Assembly: GCF_016757735.1 (NCBI RefSeq)
Contig: NZ_CP068439.1
Span: 1,860,001 to 1,924,000 of the forward strand
DNA from: Aequorivita iocasae
GTDB taxonomy: Bacteria > Bacteroidota > Bacteroidia > Flavobacteriales > Flavobacteriaceae
Reading direction: 5' to 3'
Length of the DNA: 64,000 nucleotides
This document shows, in pieces, positions 1 to 64,000 of the stretch. The position numbers and the translations under genes are program-made. The notes beneath the pieces are model-generated. The model did not search any database. It had not been told where the DNA came from and saw only the letters and a list, made by a program, of their open reading frames with translations. Every line of letters begins with the position of its first letter. Positions within the stretch are counted from its first letter, which is position 1.

Positions 1-1895
1 TCAATAGAAAAGAAATCTTCTTTTGCAATGTTCCAACCAAGACTTCCACTGTAGAAAGTACCGTATTGTACGTCTTTACCAAAGTTAGAAGAACCGTCAC
101 GGCGCACAGATCCAGATAATAGATATTTTTCTTTGTAGTCATAATCTGCGAAAGCACCATAGGAAACAAGAGTTAATCTGGTTCTATTGGTAAAACCGTC
201 TGTTAATACTGCAGCATTCTCTTGGGTGGTTAATAAAGCAGATGGGAAACCGATGCTTCTTACAAATGCTCTGTTAAACTCATTCATGTTATATTCATAA
301 AGACCCAACACGTTTAAGTTGTGGTTATTCTTATTAAGATTGTAAACCAAACGATTACTTATGGTCAAATCCAGTCTGTGTTGTTGGTCGTCAAACTTAT
401 TTCCTGGGTTATCAGGATCTCCAATAAGAGCATCCAAGATACCACCTGGCTTAGAATAACTTTCCCTTCTAGTAGCTCCCCAGTTTACAGCAACATTAAA
501 GCCGTAACTCCAGTTTTTACTAAAAGTAACCACAGCATCAACACTACCGATTGTACGGTTTTCAATATCTTCACTAGGTTCTGATAATAAAGCTCCACGA
601 ACAGGGAAGCCTGTGTGGGTAGGATTATATACTGGATTTCCATTCTCGTCAACTACAGTATTTCCGTCCTCATCTAAAAGAAATTCTGTCTCATAACCAT
701 TATAATCCAACATTCCGCGGAATGGGTTTTGTGTGTTGTTTCTATCACGTGGCTCATCACTCATAGAGCGTGAATAACCTACGTTTACACCGACTGAAAG
801 CCACTCTTTAGCGTCAAAGTTTACGTTAAGGCGTGTTCCTAATCTTTCAAAACCATCAATATTATCAATGATGCCAGTATTTCTGTCGTTTGATACTGAA
901 AAATAATAATCCATTTTTTCAGCACCCCCTGAAATAGAAAGACTGTTATTTTGAATAATACCGTCTTTTAATATAAGCTCTTGCCAGTCCACTTCTCTGT
1001 CCAATAGAGTTTGACGCTCTGGTGAACCAGGTTGTGTTGTAACACCAGGAAGGGTAGCTGCACCAGTTACACCTAATGCATAAAGCTCTGCCTCATACTG
1101 CATTTTTTCAGCAGCGGACATCATTGTGTAATTTTGTTCAATAATTGAGGTTGTTCCGTATCTTGAACTGAAACGGATTACTGCATCCTTATTTCTATTA
1201 CCAGTTTTAGTTGTAATTACAACTACTCCATTAGCACCACGTGAACCATAACGGGCAGTAGTAGCTGCATCCTTAAGAATTGTTATATTCTCAATATCCT
1301 CGTTTGGGATGTTTGCTAAGTCTTCTTCTCTAATAGGTGCTCCATCCACGATATATAAAGGTGAAGATGCTCCAGCAGTTAAAGATCCGGTACCACGAAT
1401 ACGAACAAAAGCTCCTTGACCCGGCTTACCGTTAGCAGCAGTTACCTGTACCCCGGCGGCCTTCCCTTGCAGCATGTTGTCAATACTGGTAGTCGGAGCC
1501 ATTTGTGACAATTCCGAAGCGGAAATGGATACAACAGCTGATGTTTGTACTGTTTGGTTTCGTGTAGAATATCCCGTAACTACTACCTCTTCCAAAGATG
1601 CACCGGGCACCAATGTTACATCAATAGTGTTTTGAGCGCCTACTTTCACTTCCTTGGTGTCGAAACCTACATAACTAAAGGTAAGTGTTTGGCCCACATT
1701 GGCAGAGATGGTATAGTTTCCATCAAAATCTGACTGTGTTCCAGTACTTGTTCCTTTAATAATAACGTTTGCACCAGGCAATGGCAGACCTGTATCGTCT
1801 GTCACCGTACCTGTAATAGTTTTTTGCTGTGCGAAGGTAAGCTGCACAACTAACGCTAATAAAAGCGTTAAAATTCCACTAAACTTTGTTCTCAT
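1..1895 (-). CDS. SusC/RagA-type TonB-linked outer-membrane receptor, 3' end cut by window edge
   Basis: About 631 N-terminal codons are visible; the stop lies beyond the left edge, so roughly the last third of a usual ~1000-residue SusC protein is missing. In order: a signal peptide (about residues 1-23, ending FAQQ), a carboxypeptidase-like beta-sandwich (about 25-100, with the GLPLPGANVIIKGT signature), a SusC-typical LEEVVVTGYS segment, then the plug with VRIRGTGSL and LYIVDGAPI, and the first barrel strands. Family role: energised uptake of glycans or peptides across the outer membrane with a SusD lipoprotein. The SusD gene normally follows and would lie outside the window, so the substrate cannot be inferred. 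The ATG at 1895 is followed directly by the signal peptide. No clear -7 box was found upstream. Confidence 0.95.
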   Translation of the reverse strand, partial: MRTKFSGILTLLLALVVQLTFAQQKTITGTVTDDTGLPLPGANVIIKGTSTGTQSDFDGNYTISANVGQTLTFSYVGFDTKEVKVGAQNTIDVTLVPGASLEEVVVTGYSTRNQTVQTSAVVSISASELSQMAPTTSIDNMLQGKAAGVQVTAANGKPGQGAFVRIRGTGSLTAGASSPLYIVDGAPIREEDLANIPNEDIENITILKDAATTARYGSRGANGVVVITTKTGNRNKDAVIRFSSRYGTTSIIEQNYTMMSAAEKMQYEAELYALGVTGAATLPGVTTQPGSPERQTLLDREVDWQELILKDGIIQNNSLSISGGAEKMDYYFSVSNDRNTGIIDNIDGFERLGTRLNVNFDAKEWLSVGVNVGYSRSMSDEPRDRNNTQNPFRGMLDYNGYETEFLLDEDGNTVVDENGNPVYNPTHTGFPVRGALLSEPSEDIENRTIGSVDAVVTFSKNWSYGFNVAVNWGATRRESYSKPGGILDALIGDPDNPGNKFDDQQHRLDLTISNRLVYNLNKNNHNLNVLGLYEYNMNEFNRAFVRSIGFPSALLTTQENAAVLTDGFTNRTRLTLVSYGAFADYDYKEKYLLSGSVRRDGSSNFGKDVQYGTFYSGSLGWNIAKEDFFSI

Positions 1896-2016
1896 TTTTA
1901 TAAATTATTTGAATTAGCCAACGGCAAAAATCATAATAAAAAGTTAATTACACAAGTATTTGCTCCCAATTTTTATGTTTTATTTGGCGAAATAGTGTGG
2001 GTTGGCGGATTGTTTG

Positions 2017-3714
2017 TTAAAATTTTGAAGAAATGCTGATATGGATTTTTGTATTCGAAAAACTGAAATTTCCATTTTGCGAGTTCCCGTTCGCTACATT
2101 GAAACGGAATAAGCCTGCCTTTGTGCTCAATCCCAGGCCTAATCCAAAACTATAGAGATTTTCTTTTAAAGCTGCGGTCTCATTTTCAAAATACGCCACA
2201 TCTATGATGGAGTGTATGAATACCCCCTCATTAAATAGATAGCGGTACTCTGTATTTATTACCGAATATAGCGAAGCGTCAATACTGTTTTCATTAAAGC
2301 CACGAATACTGTTTATTCCACCAAAGCGGAATAATTCGTTCACTAGATAGGTTTCGCTGAAAAGAACACTCGTGCTATTTTGAACAAAAATGGAATTTTT
2401 ATAATTTAAATTGAAAATGTTGCTAATTCTGGATTCTACGCTAAATTGATCTTCAGAACTCCCTTCTCTTTTGCGAGACCCGATGCCCATGTCTAAAAAT
2501 ATTGCCGTCTTCACCGGAAAAAGTTTTCGATTTTGTGGTTTTATATAGGTGCCTCCCGCAATAAAAAACTTTGATTTAAAATCTTCCACGGGCACGCCCG
2601 CTATTGCTTCATCCAATAAGTTGCTGGATTCGTAGCGTTTGTAACCAACGTAAACAGTAGATTTTGGGTCTATCTGGTAGGTAGTGCGTATTTGCTGCTC
2701 AGTGGTGATAAAGGTGCTGTCTCTTTTAAAAATCTTTAGTTCTCCGCTTAGTCCAAATGGTGTTCCTAAAATATAAGGCAGGGTGAGTCTTGTTCTGAAG
2801 TTTACCTGCTCTTCGCCATCGGCTTTATAATTTATTAAAAGTTGCTCGCCATAATTTAAGTTGTTGTTCAATTCTAAATTAAGGTAACCGTTGAAAGTCA
2901 ATTTTTGGGTTTCCTCATCGGTGGCGAAACCCAAAATACCGTCAAATAAGTTATTGTTCTGCTTTTCCAAATAAAAATATACTACCGTTGAGTCTTTTCG
3001 GAACAAAGCTTCGGGGGGTTTTATGGTGGAGACAAAGCCTAGACTGTTTAGATTTTCGTTTTGAGCTACTAATTTCTTTTGATTAAAAACACGCCCTTTT
3101 CGAACGCCCGCATAATATTTCAAAAATGATTTTGGAAACTTTTCGTAACCCTTCACAACTATCGAATCTACGGTTCTAATGGTTCCGTTGTCCACGAGTA
3201 AATTTGCGCTCAAGACGCCGTTTTCACCTTTTTCAAGTTGGGTGAGCTTTACGCGTGCAAAGGCATTTCCTTTTTGGTTGCGAATTGCGGTAAGCATTCC
3301 GAGTGCGCGGGGAATAGTTTCAAATGGAAGTATGAAATAAGTTTCCGTAATCTCAGAAGCAACCCGCTGAAGTTCTTTTTTGGTAAAATCTTCTTCTGAA
3401 TAGAAAACCTTTATTTCTCTGTACTTTTTCCCGAGAAAGAAATCTGCAACATAGCTGCTGTCGTTTTCTTTTTTAAGCTGAAGCAATTCACTTTCAATAA
3501 ACCCCATGCGCTGAAGCTTAAGATAAAGGGTGTCGGTTTCATTTTTTATTGAATTGAAATCTTCAAACGTTGTTTGCATTTGAAGCGAGTCTTTAATGCC
3601 TTCGGAAATGGGTTTTTCTGTTTTTAGGGAAAGGGTGAGTTCCTGTGCATTTATTCCGAAGAAAAAACAGGTATACATATTAAGGTATAGAAAAATATAC
3701 AGGAATCTTTTCAA
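2017..3714 (-). CDS. Omp85/BamA-like outer-membrane protein (POTRA plus beta-barrel)
   Basis: A 565-residue protein with an N-terminal signal peptide (about 1-23, ending GINAQ), a region with one or two POTRA-like folds (about 95-260) and a C-terminal barrel (about 275-565). The barrel contains FGGINSIRGFNENS, matching the conserved RGF loop motif of the Omp85 superfamily, and ends in SSKF with the expected terminal aromatic residue. It is shorter than BamA (~800 residues), so it is more likely an accessory family member (TamA-like or surface antigen D15-like) than the essential BamA. It sits alone between a SusC gene and the divergent ribosomal cluster. Cargo is unknown. Confidence 0.85.
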   Translation of the reverse strand: MKRFLYIFLYLNMYTCFFFGINAQELTLSLKTEKPISEGIKDSLQMQTTFEDFNSIKNETDTLYLKLQRMGFIESELLQLKKENDSSYVADFFLGKKYREIKVFYSEEDFTKKELQRVASEITETYFILPFETIPRALGMLTAIRNQKGNAFARVKLTQLEKGENGVLSANLLVDNGTIRTVDSIVVKGYEKFPKSFLKYYAGVRKGRVFNQKKLVAQNENLNSLGFVSTIKPPEALFRKDSTVVYFYLEKQNNNLFDGILGFATDEETQKLTFNGYLNLELNNNLNYGEQLLINYKADGEEQVNFRTRLTLPYILGTPFGLSGELKIFKRDSTFITTEQQIRTTYQIDPKSTVYVGYKRYESSNLLDEAIAGVPVEDFKSKFFIAGGTYIKPQNRKLFPVKTAIFLDMGIGSRKREGSSEDQFSVESRISNIFNLNYKNSIFVQNSTSVLFSETYLVNELFRFGGINSIRGFNENSIDASLYSVINTEYRYLFNEGVFIHSIIDVAYFENETAALKENLYSFGLGLGLSTKAGLFRFNVANGNSQNGNFSFSNTKIHISISSKF

Positions 3715-3813
3715 AAAGGTGATATTTGCTGTGTAAAACTAACGCTTCAAGTTGCCATTTCATATCTAAATCTAAAAAATAATGAAAGTATGCTGAAAAT
3801 TAATTCAGTATGG

Positions 3814-3844
3814 TTTGATTAGTAAAAAAAATATTCTACATTTG
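3814..3844 (+). promoter_or_regulatory. Promoter of the ribosomal cluster (TTTG-N19-TACATTTG)
   Basis: TTTG at 3814-3817 and TACATTTG at 3837-3844 are separated by exactly 19 nt. This is a full match to the Bacteroidota primary sigma consensus TTTG-N19-TAnnTTTG. If the -7 box ends near -4, transcription starts close to 3848, about 52 nt before rpsL. It is the best promoter in the window and no comparably good one was seen inside the ribosomal cluster. Confidence 0.85.
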
Positions 3845-3847
3845 CAT

Positions 3848-3863
3848 CCCCTAAAAATAGGGG
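3848..3863 (+). promoter_or_regulatory. Hairpin at the predicted 5' end of the rpsL transcript
   Basis: CCCCTA and TAGGGG form a perfect 6-bp stem around an AAAA loop, beginning at the start site predicted from the promoter spacing. A T-rich run follows. It could act as a 5' stability element or as a weak early attenuator; the sequence does not decide between these. Confidence 0.5.
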
Positions 3864-3899
3864 TGTTTTATTTTTAAACAGTAATAATACATATTTTAT

Positions 3900-4274
3900 A
3901 TGCCAACAATTTCACAATTAGTACGTAAAGGAAGAACCAAAATAACCAAGAAGAGTAAATCGGTTGCTTTGGATTCGTGCCCACAACGTCGTGGTGTTTG
4001 TACGCGTGTATATACTACTACACCTAAAAAACCAAACTCTGCTATGCGTAAAGTAGCAAGGGTTAGGCTTACAAACGGTAAGGAAGTAAACGCATACATC
4101 CCGGGCGAGGGGCACAATCTCCAAGAGCACTCGATAGTATTGGTTAGAGGTGGAAGGGTAAAGGATTTGCCAGGAGTTAGGTATCACATTGTTCGTGGAG
4201 CTTTAGACACCGCAGGTGTTGCAGGCCGCACGCAACGTAGATCTAAGTACGGAGCAAAACGCCCAAAGAAGTAA
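3900..4274 (+). CDS. rpsL: 30S ribosomal protein S12
   Basis: A 124-residue S12 of the decoding centre, full family length. [11 protein letters not shown] (from residue 42) and [12 protein letters not shown] (from 85) are intact. Lys43 and Lys88, where streptomycin-resistance changes usually occur, are both wild type. Asp89, the usual RimO methylthiolation site, is present. It is the first gene of the cluster, directly behind the strong promoter. Confidence 0.99.
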
Positions 4275-4334
4275 AATGAAAACGGGTCGAGAATGAATAG
4301 AAATATTTAGTTCAAGGCCATTAACAAACAACAA

Positions 4335-4811
4335 ATGAGAAAAAGACAGGCCAAAAAAAGACCACTTTTACCAGATCCGCGGTTTAACGACCAGTTGGTT
4401 ACACGTTTTGTAAACAACATGATGTGGGACGGAAAAAAGAGTGTGGCTTTCAAAGTTTTCTACGATGCAATTGACATTGTGGATGAAAAGAAACAAGACG
4501 AAGAAAAAACTGCGTTGGAGCTTTGGAAAGATGCACTTTCCAATATTATGCCCCACGTAGAGGTGCGTAGCCGTAGAGTTGGTGGGGCAACCTTCCAGAT
4601 TCCTATGCAGATTCGTCCGGACCGTAAAATTGCAACAGCAATGAAATGGTTGATCACCTATTCAAGAAAAAGAAACGAGAAATCCATGGCCGCTAAATTG
4701 GCCGGCGAAATTCTTGCAGCTGCCAAAGAAGAAGGCGCCGCGGTGAAAAAACGTATGGATACTCACAAAATGGCAGAAGCTAACAAAGCATTCTCACATT
4801 TCAGATTCTAA
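4335..4811 (+). CDS. rpsG: 30S ribosomal protein S7
   Basis: A 158-residue S7, which nucleates 16S 3'-domain (head) assembly and lies at the E site. The N-terminus ([16 protein letters not shown]) and the [16 protein letters not shown] segment are typical. The 60-nt gap after rpsL is where S7 binds its own mRNA in Escherichia coli; no strong hairpin is visible in this gap here. It ends 3 nt before fusA. Confidence 0.98.
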
Positions 4812-4814
4812 AAA

Positions 4815-6947
4815 ATGGCACAAAGAGATTTAAAATACACAAGAAATATCGGAATTGCCGCGCATATTGATGCCGGTAAAACCACAACTACAGAGCGTAT
4901 CCTTTTTTACACGGGGGTAAGCCATAAAATTGGTGAGGTTCACGATGGAGCTGCAACCATGGACTGGATGGAGCAAGAGCAGGAGCGTGGTATTACCATT
5001 ACTTCGGCTGCTACTACTTGTACTTGGAGGTTTCCATTGGAAAACGCACAACCGCTACCTGAAACAAAAGATTACCATTTCAACATTATTGACACTCCCG
5101 GCCACGTGGATTTTACCGTAGAGGTAAACCGCTCGCTGCGTGTTCTTGATGGTTTGGTATTCCTTTTCAGTGCTGTGGATGGTGTTGAGCCACAATCAGA
5201 AACAAACTGGAGACTTGCAGATAACTATAAAGTGCCTCGCATCGGTTTTGTGAATAAAATGGACCGTCAGGGAGCAAACTTTATGGCTGTATGTCAGCAG
5301 GTAAAAGATATGTTGAAGTCTAATGCAGTGCCAATTGTTTTGAACATTGGTGACGAAGCAGACTTTAAAGGGATTGTGGATCTTGTGAAAAACCGTGCCG
5401 TAATATGGCATGATGATTCATTCGGATCAACATTTGATGTTGTGGAAATTCCTGAGGAATTAAAAGCTGAAGCAAAAGTTTTACGCGGTAAACTTATTGA
5501 AGAAGTTGCCGCTTATGACGAAAATCTACTTGAAAAATATATGGAAGATGAAGACTCCATTACTGAAGAGGAAGTGCACGCTGCACTTCGCGCTGCGGTT
5601 ATGGATATGTCTATCATTCCTATGATTTGTGGTTCTTCGTTTAAAAATAAGGGGGTTCAGTTTCTTTTGGACGCTGTTTGCCGTTATTTGCCAGCTCCAA
5701 CTGATAAAGAGGGTATTATAGGTGTTAATCCAGATACTGAAAAAGAAGAAATACGCAAGCCAGATGTTACTGCTCCTTTTGCAGCATTAGCATTTAAAAT
5801 TGCTACAGATCCATTTGTTGGTCGTTTGGCATTCTTCCGTGTTTATTCTGGTAGATTGGATGCAGGTTCTTATATATTGAACAACCGCTCAGGTAAAAAA
5901 GAGCGCATCTCTCGTATCTATCAAATGCACTCCAACAAACAAAATGCTATCGATTATATTGAAGCTGGAGATATTGGAGCGGCTGTTGGATTTAAAGATA
6001 TCAAGACTGGTGATACCATGTCTGATGAGAAACATCCAATTGTGCTGGAAAGTATGGACTTCCCAGATCCTGTAATCGGTATCGCGGTAGAGCCAAAAAC
6101 CAAAGCAGATGTTGATAAATTGGGTATGGCTTTGTCAAAACTTGCAGAAGAAGATCCAACATTCCAAGTACGTACGGATGAAGCTTCCGGGCAGACTATT
6201 ATTTCTGGAATGGGAGAGCTTCACTTAGATATTATTGTAGATCGTTTGCGTCGCGAATTCAAAGTAGAAGTAAACCAAGGTCAGCCCCAGGTTGAGTACA
6301 AGGAAGCTGTTACAAGAGCTGCAGATCACAGAGAGGTATATAAGAAACAATCTGGTGGTCGTGGTAAATTTGCTGATATCGTATTTACACTTGAGCCAGC
6401 CGAAGAAGGCAAAATTGGTCTTGAGTTCGTAAACGAAGTAAAAGGTGGTAACGTTCCAAAGGAATTTATTCCGGCTGTTGAAAAAGGTTTCAAACAGGCA
6501 ATGGTCAATGGGCCGCTAGCAGGTTTTGAGGTTGACAGTATGAAAGTTACTTTAAAGGACGGATCTTTCCACCCTGTGGATTCAGATGCACTGTCTTTTG
6601 AATTGGCTGCAAAAATTGGTTTCAAAGAAGTTGCCAAAAAAGCAGGAGCCGTAATTCTAGAACCTATCATGAAACTTGAGGTGCTTACACCTGAAGAAAA
6701 CATGGGCGATATAGTTGGTGACCTTAACCGTCGTCGTGGTACAATCAGTAACATGAGCGATCGTGCAGGAGCTAAAGTAATTAAAGGCGAAGTGCCACTT
6801 TCTGAAATGTTCGGTTATGTGACAACATTAAGAACATTATCTTCAGGCCGTGCAACTTCAACTATGGAATTTTCACATTATGCTGAAACACCTTCTAACA
6901 TTTCAGAAAGTGTAATAGCAGCAGCAAGAGGAACCGCTAACGTATAA
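4815..6947 (+). CDS. fusA: Elongation factor G
   Basis: A 710-residue translocation GTPase. G1 is [12 protein letters not shown] (P-loop 17-24), G2 [12 protein letters not shown]3 DTPGHVDF, G4 NKMDR and G5 near GSSFKNKG. Domains II-V follow, with [15 protein letters not shown] and VSLSE-like [13 protein letters not shown] towards the end. The position between S7 and S10 and the intact motifs mark it as the main EF-G, not the EF-G2 paralogue. tuf, which follows fusA in many bacteria, is absent; rpsJ follows instead. Confidence 0.99.
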
Positions 6948-6958
6948 TAAATTCAGCA

Positions 6959-7264
6959 ATGAGTCAAAAAATAAGAATAAAACTAAAATCTTACGATCAC
7001 AATTTGGTGGACAAATCTGCTGAAAAAATCGTTAAGACCGTAAAGAGTACTGGAGCTGTAGTTACAGGGCCAATTCCTTTACCAACACACAAAAAAATCT
7101 TTACCGTATTGCGTTCTCCACACGTGAACAAGAAAAGTAGAGAGCAATTCCAATTAAGTTCATACAAAAGACTTTTGGATATCTACAGTTCTTCTTCAAA
7201 AACAATTGACGCTCTGATGAAATTGGAGCTTCCAAGTGGTGTAGAGGTAGAGATCAAAGTATAG
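6959..7264 (+). CDS. rpsJ: 30S ribosomal protein S10
   Basis: A 101-residue S10 (also NusE in transcription antitermination), with the [14 protein letters not shown] start and the [20 protein letters not shown] loop that reaches into the 30S head. It lies 11 nt behind fusA and is cut off from rplC by 147 nt of hairpins and a terminator-like structure, so it belongs with the str genes here rather than heading an S10 operon. Confidence 0.98.
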
Positions 7265-7267
7265 TGT

Positions 7268-7312
7268 AATTCTGAAATTCAGAATTTAAAATGTCCTCAA
7301 CGATGGTTGGGG
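7268..7312 (+). promoter_or_regulatory. Two hairpins in the rpsJ-rplC gap
   Basis: A 9-bp inverted repeat with a 1-nt centre (7268-7286, core TTCTGAAATTCAGAA) starts 3 nt after the rpsJ stop. A 7-bp stem CCTCAAC/GTTGGGG with a GATG loop (7295-7312, one G-U pair) follows. With the terminator-like hairpin at 7336-7368 they form a three-stem leader before rplC. This resembles a ribosomal protein autoregulatory leader, but no family match can be claimed. Confidence 0.5.
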
Positions 7313-7335
7313 AAAAACGGAAACAAAATAATATT

Positions 7336-7368
7336 CAGGGTTGAATTTATTTTGACCCTGTTTTTTTT
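7336..7368 (+). terminator. Terminator or attenuator between rpsJ and rplC
   Basis: CAGGGT (7336-7341) pairs with ACCCTG (7355-7360), followed directly by eight T residues. It has the form of an intrinsic terminator. No TAnnTTTG promoter was found between it and rplC, so downstream genes would need readthrough. That favours attenuation over a plain operon end. Confidence 0.7.
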
Positions 7369-7411
7369 AAATAGCAATTATAAATAAGTAATAATCAATA
7401 AATAATTAAAT

Positions 7412-8023
7412 ATGTCTGGGTTAATTGGAAGAAAGATAGGGATGACCAGCATCTTTGACGACAACGGAAAGAACATTCCGTGTACCGTTATAGAGTGCGG
7501 CCCCTGTGTTGTTACCCAAGTCAGAACCAAAGAGGTTGACGGGTACGAAGCTCTTCAACTTGGTTTCGATGACAAGAAGACTGTTACAAAAGCTGCCGAA
7601 GGGCACGCCAAAAAAGCAGGAACCGTTGCAAAACGCAAAGTCGCCGAATTCAAGGGATTTGAAGAAAATTACAAATTAGGCGACACAATTACCGTGGAGC
7701 ATTTTATCGAAGGTGAATTCGTGGATATCGCGGGTACATCTAAAGGTAAAGGTTTCCAAGGGGTTGTAAAGCGTCACGGTTTTGGCGGTGTGGGTCAAGC
7801 GACTCACGGTCAGCACAACCGTTTGCGCGCGCCAGGTTCTATTGGAGCTGCATCCTATCCTGCGAGAGTATTCAAAGGAATGCGTATGGCAGGCCAAATG
7901 GGCAACGAAAGAGTAAAAGTTGAAAATTTAAGAGTTTTGAAAGTAGTTCCTGAAAAGAACCTACTTGTGGTTAAGGGAGCAGTTCCTGGCCATAAAAATT
8001 CTTATGTAATGATTGAGAAATAA
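7412..8023 (+). CDS. rplC: 50S ribosomal protein L3
   Basis: A 203-residue early-assembly L3. It has the [14 protein letters not shown] start, the [14 protein letters not shown] loop that reaches the peptidyl transferase centre, and GQMGNERV with the glutamine methylated by PrmB in other bacteria. Its stop overlaps the rplD start (TAATG), suggesting coupled translation. Confidence 0.98.
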
Positions 8024-8652
8024 TGAAGGTAGCTGTATTAGACATAAACGGAAAAGACACAGGCCGGAAAGTTGAACTTTCTGCAGATGTGTTCGGAATA
8101 GAGCCTAACAATCACGCGGTTTATCTTGATGTGAAACAATACCTTGCCAATCAACGTCAAGGAACTCACAAAGCAAAGGAGCGTGCTGAGATTGCTGGTT
8201 CTACCAGAAAGATAAAGAAGCAAAAAGGAACCGGTACTGCCCGTGCAGGTAGCATCAAGTCTGGTGTATTTAAAGGTGGTGGTAGAATGTTCGGACCTCG
8301 TCCACGTAACTACTCCTTCAAATTGAACAAAAACCTGAAGCGTTTGGCACGTAAATCTGCCCTTTCGATGAAGGCAAACGATAAAGCTATTTTTGTGATG
8401 GAAGACCTAAATTTTGACGCTCCAAAAACCAAGAATTTTACCGCGGTTTTGAACAGCTTAGGGCTTAACGACAAAAAATCTTTATTTGTGTTGGGAGACT
8501 TAAATAATAATGTATATTTGTCGTCTCGCAATTTGAAAGGTACTGAAGTTATAACTAACTCACAACTAAGTACTTATAAAATTATGAATGCAAATAGTGT
8601 AGTGCTATTTGAAGGTTCTTTGGAAGGAATTGAAACAAACTTAAGTAAATAG
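8023..8652 (+). CDS. rplD: 50S ribosomal protein L4
   Basis: A 209-residue L4. The exit-tunnel loop is seen as [15 protein letters not shown] followed by [13 protein letters not shown]. In Escherichia coli L4 binds the S10 leader and represses the operon. Here the structured gap just upstream of rplC is the natural place to look for an equivalent site. Confidence 0.98.
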
Positions 8653-8659
8653 AAACAAG

Positions 8660-8950
8660 ATGAACATCTTAATTAAACCTATAATTACGGAAAAAGCTAC
8701 GAAAGATGCCGAGGACAAAAATGTTTTTGGCTTTGTAGTGAACCCAAAGGCGAATAAGGTAGAAATCAAGAAAGCGGTTGAGGCTGCTTACGGAGTTTCT
8801 GTTGAAAAAGTTCGCACAATGAATGTCCGCCCTGATAGGAAGACCCGTTATACAAAAACAGGTGTCCAAACTGGTAAAACGAATGCTTACAAAAAAGCAA
8901 TCGTACAGGTGGCGGAAGGTGATACAATAGATTTTTACAGTAACATCTAA
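8660..8950 (+). CDS. rplW: 50S ribosomal protein L23
   Basis: A 96-residue L23, a tunnel-exit protein that docks trigger factor and SRP in other bacteria. [14 protein letters not shown] and [13 protein letters not shown] are typical. The family loop is present ([15 protein letters not shown]). It lies 7 nt behind rplD. Confidence 0.97.
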
Positions 8951-8976
8951 GGAAACTTAGATTTAAAAAGACACAA

Positions 8977-9801
8977 ATGTCAGTAAGAAAATTAAAACCA
9001 ATCACCCCAGGTCAGCGTTTTAGGGTTGTTAATGGTTTTGACGCCATTACAACCGATAAGCCGGAGAAGTCGTTACTTGCTCCGAACAAAAGATCTGGTG
9101 GTAGAAACAGTCAAGGAAAAATGACCATGCGCTACATAGGTGGTGGTCATAAGAAGAAATATCGAATTATCGATTTTAAACGCGACAAGGCGGGAATTCC
9201 TGCTACCGTTGCCAGTATTCAATACGATCCAAACCGTACTGCGTTTATCGCACTTTTAAACTATCAAGATGGTGAAAAGCGATATGTAATTGCGCAAAAC
9301 GGACTACAAGTTGGTCAAAACATCGTTTCCGGTGAAGCAGTAGCTCCAGAGATAGGAAACGCAATGCCACTTTCAGCTATTCCATTAGGTACTATCATTT
9401 CCTGCATCGAGCTTCGTCCCGGTCAGGGAGCCATTATGGCGCGCAGTGCTGGTGCTTTCGCACAGCTTATGGCCCGTGATGGAAAATATGCTACCGTAAA
9501 ACTTCCTTCAGGTGAAACCCGATTGATCTTGGTTGAGTGTATGGCTACCATCGGTGCCGTTTCAAACAGCGACCACCAATTGTTGGTATCTGGTAAAGCC
9601 GGTAGAAGCAGATGGTTGGGTAGAAGACCACGTACAAGACCAGTAGTGATGAACCCAGTAGATCACCCAATGGGTGGTGGTGAGGGCCGCGCTTCAGGAG
9701 GTCATCCACGTTCTAGAAAAGGTATACCTGCCAAAGGTTACAGAACCCGTACTAAAACGAAAGCAAGTAATAAATACATCTTAGAACGAAGAAAGAAATA
9801 A
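8977..9801 (+). CDS. rplB: 50S ribosomal protein L2
   Basis: A 274-residue L2 that supports peptidyl transferase structure. The core shows [20 protein letters not shown] and, near the C-terminus, [20 protein letters not shown] with the conserved histidine. Length and motifs are complete. Confidence 0.99.
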
Positions 9802-9804
9802 GTT

Positions 9805-10083
9805 ATGGCAAGATCGTTAAAAAAAGGACCGTTCGTTCATTATAAACTAGACAAGAAAGTTCAACAAAATGTTGAGGACAATAAGAAGACCGTTATCAAA
9901 ACTTGGTCGCGTGCTTCTATGATAACTCCAGATTTTGTTGGCCAAACCATCGCTGTACACAACGGGCGCCAATTTGTTCCTGTGTATGTTACAGAAAACA
10001 TGGTAGGGCATAAACTAGGAGAATTTTCACCTACAAGATCATTCCGTGGTCACGCAGGTGCTAAAAACAAAGGTAAAAAATAA
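9805..10083 (+). CDS. rpsS: 30S ribosomal protein S19
   Basis: A 92-residue S19 of the 30S head: [15 protein letters not shown] start, [20 protein letters not shown] centre and [16 protein letters not shown] end, all canonical. It starts 3 nt after the rplB stop. Confidence 0.98.
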
Positions 10084-10089
10084 TAGGCC

Positions 10090-10500
10090 ATGGGAGTTCG
10101 TAAAAGAGAAAGAGCAGAAGCAATCAAGGAAGCCAAAAAGACAACGTACATGGCTAAATTGAACAATTGCCCCACTTCACCAAGAAAAATGCGCTTAATG
10201 GCGGATTTGGTAAGAGGTGAGAAAATAGACAAAGCACTTAACATTTTGAAGTTCAGTTCAAAGGAATCTTCACGCAAATTGGAGAAACTACTTTTGTCTG
10301 CCATCAACAACTGGCAGCAAAAGAACGAAGATGCTTCAATTGAGGATGCAGATCTTTTTGTGAAGGAAATCCGTGTGGACGGTGGAACGATGTTGAAGAG
10401 GCTTCGTCCAGCACCACAAGGCCGCGCACATAGAATAAGAAAACGTTCCAACCACGTAACACTGGTGTTGGGAGCTAACGATAACACACAAAGCAAGTAA
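10090..10500 (+). CDS. rplV: 50S ribosomal protein L22
   Basis: A 136-residue L22 that lines the exit tunnel. [18 protein letters not shown] is the N-terminal signature; [19 protein letters not shown] forms the tunnel hairpin and [12 protein letters not shown] the end. It is longer than the ~110-residue E. coli protein by an N-terminal extension of about 20 residues. A 158-codon antisense frame here is a shadow. Confidence 0.98.
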
Positions 10501-10504
10501 TTAA

Positions 10505-11230
10505 ATGGGACAGAAGACAAATCCAATCGGGAATCGCTTAGGTATCATTAGAGGTTGGGAATCCAACTGGTACGGAGGCAACGACTACGGCGATAAAATT
10601 GCCGAAGACGACAAGATTAGAAAATACATTCACGCCCGTTTGAGCAAAGCTAGTGTGAGTAGAGTAATTATTGAGCGTACGCTTAAACTTGTAACCGTTA
10701 CTATAACCACTGCCCGTCCCGGTATCATTATCGGTAAAGGTGGCCAGGAAGTAGACAAGCTAAAAGAAGAGCTTAAGAAAATTACAGATAAAGAGGTACA
10801 GATCAACATCCACGAGATCAAAAGACCTGAGCTTGATGCATATTTGGTAGCTGCGAGCATCGCGCGCCAGATTGAGAGTCGTATTTCATACCGTCGTGCC
10901 ATTAAAATGGCAATCGCGGCAACAATGCGAATGAATGCTGAAGGTATTAAAGTTCAGATCTCAGGACGTTTGAACGGCGCTGAAATGGCACGTTCAGAAT
11001 CTTATAAGGAAGGTCGTATCCCCTTATCAACTTTTAGAGCCGATATTGACTACGCTTTAGTTGAGGCACATACTACCTACGGTAGATTGGGTGTTAAAGT
11101 ATGGATTATGAAAGGCGAAGTATATGGAAAGAGAGAACTTTCCCCACTAGTTGGTTTATCAACCGGCAAAAAGAGTGGTGGTAAAGGTACTCCAGGACGC
11201 GGTGGCAACAAAGCACGTCGCAGAAAGTAA
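10505..11230 (+). CDS. rpsC: 30S ribosomal protein S3
   Basis: A 241-residue S3 at the mRNA entry site. A KH domain is marked by [16 protein letters not shown] and the C-terminal domain by [12 protein letters not shown] and [14 protein letters not shown]. It ends in a Gly/Lys/Arg-rich tail of about 25 residues. Confidence 0.98.
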
Positions 11231-11248
11231 TTTTTTAAATAGAAAAAA

Positions 11249-11668
11249 ATGTTACAACCTAAAAGAACAAAGTACCGTAAACAAATGAAAGGCCGTATGA
11301 AGGGCAATGCCGAACGTGGCAACCAGCTAGCATATGGAACCTTCGGTATAAAATCGTTGGAATCAGAATTTCTTACAGCAAGACAAATTGAAGCTGCACG
11401 TATCGCCGCTACCCGTTTTATGAAAAGAGAAGGTTCTATCTGGATTATGATTTTTCCAGATAAGCCAATTACCAAAAAACCTCTTGAAGTACGTATGGGT
11501 AAAGGTAAAGGTGCCGTGGAATATTATGCTGCTGTGGTAAAACCAGGAAGAATGCTTTTTGAAGTATCTGGTGTTCCAGTTGAAACAGCAAAAGAAGCAT
11601 TGCGCCTTGCGGCACAAAAGCTTCCGGTAAAAACTAAATTTGTAATGTCTCGGGATTTCCAAGCATAA
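11249..11668 (+). CDS. rplP: 50S ribosomal protein L16
   Basis: A 139-residue L16 near the A-site tRNA elbow. [19 protein letters not shown], the basic [16 protein letters not shown] segment and [20 protein letters not shown] are canonical. The 18-nt leader is almost all T and A, typical of a phylum that rarely uses Shine-Dalgarno sites. Confidence 0.98.
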
Positions 11669-11679
11669 TTTTTTGAAAG

Positions 11680-11871
11680 ATGAAACAATCAGAAATTAAG
11701 AAAGCATCAACGGCAGAACTTCAGGAAGCATACGCTGAATCTAGAAAGGCATATTCAGACCTTAAAATGGCTCATACCATTTCACCGTTGGAAAATCCAA
11801 TTCAACTAAGATCCCAAAGAAGGGTGATAGCAAGAATAGCGACTGAACTAACTAATAGAGAAGTGCAATAA
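11680..11871 (+). CDS. rpmC: 50S ribosomal protein L29
   Basis: A 63-residue two-helix L29 at the tunnel exit (MKQSEIKKASTAELQEAY start, NPIQLRSQRRVIARIATEL end). Size and position between L16 and S17 are as in other bacteria. Confidence 0.97.
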   Translation: MKQSEIKKASTAELQEAYAESRKAYSDLKMAHTISPLENPIQLRSQRRVIARIATELTNREVQ

Positions 11872-11886
11872 TTGTACAGCTGAAAG

Positions 11887-12150
11887 ATGGAAGAAATTAA
11901 AAGAAACTTAAGAAAAGAACGTATAGGTGTTGTAACCAGCAACAAAATGGACAAGTCCATTGTAGTTGCAGAGGTGAAAAAAGTAAAACACCCTATGTAC
12001 GGAAAGTTCGTGCTTAAAACGAAAAAATACGTTGCGCACGACGAGACAAACAACTGCAACGAAGGCGATACTGTAAAGATCATGGAAACACGACCTTTAA
12101 GCAAAACCAAATGTTGGAGATTAGTAGAAATAATTGAAAGAGCGAAGTAA
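11887..12150 (+). CDS. rpsQ: 30S ribosomal protein S17
   Basis: An 87-residue OB-fold S17, an early 16S binder. [19 protein letters not shown], the HPMYGKFV loop and [18 protein letters not shown] are canonical. Confidence 0.98.
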
Positions 12151-12152
12151 TT

Positions 12153-12521
12153 ATGTTACAACAAGAATCAAGACTCAAAGTCGCAGACAATACCGGTGCT
12201 AAAGAAGTTCTTTGCATTCGCGTATTGGGCGGAACAAAAAGAAGGTATGCTTCCATTGGTGACAAGATTGTAGTTTCTGTAAAAGAAGCAACACCAAATG
12301 GAAACATTAAAAAAGGAGCAGTTTCTACAGCAGTTGTAGTTCGTACCGTAAAGGAAATAAGAAGACCTGACGGTTCTTACATCCGTTTCGATGACAATGC
12401 GTGTGTGCTTTTGAACCCACAGGGTGAAATGAGAGGAACACGCGTTTTCGGCCCGGTAGCAAGAGAGCTTCGTGACAAACAATTTATGAAAATAGTATCA
12501 TTGGCACCAGAGGTGCTTTAA
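12153..12521 (+). CDS. rplN: 50S ribosomal protein L14
   Basis: A 122-residue L14, an intersubunit bridge protein and the usual target of the silencing factor Rsf[18 protein letters not shown] and the C-terminal [19 protein letters not shown] are canonical. Starts 2 nt after rpsQ. Confidence 0.99.
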
Positions 12522-12522
12522 T

Positions 12523-12849
12523 ATGAAAACTAAGATGGCAAAGCTTAAAATAAAATCAGGCGATACAGTAGTAGTTACTGCCGGTGAGCACAAAGGCTCA
12601 GAAGGTAAGGTAATGAAAGTATTCCTTGACAAAAACAAAGCAATCGTAGAAGGAGTAAATATGGTTTCAAAACATGAGAAGCCAAGTGCGAAAAACCCAC
12701 AAGGTGGCATCGCAAAAAAAGAAGCTCCTATCCATATCTCAAACCTATCATTGGTGGATCCAAAATCTGGAAAAGCTACACGTGTAGGGTACAAAATGGA
12801 GAATGGCAAAAAAGTACGATTTTCAAAACAATCGAATCAAGCAATATAG
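12523..12849 (+). CDS. rplX: 50S ribosomal protein L24
   Basis: A KOW-fold L24 that starts 50S assembly: [20 protein letters not shown] and [20 protein letters not shown] are clear. The first ATG (12523, 108 residues) lies 1 nt after the rplN stop. A second ATG at 12535 gives 104 residues and the more usual [10 protein letters not shown] start. Either is possible. Confidence 0.96.
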
Positions 12850-12851
12850 TT

Positions 12852-13403
12852 ATGGCATATTCACCAAGACTTAAAGAAGAGTACAAAAGCAGAGTGGTCA
12901 ATGCACTCACTGACGAATTTGGTTACAAAAACGTCATGCAGGTACCAAAATTGGAGCGTATTGTTGTTTCCCGCGGAGTGGGTGCAGCAGTTGCTGACAA
13001 AAAACTTATTGACTATTCGGTTGATGAGTTTACAAAGATAACCGGGCAAAAAGCAGTAGCAACCATGTCCAAGAAAGACGTTGCAAACTTCAAACTTCGT
13101 AAAGGCATGCCAATTGGTGTGAAGGTTACGTTGCGCGGAGAGCGTATGTACGAATTTTTGGATAGATTGATTACCTCTGCATTGCCACGGGTACGTGACT
13201 TTAACGGAATTAAGGCAACTGGTTTTGACGGAAGAGGAAACTACTCTCTTGGAATTACCGAACAGATTATCTTCCCAGAAATCGATATCGATAAAGTGAA
13301 GAAAATTGAAGGAATGAATGTAACGTTCATCACCAGCGCAAATACCGATAAAGAAGCGAAATCATTATTACAAGAATTGGGATTACCCTTTAAAAAGAAC
13401 TAA
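12852..13403 (+). CDS. rplE: 50S ribosomal protein L5
   Basis: A 183-residue L5 that binds 5S rRNA and contacts P-site tRNA. It shows [36 protein letters not shown] and [20 protein letters not shown], all canonical. Confidence 0.98.
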
Positions 13404-13406
13404 GAG

Positions 13407-13676
13407 ATGGCTAAAGAATCAATGAAGGCCCGCGAGGTTAAGAGACAAAAAACGGTATTGAAATACGCTGCCAAACGCAAAGCTTTAAAAGAAGCTGGCG
13501 ATTGGGAAGGCTTACAGAAACTACCTAAAAATGCCTCACCCGTACGTTTGCACAATCGCTGTAAGCTTACCGGAAGACCAAGAGGGTATATGAGAACTTT
13601 TGGAATTTCACGCGTAATTTTCCGTGAAATGGCAAATTCAGGGTTAATTCCGGGAGTGCGCAAAGCATCCTGGTAA
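13407..13676 (+). CDS. rpsN: 30S ribosomal protein S14, zinc-free type
   Basis: An 89-residue S14 of the 30S head. [20 protein letters not shown] and [18 protein letters not shown] are canonical. The CxxC...CxxC ribbon of the short form is absent; only one Cys is left, so this is the longer zinc-independent form. It is followed by an 87-nt gap before rpsH. Confidence 0.97.
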
Positions 13677-13721
13677 GAATAGATTTTTTTCTGTTCAAAA
13701 GAAAAGTATAAACTGGTTGAA

Positions 13722-13743
13722 GGTTTGGAATAGTCCAAAAACC
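13722..13743 (+). promoter_or_regulatory. Hairpin in the rpsN-rpsH gap
   Basis: GGTTTGGA (13722-13729) pairs with a TCC..AAACC arm (13734-13743, with a 2-nt bulge) around an ATAG loop, 20 nt before the rpsH ATG. Bulged stems are common in ribosomal protein binding sites. In E. coli S8 controls the spc operon near rplE, so the place differs. Function is inference only. Confidence 0.35.
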
Positions 13744-13763
13744 ACATCCGCAAATTCAAATAA

Positions 13764-14165
13764 ATGAATACAGATCCAATTTCAGATTATCTAACGCGAG
13801 TTAGAAATGCTGCTAAAGCCGGACATCGCGTTGTAGAGATTCCAGCATCAAACCTTAAAAAGGAGATTACAAAAATCCTTTTTGATCAAGGATATATTCT
13901 AAGCTACAAATTTGATGACGAAAGCACCGCACAAGGTATCATCAAAATTGCGTTGAAATACGACAAGCTTACAAAAGAATCAGTGATCAGGAAAATTCAA
14001 AGAATAAGTAAACCAGGTTTACGTAAATACGCAAGTTCAACAGAACTTCCTCGTATTTTGAACGGATTGGGTATTGCAATTGTTTCTACTTCTTCGGGAG
14101 TAATGACAGGCAAGCAAGCCAAAGCTCAAAATGTAGGGGGTGAAGTATTGTGTTACGTTTACTAA
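13764..14165 (+). CDS. rpsH: 30S ribosomal protein S8
   Basis: A 133-residue S8 that binds 16S helix 21. DPISDYLTRVRNAAKAGHR, RISKPGLRKYASSTELP and the C-terminal GIAIVSTSSGVMTGKQAK are canonical. It follows a structured 87-nt gap, unlike its tightly packed neighbours. Confidence 0.98.
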   Translation: MNTDPISDYLTRVRNAAKAGHRVVEIPASNLKKEITKILFDQGYILSYKFDDESTAQGIIKIALKYDKLTKESVIRKIQRISKPGLRKYASSTELPRILNGLGIAIVSTSSGVMTGKQAKAQNVGGEVLCYVY

Positions 14166-14180
14166 AAAATAGACAAAGAA

Positions 14181-14723
14181 ATGTCAAGAATAGGTAAAAA
14201 CCCGGTAGCAATCCCACAAGGAGTTACAGTTGATGTAAAAGACAACGTAATTACCGTAAAAGGAAAATTAGGAGAGTTAACTCAGGAATATGCTGATGTA
14301 ACTATAAAAGTTGAAGACGGAAACGTATTGGTAGAACGCCCTTCCGAATCTAAGGATCACGTTGCAAAGCATGGTCTTTATAGAGCTTTAATCAATAATA
14401 TGATTGTAGGCGTAAGCAAAGGATGGACCAAGGAATTGGAGCTTGTAGGTGTAGGTTACCGCGCCAGCAGCCAAGGACAAAAATTAGATTTGGCATTAGG
14501 ATTTTCACACAATATTATTTTGGACATCGCGCCAGAAGTAAAAGTGGAAACCGTATCTGATAAAGGTAAAAACCCAATCGTAAAATTAACGTCTCACGAC
14601 AAACAATTGGTTGGACAAGTAGCGGCTAAAATACGCGGCTTCCGTAAGCCAGAACCTTACAAAGGAAAAGGTATCAAGTTTGTAGGTGAACAATTAAGAA
14701 GAAAAGCAGGTAAATCTGCATAA
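14181..14723 (+). CDS. rplF: 50S ribosomal protein L6
   Basis: A 180-residue protein with two L6 domains near the factor-binding site. [18 protein letters not shown] start and the signature [20 protein letters not shown] near the C-terminus are intact. Confidence 0.98.
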
Positions 14724-14734
14724 CAAATAGAGTT

Positions 14735-15091
14735 ATGGCATTATCAAAGTACGAAAGAAGAGAGCGCTTGCGCATGCGAATCAGAAAAACGGTTGAGGGG
14801 ACCGAAAGTCGCCCACGTTTGGCTGTTTTCCGCAGCAACAAGGAAATATACGCTCAAATTATTGACGATGTAAATGGAAAGACCATTACCGCTGCATCTT
14901 CAAGAGATAAAGATATTGACGCTTCAAAAGTAAACAAGGTTGAAGCTGCAAAATTGGTAGGAAAAGCAATCGCAGAAAAAGCTGTTAAAGCAGGTGTTGA
15001 AACCATCGCTTTTGACAGAGGCGGTTACCTATACCACGGAAGAGTAAAATCATTAGCTGAAGGTGCACGCGAAGGTGGCCTTAAATTCTAA
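14735..15091 (+). CDS. rplR: 50S ribosomal protein L18
   Basis: A 118-residue 5S-binding L18. [20 protein letters not shown] and the C-terminal [20 protein letters not shown] are canonical. It lies 8 nt before rpsE. Confidence 0.98.
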
Positions 15092-15099
15092 GTAGCATT

Positions 15100-15624
15100 A
15101 TGTATCAAGATTATAAAAACGTAGAATTAGTAAAACCAGGAGGTCTTGAATTGAAAGACCGTTTGGTAGGTGTACAACGTGTAACCAAGGTGACCAAAGG
15201 TGGTCGTGCCTTCGGATTTTCAGCTATTGTAGTTGTTGGTGACGAAAAAGGAGTGGTGGGCCACGGTCTTGGAAAATCCAAGGATGTAGCTAGCGCGATA
15301 GCAAAAGCTATTGAGGATGCCAAGAAAAACTTGGTTCGCATTCCACTTAACAAAGTGACACTTCCGCACGAACAAAAAGGAAAATACGGCGGAGCCCGCG
15401 TTAACCTTCTTCCAGCTGCGCCTGGTACCGGAGTAATTGCCGGTGGTGCCGTACGTGCCGTATTGGAAGCAGTAGGGGTTCACGATGTATTGTCAAAATC
15501 ACAAGGATCTTCTAACCCACACAACGTGGTAAAGGCAACTTTTGACGCTCTTTTGCAAATGCGAAGTGCGCAAACTGTAGCTGACCAAAGAGGAATTTCA
15601 CTTGAAAAAGTATTCAAAGGATAA
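15100..15624 (+). CDS. rpsE: 30S ribosomal protein S5
   Basis: A 174-residue S5 involved in decoding fidelity and mRNA unwinding. The double-stranded RNA-binding part shows [20 protein letters not shown] and the C-terminal part GAPGTG-like [20 protein letters not shown]. Length and motifs are complete. Confidence 0.98.
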
Positions 15625-15635
15625 ATATCAGAGCG

Positions 15636-15815
15636 ATGGCAAAAATTAAAGTAACAAAGGTAAAGAGCGTTATAAAGCGCCCAAAAAACCAAAAGAGAAT
15701 CATGGAATCGTTAGGGCTTCACAAGATGAACCAAACGGTTGAGCATGAAGATACGCCAAACATTCTTGGTATGATCAATAAAGTTAATCACTTGGTTTCT
15801 GTTGAAACCAAATAA
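15636..15815 (+). CDS. rpmD: 50S ribosomal protein L30
   Basis: A 59-residue L30 between rpsE and rplO, its standard place. The start MAKIKVTKVKSVI, the central RPKNQKRIMESLGLHKMNQ and the end GMINKVNHLVSVETK match the family over its full length. It begins 11 nt after rpsE. Confidence 0.97.
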   Translation: MAKIKVTKVKSVIKRPKNQKRIMESLGLHKMNQTVEHEDTPNILGMINKVNHLVSVETK

Positions 15816-15829
15816 GGAAACACGAAAAA

Positions 15830-16282
15830 ATGGATTTAAGTAACTTACAACCCGCCGCAGGATCGGCGAAAAACAAAGGCAAGCGAGTAGGTCGCGGACA
15901 AGGTTCCGGTAAAGGTGGTACTGCCACCCGCGGACACAAAGGAGCAAAATCACGTTCAGGTTATTCCAAGAAAATTGGATTTGAAGGTGGACAGATGCCC
16001 CTACAACGTCGTGTTCCTAAGTTTGGTTTTACAAACATCAACCGTAAAGAATATAAGGGAATCAATATAGATACTCTTCAGCAGCTGGTTGACGACAAGA
16101 AAATAAATGATGCCGTTGACTTTGAAACCTTAGTTGGTTTGGGTCTTGCCGGAAAGAACGAAATGGTTAAGATTTTAGGAAGAGGAGAGATTAAGGCAAA
16201 ACTAAAAGTATCTGCGCACAAGTTTACTGCCTCGGCAAAAGAAGCTATTGAAGCTGCCGGAGGTGAAGTAGTAACATTGTAA
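15830..16282 (+). CDS. rplO: 50S ribosomal protein L15
   Basis: A 150-residue L15. The Gly/Lys-rich N-terminus (KRVGRGQGSGKGGTATRGHK) and GFEGGQMPLQRRVPKFGF are diagnostic. secY follows after 12 nt. Confidence 0.98.
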   Translation: MDLSNLQPAAGSAKNKGKRVGRGQGSGKGGTATRGHKGAKSRSGYSKKIGFEGGQMPLQRRVPKFGFTNINRKEYKGINIDTLQQLVDDKKINDAVDFETLVGLGLAGKNEMVKILGRGEIKAKLKVSAHKFTASAKEAIEAAGGEVVTL

Positions 16283-16294
16283 CAACAGCTAAGG

Positions 16295-17638
16295 ATGAAA
16301 TTTATCGAAACCTTAAAAAATGTTTGGAAAATAGAAGAGTTGCGTAACCGCATCCTACTTACCTTGGGAATGCTCTTAGTGTACCGTTTTGGGGCGCAAG
16401 TAGTATTACCGGGTATCGATGCAGATATGCTTGCTCAATTTGCAGGTAAGTTTGATTCAGGCGGTATTGGCGGATTGCTAAACGCATTTACAGGAGGGGC
16501 TTTTGCCAATGCTTCTGTTTTTGCTTTAGGTATTATGCCATATATTTCTGCTTCTATTGTTGTACAGTTGATGCAAATTGCTGTGCCATACCTTCAAAAA
16601 TTACAGAAAGAAGGAGAGAGTGGTCGTAAAAAGATCAATCAGATTACACGCTGGTTAACCATCGGTATCTGTTTGGTTCAGGCACCAAGCTACCTTGCGG
16701 GTCTTCCGGCAATGGGAGTTCCTGCTGAAGCTTTCGTAATGGGCCAGAGTGTAATGTTCTACGTTTCCTCGGTAATAATTTTGGTTACTGGAACAATTTT
16801 TGCAATGTGGCTGGGTGAAAAGATTACTGATAAAGGTATAGGTAATGGTATCTCCATACTTATTATGGTTGGAATCATTGCTCGTTTGCCTCAATCATTT
16901 GCGCAGGAATTTGTTTCAAGAGTTATGGAGTCAAACGGTGGTTTGATTATGATTCTTATTGAATTGGTTATCTGGTTCGTGATTATCCTGCTTTCCATTA
17001 TGCTGGTAATGGCGGTTCGAAAGATACCTGTTCAATACGCACGAAGAACAGCAAGTGGCAGTTACGAAAAGAATATTTTCGGCGCCCGTCAGTTCATTCC
17101 TTTAAAGTTGAATGCATCTGGGGTAATGCCAATCATCTTTGCCCAGGCAATTATGTTTGTGCCTTCTGCGGTAGCTAGTCTTTCTGAAAGTGATTTTTCG
17201 CAAAGTATCCAAGCAACGTTCAGTGATATCTTTGGATTTTGGTACAACTTGGTATTCGCAGTATTGATTATTATATTCACATATTTCTATACTGCAATCA
17301 CTGTTCCGACCAATAAAATGGCAGACGACCTTAAAAGAAGCGGTGGGTTTATTCCGGGTATCAAACCAGGTTCACAAACCGCTGAATATTTAGATCGAAT
17401 TATGTCTCAAATAACCCTTCCAGGTTCTATCTTTTTGGCCTTGATCGCTATTTTTCCCGCGTTCGTTGTTAAATTGATGGGTATCCAGCAAGGATGGGCA
17501 TTATTTTACGGTGGTACTTCCCTCTTAATTATGGTGGGTGTAGCTATCGACACAATGCAACAAGTAAACTCGTACTTATTGAACCGTCATTATGATGGCT
17601 TGATGAAAAGCGGCAAAAATAGAAAAGCAGTAGCATAA
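16295..17638 (+). CDS. secY: Preprotein translocase channel subunit SecY
   Basis: A 447-residue inner-membrane channel with ten expected helices. It has an early FGAQVVLPGID segment, the plug region after helix 1, PYISASIVVQLMQIAVPYL in helix 2, and the cytoplasmic loops VRKIPVQYARR and GGFIPGIKPGSQTAEYLDRI that contact ribosome and SecA. It exports the many signal-peptide proteins of this window. map and adk, often found after secY, are absent; infA follows 3 nt later. Confidence 0.98.
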   Translation: MKFIETLKNVWKIEELRNRILLTLGMLLVYRFGAQVVLPGIDADMLAQFAGKFDSGGIGGLLNAFTGGAFANASVFALGIMPYISASIVVQLMQIAVPYLQKLQKEGESGRKKINQITRWLTIGICLVQAPSYLAGLPAMGVPAEAFVMGQSVMFYVSSVIILVTGTIFAMWLGEKITDKGIGNGISILIMVGIIARLPQSFAQEFVSRVMESNGGLIMILIELVIWFVIILLSIMLVMAVRKIPVQYARRTASGSYEKNIFGARQFIPLKLNASGVMPIIFAQAIMFVPSAVASLSESDFSQSIQATFSDIFGFWYNLVFAVLIIIFTYFYTAITVPTNKMADDLKRSGGFIPGIKPGSQTAEYLDRIMSQITLPGSIFLALIAIFPAFVVKLMGIQQGWALFYGGTSLLIMVGVAIDTMQQVNSYLLNRHYDGLMKSGKNRKAVA

Positions 17639-17641
17639 ATT

Positions 17642-17857
17642 ATGGCAAAACAAAGCGCAATAGAACAAGATGGAAGTATAGTGGAAGCACTATCAAACGC
17701 AATGTTCCGTGTGGAACTGGAAAACGGTCACATTGTAACCGCACACATTTCTGGTAAAATGCGAATGCACTATATAAAACTTTTGCCAGGCGATAAGGTG
17801 AAACTTGAAATGAGCCCATACGACTTAACTAAAGCAAGAATAACATACAGATATTAA
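17642..17857 (+). CDS. infA: Translation initiation factor IF-1
   Basis: A 71-residue OB-fold protein that blocks the A site during initiation. [20 protein letters not shown] and the end [11 protein letters not shown] are canonical. It is 3 nt behind secY and followed by a 95-nt structured gap. Confidence 0.98.
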
Positions 17858-17859
17858 TA

Positions 17860-17931
17860 CAATGGACCTCACGGTTCATTGAACACTAAATAAAAAAGAG
17901 AGATGAAATCGCAGATTCCATCTCACCGATA
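17860..17931 (+). promoter_or_regulatory. Two hairpins in the infA-rpmJ gap
   Basis: CAATGGACC (17860-17868) pairs with GGTTCATTG (17873-17881) in a 9-bp stem with one G-U pair and a TCAC loop. A second, weaker stem GAGATG/CATCTC spans 17900-17924. A 9-codon ATG frame (17902-17931) overlaps the second stem. A leader peptide is possible but nothing confirms translation. Confidence 0.4.
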
Positions 17932-17952
17932 AAAATCAAATAACAAGGAGAG

Positions 17953-18069
17953 ATGAAAGTAAGAGCATCCGTAAAGAAAAGAAGTGCCGACTGCAAGATT
18001 GTTCGCAGAAAGGGCAGATTATATGTAATTAACAAAAAGAACCCAAAGTTCAAACAAAGACAAGGATAA
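17953..18069 (+). CDS. rpmJ: 50S ribosomal protein L36, zinc-free type
   Basis: A 38-residue L36 ([19 protein letters not shown] start, KFKQRQG end). The zinc form carries C-x2-C-x12-C-x4-H. Here the first Cys is Ser, the third is Asn and the His is Phe, leaving one of four ligands, so it cannot bind zinc in the usual way. AAGGAG lies only 2 nt before the ATG, too close for a normal Shine-Dalgarno. rpsM starts 3 nt downstream. Confidence 0.97.
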
Positions 18070-18072
18070 GTT

Positions 18073-18447
18073 ATGGCAAGAATCGCAGGTGTAGATATCC
18101 CGAAGCACAAAAGGGGTGTAATCGCGTTAACGTATATCTTCGGAATCGGTAAGAGCCGTGCCCAAGATATTCTGAACAAAGCCGGAGTTGACGAAGACAA
18201 AAAAGTAAGTGAATGGAACGATGATGAAATCGGAGCTATTCGTGACGCTGTAGGGTCTTTCAAAATCGAAGGTGAATTACGTAGTGAAGTTCAATTAAGC
18301 ATCAAACGCTTAATGGATATTGGTTGTTACAGAGGTATTCGTCACAGATCGGGTCTTCCACTAAGAGGACAACGTACTAAGAATAACTCTCGTACCAGAA
18401 AAGGAAAACGTAAAACTGTTGCTAACAAGAAAAAAGCAACTAAATAA
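18073..18447 (+). CDS. rpsM: 30S ribosomal protein S13
   Basis: A 124-residue S13 of the head and the B1 bridges. [20 protein letters not shown] and [19 protein letters not shown] are canonical, with a basic C-terminal tail. Confidence 0.98.
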
Positions 18448-18458
18448 AACCTAACGTT

Positions 18459-18860
18459 ATGGCAAAGACAAGTCAAAAAACTACAAAAACAGTTAAAAAA
18501 CGCAAGGTTAATGTTGAATCTGTTGGTGAAGCACACATTACTGCTTCCTTTAACAACATTATCGTCTCGTTAACAAATAAGAACGGAGATGTTATCTCTT
18601 GGTCCTCAGCCGGTAAAATGGGCTTCCGTGGATCTAAGAAAAACACTCCTTATGCGGCTCAATTGGCATCAGAAGATTGTGCAAAAGTTGCACATGATGC
18701 TGGTTTGCGTAAAGTAAAAGTTTACGTAAAAGGGCCAGGAAACGGTAGAGAGTCTGCAATACGTTCCATCCACAACGCAGGAATTGAAGTAACCGAAATT
18801 ATCGACGTTACCCCAATGCCGCACAACGGATGCCGTCCTCCAAAAAGAAGAAGAGTTTAA
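18459..18860 (+). CDS. rpsK: 30S ribosomal protein S11
   Basis: A 133-residue S11 of the platform. [39 protein letters not shown] and the C-terminal [18 protein letters not shown] are canonical. A 90-nt structured gap separates it from rpsD. Confidence 0.98.
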
Positions 18861-18879
18861 TTAATTATAAATATCAATC

Positions 18880-18934
18880 TGAAGGAATCAAGAACTAAAG
18901 GATTAACGTAAGACCTTAATTTAGTTTTCCTTCA
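18880..18934 (+). promoter_or_regulatory. Long two-part hairpin before rpsD
   Basis: TGAAGGAA (18880-18887) pairs perfectly with TTCCTTCA (18927-18934), and AACTAAA (18893-18899) with TTTAGTT (18920-18926). The two right arms are contiguous and the left side has a 5-nt bulge. The structure ends 16 nt before the rpsD ATG. S4 represses its own mRNA in Bacillus and the alpha operon in E. coli; this is a candidate S4 site by position and structure only. Confidence 0.5.
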
Positions 18935-18950
18935 TAACCTTAAACAAGAA

Positions 18951-19556
18951 ATGGCAAGATATACTGGTCCAAAAACTAAAATCGCCCGTAAGTTCGGGGA
19001 AGCTATCTTCGGAGACGATAAGTCTTTCGAAAAAAGAAACTACCCTCCTGGGCAACACGGTAATGCACGTCGTCGTGGTAAAAAATCTGAATATGCAATC
19101 CAGTTGATGGAGAAGCAAAAAGCGAAATATACCTACGGTATCTTGGAGCGTCAGTTCAGAAATATGTTCAAAAAAGCAACTGCTGCACCTGGAATTACAG
19201 GTCAGGTTTTGCTTCAATTGTGTGAGTCACGTCTAGATAACGTGGTTTACAGAATGGGGATTTCCCCAAGTCGTGCGGGTGCTAGACAATTGGTATCGCA
19301 CCGCCACATCACCGTTAACGGTGAAAAAGTAAACATTCCATCATACCAATTAAAACCTGGCGATGTAGTAGCAGTTAGAGAAAAATCAAAATCTCTTAGT
19401 GCAATCAACGATTCGTTGGCAAATGCAAGTCATGTTTACGAATGGATTACTTGGAATAACGATAAGAAGGAAGGAACTTTTGTTTCCGTTCCTGAGCGTA
19501 TCCAAATCCCAGAAAACATCAACGAGCAGTTTATCGTCGAATTATATTCTAAATAA
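18951..19556 (+). CDS. rpsD: 30S ribosomal protein S4
   Basis: A 201-residue S4 that nucleates 30S assembly. [17 protein letters not shown] start, [19 protein letters not shown], and an S4 domain with [13 protein letters not shown] and [20 protein letters not shown]. The N-terminal Cys cluster of zinc-binding S4 proteins is missing, as with S14 and L36 here. Confidence 0.98.
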
Positions 19557-19650
19557 TAAATAATCATATTGGTATTTGGCCAAAGGGTTTATAGTATTCT
19601 TCAAACTTTTAAACCGCGCAACCAAATAACAATTAAAACGAAGAAAAAAA

Positions 19651-20643
19651 ATGGCAGTATTTAGTTTTCAGAAGCCTGATAAAGTTATAATGGTAAATTC
19701 TACCGATTTCGAAGGGAAATTTGAATTTCGTCCTTTGGAACCGGGTTACGGACTTACCGTTGGTAACGCATTAAGACGCGTATTACTTTCCTCATTGGAA
19801 GGATTCGCCATTACTTCGGTTCGTATCGAAGGCGTGGATCACGAATTTTCAACCATTGCAGGAGTCGTTGAAGATGTTACCGAAATTATTTTGAACCTTA
19901 AACAAGTTCGTTTCAAAAGACAGATTGACGAAATAGATAACGAAACCGTTACTATTTCAGTATCTGGAAACGAGCAGTTGAAAGCGGGTGATTTCCAAAA
20001 ATTCATTTCAGGATTCCAAGTATTGAACCCAGAATTGGTTCTTTGCAATATGGACAAAAAAGTGAATCTTAATTTCGAAATCACTATCGAAAAAGGTCGC
20101 GGCTATGTTCCTGCTGAAGAGAACAAAAAAGCAAACGCTCCTTTGGGAACCATCTTTACGGATTCTATCTACACTCCAATAAAAAACGTGAAGTACAGCA
20201 TTGAAAACTTCCGTGTAGAGCAAAAGACTGATTACGAAAAATTGGTTTTTGAAATCGTTACAGACGGATCAATCCACCCAAAAGATGCTTTGACCGAAGC
20301 TGCAAAAACCCTGATCCATCACTTTATGCTGTTCAGCGATGAGCGCATTACCTTGGAGGCAGATGAAATTGCACAAACTGAAACTTATGATGAAGAATCT
20401 CTTCACATGCGCCAGTTGCTTAAAACAAAATTAGTAGATATGGATCTTTCGGTTCGTGCGCTAAACTGTTTGAAAGCTGCTGAAGTTGATACCTTGGGCG
20501 ACCTAGTATCTTATAACAAAAATGACTTGATGAAGTTCCGTAACTTCGGTAAAAAATCGCTTACTGAGCTTGAAGAGCTTGTAAACGTAAAAGGACTAAA
20601 TTTCGGGATGGATCTTGCAAAATATAAATTAGATAAAGACTAG
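19651..20643 (+). CDS. rpoA: RNA polymerase alpha subunit
   Basis: A 330-residue alpha subunit. The N-terminal dimerisation domain (about 1-230) has [20 protein letters not shown]; the C-terminal domain (about 250-320) has [20 protein letters not shown] and [13 protein letters not shown]. The arginine of [10 protein letters not shown] corresponds to the DNA- and activator-contact residue R265 of E. coli. The upstream gap (94 nt) has only a weak 6-bp stem (19586-19615). Confidence 0.99.
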
Positions 20644-20645
20644 TT

Positions 20646-20728
20646 GATTAACGATTTCAGATTTATGATTTCAGATTGCTGAAGTTTTAAATCTGAAATC
20701 AACAATCAGCAATCGACAATCGTTAATC
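20646..20728. repeat. Heptad-phased inverted repeat array between rpoA and rplQ
   Basis: Five 7-nt units of form GATTNNN run from 20646 to 20680. After 6 nt come six 7-nt units of form NNNAATC (20687-20728), so the right array is the reverse complement type of the left. The outer arms pair over at least 11 bp (GATTAACGATT with AATCGTTAATC, allowing for register) and an inner GATTTCAGATT pairs with AATCTGAAATC. It begins 2 nt after the rpoA stop. Confidence 0.8.
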
Positions 20729-20762
20729 ATTAACCCATCATAATTTGCTCTCCGAAGAACGG

Positions 20763-20777
20763 ATCTTGTAGCAAGAT
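20763..20777 (+). promoter_or_regulatory. Small hairpin before rplQ
   Basis: ATCTTG and CAAGAT form a perfect 6-bp stem around a TAG loop, 18 nt before the rplQ ATG. It may belong to a larger leader fold, since CATCAT (about 20736) can pair with ATGATG just after it. Role unknown. Confidence 0.35.
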
Positions 20778-20795
20778 GATGATAACAAAAACGTC

Positions 20796-21293
20796 ATGAG
20801 ACACGGAAAAAAAATAAATCACTTAGGTAGAAAAACTGCCCACAGACATTCAATGTTGGCCAATATGGCTTGCTCACTTGTAGAGCACAAACGTATCAAC
20901 ACTACTGTTGCAAAAGCAAAAGCGTTGAAGCAGTTTGTTGAGCCATTGGTAACAAAGTCTAAGGAAGACACCACGCACAACCGTCGTTTGGTTTTTGCAA
21001 AATTGCGTCAAAAAGAAGCAGTTGCAGAACTTTTCAGAACTGTTGCGCCAAAAGTTGGTGACCGTCCGGGAGGTTACACCCGAATTATTAAATTGGGTAA
21101 CCGTCTAGGTGATAACGCTGATATGGCAATGATAGAGCTTGTGGATTTCAACGAAATTTATAATGCTGGCAAAGCTACTAAGAAGAAATCTACACGTAGA
21201 AGTCGCCGTGGAAGCGGTTCTTCAGCTGCTGCTCCTGCTGCAAAAGCCGCTCCAGCAAAAGCCGAGAAAGAAGCTAAAAAAGAAGAGGAGTAA
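20796..21293 (+). CDS. rplQ: 50S ribosomal protein L17 with Lys/Ala-rich tail
   Basis: A 165-residue L17. The first ~120 residues are canonical ([40 protein letters not shown]). About 45 further residues form a low-complexity Lys, Ala, Ser and Glu tail absent from E. coli L17 (127 residues) but common in Bacteroidota. Last gene of the cluster, closed by a strong terminator. Confidence 0.98.
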
Positions 21294-21317
21294 ATGAATT
21301 CCAATTCGATAAATAAC

Positions 21318-21352
21318 AAAGGGATAAGCGTTTTCGTTTATCCCTTTTTTTT
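21318..21352 (+). terminator. Terminator of the ribosomal cluster
   Basis: A 13-bp stem (AAAGGGATAAGCG with CGTTTATCCCTTT, one G-U pair) with a TTTT loop and a following T run, 25 nt after rplQ. It is a strong intrinsic terminator and the only one after the rpsJ-rplC hairpin. Confidence 0.9.
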
Positions 21353-21356
21353 ATAC

Positions 21357-21364
21357 TATTTTTG
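21357..21364 (+). promoter_or_regulatory. carA promoter -7 box TATTTTTG
   Basis: A perfect TAnnTTTG box directly behind the rplQ terminator. The predicted start is near 21368, giving a leader of about 54 nt before carA. No TTTG lies at the 19-nt spacing. Confidence 0.65.
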
Positions 21365-21421
21365 CAAAGATTTTGCGAAATGGGAAAATATTAAAACAAT
21401 AGAATCCACAAAAACAATAGC

Positions 21422-22543
21422 ATGAAATACCAAACACGAAAAAAAGCACTCATTTTATTGGCCGACGGAACTATTTTCTACGGAAAAGCAGTTGGCGGCA
21501 AAGAAGGCTCCGCCTTTGGTGAAGTTTGTTTTAATACCGGAATGACCGGTTACCAAGAAATTTTTACGGATCCTTCTTACTATGGGCAAATTATGGTTGC
21601 CACCAATGCCCACATCGGGAATTACGGCACCAACAAAGAGGAAGTGGAATCTGAAGGAATAAAAATAGCAGGTTTGGTGGTTCGCAATTTCAGTTACCAT
21701 TATTCCCGTTCCGCGGCAGATGATTCCTTGGAAGAATTTTTAAACAGAAATAATTTGCTGGCCATAAGTGATGTGGACACCCGCGCTTTGGTAAGCTACA
21801 TTCGCGACAATGGCGCAATGAACGCCGTGATTTCAACAGAAGTTGATAATATTGAAGGTCTCAAAAAGCAGTTAGCAGCCGTACCCGATATGAACGGACT
21901 GGAACTCGCTTCAAAAGTTTCTACAAAAGGGCCTTATTTCTTCGGAGATGAAAACGCTAAATACAAAGTGTCTGCTTTGGACCTCGGAATAAAGAAAAAT
22001 ATTCTTCGTAATCTAGCCGAAAGAGATTGTTATGTGAAAGTGTTTCCCTACAGTGCTTCTTTTTCAGAAATGGAAGCTTTCAACCCCGATGGTTACTTTA
22101 TTTCCAATGGGCCAGGTGATCCGGAGCCACTACACAGCGCCATAGAAGTTGTAAAGACAATTTTGGATAAGAAATTACCCATGTTCGGTATTTGTTTGGG
22201 GCATCAGGTTTTAGCCTTGGCCAATGGTATTTCAACCTATAAAATGCACCATGGCCATCGCGGAATCAACCATCCAGTGATGAATCACGTTACTGGAAAG
22301 GGTGAGATTACTTCTCAAAACCATGGTTTCGCAATCAATAGGGAAGAAGCTGAGGCAAACCCAAATATTGAAATTACACACGAACATTTGAACGACCATA
22401 CGGCGGCGGGAATACGTTTAAAAAATAAACCTGCTTTTTCAGTGCAGTACCATCCCGAAGCAAGTCCGGGACCGCACGATGCTTCGTATCTTTTTGATCA
22501 ATTCATCGAGAGCATTGAAACGCATAAATTTGAAACAGCATAA
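21422..22543 (+). CDS. carA: Carbamoyl-phosphate synthase small (glutaminase) subunit
   Basis: A 373-residue subunit that releases ammonia from glutamine for carbamoyl phosphate used in pyrimidine and arginine synthesis. The N-terminal CPSase small domain shows FNTGMTGYQEIFTDPSYYGQ. The class I amidotransferase triad is complete: Cys258 in FGICLGHQ, and His344 and Glu346 in YHPEASPGPHD. carB is not adjacent (eno follows), so the large subunit must be encoded elsewhere. A strong terminator follows. Confidence 0.97.
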   Translation: MKYQTRKKALILLADGTIFYGKAVGGKEGSAFGEVCFNTGMTGYQEIFTDPSYYGQIMVATNAHIGNYGTNKEEVESEGIKIAGLVVRNFSYHYSRSAADDSLEEFLNRNNLLAISDVDTRALVSYIRDNGAMNAVISTEVDNIEGLKKQLAAVPDMNGLELASKVSTKGPYFFGDENAKYKVSALDLGIKKNILRNLAERDCYVKVFPYSASFSEMEAFNPDGYFISNGPGDPEPLHSAIEVVKTILDKKLPMFGICLGHQVLALANGISTYKMHHGHRGINHPVMNHVTGKGEITSQNHGFAINREEAEANPNIEITHEHLNDHTAAGIRLKNKPAFSVQYHPEASPGPHDASYLFDQFIESIETHKFETA

Positions 22544-22551
22544 AATTTTCC

Positions 22552-22587
22552 AGACCCCAAAGGTTTTAAAACTTTTGGGGTCTTTTA
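22552..22587 (+). terminator. Terminator between carA and eno
   Basis: A 16-bp stem (22552-22567 with 22568-22583, one G-U pair, core AGACCCCAAA/TTTGGGGTCT) ending in a T run. No -7 box is visible in the 35 nt between it and eno, so some readthrough may supply eno. Confidence 0.85.
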
Positions 22588-22613
22588 AAAAAATATTAAA
22601 CAATAACTATTAA

Positions 22614-23909
<1,296 letters not shown>

Positions 23910-23927
23910 CTTTTAATAGTTTGTTTG

Positions 23928-23956
23928 AAAACCTCGCTAATGGCGGGGTTTTTTAA
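23928..23956 (+). terminator. Terminator after eno
   Basis: AAAACCTCGC (23928-23937) pairs with GCGGGGTTTT (23943-23952), one G-U pair, loop TAATG, followed by T residues. Confidence 0.85.
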
Positions 23957-24086
23957 TTTTCAAAAATCCACTAAGCATCGATGATTTAAGGATTTTTTAA
24001 CCTAAGATTACTTCGAAATGTTAAAAAAATAGCTTTAGATTTTGTAATTTAGCATTTCTGAATAAATAAAAAACACACAATATTTT

Positions 24087-25373
24087 ATGGCAAAGATGGC
24101 GACCCTCGAAATAGATGGAAAAAAATACGAGTTCCCCATTGTGGAAGGGACTGAAAATGAATTAGGAATAGATATAAAAAGTCTTCGTAGCGATACCAAT
24201 GGGGTTGTTACTTTAGACCCTGGGTATAAGAATACAGGCTCTTGTGAGAGTGCCATAACCTTTCTGGATGGTGAAAAGGGAATTCTCCGCTATAGGGGAT
24301 ATTCCATTGAGGAACTTGCTGAAAAAGCTCGCTTTTTGGAAGTTTGCTATCTTCTTATTTTTGGGGAGTTGCCCACAGAGGAACAACTTGAAAAATTCCA
24401 TAATGATATAAAAGCACAATCGCACGTTGATGAAGATGTTAAAAAAATATTGGATGGCTTTCCAAAATCTGCCCATCCTATGGGCGTGCTTTCATCATTA
24501 ACTTCTGCTTTGGTTGCATTCAATCCATCATCGGTAAATGTAGATAGTGAGGAAGATATGTATAAAGCCATAGTGAAAATCTTGGCAAAATTCCCCGTAC
24601 TAACTGCGTGGACTTACAGAAAACGGTTGGGTTTACCGCTTGATTATGGGGATGACTCGTTACGCTATGTGGATAATTTTGTAAAAATGATGTTCAAAAA
24701 GCCAAGTGGGGAATACACATCAAAGCCTACTGTGGTTGATGCATTAAACAAACTATTGATTCTACATGCAGACCACGAACAGAATTGTTCTACCTCAACG
24801 GTACGTATTGTAGGTTCATCGCACGCAGGTCTTTTTGTTTCTATTTCTGCAGGTATCGCGGCACTGTGGGGGCCACTTCACGGAGGTGCTAACCAAGCAG
24901 TTATTGAAATGCTGGAAGCTATTAAGGAAGATGGTGGCGATACCAAGAAATTTATGGCAAAAGCAAAAGATAAGGAGGATCCGTTTCGTCTTATGGGCTT
25001 TGGCCACAGAGTGTATAAAAACTTTGACCCCCGTGCAAAAATCATCAAAAAAGCTGCCGATGATGTTCTAGAAGATTTAGGAATTGAAGATCCCGTTCTG
25101 GACATTGCAAAGGCTCTTGAAAAAGAAGCGCTGGAAGATCCATATTTTGTGGAAAGAAAATTATATCCTAACGTAGATTTCTATTCGGGTATCATTTACC
25201 GTGCCTTGGGTATTCCGGTAGAGATGTTCACTCCTATGTTTGCCCTTGGGCGTCTTCCGGGCTGGATAGCGCAGTGGAGAGAGATGAGGCTACAAAAAGA
25301 GCCGATTGGCCGTCCAAGACAAATTTATGTGGGTGCTAACCTTCGTTCCTTTGTACCTATCGAAAAAAGATAA
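24087..25373 (+). CDS. gltA: Citrate synthase
   Basis: A 428-residue type II citrate synthase condensing oxaloacetate with acetyl-CoA. RYRGYSIEELAEKA, the first catalytic His in ALWGPLHGGANQAV, the second in MGFGHRVYKNFDPRA and the Asp in VDFYSGIIYRALGIP are present. Length fits the Gram-negative hexameric type. The upstream 130 nt have no exact TAnnTTTG; TAGATTTTG near 24032 has one extra base. Confidence 0.97.
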   Translation: MAKMATLEIDGKKYEFPIVEGTENELGIDIKSLRSDTNGVVTLDPGYKNTGSCESAITFLDGEKGILRYRGYSIEELAEKARFLEVCYLLIFGELPTEEQLEKFHNDIKAQSHVDEDVKKILDGFPKSAHPMGVLSSLTSALVAFNPSSVNVDSEEDMYKAIVKILAKFPVLTAWTYRKRLGLPLDYGDDSLRYVDNFVKMMFKKPSGEYTSKPTVVDALNKLLILHADHEQNCSTSTVRIVGSSHAGLFVSISAGIAALWGPLHGGANQAVIEMLEAIKEDGGDTKKFMAKAKDKEDPFRLMGFGHRVYKNFDPRAKIIKKAADDVLEDLGIEDPVLDIAKALEKEALEDPYFVERKLYPNVDFYSGIIYRALGIPVEMFTPMFALGRLPGWIAQWREMRLQKEPIGRPRQIYVGANLRSFVPIEKR

Positions 25374-25394
25374 ATACTTATTTTTAATACTTTT

Positions 25395-25424
25395 AAAAGC
25401 ACTTCCGAATCGGGGTGCTTTTTC
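25395..25424 (+). terminator. Terminator after gltA
   Basis: AAAAGCAC (25395-25402) pairs with GTGCTTTT (25415-25422), extended inward by G-U pairs, followed by T and C. The next promoter box starts at once behind it. Confidence 0.8.
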
Positions 25425-25432
25425 TATATTTG
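25425..25432 (+). promoter_or_regulatory. Promoter -7 box TATATTTG abutting a start codon
   Basis: A perfect TAnnTTTG box ends 4 nt before the ATG at 25437. With the usual distance the transcript would start at about 25436, giving a leaderless or one-base-leader mRNA. Confidence 0.65.
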
Positions 25433-25436
25433 CGAT

Positions 25437-26351
25437 ATGATCAATTTAAACATTAACGACGAAACTTCAAGACTACGTGTTGTGGTGCTGGGTCGCGCCG
25501 ACAGCAATGGACCCGTTCCCAAGTTGGAAAATGCCTACGATCCCAAATCGGCAGAGCATATTAAGGCTGGTACTTATCCTAAGGATGAAGATATGGTAAA
25601 GGAAATGGAGGCCGTGGCCGAAGTTTTTAAAAAGTATGATGTAAAAGTGTACAGGCCACAATCCATTAAGGATTATAACCAAATTTTCTCGCGTGATATA
25701 GCCTTTGTAATTGAAGACAAATTTATCATCGCAAATATTTTGGAAGATCGTTCCATGGAAATTGAAGCCATAGAGCACGTAATCAATCAGATTGACCCTT
25801 CAAAAATTATTGAATTTCCAGAAAATGCCCATATAGAAGGAGGTGATGTTATGCCTTGGGGCGATTATATTTTTGTAGGCGCCTATTATGGTGAGGACTA
25901 TCCAAATTTTATAACTGCACGTACCAATCTGAACGCTGTAAAACACCTACAAAAATTGTTTCCACATAAGAAGGTAAAATCTTTCAACCTCAAAAAAAGC
26001 AATACTGTCGCAGATGAAAATGCATTGCATTTAGATTGCTGTTTTCAGCCGTTAGGTAAGGGCAAGGCCATTATACACAAGGAAGGGTTTTTGATTGAAG
26101 AGGAGTATAATTGGCTTATAGATTTCTTCGGAAAGGAAAACTGCTTCCACATTACAAAACGCGAAATGTACGATATGAACAGCAATGTATTCTCAATTTC
26201 GCCTGATGTGGTCATTTCAGAGAAAAACTTCACGAGATTGAATAACTGGCTGCGTGAGCAAGGTTTTACGGTAGAAGAAGTTCCTTACGCTGAAATATCA
26301 AAACAGGAAGGTTTGTTGCGTTGCACTACCATGCCATTAGTGCGTGATTAA
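25437..26351 (+). CDS. DDAH-like amidinohydrolase/amidinotransferase family protein
   Basis: A 304-residue protein of the guanidine-modifying (pentein) superfamily. The catalytic set is visible: acidic residues in EGGDV (E134, D137), His198 in LHLDC and the nucleophile Cys296 in LLRCTTMP near the C-terminus. Known members hydrolyse methylated arginine or arginine, or transfer amidino groups; the layout is closest to dimethylarginine dimethylaminohydrolase-like proteins, but the substrate is uncertain. The start MINLNIN is supported by the following RLRVVVLGRADSNG core. It may feed citrulline or ornithine pools. Confidence 0.85.
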   Translation: MINLNINDETSRLRVVVLGRADSNGPVPKLENAYDPKSAEHIKAGTYPKDEDMVKEMEAVAEVFKKYDVKVYRPQSIKDYNQIFSRDIAFVIEDKFIIANILEDRSMEIEAIEHVINQIDPSKIIEFPENAHIEGGDVMPWGDYIFVGAYYGEDYPNFITARTNLNAVKHLQKLFPHKKVKSFNLKKSNTVADENALHLDCCFQPLGKGKAIIHKEGFLIEEEYNWLIDFFGKENCFHITKREMYDMNSNVFSISPDVVISEKNFTRLNNWLREQGFTVEEVPYAEISKQEGLLRCTTMPLVRD

Positions 26352-26433
26352 CTCAAAACCTAATTATTAAGGATTTGCATTTTTGGATTGTAATAGTGTA
26401 CAATTTGTAAGGGTTTGTAACTAATTGTTATTC

Positions 26434-26447
26434 GCGTTAAATAACGC
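26434..26447. repeat. Short inverted repeat upstream of the DPP IV gene
   Basis: GCGTTA and TAACGC separated by AA, about 80 nt before the DPP IV start. It could be an operator or a weak hairpin at the end of the preceding gene; no protein can be assigned. Confidence 0.3.
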
Positions 26448-26498
26448 TTCAAGGGCTTATTTAACAAAAAAACCTTACGCTCTTTCACAAAAAATTAG

Positions 26499-26506
26499 TA
26501 AACTTG
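26499..26506 (+). promoter_or_regulatory. Possible -7 box TAAACTTG
   Basis: Seven of eight positions match TAnnTTTG, 21 nt before the TTG start of the DPP IV gene. No -33 box at 19 nt. Confidence 0.35.
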
Positions 26507-26527
26507 GCGTAACAAAATTTTAACACT

Positions 26528-28708
26528 TTGAAAAGATTCAATTCCCTTCCCTTTTTATTGCTGTTTCTAACAGCTTTTTCCACCCTTATAGCCCAACAAA
26601 AAAACATAAGCCTTGAAGAAATTTGGGGTGGAGCTTTTAAAACCCAAGGTCTAGACGCATTAAATTCCATGAACAACGGAAAAGAATATGCGGTGCTCAA
26701 TTATGACCGACAGAACAAAGCTTCTACCGTTGATGTTTATGACTACAAAAGTGGCCAGAAAGTACGAACCCTATTGAATAGTGCAGATTTAAAAGGCATC
26801 AATTACGTAATTTCTTATGAGTTCAGCAAGGACGAGTCAAAGATTCTATTTACTACAGAGCTGCAGCAAATATATCGTCGTTCCTCCTTGGGAACTTATT
26901 ACGTGTACGATATTGCTTCAAAACAGTTCAGTTTGGTTTCCACACATAAAATTCAAGAGCCTACCTTTAGCAATGATGGTAGTAAGGTAGCTTACGGATA
27001 TCAAAACAATCTGTATATAAAGGATTTGAAATCTGGAGAAACTAAACAGATTACCACAGACGGTAAAAAGAACAGTATTATAAATGGGATTACCGATTGG
27101 GTTTATGAGGAAGAATTCGCGTTTGTGCGGGCATTTGAATGGAGCAAGGACGGCGATAGGCTAGCTTACATTAAATTTGATGAAACCGAGGTGCCACAGT
27201 TCAATATGGATCTTTACGGCAACGAACTCTACCCTTCTGCAGACACCTTCAAATATCCAAAAGCTGGAGAGGCAAACTCCAAGGTTTCATTGCATTTATA
27301 TGATCTTGGTAGTGAAAAAACTTCTGAAATAAACCTTTCAAAATACAATAGCTATTATATTCCACGGTTACTTTGGACGCAAGACAACAACCTTTTGAGT
27401 GTGCAGCTTACCAATCGTCATCAAAATGAAATAGATTTGGTTTTTGTGGATGCTTCAAACAATACGTCAAAATTAATTTTAGCAGAAAAAGATGACGCAT
27501 ACGTTGACGTTACCGACAACCTTACCTTTTTAAACAACAACAGTTTTTTCTGGACCAGTGAACGGGATGGTTGGAACCACATTTACCAATACGATAAAAA
27601 TGGAAAGCTGCTAAATCAGGTAACTCAAGGGCCTTGGGAAGTGACGGCTTATTACGGTTTTGATCAAAATACGGGCCGTGTTTACTATCAAAGTACCGAG
27701 AACGGAAGCATCAATCGTGATGTGTACTCCATACTTCCTTCCGGTAAAAATAAAGTACGCTTAACACAACAAACAGGAACCAACGATGCCGACTTCAGTG
27801 CAGATTATACCTATTTTATAAATACATTTTCAGACGCAACAACACCTTTTGTTTTCACGCTTCGGGAAGCTAAAACTGGCAAACTGCTTCGTGAAATAAA
27901 AAATAATAATGATTTAAAAAATCGTCTGGCTTCTTATAAAATTTCACCTAAACAGTATTCAACTATAAACATTAATGGTGAAGATCTAAATATGTATATG
28001 ATAAAACCATTGGATTTTGATGAAAGCAAACAATACCCATTGTTTTTGTATCAATATTCAGGTCCCGGCTCACAGAATGTTTCCAATAGTTGGATGTCCT
28101 CTAACGATTATTGGCATGAAATGCTTGCCAATGAATATGGAATTATCATAGCCTGCGTGGACGGTCGCGGAACTGGCTTTAAAGGAAGAGATTTCAAAAA
28201 AATGACCCAAAAGGAATTGGGCAAATATGAAGTTGAAGACCAAACGGCTGTTGCCAAAAAATTGAGCGAGCTGCCCTATATTGATGCTTCGCGAACAGGT
28301 ATTTGGGGCTGGAGTTACGGTGGATTTATGTCTTCAAATTGTCTTTTCCAGGCACCCGATACGTTTGAAATGGCCGTCGCCGTGGCGCCAGTGACCAGTT
28401 GGAGATTTTATGACAGTATCTATACAGAGCGCTATATGCAAACCCCGCAGGAAAATGCTTCTGGCTATGATAATAACTCCCCCCTTTCACACGTAGATAA
28501 GCTGAAAGGAAAGTTTTTATTAGTACACGGAAGTGCCGATGATAACGTACACGTACAAAATACAATGCGTTTAATAGAAGCTTTGGTGCAAGCCAATAAG
28601 CAGTTTGACTGGAGAATCTATCCAGATAAAAACCATGGAATTTATGGTGGAAATACCCGCTTGCATCTTTATACTTTAATGACCAATTATATCAAAAACA
28701 ATTTATAA
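26528..28708 (+). CDS. S9 family dipeptidyl peptidase IV-like protease
   Basis: A 726-residue exported protein, start codon TTG, with signal peptide MKRFNSLPFLLLFLTAFSTL... cleaved near LIAQ. A beta-propeller (about 40-480) contains VYEEEFAF, the double-Glu region that binds the free amino end in DPP IV. The C-terminal hydrolase has Ser596 in GWSYGG, an Asp at 671 or 672 in GSADDNVH and His703 in KNHGIYGG. It probably removes X-Pro dipeptides in the periplasm. Two peptide transporter genes follow 28 nt later, suggesting joint use. Confidence 0.92.
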   Translation: MKRFNSLPFLLLFLTAFSTLIAQQKNISLEEIWGGAFKTQGLDALNSMNNGKEYAVLNYDRQNKASTVDVYDYKSGQKVRTLLNSADLKGINYVISYEFSKDESKILFTTELQQIYRRSSLGTYYVYDIASKQFSLVSTHKIQEPTFSNDGSKVAYGYQNNLYIKDLKSGETKQITTDGKKNSIINGITDWVYEEEFAFVRAFEWSKDGDRLAYIKFDETEVPQFNMDLYGNELYPSADTFKYPKAGEANSKVSLHLYDLGSEKTSEINLSKYNSYYIPRLLWTQDNNLLSVQLTNRHQNEIDLVFVDASNNTSKLILAEKDDAYVDVTDNLTFLNNNSFFWTSERDGWNHIYQYDKNGKLLNQVTQGPWEVTAYYGFDQNTGRVYYQSTENGSINRDVYSILPSGKNKVRLTQQTGTNDADFSADYTYFINTFSDATTPFVFTLREAKTGKLLREIKNNNDLKNRLASYKISPKQYSTININGEDLNMYMIKPLDFDESKQYPLFLYQYSGPGSQNVSNSWMSSNDYWHEMLANEYGIIIACVDGRGTGFKGRDFKKMTQKELGKYEVEDQTAVAKKLSELPYIDASRTGIWGWSYGGFMSSNCLFQAPDTFEMAVAVAPVTSWRFYDSIYTERYMQTPQENASGYDNNSPLSHVDKLKGKFLLVHGSADDNVHVQNTMRLIEALVQANKQFDWRIYPDKNHGIYGGNTRLHLYTLMTNYIKNNL

Positions 28709-28736
28709 AAATCAACACTAACTAATAATTAATCTT

Positions 28737-30140
28737 ATGTCAGAAGCACTTCAATATCAAAAGCAAAAAGAACTATTTGGACACCCAGTAGGTCTTTATA
28801 TTTTGTTCTTTACCGAAATGTGGGAACGTTTCTCCTATTATGGAATGCGGGCCATTTTGGTACTTTATTTGGTTGCAGAAGCTACCAGTGATAATCCAGG
28901 ATTAGGGTGGACAAATGCCGAAGCGCTTTCATTATACGGAACTTACACCATGCTTGTTTACGTTGCTTCCATTCCAGGAGGATGGATTGCCGATAAATTT
29001 ATGGGCCAGAAGCAATCCGTACTTGTAGGTGGTATTCTTTTGGTGGCAGGGCATGGTATTCTTTCAATAGAAGAAATGTGGGCCTTTTACACCGGACTTG
29101 GATTGATTATAGCGGGTGTAGGTATGCTAAAGCCAAATATTTCAACTATGGTTGGTGGTCTGTATAAAACTGGAGACATTAGAAGAGATAAGGGCTTTAC
29201 AATCTTTTATATTGGTATTAATATAGGTGCTTTCTTATCCAGTTTAATTGTAGGATATGTTGGGGAAGTTTATGGATGGCACTACGGTTTTGGTCTAGCG
29301 GCGATAGGTATGGCTTTAGGACTTATTCAATATTTGGTAGGGCAGAAGCATTTGAAGTACGTAGGTAACAACACCAACAAATCTATCGATCCCGAAGAAA
29401 AAGCAGCTATGAAGAGACCGCTTTCTAAAGTTGAAAAAGATAGAATGATAGTTCTTTTCATTTCTTTTATATTGGTTATAGTATTTTGGGGAGCTTTTGA
29501 ACAAGCGGGAGGTTTGATGAATATTTACGCATCTGAAAAAACTGATCGTATGTTAATGGGTTGGGAAGTGCCAGCATCTTGGTTTCAGTCCCTTAACGCC
29601 ATGTTTATAATTATTTTGGGAACTTCCGTAGCTGCCTATTGGGCGCATAGAAAATTGAAAGGAAAAGTTTCCACCTCACTTTTTAAAATGTGTATTGGTT
29701 TGATAATAATGGGGACGGGTTTTTTCTTCATGACCGCTGCAGCCGCACAGTTTAACAGTGATGGCGCATCAGCTATGTACTGGTTAGTATTGGCTTATCT
29801 GTTCCATACCGTGGGAGAATTATGTCTATCGCCAGTTGCGCTTTCTTATATTACAAAATTAGCTCCTTTGAAATATGCTTCCTTGATGATGGGAGTATAT
29901 TTTGCGATGACTGGTTTTGGAAATAAGGTTGCTGGACTTTTGGGAGAATCTGCTTCTGATTTAGGTGAATACACTGTGTTTACGGGAATTGCGGTATTCT
30001 GTGTTGCCTTTGGATTATTAGTTTTATTGATAAGAAAGAAACTTGAAAAACTTACGCACGGCGCTGAGGATAATGAGCGTGAACTTCACGACAACGAGCC
30101 TTTTGAACTTGCAGATCCAGAAATCAACAAGACAAACTAA
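28737..30140 (+). CDS. POT-family proton/di-tripeptide transporter
   Basis: A 467-residue MFS protein of the PTR2/POT family. The proton-coupling ExxERF motif is E27-M-W-E30-R31-F32, and the second signature TIFYIGINIGAFLSSL is present. About 12-14 membrane helices are expected. It lies 28 nt after the DPP IV-like gene and 31 nt before a second POT gene, so the three are probably cotranscribed and import peptides made by the protease. Confidence 0.93.
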   Translation: MSEALQYQKQKELFGHPVGLYILFFTEMWERFSYYGMRAILVLYLVAEATSDNPGLGWTNAEALSLYGTYTMLVYVASIPGGWIADKFMGQKQSVLVGGILLVAGHGILSIEEMWAFYTGLGLIIAGVGMLKPNISTMVGGLYKTGDIRRDKGFTIFYIGINIGAFLSSLIVGYVGEVYGWHYGFGLAAIGMALGLIQYLVGQKHLKYVGNNTNKSIDPEEKAAMKRPLSKVEKDRMIVLFISFILVIVFWGAFEQAGGLMNIYASEKTDRMLMGWEVPASWFQSLNAMFIIILGTSVAAYWAHRKLKGKVSTSLFKMCIGLIIMGTGFFFMTAAAAQFNSDGASAMYWLVLAYLFHTVGELCLSPVALSYITKLAPLKYASLMMGVYFAMTGFGNKVAGLLGESASDLGEYTVFTGIAVFCVAFGLLVLLIRKKLEKLTHGAEDNERELHDNEPFELADPEINKTN

Positions 30141-30171
30141 TTTTTCAGCAACATAACCAAAACATTTACCG

Positions 30172-31962
30172 ATGAACACCGATATAGAAAATCTGTTTAA
30201 AGACAAAGTTTTAGGGCACCCCGCGGGATTGTTTATACTCTTTTTTACTGAAATGTGGGAGCGTTTTTCCTTTTATGGAATGCGAATCCTTTTGGTGCTG
30301 TTCCTTACAGCTCCAATTTTAAGCGACAACCCGGGCTGGGAATGGCCGCGCGAGCATGCGCTTGCACTGATAGGTACCTATGCATCACTTTTGTATCTAA
30401 CGCCTATTATTGGTGGCTGGATTGCAGATAAGATTACAGGTTACCGAATGGCCGTGGTTTTGGGTTGCATTATTATGACCCTGGGTCACGCTTCTATGGC
30501 GCTGGAAACTACAGCTTCCTTTTACTTGGGTCTTGCACTTCTGGTTATTGGGACAGGTTTTTTTAAGCCGAATATTACTTCCATCATTTCTGAAATGTAT
30601 AAAGGTAAGGAATCGAAAAAAGACGGTGCTTATACAATCTTCTATATGGGTGTAAATGCCGGAGCTTTCTTTGGAATGATGCTTTGCGGTTATTTAGCTG
30701 AAAATTATGGCTGGTCTTGGGGCTTTGGCCTTGCCGGTATTTTTATGTTCTTGGGGATGCTACAGTTCCTTTTGGCGAAAAATCTATTCGGAAGTGTAGG
30801 CGCCAAACCTACCAAAATTCACGAAGTTGAAATTCCACAGAATATAAACGAAGAAAGACCTGAATTGCGAAATGACCAAGCAGAAGAAGCCCCTATCAAG
30901 TTAAATCCATTCACAATGTTTGACAAAATCTTGGTAGTTCTTTCATCTGTGGGTGGTTTACTCTATCTTTTTAACGACCCTTTGGAGAAGATTGGAGGTA
31001 CATCCTTAGTTCCTTTTGAAGTAGGCGGATTGAGCGGAACCAATTTTGTAGTTTTAACGGCATTGTTCTTATTTTTAATATTATTGATTACCCGTATTGT
31101 AAGATACTTGCCTATAGTTCGTGATAGAATTATCGCGGTTTCCATATTTGGTCTTTTCACCGTTTTCTTCTTTTCGTTCTTCGAGCAATCGTTAGGATCC
31201 ATGACCCTTTTTGCAAGAGATTATACCGATAGAACATTGGTAGGCGATTCAGCTATGATATTTAAAATCGTGGATGCACTTTTAACTACTGTTCCTTTAA
31301 TAATAATTACTTGGGTAATCTATTTGCTATTTAAGAAAACATTCACCATAATTGGCGCTTCAAACATAGTACTGGCAATTGCTTTTATTGGGGTTTGGGG
31401 ATTGGTACTTTACCGCTTATATGATAAGTTTTCACAGGAGGGCAACGAAGTGGATGCCACTTGGTTTGGTATTTTAAATTCCTTTTTCATTATTACCCTC
31501 GCACCACTTTTTTCCAGATGGTGGGAGAGCAAATACAATCCAAGTGCAGGTATGAAATACGGTATTGGTTTGATATTACTGGGATTAGGATTTGCGGTAC
31601 TTTCTTACGGTGCGTCAGATATACCTTCAGGGGCGATGACAGCTTCCGTGAGTATGATATTTCTAATTTTGGCTTATTTGCTGCACACTATGGGAGAACT
31701 ATGTATTTCACCAGTAGGACTTTCATATTTAAGTAAACTTGTTCCTGCTAGAATGATTGGGTTTATGTTCGGGGTGTGGTACCTTGCCATTGCCGTGGGC
31801 CAAAAGGCTGCAAATACAATGGGCGGGATGATTGATAAGATTTCTGCGGAGTATTCCTTAGGAACCTTCTTTTTAATTTTTGCATTAATACCCATTGGCG
31901 TGGGGGTTATTGCGATGATTCTTAACCCAATTCTAAAAAAATTAATGCACGGTATTCGTTAA
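30172..31962 (+). CDS. Second, longer POT-family peptide transporter
   Basis: A 596-residue POT transporter. ExxERF is at 27-32 and YTIFYMGVNAGAFFGMM is the second signature. Compared with its neighbour it has about 130 extra residues, mainly a cytoplasmic stretch after helix 6 (about 205-240, rich in Glu, Pro and Asn) and extra central helices. The tandem paralogues may differ in substrate or direction. A terminator follows. Confidence 0.92.
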   Translation: MNTDIENLFKDKVLGHPAGLFILFFTEMWERFSFYGMRILLVLFLTAPILSDNPGWEWPREHALALIGTYASLLYLTPIIGGWIADKITGYRMAVVLGCIIMTLGHASMALETTASFYLGLALLVIGTGFFKPNITSIISEMYKGKESKKDGAYTIFYMGVNAGAFFGMMLCGYLAENYGWSWGFGLAGIFMFLGMLQFLLAKNLFGSVGAKPTKIHEVEIPQNINEERPELRNDQAEEAPIKLNPFTMFDKILVVLSSVGGLLYLFNDPLEKIGGTSLVPFEVGGLSGTNFVVLTALFLFLILLITRIVRYLPIVRDRIIAVSIFGLFTVFFFSFFEQSLGSMTLFARDYTDRTLVGDSAMIFKIVDALLTTVPLIIITWVIYLLFKKTFTIIGASNIVLAIAFIGVWGLVLYRLYDKFSQEGNEVDATWFGILNSFFIITLAPLFSRWWESKYNPSAGMKYGIGLILLGLGFAVLSYGASDIPSGAMTASVSMIFLILAYLLHTMGELCISPVGLSYLSKLVPARMIGFMFGVWYLAIAVGQKAANTMGGMIDKISAEYSLGTFFLIFALIPIGVGVIAMILNPILKKLMHGIR

Positions 31963-31982
31963 CACACAATACTTTATAATAT

Positions 31983-32013
31983 AAAAGCGTTCCTTTTTAT
32001 GGAACGCTTTTTG
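31983..32013 (+). terminator. Terminator after the POT genes
   Basis: AAAAGCGTTCC pairs with GGAACGCTTTT in a perfect 11-bp stem with a 7-nt loop, and T residues follow. It ends the DPP-POT-POT unit. Confidence 0.88.
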
Positions 32014-32047
32014 TTTCAAAATATTTAAAATCACTAAAGCATTTATA

Positions 32048-32584
32048 ATGAAATATTTATTACTCTTTTTTCTTATTGTTTCCGCAGGTACGGTCCATTC
32101 ACAGGATAAAATCAAGTGGATGACCATGAACGAAGCGCTTGCCGCGCAAAAGAAAGAACCGAAAAAGATTTTTATGGACGTTTATACCACGTGGTGTGGT
32201 CCCTGCAAGATGCTCGATAAAAATACTTTCAGTGATGCGGACGTAATTGAATATTTGAACAAAAACTATTATGCGGTTAAATTTAACGCAGAAGGGACTG
32301 AAAAGGTAACTTTTAATGATTTTACCTATACAAATCCTAATTATGATCCCGCCAGAAAAGGTAGAAATTCACAGCACTTATTTGCGCACGCATTAAAGGT
32401 TAACGCCTATCCAAGTGTTGTTTTTTTCACGGAAGAAGGCAAGTTAATCCAAACGGTACCAGGGTACAGAACGCCTCCCCAACTTGAGATTTTCCTAAAA
32501 ATGATACATACGGACGATTATCTAAAAATAACCACTACCGAGGCTTGGGAAGAGTATCAGAAGAATTTTAAACCCACATTTTAG
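32048..32584 (+). CDS. Exported thioredoxin-fold protein
   Basis: A 178-residue protein with signal peptide (1-18, ending TVHSQ) and a thioredoxin fold holding Cys50-Gly-Pro-Cys53 in TTWCGPCKML. The cis-proline region is NAYPSVVFF. It resembles the DUF255/thioredoxin_7 type. It probably acts as a periplasmic disulfide reductase; partner unknown. No promoter was identified in the 34 nt after the terminator. Confidence 0.88.
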   Translation: MKYLLLFFLIVSAGTVHSQDKIKWMTMNEALAAQKKEPKKIFMDVYTTWCGPCKMLDKNTFSDADVIEYLNKNYYAVKFNAEGTEKVTFNDFTYTNPNYDPARKGRNSQHLFAHALKVNAYPSVVFFTEEGKLIQTVPGYRTPPQLEIFLKMIHTDDYLKITTTEAWEEYQKNFKPTF

Positions 32585-32611
32585 TATAGCCACTTCGGTT
32601 TCATATTCGGG

Positions 32612-34636
32612 CTATTCTATTGGGAAAGCTCCTTGTTTTGCAGTATGGCGGAACGGGAGCTTTTTTAGTTTGCAGGTTTTTTCCCAGCGTTTTACATAGG
32701 AATAATAGTTACTGCCATCGGCAATAATTTGTACAGGCTTTAAGCTATCAATTAGTCGGTTGAGGTTTATTTTTGGACTGCTAATGAGCAGAATTGTATT
32801 CACATTCGTTGCATTGGGAAAGACCCCCAAACTATCTAAAACCAAAACATTTTTATTGTTATACTTAAAGAATCCCGGAATCTTTTTTTCCGAATAGGAA
32901 TTAGTATTTACGGCAATTTTATACGATTTAAGAGGATATGTTTCAGAAGTATTTGAAATACTATCACTTTTAAAAACCGTAAGATGCTTTCCGTTTTTAT
33001 AAGCGATTAATGTCTGTTTACTCTTTTGAAATATCAAGAATTGATTTCCAGAATACCTGAATTCATCATAAATGTAGATTGAAATTAATACTGAAATTGC
33101 CAATAAGGAAATTACCAGCCTATGATAGTTCATCTTTTTAAGAAGTAATGCAATGGCAATAATTAGTAAATAGGTTCCCAAGACTTTTAATATAGAAAAA
33201 TGGATTTCCTTAAAGAGGAATTCGTCTTGGACTGCTATCCAATGAATAAAGCCATTAAGACCTTCAATCAAAAAATTATAGCTGTCTGCAAACCAATTTG
33301 GCAAGCTGTCAAAACTCGCCAATAGAACAATCAATATTCCGCCGCACATCAAGATTGTTAAAAAAGGCAGTACCACTATATTGGTGAGCAAAAATAATCC
33401 TGGAAATTGGTGGAAATAGTATAAACTTAACGGTAGAACCCCAATTTGTGCACAAATAGTAACGGAAACGATTCCCCAAGTTTTCCGCACAATCCAGTAT
33501 TTTGAATAGCCTACTTTATAAAAAAGCGGTTGTAGCCAAACGATAAAGAAAACTGCAAGATAGCTAAGTTGAAAACCAACCTGGAATAACCATAGTGGAT
33601 TGATGATTAAAAGCGTAAAAAATGAAAGGAATAAGGTGTTTATGGAATTTATCTCTCGGTCAAAAAGTTTGGCAATTGCAAAGAAGCTGAACATTGTTAC
33701 CGCCCGCGTAACTGAAGGCGATAATCCCGATAACAATGCAAAACCCCATAAGAGAATAACAATGAATGTAGCTTGAAAAAAAACACCATATTTCCATCTT
33801 ACAAAGGGTTTAAAAAGAAATGCGAGAATAATATATAAAATGCCCACGTGTAGCCCCGAAACGGCCAAAATATGCACGGCTCCCGCAGCGGCGTATTCGT
33901 TGTACAGATTTTTGTCAATGTCTTTCTTTTCGCCCAAGACAAGCGCTTGTATAATGGCGCGTTCGTCCGTTTTTAGGTTGGTGTTTTGAAATTTTGTAAT
34001 TATATGCGCGCGTATGTTTTGCGCAATACCCATCAAAGTTTTGGAAGCTTTTTGTGTTTTTAGAATAGGGGAGGATGAAAGGCGTAGCTGTCCATAAACC
34101 CCTAATGATTTCATATATTTTGAGTAATCAAACTGGTGCGGGTTCAGTGGTTTTTGAATTTCGGTAATTGGGGCATATACAAGTAATATTTCATCGGGCG
34201 AAAAAGATTGTTTTATAGATTTTTTTGAAATATTCAGCAAGATTTTTCCTGCCGCGGGATTGTTGTTTATTGCGGTTATCGTTGCAAAATACTTTAGATA
34301 GAATTTGTCGGGTTTTAAGCTCTGGTTTATTTTCAACTGTACTAAATCTGCTTTGTTTTCTGAAATAAAGTGCGAATAATGGTTGGGTTGAAATTCTGGC
34401 AGCTGCATCTGATATGTGAAGTAACCAATGGCGAAAAAGCAGAGATAGACAGCTATTCCGAAGTAAGGTTGCTGAACCAATTGCTTTTTTGCCCAAAACC
34501 AAAGACCCGCAACTATTGCTAGGATTATGAAAAGATAAGAGAGAAAAAAAGAATTAGAGGGGAGGTAATGTGCAGTGAGAATCCCCAGCACGAGGAAAGC
34601 CGAAAACTTTACTATTGCAAAGTTGATGAATTTCAT
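32612..34636 (-). CDS. comEC: ComEC/Rec2-like membrane protein lacking an intact metallo-beta-lactamase site
   Basis: A 674-residue inner-membrane protein. It has two to three N-terminal helices with a DUF4131-type beta domain (about 25-190), then the competence domain (about 225-510) with HILAVSGLHVGILY and LLSGLSPSVTRAVTMFS. The C-terminal soluble part (about 530-674) lacks an HxHxDH metal motif, so the nuclease-like active site of classical ComEC is missing. The family moves single-stranded DNA across the inner membrane during transformation. Last in the ddl-lpxB-C40-comEC run. Confidence 0.88.
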   Translation of the reverse strand: MKFINFAIVKFSAFLVLGILTAHYLPSNSFFLSYLFIILAIVAGLWFWAKKQLVQQPYFGIAVYLCFFAIGYFTYQMQLPEFQPNHYSHFISENKADLVQLKINQSLKPDKFYLKYFATITAINNNPAAGKILLNISKKSIKQSFSPDEILLVYAPITEIQKPLNPHQFDYSKYMKSLGVYGQLRLSSSPILKTQKASKTLMGIAQNIRAHIITKFQNTNLKTDERAIIQALVLGEKKDIDKNLYNEYAAAGAVHILAVSGLHVGILYIILAFLFKPFVRWKYGVFFQATFIVILLWGFALLSGLSPSVTRAVTMFSFFAIAKLFDREINSINTLFLSFFTLLIINPLWLFQVGFQLSYLAVFFIVWLQPLFYKVGYSKYWIVRKTWGIVSVTICAQIGVLPLSLYYFHQFPGLFLLTNIVVLPFLTILMCGGILIVLLASFDSLPNWFADSYNFLIEGLNGFIHWIAVQDEFLFKEIHFSILKVLGTYLLIIAIALLLKKMNYHRLVISLLAISVLISIYIYDEFRYSGNQFLIFQKSKQTLIAYKNGKHLTVFKSDSISNTSETYPLKSYKIAVNTNSYSEKKIPGFFKYNNKNVLVLDSLGVFPNATNVNTILLISSPKINLNRLIDSLKPVQIIADGSNYYSYVKRWEKTCKLKKLPFRHTAKQGAFPIE

Positions 34637-34736
34637 GCCCCAACCTTTTAAGTGTTTTACTTAAAACTTATTGGGGAGAATGGAAATAAAATTAAAAAAT
34701 ATATTTTGCAAAAGCAAAGTTGCTGAAACCGAAAAA

Positions 34737-35327
34737 TTAAATGACCCGCCGCACTTCCACAAATGTCTTTTTCCAATAGTCCTCATCGAGTGAGGAAATA
34801 ATAACACCGGCCCGGGTCGTGGAGTGGATAAATTTTACTTCACCGCGTTTTGCCTCAACTACCAAACCTACGTGGTTTATGGTGTTTCTGCTGGTGGTTT
34901 TAAAGAAAACGAGATCGCCTTCCTCGATATCCTTAAAAGAAATAAGTATCCCCTTTTTAGCCATATCTCGCGAAATACGAGGTAGGCTAATATTTTCCTT
35001 TTGGAAAGCGGTGTATACCAGACCTGAACAGTCCATCCCGGCATCAGTAGTGCCACCAAATTTATAGCGTGTTCCCTCAAAGGTTTTTGCGTAATCTATA
35101 ATTCCTTTCTTAATTTCTTTTGGAGATTCTTCAGAGGCTTCCGAAGTGTTTTCATCATCCCTTTTTGCTACAATTTTATTGTTTTTGTGCAGATTTACTT
35201 TTCGGGTAGTTTTAGTTCTTGTTTCTTTTTTCCCTTTGATGGCCTCTGGAACTTTACCAGTGTTTTTGGTACTACCGCAGGATATGAGGAATAAAGCCAA
35301 AAAAGAAAGAAAGAGTAGTTTTCGCAT
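34737..35327 (-). CDS. C40 (NlpC/P60) peptidase lipoprotein
   Basis: A 196-residue lipoprotein (lipobox LISC, Cys17) with a basic linker (about 20-75) and an NlpC/P60 domain (about 76-196). The catalytic set is Cys100 in DCSGLVY, His152 in NHVGLV and His168 in FIHSTT. The family cuts murein stem peptides. The neighbours ddl and lpxB support an envelope role. Confidence 0.93.
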   Translation of the reverse strand: MRKLLFLSFLALFLISCGSTKNTGKVPEAIKGKKETRTKTTRKVNLHKNNKIVAKRDDENTSEASEESPKEIKKGIIDYAKTFEGTRYKFGGTTDAGMDCSGLVYTAFQKENISLPRISRDMAKKGILISFKDIEEGDLVFFKTTSRNTINHVGLVVEAKRGEVKFIHSTTRAGVIISSLDEDYWKKTFVEVRRVI

Positions 35328-35371
35328 CGATAAAAAATAGTGGATGAAGGTTTAAAAATATAAAAATTTAT

Positions 35372-36490
35372 TTAATTTCTCTTTACGGCAGTATAGATTA
35401 GTCTGGCCGTGGTTTCACTTGCACCACGACCTCCGAGTGCTTTTTCCAATTCGTAATAATCCAAAAACATAGTAGCCCGTTTATACGGATCCAAAATTTT
35501 TGTGAGTTCTTCTTTTAGCTTTATTGTGTTGAATTCGGTTTGGATAAGTTCGGTAACAACTGTTTTATTGAGAATTAAATTTACCAGTGAAATGTATTCC
35601 AACTTAATGACCCGTTTGGCAATTTCATAGCTAATCCTGCTACCTTTGTAGCAAACCACTTGTGGTACTTTGAAAAGAGCGGTTTCAAGTGTAGCTGTGC
35701 CCGAGGTAACCAAGGCAGCTTCTGAAATACTTAAAAGATCGTAGGTTTTATTAGCTACAAAATGCACATTTTTAGTACTGAGAAAACTTTCGTAAAATGA
35801 TTTTTCCTGACTTGGCGCACCGGCAATAACAAATTGATAATCCTTAAAATCTTTCGCTACCGAAATCATTATTTCCAGCATTTTCTTTATTTCCTGTTTT
35901 CTGCTGCCGGGAAGCAATGCTACCACTGGTCGATCATCTAAACCGTTTTCTTTTTTGAAGATTTCGGGATCAACTTGGGGTCTGTTATAAATGGCGTCAA
36001 TTAGTGGGTGACCCACAAAATGAACCGGAAATTCATGTTTTTTTTCATAAAAACCCTTTTCAAAGGGAAGGATAACATACATCTCATCCACATCACGCTT
36101 TATATCTTTTATTCGCCCTTCCTTCCATGCCCAAATTTGGGGCGAAATGTAATAATGCGTTCGGTATCCTTTTTGCCGCGCCCATTTCATAATTCGAAAG
36201 TTGAAGCCGGGATAGTCTATAAAAATAATTACATCGGGATTGAAGCGCTCAATATCCTTTTTGCAGAATTTGATGTTTTTAAAAATAGTTTGAAGGTTTA
36301 GTACTACCTCTGCAAAGCCCATAAAGGCAAGTTCCCGATAATGTTTTACCTCGGTGCCGCCAACCTCACGCATCAAATCGCCACCCCAAAAGCGAAAATC
36401 CGCTTGGGAATCTTCTTTTTTTAAGGCTTTCATTAAATTGGCCCCGTGCAAATCTCCGGAGGCTTCGCCTGCTATGAGGTAGTATTTCAT
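35372..36490 (-). CDS. lpxB: Lipid-A-disaccharide synthase
   Basis: A 372-residue GT19 enzyme joining UDP-diacylglucosamine and lipid X. GEASGDLHGANLMKAL at the N-terminus, YISPQIWAWKEGRI, VGHPLIDAI, LLPGSRKQEI and TSGTATLETALF are diagnostic. The common Bacteroidota neighbour surE is not here; ddl is upstream with a 63-nt gap. Confidence 0.97.
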   Translation of the reverse strand: MKYYLIAGEASGDLHGANLMKALKKEDSQADFRFWGGDLMREVGGTEVKHYRELAFMGFAEVVLNLQTIFKNIKFCKKDIERFNPDVIIFIDYPGFNFRIMKWARQKGYRTHYYISPQIWAWKEGRIKDIKRDVDEMYVILPFEKGFYEKKHEFPVHFVGHPLIDAIYNRPQVDPEIFKKENGLDDRPVVALLPGSRKQEIKKMLEIMISVAKDFKDYQFVIAGAPSQEKSFYESFLSTKNVHFVANKTYDLLSISEAALVTSGTATLETALFKVPQVVCYKGSRISYEIAKRVIKLEYISLVNLILNKTVVTELIQTEFNTIKLKEELTKILDPYKRATMFLDYYELEKALGGRGASETTARLIYTAVKRN

Positions 36491-36553
36491 TTTGAAAAGT
36501 TATAAGTTTAAAGTTGTGGTTTCGGATAATAACTAGAAACTTGAAACAAGTAA

Positions 36554-37531
36554 CTATTTTATTACATTTTGAATAAGAATATCAAAAAATTCCGTCAATG
36601 TCATTCCTGCTTCTCGGGCTTGTTTAGGGACGATGCTTTCTGTGGAAAGACCCGGATTTGTGTTTATTTCCAGAAAAAATGGTTTTCCTTTCTCAATAAT
36701 AAATTCACTGCGGGTGATTCCCTTCATATTTAGTAATTTATATATGCGAACGGCTTCTTTTTTTACCATTTCCGTTTCTTCTTCTGAAATTCTTGCGGGG
36801 GTAATTTCCTGCGACTTCCCAAGGTATTTTGCTTCATAGTCAAAGAATTCATTTTCCGAAACAATTTCGGTTACGGGCAGGGCGATTATTTCTTCGCCTC
36901 TATTATAAACTCCCACCGAAACTTCAACTCCAACGAGAGCTGTTTCAATAATGATTTCGGTGTCTTCGGTAAATGCTTTTTCTATTGCTGGCATCATTCC
37001 TTCCATATCGTTCACTTTGCTGATGCCGAAACTGGAGCCAGAGCGATTTGGCTTTACAAAACAGGGCAAGCCGGTTTTTTTTACTATTTCTTCAACGTTA
37101 ATCTCCCCGCCTTCATTTATGTAATAGGAATTTGCGGCGCGAATACCAAAATTTTTCAATACCGAAAGACAGTCGCGTTTGTTGAAGCTCAGCGCGGCCT
37201 GATAATAATCTGTGCTGGTATGTGGAATTTTCAACAATTCCCAATAGGCCTGCAGATAACCATCTTCACCGGGCGTGCCGTGGATGGTGTTGAAAATGGC
37301 ATCGGGATGGATGGTTTCGGTACCATTGACAAAACTGAAATCGGCTTTGTTTACGGGATGTTTGGAACCGTTTTTTGCTACAAAGTACCAGCCTTCTTCC
37401 AAAATATGGACGGGATACACCTCATATTTATTTTTATCAAGGGCGTTGCAAACCACGCCGCCGCTGTTTATCGAAATTTCAAACTCGCTGGAATAGCCGC
37501 CCATAGCAACGGCAATATGTTTTTTACCCAT
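36554..37531 (-). CDS. ddl: D-alanine-D-alanine ligase
   Basis: A 325-residue ATP-grasp enzyme making D-Ala-D-Ala for murein. AMGGYSSEFEISI at the start, IHGTPGEDGYLQAYWELL, KPNRSGSSFGISK and LEINTNPGLSTESIVPKQA are canonical. First gene of the minus-strand envelope run with its own -7 box; divergent from a PASTA-domain gene. Confidence 0.96.
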   Translation of the reverse strand: MGKKHIAVAMGGYSSEFEISINSGGVVCNALDKNKYEVYPVHILEEGWYFVAKNGSKHPVNKADFSFVNGTETIHPDAIFNTIHGTPGEDGYLQAYWELLKIPHTSTDYYQAALSFNKRDCLSVLKNFGIRAANSYYINEGGEINVEEIVKKTGLPCFVKPNRSGSSFGISKVNDMEGMMPAIEKAFTEDTEIIIETALVGVEVSVGVYNRGEEIIALPVTEIVSENEFFDYEAKYLGKSQEITPARISEEETEMVKKEAVRIYKLLNMKGITRSEFIIEKGKPFFLEINTNPGLSTESIVPKQAREAGMTLTEFFDILIQNVIK

Positions 37532-37569
37532 AACAAATCATTAAAAGCTGCGTTAAATAACTGGTAAAA

Positions 37570-37577
37570 CAAAAATA
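37570..37577 (-). promoter_or_regulatory. ddl promoter -7 box TATTTTTG
   Basis: A perfect TAnnTTTG on the minus strand. The predicted start is near 37566, with a leader of about 35 nt to the ddl ATG. Confidence 0.6.
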
Positions 37578-37599
37578 TCACTTATCCATAGAAAGATAC

Positions 37600-37622
37600 T
37601 AACTTTGGGTTTTATATTTTTG
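37600..37622 (+). promoter_or_regulatory. Two -7 boxes before the PASTA gene
   Basis: TAACTTTG (37600-37607) and TATTTTTG (37615-37622) both match TAnnTTTG. The second predicts a start near 37626, 16 nt before the ATG. Two overlapping start sites are possible. Confidence 0.55.
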
Positions 37623-37641
37623 TGCATTAACAAACAAACGT

Positions 37642-38274
37642 ATGACTTTTTTCCAGTTCGTATTTTCCAAGGTATTTTTAAAGCAGCTGCTATTGGCAAT
37701 TGTAGCCTTGCTAGTCATGGCTTTTTTGATATTATGGTGGTTGCGCTTTAGCACAAACCACAATGAAACGATAGAGGTGCCCAACCTTGCAAAACTATCT
37801 TTGGACAAAGTGGAGGAGACCTTGGACGAAATGGACCTTCGTTATGAAATCTTGGATTCGGCAAATTACAATCCCGATTACCCAAAGTATTCCGTAATCG
37901 AACAAATTCCGAAACCTGGTAAATTTGTAAAGGAAGACCGAAAATTATATTTAACACTGAACCCTTCGGGCTACCGTAAAATTGAAGTGCCCGATGTGTT
38001 GGGGCGTACACGCCGGCAGGCAGAACCTACGTTATTGGCCATGGGTTTCAAAATAGGAAAGATAAGTTACCGTCCGCATATTAGCGACAACGTTTTGGAA
38101 ATGCGCTACAAAGGCGAAAAGCTTGAGGTGGGCACACCGCTGCAGAAAACTTCAGTGATAGATTTAATCGTTGGGGATGAATCGCTCAATAGAATTCAAA
38201 CTGAAGACGATCCTTCCGAAGAAAACCCAGAGGCTCCAACAGAAAATGAAGAAGCGAACAATGGCGAATTTTAA
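37642..38274 (+). CDS. Membrane-anchored PASTA-domain protein
   Basis: A 210-residue protein: short cytoplasmic start, one membrane helix (about 15-35, LLLAIVALLVMAFLILWWL), then two clear PASTA repeats (about 42-110 and 114-175; IEVPNLAKLSLDKVEETL and IEVPDVLGRTRRQAEPTLL), and an acidic tail. No kinase or transpeptidase domain is attached. PASTA domains bind murein fragments or beta-lactams in other proteins. Divergence from ddl fits a cell-wall role. Its end overlaps the rluD-like gene by 14 bp. Confidence 0.9.
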   Translation: MTFFQFVFSKVFLKQLLLAIVALLVMAFLILWWLRFSTNHNETIEVPNLAKLSLDKVEETLDEMDLRYEILDSANYNPDYPKYSVIEQIPKPGKFVKEDRKLYLTLNPSGYRKIEVPDVLGRTRRQAEPTLLAMGFKIGKISYRPHISDNVLEMRYKGEKLEVGTPLQKTSVIDLIVGDESLNRIQTEDDPSEENPEAPTENEEANNGEF

Positions 38275-39307
38275 CGAAGAGCAAATAGAGGATACCGATG
38301 GCAGTGATGATCTTTATGAACATTACCGTTTTAAGGCAGACAAAGGACAGGGTGCGCTTAGGGTAGATAAATACCTTATGAACCTGATTGAAAAAGCGAC
38401 CCGCAATAAAATACAAAAAGCAGCCACCGCTGGAAATATTTACGTTAACGGCGTTCCCGTAAAATCAAACTACAAAGTGAAGGGCAATGATGTGGTGACG
38501 GTGCTTTTTGAGCATCCGCCATATGAATTTCTGCTTGTTCCTGAAAATATTCCTCTCGACATAGTTTATGAAGATGATGCTGTACTCGTAGTGAACAAGC
38601 CTGCGGGAATGGTGGTACATCCCGGTCACGGCAATTACAGCGGAACACTTATAAATGCACTGACGTATCATTTTGAAAACCTTCCGAATAATTCGAGTAA
38701 CAGGCCAGGATTAGTACATAGAATAGATAAAGACACCAGCGGACTTTTAGTTATAGCAAAAACGGAGGAAGCAATGACGCACCTCGCCAAACAGTTTTTC
38801 GACAAAAGCACCGAGCGCGAATATGTAGCCCTTGTTTGGGGAAATGTGGAAGAAGAGGAAGGTACCATTGAAGGAAATATCGGCCGCCATCCCAAAAACC
38901 GCTTACAAAACACCGTTTACGAAAACGATGAAGAGGAAAAGGGAAAGCCAGCTATTACCCATTACAAAGTTTTGGAACGTTTGGGGTATGTTACGTTGGT
39001 TTCCTGCAGATTGGAAACAGGCCGTACCCACCAAATTCGGGTGCATATGAAATACATAGGCCACACCCTATTTAACGATGAGCGTTACGGAGGCGAAAAG
39101 ATATTGAAAGGAACAACTTTCACTAAATACAAGCAGTTTGTTGAAAACTGTTTTAAAGTTTTACCACGTCAAGCTTTGCATGCCCGCACCTTGGGTTTTG
39201 TGCATCCCGTTACAGGTGAATTTATGCGTTTTGAATGCCCAATTCCAGAGGACATGGAAGCGTGTTTGGAGAAATGGCGGAATTATTCGCAGCATGTTAT
39301 TGAATAG
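38261..39307 (+). CDS. rluD: RluD-type 23S rRNA pseudouridine synthase
   Basis: A 348-residue enzyme from the ATG at 38261 (MANFNEE). Earlier in-frame ATGs at 38171 and 38246 would overlap the PASTA gene deeply and add an unlikely sequence. An S4 domain (about 28-80, RVDKYLMNLIEKATRNKIQK) precedes the synthase domain with catalytic Asp156 in HRIDKDTSGLLV and GRTHQIRVHMKYIGH. The family modifies helix 69 of 23S rRNA, though related RluC-type enzymes share these motifs. Confidence 0.9.
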   Translation: MANFNEEQIEDTDGSDDLYEHYRFKADKGQGALRVDKYLMNLIEKATRNKIQKAATAGNIYVNGVPVKSNYKVKGNDVVTVLFEHPPYEFLLVPENIPLDIVYEDDAVLVVNKPAGMVVHPGHGNYSGTLINALTYHFENLPNNSSNRPGLVHRIDKDTSGLLVIAKTEEAMTHLAKQFFDKSTEREYVALVWGNVEEEEGTIEGNIGRHPKNRLQNTVYENDEEEKGKPAITHYKVLERLGYVTLVSCRLETGRTHQIRVHMKYIGHTLFNDERYGGEKILKGTTFTKYKQFVENCFKVLPRQALHARTLGFVHPVTGEFMRFECPIPEDMEACLEKWRNYSQHVIE

Positions 39308-39341
39308 AAATCCCAAAGTTCAAGCACCAAATTCCAAAAGG

Positions 39342-40703
39342 CTAGATTTTTATTACTTGCTTGGTAACAGATCCTTTTTCATTGGTGATATTTATGAAAT
39401 AAACACCTTCAGTCAAACCATTGAGCGAAGTTTCATCTTTTCCTAAAGTGATCCTTTTTAAAACTCTTCCACGGCTATCTGTAATTCGCACTTCACCATT
39501 TTCAATTCCTGAAATAGTAAAATTGTTTAAAGTAGGATTGGGATAAATTGAAAAATTATTCTCAGCTAAGTTTTCATTGTTGTTAAGCAAACCACAGTCT
39601 TGTAAAATTTCTTCACGAGTATTACAGCCCTGGGCATTATCGTATATTATAGCTTCATTGGCTGGGTCGTTTAAATACTCACAGATATTTGGATAATCAC
39701 ATATAGCTAATTCAGGACTGCCGTGAATAACAAGTTCGTATAGCGGGGTGTTTATATCTATATTTGAGAGTGCTGAAATGTCATTTAGTAAATAATTACC
39801 TTCAAAATATAAAAGAAATACATTGGTCAAGTTTTCAAGACCATTTAAACTTGTTAATAATGGAGCATTGACAATGCCAAAACTTCCTAGAGAAGTTGTG
39901 AGATTACTAAAACCCTCAAGATTCGTTACTGCTGTATTCCCAGATAAATAAAAATCTCCACTCGAAACAAGACTCTCGAAACCATCAAATGATTCTAAGC
40001 TAGGATTAGAATATATTTCTATTCCTTCCTCACCTACTGTAACCAAATTATTCAATCCTTCTAAGTTTATTAGATTTTGGTTTGCTATTATTCTAAGATC
40101 ACCTAATTCAGTTATATTGTTTAGACCATTTAAATTATAGAGCAAATCATTGTCAGTAATATGAATCCCATCAGCACTTGTAAGATTGGTCAACCCCATT
40201 AAACTTGTTAGGGAAGGGTTTTCTTCTATTAGAATGTGCGCTGTAGTTGATGACAAACTTTCTAAACCCTCTATCGATGAAAGTATCGGATTTTGAATAA
40301 TTCTTAAATCTTGAGAAACTTCTTCCAAACTCTCAAGTCCACTTAGATTCTGTAGACTTTGATTACCAATAATATAAAGTCGTCCGTAGGTGTCTCCATC
40401 AGTTACAGCTGTTAAATTGTTCAGACCATTAAGGTTTGTTAGAGCAGCATTATTTAGGATACGTAAATTTTCAACCCGGATTATTTGGGATAGGCCATTA
40501 AGGTTTGTTATTTCACCTGACACAGCTTCTTCTATTCGGAGAGTTCCATTTATTTCTGTACAATTAGGATAATCTATGATAAAATTATCTATCTGACTTT
40601 GCGAAGTAAACGTTACAAAACCGGTAGGGCACTGCCCAAATAGGAAATTTGATGCAGAAAAAATAAAAACTAGCAATCCCGAAAATAGTATTTTTGAATT
40701 CAT
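39342..40703 (-). CDS. Secreted L-domain/LRR-like repeat protein with T9SS sorting domain
   Basis: A 453-residue protein with signal peptide (about 1-23, ending FLFG-Q), then about ten degenerate Leu/Asn-rich repeats (about 45-340; units such as SIEGLESLSS, NLEGLNNLVT, SLNGLENLTN) like receptor L-domains. The last ~75 residues form a type A T9SS domain (SIYPNPTLNNFTISGIENGE ... KQVIKI). An upstream in-frame ATG at 40727 lies inside the -7 box at 40725-40732, so the ATG at 40703 is chosen. Surface or secreted; ligand unknown. Confidence 0.85.
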   Translation of the reverse strand: MNSKILFSGLLVFIFSASNFLFGQCPTGFVTFTSQSQIDNFIIDYPNCTEINGTLRIEEAVSGEITNLNGLSQIIRVENLRILNNAALTNLNGLNNLTAVTDGDTYGRLYIIGNQSLQNLSGLESLEEVSQDLRIIQNPILSSIEGLESLSSTTAHILIEENPSLTSLMGLTNLTSADGIHITDNDLLYNLNGLNNITELGDLRIIANQNLINLEGLNNLVTVGEEGIEIYSNPSLESFDGFESLVSSGDFYLSGNTAVTNLEGFSNLTTSLGSFGIVNAPLLTSLNGLENLTNVFLLYFEGNYLLNDISALSNIDINTPLYELVIHGSPELAICDYPNICEYLNDPANEAIIYDNAQGCNTREEILQDCGLLNNNENLAENNFSIYPNPTLNNFTISGIENGEVRITDSRGRVLKRITLGKDETSLNGLTEGVYFINITNEKGSVTKQVIKI

Positions 40704-40724
40704 TAGTAATATAAGGGTAAGCCT

Positions 40725-40732
40725 CAAATATA
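40725..40732 (-). promoter_or_regulatory. Promoter -7 box TATATTTG of the L-domain gene
   Basis: A perfect minus-strand match, predicting a start near 40721 and an 18-nt leader to the ATG at 40703. Confidence 0.6.
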
Positions 40733-40799
40733 GGTATAATGTTCAGTTTCCAAAATTTGAGGCTTTTTGTTTAAAATTATTCTAATCGGAGTGATTTAA

Positions 40800-42551
40800 T
40801 CAATTCTTCATCCACTTCGCAGTAAATGTTTTCTTTCCGTCAGAAATTGTTACGAAATACATTCCATTATTCAAATGTTTTAGATTATAACTGTTTGATT
40901 TTTCAAGATTACCTTCTTCTGAAAAAACTACTTTTCCATCGATACTATAAATATTCACTTTTGCATTTTCCATAGCTTCGGGAATTTTAAAGGACAACAT
41001 TCCTTCTGAAGGATTTGGGAATATTTTAATTATGGAGCCAGTGTTAAAGTCAGTAACACCCATAATTTCTTCTATTTCCACAAAGCCATCGCGGGTATTG
41101 TCGCCTTTGTAGCCATTGCGATGAATGTTTTCTGGGTTGTACGGTACGTTTAGATTATACACATTCACAAAAGTAGAATCTACTCCTGCGCCAAAAGTTA
41201 AAGTGTAACTATTTGCTGTAAGATCTAACATTCCGTCATTGTCTACATCGCCCAAAACGGCGCCGTTCAAAAAGGTAAAACCATGGGGGCGTAAAGGAAA
41301 TCCATCTATTTCACCAGACCCGTCTAAGGAATAGGCATGTATATAGCCTTCACCAGCAGCATCTGTTAGGACACTTGGGAAAATAATATCAGAGATACCA
41401 TCATCATTGACATCGGCAATGGAAAGTACACCTTCGGTACCGCCATATTTTTCTATCGGGAAATTGGGTATGTTGCTGCTGCTTTCATCCAGGCCATATA
41501 TAACGGGAAGTTCTACGCCGGGAGTACCACTGGTAATTCTATCGGACATAAAGATTTCAAAAGTGCCATTTGCATCTATGTCCAACACTGTTGGGGGAGA
41601 ATAGGTCCAACCACTCAAAGGGATGGGCCAGCCCAGTCTGTAGTTGCCATCGTGTTCCATAACATAGAAGCGGGGATTGTCTCCGTGGTTGCTTCCTATA
41701 ATTTCCAAGTCGTCGTCCCCATCAAGATCAGCGAGGATTGGGGATTGGTAGGAATAACTTACTGTAGGGTCAAAAACTGGAAAACCTGGAAATACTTGCC
41801 CTTGGTTATCAAAAATATACATTCCTGCTGAAGAGGCGGCTATAACCACATCGAGGTTGCCGTCATTATCCATATCTGCAATAGAAGGAGTGAAAGCAGG
41901 GGTTGCTGCTACCTCTACGGGCCAATTTGCATTTATTGGAGTTCCGTCCATTTTAATAGCATGCACAAAGCCTTGGGCGCTCCCTACGCGTTCGCCGGTA
42001 ATAATCTCCAACATTCCATCGCCATCCAAGTCTGCTAATGCTGGGGCGTTAATCATCCAGTGGTCGTCAAAGTTTAAAGGCCAACCCGGCAGGTCTGCTC
42101 CCGTGGGATCAAGAAGGTACACGCGACCCGCATTGGGAACACCTCCTGTATTTAGTACAATCTCCAGAGTGCCATCGTTGTTTAAATCTGCAACCGATGG
42201 AGGAAGTAGGATGGTGCCGCTAACGGTTTTTTGGAAAAGTATAGTACCGTTACCTTCAAGGGCATAAAGGGTATTCCAGATACCGTAGAGTATTTCGTCT
42301 ATACCATCATTATCAATATCTGCCAAGGTGGTGCCACGACTGTTTTTAAAATTGGGATGTGCTGGCTCCCCAAAGCGCCAGAGTTGGTCAAATACGTGGG
42401 TTTGTTCTGTATTGTTATAATCTTGGGGTAGTGTAACCATTTCTACGGAAATGGTGCCGTCTTGATTTAAAGATGCTTTTTTGCCTTGTTGCTGGGCGGT
42501 GGAGCCTATGGCTAAAGCAAGGGCAGATAGGAGGGTAATGGTTTTTTTCAT
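40800..42551 (-). CDS. Secreted FG-GAP/VCBS-repeat protein with T9SS sorting domain
   Basis: A 583-residue protein with signal peptide (1-19, ending GSTAQ). Eight calcium-loop repeats follow, such as DIDNDGIDEILYG, DLNNDGTLEIVLN, DLDGDGMLEIITG, DMDNDGNLDVVIA and DVNDDGISDIIFP, forming an integrin-alpha-like propeller. The end is a T9SS type A domain (KIFPNPSEGMLSFKIPEA ... AKWMKN). Probably a calcium-dependent surface or secreted adhesin-like protein. Its promoter must lie in the 750-bp divergent region upstream, where no exact -7 box was found. Confidence 0.88.
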   Translation of the reverse strand: MKKTITLLSALALAIGSTAQQQGKKASLNQDGTISVEMVTLPQDYNNTEQTHVFDQLWRFGEPAHPNFKNSRGTTLADIDNDGIDEILYGIWNTLYALEGNGTILFQKTVSGTILLPPSVADLNNDGTLEIVLNTGGVPNAGRVYLLDPTGADLPGWPLNFDDHWMINAPALADLDGDGMLEIITGERVGSAQGFVHAIKMDGTPINANWPVEVAATPAFTPSIADMDNDGNLDVVIAASSAGMYIFDNQGQVFPGFPVFDPTVSYSYQSPILADLDGDDDLEIIGSNHGDNPRFYVMEHDGNYRLGWPIPLSGWTYSPPTVLDIDANGTFEIFMSDRITSGTPGVELPVIYGLDESSSNIPNFPIEKYGGTEGVLSIADVNDDGISDIIFPSVLTDAAGEGYIHAYSLDGSGEIDGFPLRPHGFTFLNGAVLGDVDNDGMLDLTANSYTLTFGAGVDSTFVNVYNLNVPYNPENIHRNGYKGDNTRDGFVEIEEIMGVTDFNTGSIIKIFPNPSEGMLSFKIPEAMENAKVNIYSIDGKVVFSEEGNLEKSNSYNLKHLNNGMYFVTISDGKKTFTAKWMKN

Positions 42552-42693
42552 AAGTTTTCAGTTTATTTTTATAAAGCTATCGATAAATGTTGGGTTATCA
42601 AAAAGATGGGGCAAGAAAGCTTACTTGGAAATTTTCAGCAGTAAAGGATGAAGGGTTTAATATTGAAGTAATGGATTTAATATTTATAAAATA

Positions 42694-42770
42694 CGCTTTA
42701 AACACGCTATAAACACGCTATAAATACACTATATATATACTATGAATATGCTATACATATACTTTAAACT
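42694..42770. repeat. Seven tandem 11-nt units
   Basis: Seven contiguous 11-nt units, consensus YRCTATAAAYA, start at 42694, 42705, 42716, 42727, 42738, 42749 and 42760. The first three are nearly identical and the later ones decay. There are no spacers, so this is not CRISPR. The period is close to one helical turn. Confidence 0.8.
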
Positions 42771-42954
42771 ATTGGTTTATTATGATATAATGCATTATTC
42801 TATTTTTAATTTTTTTTGTTTTCAGGTTTGGAAGTAATAAGTAATTATTACAATAATTGAATTATTAGTTGGTCTGTATTTTTTTGGAGTTGCGTTCTCT
42901 TCTAAGGAGCTGCCATTCCATTCAAGCTAGGGAGCAATCACCTCGTCTGTTTTG

Positions 42955-42981
42955 CAGCCACCCCTGCCATACAGGGCAGGG
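42955..42981. repeat. GC-rich intergenic repeat, copy 1
   Basis: GCAGCCACCCCTGCC followed by an arm pairing CCCTGCC (42962-42968) with GGCAGGG (42975-42981). It shares GCAGCCACCCCT with 43158 onward and lies 12-20 nt after CACCTCGTCTG, related to CCGTCTG near 45680. Probably a dispersed repeat of this genome. Confidence 0.5.
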
Positions 42982-43157
42982 AGAGCGATTACTTTTTTTT
43001 TGGATTTTTGCATATTACTAGTTCCTTCCCCCTGTGATAATTTCAAATAGAAGATTCTAAATTTTTAAAGAGGAAGGTGGCTTTTGGTTTTTTCTGCCAA
43101 AAGACCGAAGGGGTTTTGTCTTTTATTTTTATAACAAGTACCCACCCTTCTGCTTCG

Positions 43158-43184
43158 CAGCCACCCCTCCCTTTTAGGGCGGGG
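43158..43184. repeat. GC-rich intergenic repeat, copy 2
   Basis: GCAGCCACCCCTCCC, then TTTTA and GGGCGGGG, an imperfect hairpin. The first 12 nt are identical to copy 1, 203 nt upstream. Confidence 0.5.
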
Positions 43185-43220
43185 AATATTTTTTTAAAAT
43201 AAGATTTTTTTATTTTTTGG

Positions 43221-43240
43221 ATATATATATATATATATAT
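43221..43240. repeat. (AT)10 microsatellite
   Basis: Twenty nucleotides of perfect AT dinucleotide, 62 nt before the start of the secreted LRR gene. Length changes by slippage could alter promoter spacing, but no promoter box was identified around it. Confidence 0.75.
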
Positions 43241-43301
43241 TGTGCCAGTTAAACCAGAAGCTCATCAACCCCTCGACACCTAAACTCATAAACTTTTAAA
43301 A

Positions 43302-45659
43302 ATGAAACACCTACTACTCACCCTAACCCTGCTTACCTCTTTTTTTGCCAGCGGCCAGATAGTAAACATACCCGATACCAATTTTAAAAATGCATTGCTA
43401 AACCATAACCCTGTTATTGATACCAATGGGGATGGGGAGATACAATATAGTGAGGCAGAGGCTGTAGAAATTTTATATGTACTAGAGAAGGCTATTATTG
43501 ATTTAACTGGTATAGAGACTTTTGAGAATTTGAAAGAATTAAATTGTCAAAGCAATTTTTTAAACGAATTAAATATTTCTTCTAATATAAGCCTAGAAAG
43601 ACTTATTTGCTATAATAATAATATTCAAGTATTAAATATTTCCAACAACCCATTATTGCAGATTCTGCAAATTAGTTCAAATAACTTAACAACAATTAGT
43701 GCATCAAACAATGCTAATTTGGAAGAAATCAATTGTGATAATAATAATTTAACTACAATTGATGTTTCCCAATTTCCAAATATTACAAATATTAGTTGTA
43801 GTGATAATAATATAGTTGGATTGGACGTGAGTAATAATCAATTTCTTGAAATATTATGGTGCTTTGGAAATGAAATTAGTGAGTTAGATGTTTCTCAAAA
43901 CCCAAATGTTCGATTTTTATGGGTCTCCAATAATGAATTAACGAATTTGAATCTTGAAAATAATTTACTTTTAGAAACATTTTATGCCGTAGAAAACCCT
44001 ATAAGTAATTTCGACTTTTCTTCAAATATAAATTTAAGAGTGCTCAACATTTCGAACACCTTAATTACTGAATTAGATCTATCTAATAATCCTGAATTAT
44101 GTAATATAAAGGTTAGAAATATCCCATCTTTGGAATATATAAATTTAAAAAATGGAAATACTGAGGTATTAGGAGGGGGGTGTACTCAGGATGCACTATC
44201 TTTAACAAACAACCCCAACCTCCAATTTATCTGCGTAGAAGACGCCCAATACGCCGCAAACAACTTTACAGATATTCCACCCTTGGCAACCTTTGTTGAG
44301 GATTGCACAATCGCCAACGGCGACCTAAACCATATAACAGGCACCGTAAAATACGATGACGAAAACAACGGCTGCGATGGTGGCGATGTTGGGGTTGGTA
44401 GGTTGCTTGTAAACACTACGGATGGCACCAACAATTTTGCAACCACTACAATAAACACAGGCGATTACAACCTTACCGTAGCAGAGAATACTTATACCAC
44501 TACTGTTTTGGGGCTTTCGCCTTACTTTTCATTAAGTCCGGCGCAGGCGGTTGATACTTTTGTAGGTTTTAACCAAACCGAGATTGCTGATTTTTGTATC
44601 GCGCCAACCACCACCGCCAATGACCTTGCGGTAACCCTTGTGCCACTAAATGCTGCCCGACCCGGATTTGAGGCCAGCTATAAACTGGTCTATGAAAACG
44701 TGGGCACTACCCAACTGAGCGGCAATGTAGAACTGGATTTTGATGGAATGCTTGTAACGTTTGTAGAGGCTACGCCTACGGAAACTTCCATAAACGGAAA
44801 TACTATTTCTTGGGATTACAGCAACCTAAACCCTTTTGAAACCCGTAGTATTGAAGTGGTTTTTGAAGTGGCGCAACCGCCCATTGTTGAAAGTGGCGAT
44901 GTGCTGCCCTATATTGCAAGGGTAAATCCCGTAAGTGGCGATGCCGCACCTGATGATAATGTTTTTCAGTTAAACCAAATTGCGGTAAACAGTTTTGACC
45001 CGAACGACAAGCAGGTATTGGAAGGCTATCAAGTATTGATTGATGATGCTGATGAATATCTACATTACGTGGTGCGCTTTCAAAATATGGGAACCGCGAA
45101 TGCCATAAACGTACGCGTGCAGGATGCGCTGGATGAAAAACTGGACTGGACAACATTTAAGGTTCTCGATGCCAGCCACGCTATGAAAACACAGCTTGTA
45201 AATGGGTCGATAGATTTTATTTTTGACAATATCAACCTGCCCACGGCTTCTTCGGACCCTGAAGGAAGCCAAGGTTTTGTGGCGTTTAAAGTGAAACCCG
45301 TTTCCACGGTTCAACTTAACGATGTAGTGGCAAATGCTGCGGATATCTACTTTGACTTTAATGCGGCGATTGTAACCAATACCGTATTCACCACTTTTGT
45401 TGATGAATTGGCGGTTGCGGATTTTGAATCTTTAAAGGTTGTAGCATTTCCAAATCCCGCCAATGATATCCTTAATATTCAGGCAGAGGGTTCTATTTCT
45501 TCAATTGAGATTGTAAATATACTGGGGCAGACCTTACTTACTTCCAAAGGGAACAGTAATCGTGAACAAATTGATATTTCTGGACTAAGTGCTGGGAATT
45601 ATTTTGTGCGTATTGTTGCAGGGAATGTTAGTAGTGTTTTGCGGATTGTGAAAAAATAA
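43302..45659 (+). CDS. Secreted LRR protein with EF-hand loop, DUF7619-like domain and T9SS sorting domain
   Basis: A 785-residue protein. In order: signal peptide (1-18), a perfect 12-residue EF-hand loop (Asp40-Glu51, DTNGDGEIQYSE), about a dozen degenerate Leu/Asn-rich repeats (60-290), a SdrD/Cna-B-like insert (about 335-425), a conserved-repeat (DUF11-like) part (430-560), a DUF7619-like segment from NSFDPNDKQVLEGYQ, and a type A T9SS domain (VAFPNPANDILNIQAEGS ... RIVKK). The repeat section is far more A+T-rich than the section after about 44200, suggesting a mosaic gene. Probably a surface adhesin or interaction protein. Confidence 0.87.
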   Translation: MKHLLLTLTLLTSFFASGQIVNIPDTNFKNALLNHNPVIDTNGDGEIQYSEAEAVEILYVLEKAIIDLTGIETFENLKELNCQSNFLNELNISSNISLERLICYNNNIQVLNISNNPLLQILQISSNNLTTISASNNANLEEINCDNNNLTTIDVSQFPNITNISCSDNNIVGLDVSNNQFLEILWCFGNEISELDVSQNPNVRFLWVSNNELTNLNLENNLLLETFYAVENPISNFDFSSNINLRVLNISNTLITELDLSNNPELCNIKVRNIPSLEYINLKNGNTEVLGGGCTQDALSLTNNPNLQFICVEDAQYAANNFTDIPPLATFVEDCTIANGDLNHITGTVKYDDENNGCDGGDVGVGRLLVNTTDGTNNFATTTINTGDYNLTVAENTYTTTVLGLSPYFSLSPAQAVDTFVGFNQTEIADFCIAPTTTANDLAVTLVPLNAARPGFEASYKLVYENVGTTQLSGNVELDFDGMLVTFVEATPTETSINGNTISWDYSNLNPFETRSIEVVFEVAQPPIVESGDVLPYIARVNPVSGDAAPDDNVFQLNQIAVNSFDPNDKQVLEGYQVLIDDADEYLHYVVRFQNMGTANAINVRVQDALDEKLDWTTFKVLDASHAMKTQLVNGSIDFIFDNINLPTASSDPEGSQGFVAFKVKPVSTVQLNDVVANAADIYFDFNAAIVTNTVFTTFVDELAVADFESLKVVAFPNPANDILNIQAEGSISSIEIVNILGQTLLTSKGNSNREQIDISGLSAGNYFVRIVAGNVSSVLRIVKK

Positions 45660-45703
45660 CCCACCGTGTCTGACACACCCCGTCTGACCCACCCCGCCTT
45701 CGG

Positions 45704-45726
45704 GCCCCCCTCCCTTGGAGGGGGGC
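45704..45726. terminator. Very strong GC hairpin after the LRR gene
   Basis: GCCCCCCTCC pairs with GGAGGGGGGC in a perfect 10-bp stem with a CTT loop. It is preceded by CCGTCTGACCCACCCCG, related to the GC-rich repeat copies near 42.96 and 43.16 kb. Only a weak T run follows, so it may be a repeat element that also blocks transcription. Confidence 0.5.
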
Positions 45727-45814
45727 TATTTATAACATTGACCATCTTCTCTTAACAAAAAGTTAAAGTTGCTCTTTTCGGTAACGTTCGCGCAGTATAG
45801 TAGACGAATGCGTT

Positions 45815-45822
45815 TATATTTA
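45815..45822 (+). promoter_or_regulatory. Possible -7 box TATATTTA
   Basis: Seven of eight positions match TAnnTTTG, about 70 nt upstream of the S46 peptidase gene. An inverted repeat GCGTA/TACGC lies between them at 45840-45852. Confidence 0.3.
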
Positions 45823-45894
45823 CAAGCCGATAAATTTCAGCGTATTTTACGCCTATTTATTGAGCATTTTATAAATAAATAACTCCCTTTAAGA

Positions 45895-48036
45895 ATGAAA
45901 AAATTACTTATTTGCTTTCTCCTCGCTACTTTTGTATTGCCTGTTCAGGCCAATGAGGGTATGTGGTTTTTAATGCATATTGAAAGGTTAAACTACCGCG
46001 ATATGCAAAAAATGGGGCTGCAGCTTACGCCCGAAGAAATTTATAGCATAAACAATTCCAGCCTTAAGGATGCCATTGTGCAATTTAACCGTGGGTGCAC
46101 TGCTGAAATTATATCAGATAGCGGTTTGGTGCTTACCAACCACCATTGTGGCTACAGCCAAATTGCAGAACTTTCCACTGCGGAAAACGATTATTTGACC
46201 AATGGGTTTTGGGCGGGAAATTACGCTGAGGAATTAAAGCCAAAGAAACTTTCCGTTCGCTTTTTTGTACGTATGGATGATGTTTCAAAACGCATTTTGG
46301 GGCAGGTGAATGATAAAATGACTGAAGCCGAACGCGAAGCTGCCATAAACCGTGAAATCGCAAAGATTGAGCAGGAAAACAACGAGGGTGGAAAATATAC
46401 CGTTTCTGTAAAATCCTTTTATCAGGGCAATGAGTTTTACTACTTCGTTTACCAAGATTATAATGATGTGCGATTGGTAGGTACACCGCCGGCAAGCATA
46501 GGGAAATTTGGAGGGGATACCGACAACTGGGAATGGCCAAGACATACAGGCGATTTTTCACTTTTTAGAGTGTATGCTGATAAAGACGGTAACCCTGCGG
46601 AATATTCACCAAACAATGTGCCCCTGAAACCCAAATACCACTTAAAAACTAGTTTGAAAGGTTTTGAGGAAAACGATTTTGCTATGATCCTTGGATACCC
46701 TGGAAGGACTAACCGTTGGATGCCCGCAGGCGGCATACAGCAAAACGTAGATTATGCGTATCCAGCTTGGGTGGAGGCTTCAAAAACCTCTATGGACGTA
46801 ATGAAGAAATATATGGACAAGGATCAGCAAGTAAAACTTGACTATGCGTCAAGCTATGCGTCTATTGCCAATTATTGGAAAAATCGCCAGGGAATGATAG
46901 ATGCGCTTACGCAACATAAAACTGCGGAAAGCAAACGAAAGGAAGAAAAAGCTTTTCAGAAATGGGCCTCCAAAAAAGGCAATGAAAAATATGCCAATGT
47001 GATACCCGTTATTAATAACTACTATAAAAATACCAATAAGGCTAGTGCACACGACAATTACTTGGGCTTGTTGTTGCGTACCCGTATGGCAACTATTCCT
47101 TACCGCTTGGGCAATGCACTGGATTATTATTTACAACAAAACGAAGCAAAACAAGCTGAGGTTAAGCCACAGCTAGAGGCGGAGATTAATGACCTTTATG
47201 AGGGTATCTATATGCCTTTAGAAAAAGATGTGCTTGCCGCCCAGTTGAAGCTTTATTCCACCAAAGCGGAAAATATTGCGCCTATGGTAGCGCGCATTGC
47301 AACTGCCAATAATAAAAGTGAAGCAGGATGGAATGACTATTTAAATACCGCTTTTGAAAACAGTATTTTTCAATCAAAGGAAAAAGTAGAAGCCTTTATG
47401 GCAAATCCCAATGCCGAAGTTTTAAGGAATGATTCTTTGTTCCAACTTTCCACAGATTTGCTGAAGCGCTACCGCTATGAGTCTGAAGAAGAAAAGCAAT
47501 TGAACAATGACTTTGAACGTGCATACCGTTTGATGGTACAGGGAATGCGTGAGATGAATCCAGACGCCAAATACTATCCTGATGCAAATAGTACACTGCG
47601 CTTAACGTATGGAAAGGTAATTGCATTGCCGGAAGATAAGCGCAATGATGCTGTGAAAAATTACTACACAACATTGAAGGGGACTATTGCAAAATACCAA
47701 CCGGGCGATGATGAATTTGATATGCCGCAAAAATTGATAGACTTATATGAGAAAAAAGATTTTGGTCAATATGCTGATGATGACGGCTATTTGCCAGTAA
47801 ACTTTTTAACGGATAACGATATTACTGGTGGAAACTCTGGTTCGCCAGTGCTGAATGGCAAAGGTGAATTAATTGGATTGGCCTTTGATGGAAACATTGA
47901 AGCGATGGCGGGCGACGTTATTTTTGACGATCAACTGCAACGCACCATCAATGTAGATATTCGCTATGTATTGTTTTTAATAGACAAATTTGCAGGAGCG
48001 AGCCATATTATTGATGAATTGACGATAGTAAAATAA
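45895..48036 (+). CDS. S46 family dipeptidyl peptidase, DPP7 type
   Basis: A 713-residue periplasmic serine protease with signal peptide (1-19, ending VQA). The chymotrypsin-like site shows the His in TNHHCGYSQ (83/84), a catalytic Asp in the WPRHTGDFSLFR region and Ser648 in GGNSGSPV. Eighteen residues after the Ser lies Gly666 (LAFDGN). In this family Gly at this place marks DPP7 (hydrophobic P1) and Arg marks DPP11 (acidic P1), so DPP7-like specificity is inferred. It would supply dipeptides for the POT transporters. Confidence 0.93.
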   Translation: MKKLLICFLLATFVLPVQANEGMWFLMHIERLNYRDMQKMGLQLTPEEIYSINNSSLKDAIVQFNRGCTAEIISDSGLVLTNHHCGYSQIAELSTAENDYLTNGFWAGNYAEELKPKKLSVRFFVRMDDVSKRILGQVNDKMTEAEREAAINREIAKIEQENNEGGKYTVSVKSFYQGNEFYYFVYQDYNDVRLVGTPPASIGKFGGDTDNWEWPRHTGDFSLFRVYADKDGNPAEYSPNNVPLKPKYHLKTSLKGFEENDFAMILGYPGRTNRWMPAGGIQQNVDYAYPAWVEASKTSMDVMKKYMDKDQQVKLDYASSYASIANYWKNRQGMIDALTQHKTAESKRKEEKAFQKWASKKGNEKYANVIPVINNYYKNTNKASAHDNYLGLLLRTRMATIPYRLGNALDYYLQQNEAKQAEVKPQLEAEINDLYEGIYMPLEKDVLAAQLKLYSTKAENIAPMVARIATANNKSEAGWNDYLNTAFENSIFQSKEKVEAFMANPNAEVLRNDSLFQLSTDLLKRYRYESEEEKQLNNDFERAYRLMVQGMREMNPDAKYYPDANSTLRLTYGKVIALPEDKRNDAVKNYYTTLKGTIAKYQPGDDEFDMPQKLIDLYEKKDFGQYADDDGYLPVNFLTDNDITGGNSGSPVLNGKGELIGLAFDGNIEAMAGDVIFDDQLQRTINVDIRYVLFLIDKFAGASHIIDELTIVK

Positions 48037-48064
48037 ACACTTTTTCTTCCAATACCTTTTTATT

Positions 48065-48099
48065 AAACCCTGTATATTTATTTAAATTTACGGGGTTTT
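48065..48099 (+). terminator. Terminator after the S46 peptidase gene
   Basis: AAACCCTGTA (48065-48074) pairs with TACGGGGTTT (48089-48098), one G-U pair, with a 14-nt loop and T-rich flank. Confidence 0.75.
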
Positions 48100-48123
48100 A
48101 ATTTTTTATATAATTATAAATAT

Positions 48124-49014
48124 ATGGCATCAGGAATTTTTGCAATACTGGATGATATAGCTGCACTGTTGGACGATGTGGCAATGATGAGCAAAGTGGC
48201 AGCCAAAAAAACGGCTGGCATTTTGGGTGATGACCTAGCGGTGAATGCCGAAAAGGCCTCTGGTTTTGCCTCTTCCCGTGAAATTCCTGTTCTCTGGGCA
48301 ATTACCAAAGGCTCTTTTTTAAATAAATTGATTATTCTGCCCATAGCCTTTTTGCTGAGCGCTTTTTTACCTTGGGCAGTGACCATAATCTTAATTTTAG
48401 GGGGATTATATCTGGCTTATGAAGGGGCAGAGAAAATATATGAGTTCTTTTTTCCCCACACCCACGTGAAGGAATCTTTTGTAGAGGAGGGGCTTACCGA
48501 AATTGAAATTTTAGCCATTGAGAAAGAACGTGTAAAATCAGCAATTGTGACCGATTTTATCCTGTCATTAGAAATTGTGATTATAGCTTTGGGTACCGTG
48601 GTAGAAGAACCCATAGGCACCCAGATTATGGTAGTGAGCGTTATTGCAATTCTTGCCACGGTTGGAGTTTACGGTATTGTTGCACTTATTGTACGTATGG
48701 ATGAAGCGGGTTTTAAATTGATAAAACGTAGTAAGACAGAAACTAGTTTTTCACGTAAGCTAGGAAATTTATTGGTACAAGCACTTCCAAAAGTTATTAA
48801 AAGTTTAAGCGTTATAGGTACCATAGCCTTATTATTGGTATCGGGCGGTATATTTGTACACAATGTAGATTTCTTCCATCATTTATTACCCTCATTGCCT
48901 TCCTTTCTTTTGGAATTTGCCGTGGGGCTTATTGTAGGTTTTATTTGTTTAGGTGTTGTGGTTATCTTCAAAAAACTTTGGCGAAGGGTAAAAGGGAAAA
49001 GTGCATCTGTCTAA
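48124..49014 (+). CDS. DUF808 family inner-membrane protein
   Basis: A 296-residue protein matching the DUF808 (YedI-like) family. The N-terminus GIFAILDDIAALLDDVA, then KTAGILGDDLAVNAEKASG, is the family signature. About six membrane helices follow (around 65, 85, 145, 165, 225 and 260). Function is not known. No promoter was recognised in the short leader behind the terminator. Confidence 0.9.
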   Translation: MASGIFAILDDIAALLDDVAMMSKVAAKKTAGILGDDLAVNAEKASGFASSREIPVLWAITKGSFLNKLIILPIAFLLSAFLPWAVTIILILGGLYLAYEGAEKIYEFFFPHTHVKESFVEEGLTEIEILAIEKERVKSAIVTDFILSLEIVIIALGTVVEEPIGTQIMVVSVIAILATVGVYGIVALIVRMDEAGFKLIKRSKTETSFSRKLGNLLVQALPKVIKSLSVIGTIALLLVSGGIFVHNVDFFHHLLPSLPSFLLEFAVGLIVGFICLGVVVIFKKLWRRVKGKSASV

Positions 49015-49061
49015 CAATTAAATTTTTAGCAATTTGGTAGCGATAAATTGATTAATATCAT

Positions 49062-49092
49062 TTTATTTCCTACAAATACAATTCTATATTTG
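49062..49092 (+). promoter_or_regulatory. Promoter of the HYR-domain gene (TTTA-N19-TATATTTG)
   Basis: TATATTTG at 49085-49092 is a perfect -7 box, and TTTA at 49062-49065 lies exactly 19 nt upstream (3 of 4 match to TTTG). The predicted start is near 49096, with a leader of about 30 nt. Confidence 0.7.
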
Positions 49093-49125
49093 CCGCCGAA
49101 AAAGTATTAACCTTTAAAAATTATT

Positions 49126-50523
49126 ATGAATAAATTTTACACTTTATTGTTTACATTACTTATTGCTGCCACTTCATCTGCGCAGGTTTTAAACGAAACC
49201 TTTGACGATAATAGTGGTTTTGTTACTTCAACACCTTTCTTTTCTGACGGTGCTGGAGATTTCTTCGGACTTGCCGTAGTGGAGGATTTTAACGGGGAGC
49301 CAGTTCCAACACAGATTAAGGCCTACACAGGGTTTACAGGTGGATTTTTAACTGGAATGGACCTGGATGGTGAAGGCGCCAGTTTGCCAATATTCATCGA
49401 ATGGAACGGGCTAGACATAGATGGGTTTACCGATTTGATGTTTAGCGGTGAATTTGCTGAGTTTTTTGATGCTCCAGGCGATATTGATGATTTAGACTTT
49501 CTTCGCATAGATTATCAAATTGACGGTGGGGGTTACCAAAATCTTATCTGGTTTGAAGGAGCTGACTTTACCGGTGGCGGGGGAACTGCCAACGGAAACT
49601 TTAGAGAAGATACCGATTTTGATGGTGAGGGTGACGGAAATGTTTTAACAGATGCAGCACAAGTTTTTACCAAAGCTATAACAGGGACAGGGGCAGTACT
49701 TGACCTTCGTTTAACTGTTTCTGTGGATTCTGGTGATGAGGACTTTGCGGTTGACTCATTTTTGATTACAGGAACAGCCCCTGATACTACTCCTCCCGTA
49801 ATTACTTGTCCTGCAGTTATTGAACAGGACAACGATGCGGGTATTTGTGGCGCTATTGTAACTTTTGATCCTGCAACTGCCACTGATGATACTGATCCTA
49901 ACCCAGTAGTAGTTCAGACTTCAGGCCTTGCTAGTGGATCGGAGTTTCCAGTGGGAGTTACCACTATAGAATTTACAGCTACAGATGCTTCAGGTAATTC
50001 CAGCACTTGCACATTTACAGTTACTGTAATAGATGCAGAAATTCCAGAAATAGTATGCCCTCCTACACAAACTGTAATGGCAGATTCCAACGATATGTAT
50101 GAGCTTCCAGATTACGTGGGCGATGGGTTGGTTACAATTACTGACAACTGCGCTACTACTTTTACAACACTTCAAATTCCTGCTGCGGGAACGATGGTGG
50201 GCGTAGGTACTACCAATGTAATCATTGAGGCCACAGACGATGCCGGAAACACTGCGGGCTGCAATTTTGACGTCGTGGTTGAACCATTTTTGAGTGTGAA
50301 TGACATTGCACTTTCTCAAATTGTATTATATCCCAACCCAGCAAAATCAACAGTTAGTGTTAATGCAACTGTTGAAAGCATAATTGTTTATAATGTAGCT
50401 GGACAAAAACTTATGGAAACCAGCAGCAATAGTTTTGATGTTTCTGAATTGGCTAATGGTATTTATTTAGTGAAAATTACCACTGCCGAAGGCACTGCAA
50501 TTAAGCAGTTGAGCGTTCAGTAA
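49126..50523 (+). CDS. Secreted HYR-domain protein with T9SS sorting domain
   Basis: A 465-residue protein with signal peptide (1-19, ending TSSAQ). Residues 20-220 form an Asp/Gly-rich region of unknown fold (DDNSGFVTSTPFF, DLDGEGASLPIF). Two HYR-type immunoglobulin-like domains follow (about 224-305 and 306-390; PPVITCPAVIEQDNDAG, PEIVCPPTQTVMADSN). The last ~70 residues are a T9SS type A domain (IVLYPNPAKSTVSVNATV ... IKQLSVQ). Secreted or surface-bound; role unknown. Confidence 0.85.
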   Translation: MNKFYTLLFTLLIAATSSAQVLNETFDDNSGFVTSTPFFSDGAGDFFGLAVVEDFNGEPVPTQIKAYTGFTGGFLTGMDLDGEGASLPIFIEWNGLDIDGFTDLMFSGEFAEFFDAPGDIDDLDFLRIDYQIDGGGYQNLIWFEGADFTGGGGTANGNFREDTDFDGEGDGNVLTDAAQVFTKAITGTGAVLDLRLTVSVDSGDEDFAVDSFLITGTAPDTTPPVITCPAVIEQDNDAGICGAIVTFDPATATDDTDPNPVVVQTSGLASGSEFPVGVTTIEFTATDASGNSSTCTFTVTVIDAEIPEIVCPPTQTVMADSNDMYELPDYVGDGLVTITDNCATTFTTLQIPAAGTMVGVGTTNVIIEATDDAGNTAGCNFDVVVEPFLSVNDIALSQIVLYPNPAKSTVSVNATVESIIVYNVAGQKLMETSSNSFDVSELANGIYLVKITTAEGTAIKQLSVQ

Positions 50524-50548
50524 GCTATTTTATTTGAATTCTATAGAG

Positions 50549-50578
50549 AAAACCATCTGTTACTTACGGGTGGTTTTT
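50549..50578 (+). terminator. Terminator after the HYR-domain gene
   Basis: AAAACCATC (50549-50557) pairs with GGTGGTTTT (50569-50577), one G-U pair, followed by a T-rich tail. Confidence 0.78.
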
Positions 50579-50673
50579 CTTTTTATATAGATTTTATTGA
50601 ACAATAAAATGTCAAAAAAATTTACGCAAATGCCTTCAATTTTGCGACATTTGAATTCCAATAAATCTCAAGG

Positions 50674-51279
50674 TTGAAAAAAAGACTGTTTGCCATAGCA
50701 TTTCTGTTAGTACTGTTCGCTCCGGTGGCAACAATGTTTCTATTCCATTTTGAGAAAGCTGCGCTAAAACGCGAAATTAAATGGAAGATGATTGCAGGAA
50801 TAGACCAAAATGAATTGGTGCTGCTGAAATTTTCAAAAGAAGAAGCTGAGACAAAGTTGCGGTGGGAACATTCCAAGGAATTTGAGTACGAGGGACAGAT
50901 GTATGATGTTGTTTCCAAGGAAACAAAAGGAGATACCATTTACTATAGATGCTGGTGGGACCACGAGGAAACTGCCCTTAACAAAAAGTTGCAACAGCTG
51001 GTTACCCAGACTTTTGATAAAGATAAGGACAAGCAAAGAACCCAAAAGCAACTAAATAACTACTTTCAATCCTTTTTCTGTTCAAAATTTTTTGATTGGC
51101 AGGCCACTGCCTTAGAAAACTTTCAAAAAATTTATCAGCCTATAGCATATGAGCGCAATTTTAGTTCCATACGTTTAAGTCCTCCCACGCCACCTCCCCA
51201 AGTACAGTTAGTACCCAATACTTTATCATTAGCGCTTTCAATACACATTGAAACTGCATTCTATTGTGTTATTTATTGA
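50674..51279 (+). CDS. Unrecognised membrane-anchored protein upstream of a TonB receptor
   Basis: A 201-codon frame with a TTG start; no in-frame ATG precedes the N-terminal hydrophobic stretch (about 3-22, LFAIAFLLVLFAPVATMFLF). The rest is charged (ELVLLKFSKEEAETKLRW, EYEGQMYDVVSKETKGDTIY), then a Pro-rich part (PPTPPPQVQLVP) and a hydrophobic tail. No family is recognised. It ends 32 nt before the receptor gene on the same strand, so a shared operon and an accessory role in that uptake system are likely. Candidate -7 boxes upstream match only 7 of 8. Confidence 0.7.
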   Translation: MKKRLFAIAFLLVLFAPVATMFLFHFEKAALKREIKWKMIAGIDQNELVLLKFSKEEAETKLRWEHSKEFEYEGQMYDVVSKETKGDTIYYRCWWDHEETALNKKLQQLVTQTFDKDKDKQRTQKQLNNYFQSFFCSKFFDWQATALENFQKIYQPIAYERNFSSIRLSPPTPPPQVQLVPNTLSLALSIHIETAFYCVIY

Positions 51280-51311
51280 CACCTTAACAATTAAACAAAC
51301 CAATTTTTAAA

Positions 51312-53714
51312 ATGAAAAAACTATACATGCTATGGTTATTGTTGGTTATTGTGGGAACTTCCTACGGACAAACCATTACCATAACAGATGCGCAGAACAA
51401 CGAACCGGTGGAGTTGGTTACCCTTAGCGCAAATTCAAAATTATATGTTACCACAAATGCCAAAGGCAAGGCTGATGTTTCAGCATTTAAGAATGCCGAA
51501 AAAATTGAAATACGCAGTCTTGGCTATAAAACGGTGGTAAAGAGTTATAGCGAGCTGGAGGCAGAGGGGTTTTCTCTTTCGCTTGAAATTTCAAACTTAA
51601 ATCTTGACGAGGTAGTTATCTCTGGATCTCGATGGCGGCAGAGCAGTGATGATGTTCCGTCAAAAATAATTTCTATTTCATCGAAAGATGTAGCCCTTCA
51701 AAACCCACAGACAGCCGCCGACTTATTGAGTATTTCTGGGAAAGTATTTGTTCAGAAAAGTCAGCAAGGTGGAGGCAGCCCCATGATTCGTGGTTTTGCA
51801 ACAAGCCGTTTGTTATATTCTGTGGATGGCGTTAGGATGAACACGGCAATTTTCCGTTCCGGAAATCTTCAAAATGTTATCAATCTGGATCCTTTTGCCA
51901 TTGAAGGCACCGAGGTGCTTTTTGGTCCCGGCTCAGTAATTTACGGTAGTGATGCCATTGGGGGGGTAATGAGTTTTCAAACCTTGACGACACGACTTTC
52001 ACTAACCGAGTCGCCATTGGTAACAGGAAAGGCCAATGTGCGCTATTCTTCTGCCAACAACGAAAAAACAGGACATTTTGATGTGAATCTGGGTTTCAAG
52101 AATTGGGCATTTGTCACTAGTATCACGTCGTGGGATTATGACCATTTGCGCCAAGGAAGCCACGGGCCCGAAGAGTATATTAAGGATTATTATGTACAAC
52201 GACAGGACAGCGTGGACGTCGTGATCTGGCAGGATGATAAACTGTTGCAGGTTCCCTCGGCCTATTCGCAAATAAATATGATGCAGAAAATTCGCTTTCA
52301 ACCAAATGAGCGTTGGGACTTTCAGTACGGATTTCATTATTCGGAAACTTCACCTTACGGAAGGTATGACAGGCATACGCGTGTTCGCAATGGCACTGCC
52401 CGTTATGCCGAATGGGATTATGGCCCGCAGATTTGGATGATGAATAATTTAAACATAAACCATACTGCAAACAATTCGGTTTTTGACCAATTGAGCCTTC
52501 GCTTGGCACACCAGTGGTTTGAGGAGAGCAGGATAGACCGCTCGTTTAACAGTAATGAACGCAATACACAAAGTGAAGAAGTGGGGGCTTACTCCGCAAA
52601 CCTTGATTTTATAAAGGGTACGGGAGAGCGGAATACTCTTTTTTACGGTGTGGAATATGTGCTGAACGATGTAAATTCCAAAGGAGAAGTAACAGATGTT
52701 CCAACAGAAGTTTCTGTAACTGGGCCGGCTCGGTATCCAAAATCCACGTGGCAGTCAATGGCTGTATATGTAACCGACGAGTTTAAAGCAGCCGATAATT
52801 TCACATTAAGTGCTGGCGCACGCTACAACTATGTGTTGTTGGACGCTGAGTTTGACACTACTTTTTACCCCTTTCCCTTCACAGAAGCCAATTTAAAGAA
52901 TGGCGCGCTTACCGGGAGCATTGGTGGGGTATATCGTCCAGACGATTCGTGGGTAATAAGTGCCAATTTGGGAAGCGCGTTTAGAGCGCCAAATGTAGAT
53001 GATGTGGGAAAAGTTTTTGATTCAGAACCTGGTAGCGTTGTTGTTCCCAATCCAAATTTGAAGCCTGAATATGCCTACAATGCAGACTTAGGAATTGCAA
53101 AGGTTTTTAATGATGTTATAAAAGTAGATGTTACTGGATATTACACATCCCTCAAAAATGCCTTAGTGCGCAGGGATTTTAAATTGAATGGACAGGACAG
53201 CATTATATATCAGGGCGAATTGAGCCAAGTGCAAGCAATTCAAAATGCAGCCGTGGCACATGTATATGGGGTGCAGGCAGGCGTGGAGGTGAAATTGCCC
53301 AAGGGTTTTGGCTTTTCAACAGATGTAAACTTTCAGAAAGGTGAAGAGGAATTGGACAATGGAGAAACCAGTACTTCACGCCACGCTTCACCATTTTTCG
53401 GTGTTTCGCGCTTAAATTATAAAGCGAATAAGTTGCATATGGAGCTGAACGTGAATTATCAAGGGAAATATGATTTTGACGAGTTGCCCGAGGGAGAAAA
53501 GGAGAAGACGGAAATCTATGCGCTTGATAAAAATGGAGATCCGTATGCCCCCGCTTGGTACACCCTTAACTTTAAGGCCCTTTATAAGTTAACGGATACC
53601 TTTGATGTGAGTGGCGGGATTGAAAATCTTACCGATCAACGTTATCGACCCTATAGTTCGGGAATTTCGGGAGCTGGAAGAAATTTTATTCTTTCAATTA
53701 CGGCACATTTTTAG
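51312..53714 (+). CDS. TonB-dependent outer-membrane receptor
   Basis: An 800-residue receptor: signal peptide (1-19, ending TSYGQ), a small carboxypeptidase-like domain (about 20-95), a plug (about 110-225) with GGGSPMIRGFATSRLLYSVD and FGPGSVIYGSDAIGGV, and a 22-strand barrel ending RNFILSITAHF. The GSPMIRGF and DGVRMNTAIFRSGN segments resemble haem/haemoglobin- or colicin-type receptors more than SusC. The substrate is uncertain; no haem or siderophore gene is nearby. The gene before it may encode a helper. Confidence 0.92.
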   Translation: MKKLYMLWLLLVIVGTSYGQTITITDAQNNEPVELVTLSANSKLYVTTNAKGKADVSAFKNAEKIEIRSLGYKTVVKSYSELEAEGFSLSLEISNLNLDEVVISGSRWRQSSDDVPSKIISISSKDVALQNPQTAADLLSISGKVFVQKSQQGGGSPMIRGFATSRLLYSVDGVRMNTAIFRSGNLQNVINLDPFAIEGTEVLFGPGSVIYGSDAIGGVMSFQTLTTRLSLTESPLVTGKANVRYSSANNEKTGHFDVNLGFKNWAFVTSITSWDYDHLRQGSHGPEEYIKDYYVQRQDSVDVVIWQDDKLLQVPSAYSQINMMQKIRFQPNERWDFQYGFHYSETSPYGRYDRHTRVRNGTARYAEWDYGPQIWMMNNLNINHTANNSVFDQLSLRLAHQWFEESRIDRSFNSNERNTQSEEVGAYSANLDFIKGTGERNTLFYGVEYVLNDVNSKGEVTDVPTEVSVTGPARYPKSTWQSMAVYVTDEFKAADNFTLSAGARYNYVLLDAEFDTTFYPFPFTEANLKNGALTGSIGGVYRPDDSWVISANLGSAFRAPNVDDVGKVFDSEPGSVVVPNPNLKPEYAYNADLGIAKVFNDVIKVDVTGYYTSLKNALVRRDFKLNGQDSIIYQGELSQVQAIQNAAVAHVYGVQAGVEVKLPKGFGFSTDVNFQKGEEELDNGETSTSRHASPFFGVSRLNYKANKLHMELNVNYQGKYDFDELPEGEKEKTEIYALDKNGDPYAPAWYTLNFKALYKLTDTFDVSGGIENLTDQRYRPYSSGISGAGRNFILSITAHF

Positions 53715-53771
53715 TTTAATTTCCAAAGGTTGGGGACAAAAAAATATGTGGGTTTGTATTCACATTTTTTA

Positions 53772-53779
53772 TATATTTG
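53772..53779 (+). promoter_or_regulatory. -7 box TATATTTG of a possible small RNA
   Basis: A perfect TAnnTTTG in the intergenic region after the TonB receptor. The next gene on this strand is 650 nt away behind a terminator. TTTG occurs at 53753-53756, but with 15 nt spacing, not 19. Confidence 0.5.
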
Positions 53780-53782
53780 GAT

Positions 53783-53849
53783 CGAGCCTTATGGCTTATT
53801 TCTCCCCACTTAATTTGAGAAAACCCGCACTGTTATGGTGCGGGTTTTT
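53783..53849 (+). ncRNA. Possible small RNA between a promoter box and a terminator
   Basis: About 67 nt between the predicted start from the TATATTTG box and the end of the terminator hairpin. A small stem AGCC/GGCT with a TTAT loop (53785-53796) lies at the 5' end, then a pyrimidine-rich middle, then the terminator stem. No open frame of note exists inside. It could instead be the 3' end of the TonB receptor mRNA. Comparison with Rfam, including the Flavo-1 motif, would be informative. Confidence 0.4.
53820..53849. terminator. Bidirectional terminator between TonB receptor and STAS gene
   Basis: AAAACCCGCAC pairs with GTGCGGGTTTT in a perfect 11-bp stem with a 7-nt loop. T runs on the plus strand and, from the leading A run, on the minus strand allow it to serve both converging genes. 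Confidence 0.88.
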
Positions 53850-53864
53850 AAATTAATAGTGAAT

Positions 53865-54200
53865 TTAATGTGAGTGATTTAAAAAGCCGATGTAAGGATA
53901 TTTTTTTGGAATTTTTGAGTAATATTGAATTCCCACAAAAGAGAAAATAGATTTCACCTTATCATTTTCCCTACAAAACAGAATAATTTCCTTGTTGTTC
54001 TCCCGTGCCTTTTCCGAAGCAATATAAAGCATATAAGCCCCTGCCTGGTCAAATTTTTCCAGGGCATCCAGATCAATGATTAAGGATTGGGTTTTGTCCA
54101 GTGCGGCTTCAATTTTAAACTGAACCTCCGAAAGGTTGCCACTGTATAATCTGCCTTCTAAACTTAAAAAACGGTTGGTTAAAAAACTATGCAATGTCAT
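53865..54200 (-). CDS. STAS-domain protein (anti-sigma factor antagonist-like)
   Basis: A 111-residue single STAS fold: LSLEGRLYSGNLSEVQFKIE, the core SLIIDLDALEKFDQAGAYML and NKEIILFCRENDKVKSIFSF. In phosphorylated STAS proteins the loop reads D-S-S-G or similar. Here it is Asp51-Gln-Ala-Gly54, so the usual phosphorylated Ser/Thr is missing. No anti-sigma kinase is adjacent. Probably a protein-interaction module without the classical switch. Confidence 0.82.
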   Translation of the reverse strand: MTLHSFLTNRFLSLEGRLYSGNLSEVQFKIEAALDKTQSLIIDLDALEKFDQAGAYMLYIASEKARENNKEIILFCRENDKVKSIFSFVGIQYYSKIPKKYPYIGFLNHSH

Positions 54201-54405
54201 GCTAAGTGATTAAAATTAATGATCACATAGGTTTGCGTAGGAATTTAAGGGCGATTGTGATTTAGGACAGAAATTTTGATTTGTGAATTTACAAAATGAT
54301 TTTCAATTGGAAGGGATGAATGTTGTGCGAAGATAGCTACCTAATGCATTTTTTAATTCTATTTATCCAAATGATTATAAGTAATCGTAATCCACTTCTT
54401 TTTAA

Positions 54406-54413
54406 TAGTTTTG
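54406..54413 (+). promoter_or_regulatory. Promoter -7 box TAGTTTTG of the ABC-F gene
   Basis: A perfect TAnnTTTG; the predicted start is near 54417. The in-frame TTG at 54411 lies inside the box and so cannot be the start codon; the ATG at 54432 then has a 15-nt leader. Confidence 0.65.
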
Positions 54414-54431
54414 CAACCTCAAAATTTTGAT

Positions 54432-56069
54432 ATGATTTCAATAGATGGTTTAGCGGTTGAGTTTAGTGGTGAAACACTTTTTAGCGATGTCTCCTTTGTA
54501 GTGAACGAAAATGACAAAATAGCGTTGATGGGAAAAAACGGCGCCGGAAAAAGTACGATGATGAAGATTATTGCCGGTGTACAAAAACCCACCCGTGGTA
54601 ATGTGCGCGCTCCAAAAGATGCCGTAATTGCATATTTGCCACAGCATTTATTGACGGATGACAGCTGTACAGTTTTTGAGGAAGCTTCCAAGGCCTTTAA
54701 GCAGATTTTTGAAATGCGGGACGAAATGGACCGCTTGAACAAAGAACTGGAAACCCGAACCGATTACGAGAGTGATGAGTACATGACCATCATTACCAAA
54801 GTGGCGGAATTGGGAGAAAAATACTATGCTTTGGAAGAAATAAATTACGAGGCCGAAGTGGAAAAGACGTTGCGTGGCTTGGGCTTTAAAAGAAGTGATT
54901 TGCACCGCCCCACATCAGTATTTAGTGGTGGGTGGCGTATGCGTATTGAGCTTGCCAAACTGCTGCTTCAAAAGCCCGATCTTATTTTGCTGGACGAGCC
55001 CACCAACCACGTAGATATTGAATCTGTAATCTGGTTGGAAGATTTTTTACTGAATAAAGCAAAAGCGGTTATTGTTATTTCTCACGACAGAAAATTTATA
55101 GATAACATTACCAACCGGACCATTGAAGTTACAATGGGGCGCATTTACGATTATAAGGCCAACTACAGCCATTATTTGCAATTGCGTGCCGATAGGAGGG
55201 CGCACCAGATAAAGGCGTACGAGGAGCAACAAAAATTTATAGCCGAGACCCAACAATTTATTGAGCGTTTTAAGGGTACGTATTCCAAAACCAATCAAGT
55301 GAATAGCCGCGAGCGGATGCTGGAAAAGCTTCAGATTATAGAGATTGACGAAATAGATACTTCGGCTTTGGCACTTCGTTTTCCACCTGCCCAGCGCAGT
55401 GGGGATTATCCTGTAATTGTGGAGGGAATGACCAAAAAATACGGCGACCATGTGGTTTTTAAAGATGCCAATATGAGCATATCGCGTGGCCAAAAAGTGA
55501 GTTTTGTGGGAAGAAACGGTGAGGGAAAATCTACCATGATAAAAGCCATTATGGGTGAAATAGATTTTGAAGGAACCTGTGCCTTGGGGCATAATGCCAA
55601 GGTAGGCTATTTTGCACAGAACCAGGCCGCACTTTTAGACAAGGAACTCACCGTTTTTCAAACTGTCGATGAGGTTGCAAAAGGCGAAATACGCACCCAA
55701 ATAAAAAATATTCTTGGTCGCTTTATGTTCAGCGGTGATGATATCGATAAAAAAGTGGGGCTGCTTTCTGGTGGGGAAAGAACCCGTTTGGCGATGGTGA
55801 AGTTATTGCTGGAGCCTGTAAATGTGCTCATTCTCGATGAGCCTACAAACCATTTGGATTTAAAATCGAAAGATGTTTTAAAAGAAGCCCTGCTTCAGTT
55901 TGATGGCACCTTGATTTTGGTTTCCCACGACCGCGATTTTCTTCAAGGTCTTTCCGAAAAAGTATTCGAATTTAAAGAAAAACGCATTATTGAACATTTT
56001 GAAACCATAGACGATTTCCTTCAAAGAAATAGAATTGAGAATTTGAAGGAGATTGATTTGAAGGTTTAA
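54432..56069 (+). CDS. ABC-F family ATPase
   Basis: A 545-residue soluble protein with two ABC domains and no membrane segments. First domain: Walker A GKNGAGKS (34-41), signature FSGGWRMRIELAKLL and LLLDEPTNHVDIES. Second domain: GRNGEGKS, LLSGGERTRLAMVKLL and LILDEPTNHLDLKS. The linker between (about 235-310, rich in basic and Gln residues) is the P-site tRNA interaction motif. Family members bind the ribosomal E site and act in translation or antibiotic protection. It resembles the Uup/EttA/YbiT housekeeping group rather than a resistance factor, but the subfamily is uncertain. Confidence 0.92.
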   Translation: MISIDGLAVEFSGETLFSDVSFVVNENDKIALMGKNGAGKSTMMKIIAGVQKPTRGNVRAPKDAVIAYLPQHLLTDDSCTVFEEASKAFKQIFEMRDEMDRLNKELETRTDYESDEYMTIITKVAELGEKYYALEEINYEAEVEKTLRGLGFKRSDLHRPTSVFSGGWRMRIELAKLLLQKPDLILLDEPTNHVDIESVIWLEDFLLNKAKAVIVISHDRKFIDNITNRTIEVTMGRIYDYKANYSHYLQLRADRRAHQIKAYEEQQKFIAETQQFIERFKGTYSKTNQVNSRERMLEKLQIIEIDEIDTSALALRFPPAQRSGDYPVIVEGMTKKYGDHVVFKDANMSISRGQKVSFVGRNGEGKSTMIKAIMGEIDFEGTCALGHNAKVGYFAQNQAALLDKELTVFQTVDEVAKGEIRTQIKNILGRFMFSGDDIDKKVGLLSGGERTRLAMVKLLLEPVNVLILDEPTNHLDLKSKDVLKEALLQFDGTLILVSHDRDFLQGLSEKVFEFKEKRIIEHFETIDDFLQRNRIENLKEIDLKV

Positions 56070-56123
56070 TCGGTGAATTAAAAGCTTAGTTTTTAAAATT
56101 TTAGAGGTGTTTTTATTATTTAT

Positions 56124-56131
56124 TACCTTTA
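56124..56131 (+). promoter_or_regulatory. Possible -7 box TACCTTTA
   Basis: Seven of eight positions match TAnnTTTG, 12 nt before the flavodoxin-family ATG. Confidence 0.35.
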
Positions 56132-56143
56132 GAAATAAAAACT

Positions 56144-56854
56144 ATGAAAAAACCAGACTTTTCAAGTTTAAAAGCACTCTATATCAATTGTACCCTAAAA
56201 CAGTCCCCGCGGATGAGTCATACACAGGGCTTGATGGATGTTTCGCAAAAAATAATGAAAGCCGAAGGGGTTTCTTTTGAAAACATTCGATTTGTGGACT
56301 ATGCTGTTGCATATGGCGTATATCCAGATATGACCGAGCACGGAGCCAAGGAAGATGCCTGGCCGGAAATTTGGAAGAAAGTAGATGCTGCCGATATTCT
56401 GATTATTGGAACTCCTATTTGGCTGGGCGAAAAATCCTCTGTGGCCAGTAAATTGATTGAAAGGCTGTATGCAATGAGCAGTCTTCAGAATGAAAAGGGG
56501 CAGTATTATTTTTACGGAAAGGTAGGCGGTTGCATCATTACCGGAAATGAAGATGGAATAAAGCATTGTGCTATGGGCATTCTCTATGCCTTACAGCACG
56601 TGGGCTACAGCATTCCGCCACAGGCAGATTGTGGTTGGATAGGTGAAGCCGGCCCTGGGCCAAGTTATCGGGATGAGGAAAGTGGCGCGAAGAATAATGA
56701 TTTCACCAATAGAAATACAACCTTTATGACCTATAATCTCCTCCATTTGGCAAAAATGCTGAAAGAGCAGGGAGGGTATCCAAAATACGGCAATTCCCGA
56801 AAAGATTGGGATGATGGCACTCGCTGGAATTTTGAAAATCCTGAATACCGCTAA
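56144..56854 (+). CDS. Flavodoxin/NADPH-dependent FMN reductase family protein
   Basis: A 236-residue flavodoxin-fold protein. The N-terminal strand ALYINCTLKQSPRMSHTQGL and the phosphate loop, then ADILIIGTPIWLGEKSSVAS, are typical FMN-binding segments, with YYFYGKVGGCIITGNEDG after them. Likely an FMN-dependent reductase of small quinones or nitro compounds; the substrate cannot be told. It has a C-terminal extension rich in Asn and Trp (GGYPKYGNSRKDWDDGTRW). Confidence 0.87.
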   Translation: MKKPDFSSLKALYINCTLKQSPRMSHTQGLMDVSQKIMKAEGVSFENIRFVDYAVAYGVYPDMTEHGAKEDAWPEIWKKVDAADILIIGTPIWLGEKSSVASKLIERLYAMSSLQNEKGQYYFYGKVGGCIITGNEDGIKHCAMGILYALQHVGYSIPPQADCGWIGEAGPGPSYRDEESGAKNNDFTNRNTTFMTYNLLHLAKMLKEQGGYPKYGNSRKDWDDGTRWNFENPEYR

Positions 56855-56912
56855 ATTCATTTAAATGACTTGGGCATAATCATTGTACAGTTTATTTAAA
56901 AAATTACAGATT

Positions 56913-57413
56913 ATGAAAAAGCGTATCTTTTTATTTATAGCCCTGTTTTGTTTTACCCTTAGTAGCTTGAATGCACAGAATAAAACCACGAAAACGCAAC
57001 CGACAGCAGAGACAGAACAAACTCAAACAGAAATTTTATTGAATTCCAAAAACTTTGAGTTTATTGCAAATACAGCAATTCCATTAAGCGGCCCCACAAA
57101 AAATTTAGTTGGAAGCAATTATTCCATAACCTTTACCCCTGAAATGGTGACAAGCAATATGCCTTTTTACGGCAGAGCATATAGCGGAATGATTATGGGC
57201 CGAGATAAAGGCATGCGTTTTAAGGGAAAACCTGAAGATTTTATTATAACGAGTGCAAAAAATGGTTATAATGTAACTACTACTATAAAAGGAGAAACTG
57301 ACATTTACGTTATTTCAATTTCAGTGGGATACTCCAGTTTTGCCACACTTTCCATTAGCAGCAACGATCGTGGCACCATAAGTTATCAAGGAGAAATTGT
57401 TAATAATGAATAA
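56913..57413 (+). CDS. DUF4251 exported protein
   Basis: A 166-residue protein from the ATG at 56913, directly followed by a signal peptide (KKRIFLFIALFCFTLSSLNAQ); an in-frame TTG at 56883 only adds residues before it. A Thr/Gln-rich linker (about 20-45) precedes a DUF4251 domain (FEFIANTAIPLSGPTKNLVG, then MPFYGRAYSG). Common in Bacteroidota and of unknown function. Confidence 0.83.
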   Translation: MKKRIFLFIALFCFTLSSLNAQNKTTKTQPTAETEQTQTEILLNSKNFEFIANTAIPLSGPTKNLVGSNYSITFTPEMVTSNMPFYGRAYSGMIMGRDKGMRFKGKPEDFIITSAKNGYNVTTTIKGETDIYVISISVGYSSFATLSISSNDRGTISYQGEIVNNE

Positions 57414-57423
57414 TATTGATTTT

Positions 57424-57463
57424 AACAATCTAACAATCTAACAATCTAACCATCTAAAAATCT
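57424..57463. repeat. Five tandem 8-nt units directly before a start codon
   Basis: Three identical AACAATCT units (57424-57447), then AACCATCT and AAAAATCT, ending 3 nt before the ATG at 57467. The array fills nearly all of the leader of the PH-domain gene. Copy number may vary between strains. Confidence 0.8.
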
Positions 57464-57466
57464 AAA

Positions 57467-57844
57467 ATGAGTCTATTCAATAAAATATTGGGAAATGCCA
57501 GCGAAGTTTCCTCAGAAAAACTAAACGAAAAATACGGACGTCTTTTAATTCAGGGCGAAGTGGTAGAACTTGGTTTCAAACTTTTCCGCGATGTGTTTAT
57601 GTTTACCAATAAACGGTTAATTTTGATAGATGTTCAAGGTTTAACGGGAAGTAAGGCGGAGTATAAATGTCTTCCCTACAAACACATTTCGCGATTCTCT
57701 TTGGAAACTGCGGGCACTTTTGATCTGGACGCCGAACTGAAGATTTGGATAAGCAGCGAAGACTTGCCAACGGTGAGTAAAAAGTTCAACAAGAGCATAG
57801 ATATTTACGAAGTGCAGAAATATTTGGCGGCAAAGGTTTTATAA
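57467..57844 (+). CDS. Bacterial PH-domain protein
   Basis: A 125-residue protein almost wholly made of one bacterial PH (bPH, PHb1-type) domain: GRLLIQGEVVELGFKLFRDV, FTNKRLILIDVQGLTGSKAE, LPYKHISRFSLETAGTFDLD. No signal peptide. Members form rings and have no settled function. Its stop shares the sequence TTATAA with the convergent DUF3037 gene (6-bp overlap). Confidence 0.88.
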   Translation: MSLFNKILGNASEVSSEKLNEKYGRLLIQGEVVELGFKLFRDVFMFTNKRLILIDVQGLTGSKAEYKCLPYKHISRFSLETAGTFDLDAELKIWISSEDLPTVSKKFNKSIDIYEVQKYLAAKVL

Positions 57845-58222
57845 CACCAATTCTGCAAAAAGTCGTTTTAAGGTAGCTTCCAAATTATCACTAAAGCCAT
57901 TATGGGGACGTGAAGTTTGAAGTGAAGAACTGCGTTGGGCAGTAAGCCAGCGGAATCTGTCGGGTTTTTCCCATTGGGCCACGGGGCCTCCGTCTTTGGA
58001 GCCTGAACATATTTTTTCAAAAGCCTTTAAATTGTTTTCAATCTCTTCAACTTCCAATTCGCAGGAAAAGAGTTTTAACTTTTCGGTGTCAATTTGGTGT
58101 TTGCAATTCAAATAGTTGGCTCCTTTGCAGAAAAGGATTATCCCAACATTCAGGAATTCCTCGCGTTCCACGCGGGGCACCAAACGTATTACCGCATATT
58201 CATACAAGTGTTTCCCGGGCAT
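57839..58222 (-). CDS. DUF3037 protein paired with a HipA-like kinase
   Basis: A 127-residue cytoplasmic protein of the DUF3037 family (YEYAVIRLVPRVEREEFLNV, then GIILFCKGANYL). It starts inside the end of the HipA-like gene (23-bp overlap), so the two are translationally coupled. The pair DUF3037 and HipA-like kinase occurs together in many bacteria, which suggests a functional unit. The function is unknown; it may be a regulator or substrate of the kinase. Confidence 0.87.
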   Translation of the reverse strand: MPGKHLYEYAVIRLVPRVEREEFLNVGIILFCKGANYLNCKHQIDTEKLKLFSCELEVEEIENNLKAFEKICSGSKDGGPVAQWEKPDRFRWLTAQRSSSLQTSRPHNGFSDNLEATLKRLFAELVL

Positions 58223-58997
58223 CCTGAATCTGTTTTACAAAGTTGTTCGCATTGTTTCTTCTCGTCACCAAAAACTGGTAATATACTTCCCTGATTTCTT
58301 CCGAAGACATTTCAAAACCTTCCCAATCGAGCCAATCTGCGGGAATAAGATCAGTTATTTCGCGAAGTTTTTTATCTGGCAAAAGCGCAATCATTTCTTC
58401 ATTAATTTCTTCAATCAACGCAGCTTGTGGCAAAAGCACGTGATCTTTAATATAAGGAAATGGCGTAACAGCCGCTTTTTGCCAATTGCTCCAAGAATGA
58501 TGAAAATAAAAAGTAGCGCCGTGATCTATCAGCCAAAGTTCCTTATGCCAAATAAGCATATTGGTATTTTTTACGGTTCTGTCAATATTTGTGGTAAAAG
58601 CATCTACCCATACAATTTTGGAAGCCAAGGTTTCATCAACCTGTGTTACTACGGGGTCAAATGTTAAAGCTCCCGAAAGAAAATGCAGTGCCAGATTAAG
58701 TCCGCGGCTGCCCTTTAATAGATCCTGTATTTCCTCGTCGCCTTCACTTCTGCCAAAAGCTTCGTCTAAATTTGCGAAAACAAGCTCGGGAATTTTTAAG
58801 CCTAAAGTTCGTGCAATTTCGCCACCCAACAATTCGGCAATCAACGCTTTTGTGCCGTGTCCTGCCCCGCGAAATTTCAAAACATATTTAAAATCATCAT
58901 CCGCTTCGGCCAAGGCTGGCAGCGAACCGCCTTCACGCAAAGGGGTTATGTAACGTGTAACGTTTACGGTGCGGAGCTCTATTTTATTGGTTGCCAT
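58200..58997 (-). CDS. HipA-like (HipA_2) kinase-fold protein
   Basis: A 265-residue protein with a HipA-type kinase fold but without the N-terminal HipA domain or a HipB-type antitoxin beside it. Lys41 in YVLKFRGAGHGTK is the likely ATP-binding lysine. The catalytic loop is VDAFTTNIDRTVKNTN (Asp139, Asn144), as in the NxDR motif of HipA, and LIDHG (Asp158) is the metal-binding motif. It probably phosphorylates a protein, in HipA a tRNA synthetase; the target here is unknown. It forms an operon with DUF3037. Confidence 0.87.
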   Translation of the reverse strand: MATNKIELRTVNVTRYITPLREGGSLPALAEADDDFKYVLKFRGAGHGTKALIAELLGGEIARTLGLKIPELVFANLDEAFGRSEGDEEIQDLLKGSRGLNLALHFLSGALTFDPVVTQVDETLASKIVWVDAFTTNIDRTVKNTNMLIWHKELWLIDHGATFYFHHSWSNWQKAAVTPFPYIKDHVLLPQAALIEEINEEMIALLPDKKLREITDLIPADWLDWEGFEMSSEEIREVYYQFLVTRRNNANNFVKQIQDARETLV

Positions 58998-59003
58998 TGC
59001 CTA

Positions 59004-59011
59004 CAAAATTA
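59004..59011 (-). promoter_or_regulatory. Promoter -7 box TAATTTTG close to the HipA-like start
   Basis: A perfect minus-strand TAnnTTTG ends 7 nt before the ATG at 58997. The predicted transcript start is near 59000, so the leader would be about 3 nt. Confidence 0.6.
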
Positions 59012-59139
59012 AGTTTATTTGTGAATATGAGGTACCATTCTGTAGAGATGTTTTTTTATCCCTTAAAATTAGAATCCAATATTTTTTGAAAGTTTAAATT
59101 CGTATTTTGCTAAAATGTGAAACCTTAAACTAAAAGCTA

Positions 59140-60618
59140 TTGGATTTAACCATTGAAAACATTTTACTTGTTGGCTCGTTACTACTTTTTATAAGCATAA
59201 TAGCAGGTAAAACTTCTTATAAATTTGGTGTTCCCACTTTAGTACTTTTCCTGGGAATAGGAATGCTTGCCGGTGAAGATGGTATAGGCGGCATCAGTTT
59301 TGACGATCCGCAAATCGCTCAGTTAGTTGGTATTATTTCATTGAATTTTATTCTTTTTTCAGGAGGTCTTGACACTGATTGGAAAGCTGTAAAACCAATT
59401 ATGAAAGAAGGTTTTGCACTTTCAACGTTGGGGGTTTTACTTACCGCTGTTGGCTTGGGAACCTTTGTTTATTACGTTACAGATTTTACCATTTATGAAA
59501 GTTTGCTTTTGGGGAGTATAGTGTCATCAACAGATGCTGCTGCGGTGTTTTCCATTCTGCGTTCCAAAAATCTTACGCTTCGAACCAATTTACGTCCCAC
59601 CCTGGAAATGGAAAGTGGGAGTAACGATCCCATGGCCTATGTGCTTACAATCGCTTTTTTAGTTTTGGTAATCAATCAGGATAAAGGATTGGTGTCTATG
59701 ATTCCACTGTTTTTTCAACAAATGATTATTGGAACCATCGCTGGGTTTGGCTTTGGAAAGTTGAGCAAGGTTATAATCAATAAAATCAACTTGGATTTTG
59801 AGGGTTTATATCCCGTGCTCGTCATCGCGCTAATGTTTATAACCTTTTCCGTAACCGATTTTGTGGGCGGCAACGGCTTTTTGGCCATTTATATTTGTGC
59901 GGTCTTTTTGGGGAACCAGTACTTAATCCACAAAAAGACCATTCTTAAAATGTATGATGGGTTGGCGTGGTTGATGCAGATTGTACTTTTCTTGACGTTG
60001 GGGCTTTTGGTATTTCCATCGCAGATTGTTCCTGTGATTGGTATTGGACTTTTAATATCGTTGTTTTTGATCTTTGTAGCACGTCCCGTAGCGGTTTTTA
60101 TGAGTTTGATTCCTTTTAAGATGAAATTGCGGAGGCGTTTCTATATTTCTTGGGTGGGTTTACGCGGGGCAGTGCCGATTGTGTTTGCAACCTATCCATT
60201 ATTGGCGGGAATCGATAAAGCGAATATGATTTTTAACATTGTATTTTTTATTTCGCTGACCTCCATTTTAATTCAGGGAACTACGCTTTCCGTAGTCGCG
60301 AAATGGTTAAGGGTGAGTATTCCCAGTGAAGAGAAAAAAATATCTCCTTCTGAAAAATTTCTTGAGGAACATCCCAAAACCGAAATGCGGGAAATTGGTA
60401 TTGCAAAGGGGAACAAGATAGTCGGTAAAAAAATTGTGGATATTGAATTCCCAAAAACCGCAATTATCGCAATGATAAAAAGAGACGACAAATACATCAC
60501 TCCCAACGGAAACACGGTCATTAATGCAGATGATGTGCTCATCGTGCTTTCCGAATCAGAAAAGGGAATCAAAAAAGTCTTCAAGGCATTGAAAATCCAA
60601 GAATTTTCAGCTGCCTAA
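59140..60618 (+). CDS. Potassium/proton antiporter (CPA1) with RCK C-terminal domain
   Basis: A 492-residue protein, start codon TTG. A Na+/H+ exchanger domain (about 10-390) with about 12 helices has FSGGLDTDWKAVKPIMKEG, SSTDAAAVFSIL and MESGSNDPMAYVLT, the last with the ion-binding Asp. A TrkA_C/RCK_C domain (about 405-490, GNKIVGKKIVDIEFPKTA) follows. This layout is that of NhaP2/CvrA-like K+/H+ antiporters. Its 3' end overlaps the convergent sulfotransferase gene by 12 bp. Confidence 0.9.
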   Translation: MDLTIENILLVGSLLLFISIIAGKTSYKFGVPTLVLFLGIGMLAGEDGIGGISFDDPQIAQLVGIISLNFILFSGGLDTDWKAVKPIMKEGFALSTLGVLLTAVGLGTFVYYVTDFTIYESLLLGSIVSSTDAAAVFSILRSKNLTLRTNLRPTLEMESGSNDPMAYVLTIAFLVLVINQDKGLVSMIPLFFQQMIIGTIAGFGFGKLSKVIINKINLDFEGLYPVLVIALMFITFSVTDFVGGNGFLAIYICAVFLGNQYLIHKKTILKMYDGLAWLMQIVLFLTLGLLVFPSQIVPVIGIGLLISLFLIFVARPVAVFMSLIPFKMKLRRRFYISWVGLRGAVPIVFATYPLLAGIDKANMIFNIVFFISLTSILIQGTTLSVVAKWLRVSIPSEEKKISPSEKFLEEHPKTEMREIGIAKGNKIVGKKIVDIEFPKTAIIAMIKRDDKYITPNGNTVINADDVLIVLSESEKGIKKVFKALKIQEFSAA

Positions 60619-61461
60619 ATTTGAATAAGGGGTTTTGTAGATACTTTTTGAATCATATTTTCTAGCATCCTCAGCGGCCTCCAATTCTTTTTCAGAATAA
60701 TTTAAATTGAAATGGGGCAGAATTTCACTTTCAAATTTATTGGGAAACGAAGGGTATTCCAAAAATAAATTGTTTCCGAGCCGAAATTTTTTTGCAGTGT
60801 TTTTATGCGCTTCAACCATTGCGAATAGATAATTTTCCAATGATTCAAACTGCTTTTCTTCGTCCAAAAAATAATTTTGCAGCAAATTGGTGGGATGATA
60901 AAACCATTCCACAAACCCACGGCCAGATTTTAAAAGGCTTGCAACCACTTCCTCCGTTTTTCTATCTATAAAAATCCAAGGAACTTCGGGATATGCTTTT
61001 TGGAAAAGCTCGATAAAGAATACATTCCATGATGTAAGTTTGAAAACAACTTGTTCGGCTTCGGCCAGCGGCCGTAAATAGCTTTCAATGATAATTTTTA
61101 AACTTTTTAAAAGTATTTTTTCTTCCAAATTGTAAAATATTGCCGATAACAACAATCCGTTTATGGCCTCCGTTTCGGAAACAACCCTTGTCTTTTTGGA
61201 AGCGCGAAACATATTTGCCAACAGCGTTGAACCGCAATGGGAAGTGTGAAAAATAAAGCCTTTTAGCGGTAATAATTCTCTGTTTTCTGAAATGGTTTCC
61301 GCAGTTAAATCGAGTTCTTTTCGCTTGGAATTTTTAGAGCGCACTACAGGAACTGCATCATTAAAAAAAGGTGAATCAAATACTTCTGCGGGCAATTTTT
61401 CAAAGATTGTAACGGGGGCTTCCAATATTTGGGTATAGACTGGAAAGTATACTGTTTTCAA
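60607..61461 (-). CDS. Sulfotransferase-like P-loop protein
   Basis: A 284-residue protein. FIFHTSHCGSTLLANMF (69-85) fits the 5'-phosphosulfate (PAPS) binding loop of sulfotransferases, and VPWIFIDRKTEEVVASLLKS the 3'-phosphate region. No signal peptide. The substrate is unknown; no sulfation pathway gene is near. Divergent from the esterase gene with a 133-nt gap. Confidence 0.72.
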   Translation of the reverse strand: MKTVYFPVYTQILEAPVTIFEKLPAEVFDSPFFNDAVPVVRSKNSKRKELDLTAETISENRELLPLKGFIFHTSHCGSTLLANMFRASKKTRVVSETEAINGLLLSAIFYNLEEKILLKSLKIIIESYLRPLAEAEQVVFKLTSWNVFFIELFQKAYPEVPWIFIDRKTEEVVASLLKSGRGFVEWFYHPTNLLQNYFLDEEKQFESLENYLFAMVEAHKNTAKKFRLGNNLFLEYPSFPNKFESEILPHFNLNYSEKELEAAEDARKYDSKSIYKTPYSNLGS

Positions 61462-61551
61462 TAATAAAATATTTCAAATTACAAAACGTGAAACTACAAA
61501 ATGTGATGCAAAAGCAATTAAAATATTTTAAACGAAAGAAATATTTTCGGT

Positions 61552-61559
61552 TAACTTTG
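61552..61559 (+). promoter_or_regulatory. Promoter -7 box TAACTTTG of the esterase gene
   Basis: A perfect TAnnTTTG; the predicted start is near 61563, with a leader of about 32 nt to the ATG. Confidence 0.6.
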
Positions 61560-61594
61560 AAAATGGTTTAAATCACTGACTTAAAATTTTAATT

Positions 61595-62836
61595 ATGTGT
61601 AAACAGCTACTACTTTATTTTCTTCTATTTACTGTTTTACAGAGCGGGTTTTCACAGGAAATTTCAATCGGCAAACGCGATAAGGTTTTTTCTGAAATTC
61701 TTCAGCAAAACAGGGAGTTTTCAGTCTATTTTCCACCTTCCTATAATATTGCGGTTAACCAAAAATATCCCGTGCTTTATATTTTGGACGGCGATTACAA
61801 CTTTCAATACGTTGCTGGAATTTTGGAGTTGCAGGGCGGAATCAGTGAAGTTATTCCAGAAATGATATTAGTGGCAATTTCAGGAAAAGGGACCAACGAG
61901 TACCGCAAAAACTGCAAACCAAAAATTGAAGGCGTGGAAGATAGCGGCAATGCCGAGGAAATGGCAGGTTTTATTGAAAAGGAATTGATTCCGTATGTAA
62001 ACAAAAACTATAAAACGGCAGATTATAAAATTCTTGGCGGCCATTCCGTGGGCGGTATTTTTGTTATCAATACGGCAATAAACCATCCCGAACTTTTCAA
62101 TGATTATATCGCCATAAGTCCCGCGCTTTGGTGGGGCAAAAATGCGATGGAGGATGTAATTGAAAACACTTGGGGCAAAACCGGAAGCACTACGGCTAGT
62201 GTGTATATTTCACTCGCCAACGAACAGGGGATGGGCGTAAATGAATTCATCAAAAAGATTCCTAAAAATATGATGGGTAAAAACATACATTTTCAAGAGT
62301 TTCCCAATGAAATCCATAATTCCGTTGGGCTTCCCACCTATAAATGGGCACTGGGCGATATTTTCAAAAACTGGTATGTAAAGGAAGAGTATTTTGATTC
62401 TGCGGAAGCTTTAAAAAATCATTATTCCGAAGTGAAGAGACAATATGGCAGTATTTTCAATATTCCATATACCATTGTTGGAAATACCCATTATATGCTT
62501 CAAAAAAATGAAAAGGAGCGAGCAAAAGTGCAAGCTGCTCTAAGGGAGCTCAATCCAAATGCATTGGTTCTTTTTAATACGTATAGAGCCGGGAAACTTG
62601 TGGACAATAAAGATTATGCTGAAGCCGAACAGCTTTTAAATGATGCTTTGACCATCAATCCAAACAATTTTGACAGTTATGATGTTTTAGCCCGGATTAA
62701 AATGGCAAACGGTAATACTGCCGAAGCAAACGAAACCATTGATAAAGCTTTAGGTTTGGCGAACAAACAACAGGCAAGACAATGGCAAATAAATGAGTTA
62801 TTGGAAACTAAGGCCGAAATAAATAAAAAGCCGTAG
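61595..62836 (+). CDS. Exported esterase-like alpha/beta hydrolase with TPR tail
   Basis: A 413-residue protein with signal peptide (1-20, ending SGFSQ). An esterase D-type alpha/beta hydrolase (about 25-275) has YPVLYILDGDYNFQYVAG and the nucleophile Ser151 in GGHSVGG. The last ~120 residues form TPR-like helices (KDYAEAEQLLNDALTINPNN). This IroE/Fes-like hydrolase family cuts siderophores or other esters; the substrate is unknown. The DUF3124 lipoprotein gene follows 19 nt later. Confidence 0.88.
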   Translation: MCKQLLLYFLLFTVLQSGFSQEISIGKRDKVFSEILQQNREFSVYFPPSYNIAVNQKYPVLYILDGDYNFQYVAGILELQGGISEVIPEMILVAISGKGTNEYRKNCKPKIEGVEDSGNAEEMAGFIEKELIPYVNKNYKTADYKILGGHSVGGIFVINTAINHPELFNDYIAISPALWWGKNAMEDVIENTWGKTGSTTASVYISLANEQGMGVNEFIKKIPKNMMGKNIHFQEFPNEIHNSVGLPTYKWALGDIFKNWYVKEEYFDSAEALKNHYSEVKRQYGSIFNIPYTIVGNTHYMLQKNEKERAKVQAALRELNPNALVLFNTYRAGKLVDNKDYAEAEQLLNDALTINPNNFDSYDVLARIKMANGNTAEANETIDKALGLANKQQARQWQINELLETKAEINKKP

Positions 62837-62855
62837 TTTTATTGAGAATATTATT

Positions 62856-63383
62856 ATGAAAATACTCTTTAAAATAGCGCGAATTATAACAGTTCTAATT
62901 CTTTTCGGAATGGTTATGGGTTGTGATGACCCCAAGGAAATAAGCTCTTTTGACCCAAACCATTGGGAAGACCATTATGCGGAAATTCCCAAGAGTGATT
63001 CGTTACAATCTGGAAAAACCTATTTGAGTATCTATTCGCATATTTATAGTTTTACTTTGGAAAAATCGCAAAATCTCACTGCAATGGTCAGCCTTCGGAA
63101 TGTAAGCGATGGCGATACCATTTATATTTCAAAAGCAGATTATTACAATACCAAAGGAGAATTGATACGTAGCTATTTTGAAAAACCAATTCAACTTAAA
63201 CCTTTGGAAACCGTTGAAATCGTTATAGACGAAACGGATGAGCACGGAGGCAGCGGCGCCAATTTTATTTTTGAATGGACTACAAAAGCAACAACTCCCG
63301 AACCCATTTTTGAAGCAGTTATGACTTCGCTGCGGGGTTCGCAGGGATTGAGTTTTACAACACAGGGCAGAAGGATTGAGTGA
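62856..63383 (+). CDS. DUF3124 lipoprotein
   Basis: A 175-residue lipoprotein (lipobox MVMGC, lipidated Cys about residue 23) with a DUF3124 domain (SLRNVSDGDTIYISKADYYN, then LKPLETVEIVIDE). Function unknown. It probably shares a transcript with the esterase gene. Confidence 0.85.
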   Translation: MKILFKIARIITVLILFGMVMGCDDPKEISSFDPNHWEDHYAEIPKSDSLQSGKTYLSIYSHIYSFTLEKSQNLTAMVSLRNVSDGDTIYISKADYYNTKGELIRSYFEKPIQLKPLETVEIVIDETDEHGGSGANFIFEWTTKATTPEPIFEAVMTSLRGSQGLSFTTQGRRIE

Positions 63384-63388
63384 AATAT

Positions 63389-63474
63389 GAATTACGAGCG
63401 ACGAATTACGAGAATGACGAAAGTGGAAATTAGAAATACGAAGTAAGAATACCGAATCCCGAATCCCAAATCAA
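63389..63474. repeat. Direct heptad array before yaaA
   Basis: Eleven units beginning with GA (consensus GAANTAC), followed by a degenerate AAATCAA, run from 63389 to 63474. All are 7 nt except the fourth, which is 9 nt. Two GAATTAC and two GAATCCC units are exact copies. It shares the 7-nt period and the AATC/GATT core with the array between rpoA and rplQ. Confidence 0.78.
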
Positions 63475-63476
63475 CC

Positions 63477-63511
63477 AAAACAATTTTGAATTCTGAATTC
63501 AAAATTGTTTT
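63477..63511. terminator. Perfect 17-bp inverted repeat before yaaA
   Basis: AAAACAATTTTGAATTC and its exact reverse complement are separated by one base, with T residues on both strands. It may end transcription of the DUF3124 gene. It is placed directly after the heptad array and just before the yaaA -7 box. Confidence 0.65.
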
Positions 63512-63514
63512 CGT

Positions 63515-63522
63515 TATTTTTG
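63515..63522 (+). promoter_or_regulatory. yaaA promoter -7 box TATTTTTG
   Basis: A perfect TAnnTTTG; the predicted start is near 63526, with a leader of about 15 nt to the ATG at 63541. Confidence 0.65.
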
Positions 63523-63540
63523 AAGCAAAGAAGAATTTAA

Positions 63541-64000
63541 TGAAAATAGTTATATCCCCAGCAAAAACGCTGGATTTTGAATCAAAACTTCCCACTGCCC
63601 GCGCCACCCAGCCCAAGTTTTTGGAGGAAGCCGAAATGATAAACAACAAGCTGGAGCGTAAAAGCAAAAAAGCGATAGGTAAGTTGATGGACATCAGCGA
63701 TAAATTGGCCGAACTCAATTACCAACGTTATAAGGAATTCCAGACTCCTTTCACAAAACAAAATGCCCGACCAGCAGTCTATGCCTTTGCTGGCGATGTT
63801 TACGCGGGTTTGGACGCTTATACCATTCCTTCGGAAAAGATTGATCTGTTGCAGGATTCCCTCCGAATCCTTTCGGGAATGTACGGAATGTTGCGTCCGT
63901 TGGATTTGATTCAGCCCTATCGGTTGGAAATGGGCACCAAACTTCCTATGAATCGTAAAAAAGATTTGTATGCTTTTTGGAAAAAAACACTTACCGAAAC
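63541..64000 (+). CDS. yaaA: YaaA family protein (peroxide stress), 3' end cut by window edge
   Basis: The first 153 codons of a ~250-residue YaaA/DUF328 protein. [18 protein letters not shown], the [20 protein letters not shown] segment and [20 protein letters not shown] are diagnostic. In E. coli YaaA lowers free intracellular iron and oxidative damage under peroxide stress and binds DNA. The gene runs off the right edge. Confidence 0.93.

Follow-up and report, generated by a model that had tools for sequence, protein, structure and literature searches.

A heptad-phased inverted array between rpoA and rplQ of Aequorivita iocasae, probably one of a dispersed class of exchangeable hairpins

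The array at 20646-20728, lying between the genes for RpoA and ribosomal protein L17, is made of two inverted arms whose 7-nt units keep a constant core, and we consider it probable that it belongs to a dispersed class of intergenic or RNA-peripheral hairpins with degenerate heptad arms and a shared core, tolerant of register shifts, exchangeable, and generated by 7-nt slippage together with inversion. The array holds a strict phase and has the potential to form a hairpin; within the genus such hairpins are present in some genomes and missing from others, they carry differing cores at orthologous sites, and at two sites one has been replaced by another.

Structure and phase of the array

The source genome consists of a single contig of 3.35 Mb, and the window, that is the whole stretch of DNA analysed, covers 64 kb of it. 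The sequence-only reading had described five GATTNNN units facing six NNNAATC units across 6 nt, and the units read off the sequence agree with this exactly (Table 1). The triple-unit pattern GATTNNNGATTNNNGATT, with overlapping matches counted, occurs 8 times in the whole window, 7 of them inside the array, against an expectation of 0.01 per window in dinucleotide shuffles, none of which (0/100) reached 8. The lag-7 identity of the 83-nt array is 0.671, whereas 100,000 mononucleotide shuffles gave a mean of 0.281 and a maximum of 0.513. The phase thus lies beyond the expectation of shuffled sequence, and the shuffle counts together with the lag-7 identity exclude chance AT-rich sequence. When lag 7 was scanned over all 64 kb in 83-nt segments taken at every third base, the top values fell at the array, with the runner-up near 63.4 kb. 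A second lag-7 array of the window, at 63433-63472 (ending in GAATCCCGAATCCCAAATC), is direct and not inverted.

Table 1. Features in and around the rpoA-rplQ gap (positions in the window).
Feature	Position	Strand	Basis
rpoA, 330 aa; stop codon TAG ends two bases 5' of the array	19651..20643	+	ORF
Left arm, five GATTNNN heptads (GATTAAC, GATTTCA, GATTTAT, GATTTCA, GATTGCT)	20646..20680	+	Sequence
Near-perfect inner stem-loop, GATTTCAGATTTATGATTTCAG / CTGAAGTTTTAAATCTGAAATC	20653..20700	+	Complementarity and fold
Spacer GAAGTT (6 nt) separating the two phased arms, within the apical stem of the predicted RNA	20681..20686	+	Sequence and fold
Right arm, six NNNAATC heptads (TTAAATC, TGAAATC, AACAATC, AGCAATC, GACAATC, GTTAATC)	20687..20728	+	Sequence
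Conserved hairpin, candidate rplQ leader; P1 CATCAT/ATGATG, P2 TTGCT/AGCAA	20733..20782	+	Covariance model R1, 61.1 bits
rplQ (L17), 165 aa	20796..21293	+	ORF
Ordinary terminator-like hairpin and T-run 3' of rplQ, contrast case	21317..21351	+	By eye

The array sits between rpoA and rplQ, where the earlier reading had placed it; more closely, it lies past the rpoA stop and 5' of the conserved rplQ leader hairpin. The RpoA protein encoded upstream matches that of Aequorivita sp. NORP10 in every residue. That the arms can pair was likewise borne out, their complementarity amounting to 81% over 32 nt or 74% over 38 nt, and the RNA of 20640-20740 being predicted to fold at -32.3 kcal/mol (z -6.5; 0/200 shuffles as low). 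The statement that this is neither a normal hairpin nor a terminator held in part: there is no U-tract, but the array is a hairpin, and by its z value a strong one. Inspection by eye for features of an intrinsic terminator at the array found AT-rich arms and no T-run after the right arm. A search of the array against Rfam 15 (E up to 5) returned no match at gathering score and only sub-threshold miRNA and snRNA models on the minus strand.

The rpoA-rplQ gap in Aequorivita and other genera

The genus sample comprised 28 genomes, the present one included, of which 27 had an rplQ match; genome G019, without such a match, does not enter the gap counts. Eight of the 27 genomes have an empty allele, in which only 5 nt (TTAAT) separate the rpoA stop from the leader, and the other 19 have a filled allele of 55-100 nt. 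The earlier description of the array as an insertion is supported by these empty alleles, the direction of the change (gain, not loss) being presumptive. All 19 inserts fold as hairpins (z -3.1 to -10.1); 12 are of the GATT type, six consist of AGAYNTN heptads, and the remaining one (L121) forms a hairpin that has no heptads. This comparison of the gap across relatives, which the sequence-only reading had proposed, gave heptad phase in 18 of the 19 inserts, lag 7 being the best of lags 4-12 there. The insert of locus L098 is 21 nt shorter than that of L107, a unit-sized step; the right arm of L108 falls a net 12 nt short of that of L103, which is no whole-unit multiple and counts against pure 7-nt steps.

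Arms formed more stable duplexes with their own partners than after permutation: energies as low arose in 22 of 20,000 permutations for 12 GATT loci and in 304 of 20,000 for six AGAY loci (L121, belonging to neither class, was excluded). Mean arm-arm binding was -24 (GATT) and -28 (AGAY) kcal/mol for arms of different species and -27 and -32 kcal/mol for own arms, respectively. The own right arm was never the best partner in the GATT loci, where it ranked 2-7, and was best in two of the six AGAY loci. Since the own arm is rarely the best partner, coevolution appears weak, and shared cores or template copying may account for the pattern instead of selection; the advantage of own arms is modest and fits template copying, selection, or both.

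At the same gap of other genera most loci carry no insert. Nine inserts tested there are hardly heptad-phased, with lag-7 identities of 0.26-0.49, and their folding is mixed (z -0.8 to -5.8); they are a subset, because the search pattern misses AATTTGC leaders, and visual inspection shows longer stretches at 12 non-Aequorivita loci. Loci L039, L057, L066, L070-L072 and L074 of other genera carry unrelated, non-heptad sequence directly past the rpoA stop, and some of these sequences are strong predicted hairpins (z -1.7 to -5.8, mononucleotide shuffles). Unrelated inserts of this sort indicate that the site accepts different inserts.

A candidate rplQ leader downstream of the array

The hairpin between the array and rplQ (Table 1) is conserved in much of the family; by pattern it was found in 87 of 107 rpoA-rplQ gaps (80 named loci and 27 genomes of the genus). 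Over 78 distinct sequences, 97.4% of the cells of P1 and P2 are paired and six pairs are changed on both sides, compared with a shuffled mean of 2.1 and none of 500 shuffles as high; sliding the partners destroys this signal. The structure used for the pair counts is the RNAalifold result, with P3 left out because the variable 3' linker was misplaced by MAFFT. A 32-sequence subset, which agrees with the covariation result of the 78 sequences, was used to build covariance model R1. This model has a single match in the present genome, at the hairpin itself, and, under stricter filters over 60 genomes of the order, five matches, every one 5' of rplQ; they come from five of seven genomes of the same family (own included) and from none of the 53 others.

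None of the Rfam 15 leaders, the S4-Flavobacteria leader RF03141 included, matched 20733-20782 at E up to 5. The available part of a survey (PMC7247131) gives an S4 leader in Flavobacteria, with rpsD, rpoA and rplQ as the regulated genes, and an L17 leader for Actino- and Proteobacteria only; a literature search for a nearer known rplQ leader than that survey, over sources available in part, found nothing. We regard the element as a candidate L17/rplQ leader of Flavobacteriaceae, covarying and absent from Rfam. Elsewhere in the window, 5' of rpsD, positions 18893-18926 give a weak match to RF03141 (22.9 bits versus a gathering score of 35.2), and the rpsK-rpsD gap of two relatives holds heptad palindromes (L166, 2796-2837; L169, 3230-3278).

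The expectation that a repeat insertion here would change transcript folding was weakly borne out: in one computed fold the mean probability of the leader pairs is 0.68 when the array is present, against 0.87 when it is absent. The expected pairs of the array number about 25.5 with itself and 7.5 with its neighbours. This somewhat less formed leader suggests some interference by the array, which counts against the reading that we prefer.

A strong hairpin placed exactly between both cistrons, directly 5' of a covarying leader, and kept in all 19 long gaps despite sequence turnover could act as a regulatory attenuator or partial terminator that sets the ratio of RpoA to L17. We nevertheless judge this improbable, given the AT-rich stem and the missing U-tract, the eight genomes of the genus that have no hairpin, and the recurrence of the same class in unrelated gaps and in the side arm of a TPP riboswitch.

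Heptad arms in putative TPP riboswitches

Five further arrays that were fetched lie inside a putative TPP riboswitch, between the 5' strand of P1/P2 and the CTGAGA core. Rfam searches of these five loci at gathering score gave no match; at the one locus searched permissively (L176), RF00059 was recovered with 31.6 bits (E 0.00013, cut-off 54.3) and an 88-nt insert in P3, so that here the heptad hairpin seems to have taken the putative riboswitch below the Rfam cut-off. The TPP core pattern, allowing up to 3 mismatches, occurs once each in 27 of the 28 genus genomes, G017 being the one without it. The P3 arm is at least 50 nt long and predicted to fold back in 25 of the 27, and lag 7 is the best of lags 4-12 in 24 of these 25. 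By core counts and by eye, the 27 arms were assigned to nine GAGT, seven GATT, six TACGA, two CAGTT, one other and two short. Nine of nine P3 arms from nine other genera are heptad-phased, the family search behind them having matched 11 of 120 genomes (two of this genus) with a pattern limited to 60-90 nt between anchors.

Strict spacing and a constant core are also what a binding array for a protein reading GATT every 7 nt would display, yet cores at the same sites switch to AGAY, GAGT or TACGA and none is kept; because of this switching, we hold such an array to be highly implausible.

Replacement of hairpins between sister genomes

Two sister genomes, G002 and G026, differ in the class of their rpoA-rplQ palindrome, and the breakpoints coincide with the edges of the palindrome. 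Outside the gap, full 150-nt blocks are identical at 143-150 of 150 positions (57/65 in the partial last block), and the parts aligned over one contig are about 95% identical, which leaves the operon more strongly conserved than the remainder. At the TPP riboswitch the segment holding the P3 arm agrees at 52 of 92 positions and differs throughout, against 181/189 and 194/199 in the neighbouring segments, and the arm segment of G026 agrees with that of the present genome at 95 of 97 positions, though the outer flanks are 86-90% alike. This pattern would be the signature of an exchange of the arm only, for which recombination anchored in the invariant aptamer strands would be the simplest route. 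We infer such exchange by recombination from the two sites in this one genome pair and from a rough tree. Parsimony on that 26-genome tree gave 12 and 16 class changes, counts that are rough and stand without a shuffle control. The concatenated tree, from which G017 and G019 were excluded, has 16 of 23 inner branches starred, and its flanks are possibly non-homologous or recombined; a tree from rpoA and rplQ only is poorly resolved, with 9 of 29 inner branches starred.

The sister genomes also differ in unit number: G026 has three units of an AGATGTT array, and G002 has two. At about 13586-13716 of locus L198 (G026) there is a (GTTAAGG) array of about 15 units of a near-perfect heptamer, with about three units at the matching place of G002.

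Heptad arrays elsewhere in the genome, genus and family

The array is not peculiar to this operon: arrays of 7-nt units, built on many different cores, are scattered through the intergenic DNA sampled from this genome and from two relatives. A genome-wide search for the two-armed GATT pattern, also proposed by the sequence-only reading, located it at 3 places, with none for the reversed-pattern control. Across the genus the pattern occurs in 22 of 28 genomes and its reverse in 0 of 28; across the family it occurs in 63 of 299 genomes versus 11 of 299 for the control, many single matches possibly being due to chance.

When no core was assumed, 464 kb of the present genome yielded 19 intergenic lag-7 arrays and three in ORFs; for comparison, lags 4-6 and 9-13 had 0-3 intergenic arrays, lag 8 had 8, and the harmonic lag 14 had 15. 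The samples of two relatives contained 13 and 14 lag-7 arrays, 10 and 13 of them intergenic, and at most four arrays at lags 4-6 and 8-13. Autocorrelation revealed no lag-7 excess in the coding DNA of the present genome. Lag 7 was best (at least 0.5) in 12 of 89, 7 of 43 and 6 of 49 intergenic palindromes of the three samples, with at most 5, 1 and 2 for the next lag, respectively; most intergenic palindromes in these samples are not heptad-phased. Seven nucleotides is the standout tandem period of the sampled intergenic DNA, and the mild rise at lag 8 counts against the preferred reading. At 2868-3193 of locus L158, tandem copies of a longer unit (~CTGTCACACTGAGCGCAGTCGAAGTGCCRAATCAACAAAT) are flanked by AATCCCA heptads.

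The REP and BIME sequences of enterobacteria are likewise intercistronic palindromes able to act on mRNA; they have a conserved sequence and a partner transposase and are not known to be heptad-phased. A mobile palindromic element resembling these or a MITE, inserting past stop codons and stabilising or attenuating operon mRNA, would account for the dispersal of the palindromes, for wholesale replacement at one site and for the scattered distribution on the tree. Twenty two-armed GATT loci outside the TPP riboswitch lie between co-directional genes in 16 cases, convergent genes in three and divergent genes in one, which would also suit such an element; these loci were chosen non-randomly from the pattern listing, with gene calls from a simple ORF script, and since 163 of 256 gaps of the present genome's sample are co-directional anyway, any such preference is slight. 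Against a mobile element speak the lack of a fixed element sequence, with cores varying by species and site, the 7-nt phasing of the units, and the recurrence of the same orthologous sites in many species, and we therefore think it unlikely.

Neutral mutational debris, in which heptad slippage and template-switch palindromes accumulate under no constraint, would agree with the spread of 7-nt arrays of many cores over intergenic DNA, many of them single-armed, with core pairing that lets arms of different species fit each other, and with the tolerance of the gap for empty alleles. It is harder to reconcile with the strong hairpins of all 19 long gaps, the non-heptad one included, and with the 25 long TPP arms that are predicted to fold back; unconstrained debris has some chance of being the answer, though a rather small one.

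Relation to known heptad repeats

The array belongs to a known kind, the degenerate heptad hairpin, in a new setting, and the cases of cassette replacement are clear but few. In the available parts of the papers on the tRNA-Leu(UAA) group I intron of Nostoc, and also of Calothrix, degenerate heptanucleotide repeats are described as pairing in the peripheral hairpin P6b (PMC4476775, PMC3488679), with motifs of Class I (TDNGATT) and Class II (NNTGAGT), a length that varies by repeat units among other indels, and whole stem-loops that replace one another at one site while the structure is kept (PMC4476775). As far as those parts go, P6b and the present class share the anatomy of a heptad hairpin, GATT and GAGT cores and wholesale replacement at an orthologous site; the setting differs, being Bacteroidota intercistronic gaps and the TPP P3 arm instead of a cyanobacterial intron, and the present class adds the cores AGAYNTN, TACGA and CAGTT and many loci per genome. 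The strict Class I motif fits 52 of 101 GATT units at rpoA-rplQ and 16 of 62 at the TPP site, and the strict Class II motif 31 of 54 GAGT units. By analogy the array would work as P6b does, yet it is not an element of a trnL intron.

A further paper (PMC4692102) deals with heptameric simple sequence repeats of intergenic DNA, GGGAATC in Xanthomonas and GGGGATT in Nostoc; in its available part it proposes slippage for them and credits an earlier survey. The array class qualifies as such a repeat, a 7-nt tandem unit being over-represented in intergenic DNA; judged from that part, it has in common with them the unit length, the intergenic position, often between co-directional genes, and the recurrence at corresponding sites of related species, where length and sequence vary. 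Those repeats are G-rich and were studied as possible quadruplexes, whereas the present ones are AT-rich inverted pairs that form hairpins. Also intergenic heptamer arrays are the TAACTGA direct repeats reported, in the part of the source available, from Beggiatoaceae, Cyanobacteria and five Bacteroidetes (PMC4679880), the few Bacteroidetes adding to the likeness; unlike the present class, they are described there as a single fixed heptamer in direct orientation, mostly placed immediately 5' of start codons. The mainly open literature yielded no account of a heptad hairpin from Bacteroidota or from a TPP riboswitch, which is weak evidence of absence.

Origin and possible role of the array

According to the preferred reading of a dispersed class of exchangeable heptad hairpins, tandem 7-nt slippage would lengthen the arms, and template switching or inversion would make the second arm. 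With the core recurring at 7-nt intervals in both arms, pairing would be possible in any 7-nt register, so that gains, losses and changes of units would still leave a hairpin. Lineages may then exchange alleles through short homologous recombination with its anchors in invariant flanks, for which the rpoA 3' end and the rplQ leader, and P1/P2 and P4/P5 of the TPP riboswitch, are proposed. Selection would mainly ask for an insert that folds on itself and spares the neighbouring functional RNA. On this model the array studied here is presumably a structured intercistronic spacer that separates rpoA from the rplQ leader; it may shield the 3' end of rpoA or weaken the coupling of rpoA and rplQ. 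That eight of the 27 genomes do without any hairpin counts against the model.

The recurrence of this anatomy and replacement in a second phylum, where many loci per genome and also TPP P3 arms carry such hairpins, makes their origin testable: sister genomes allow 7-nt slippage, template switching and recombination over short tracts to be traced. A practical yield is that the rpoA-rplQ gap also holds a covarying rplQ leader candidate missing from Rfam. More tentatively, Flavobacteriaceae may possess a general process that builds 7-nt-phased hairpins at a fixed set of sites next to RNAs and exchanges them among lineages as cassettes with different cores, the same process as in the cyanobacterial trnL P6b arms; we see this as possible but doubtful. 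If it were true, heptad hairpins would form one class of evolvable RNA side arms spanning phyla, their 7-nt step preserving the ability of the arms to pair in every register.
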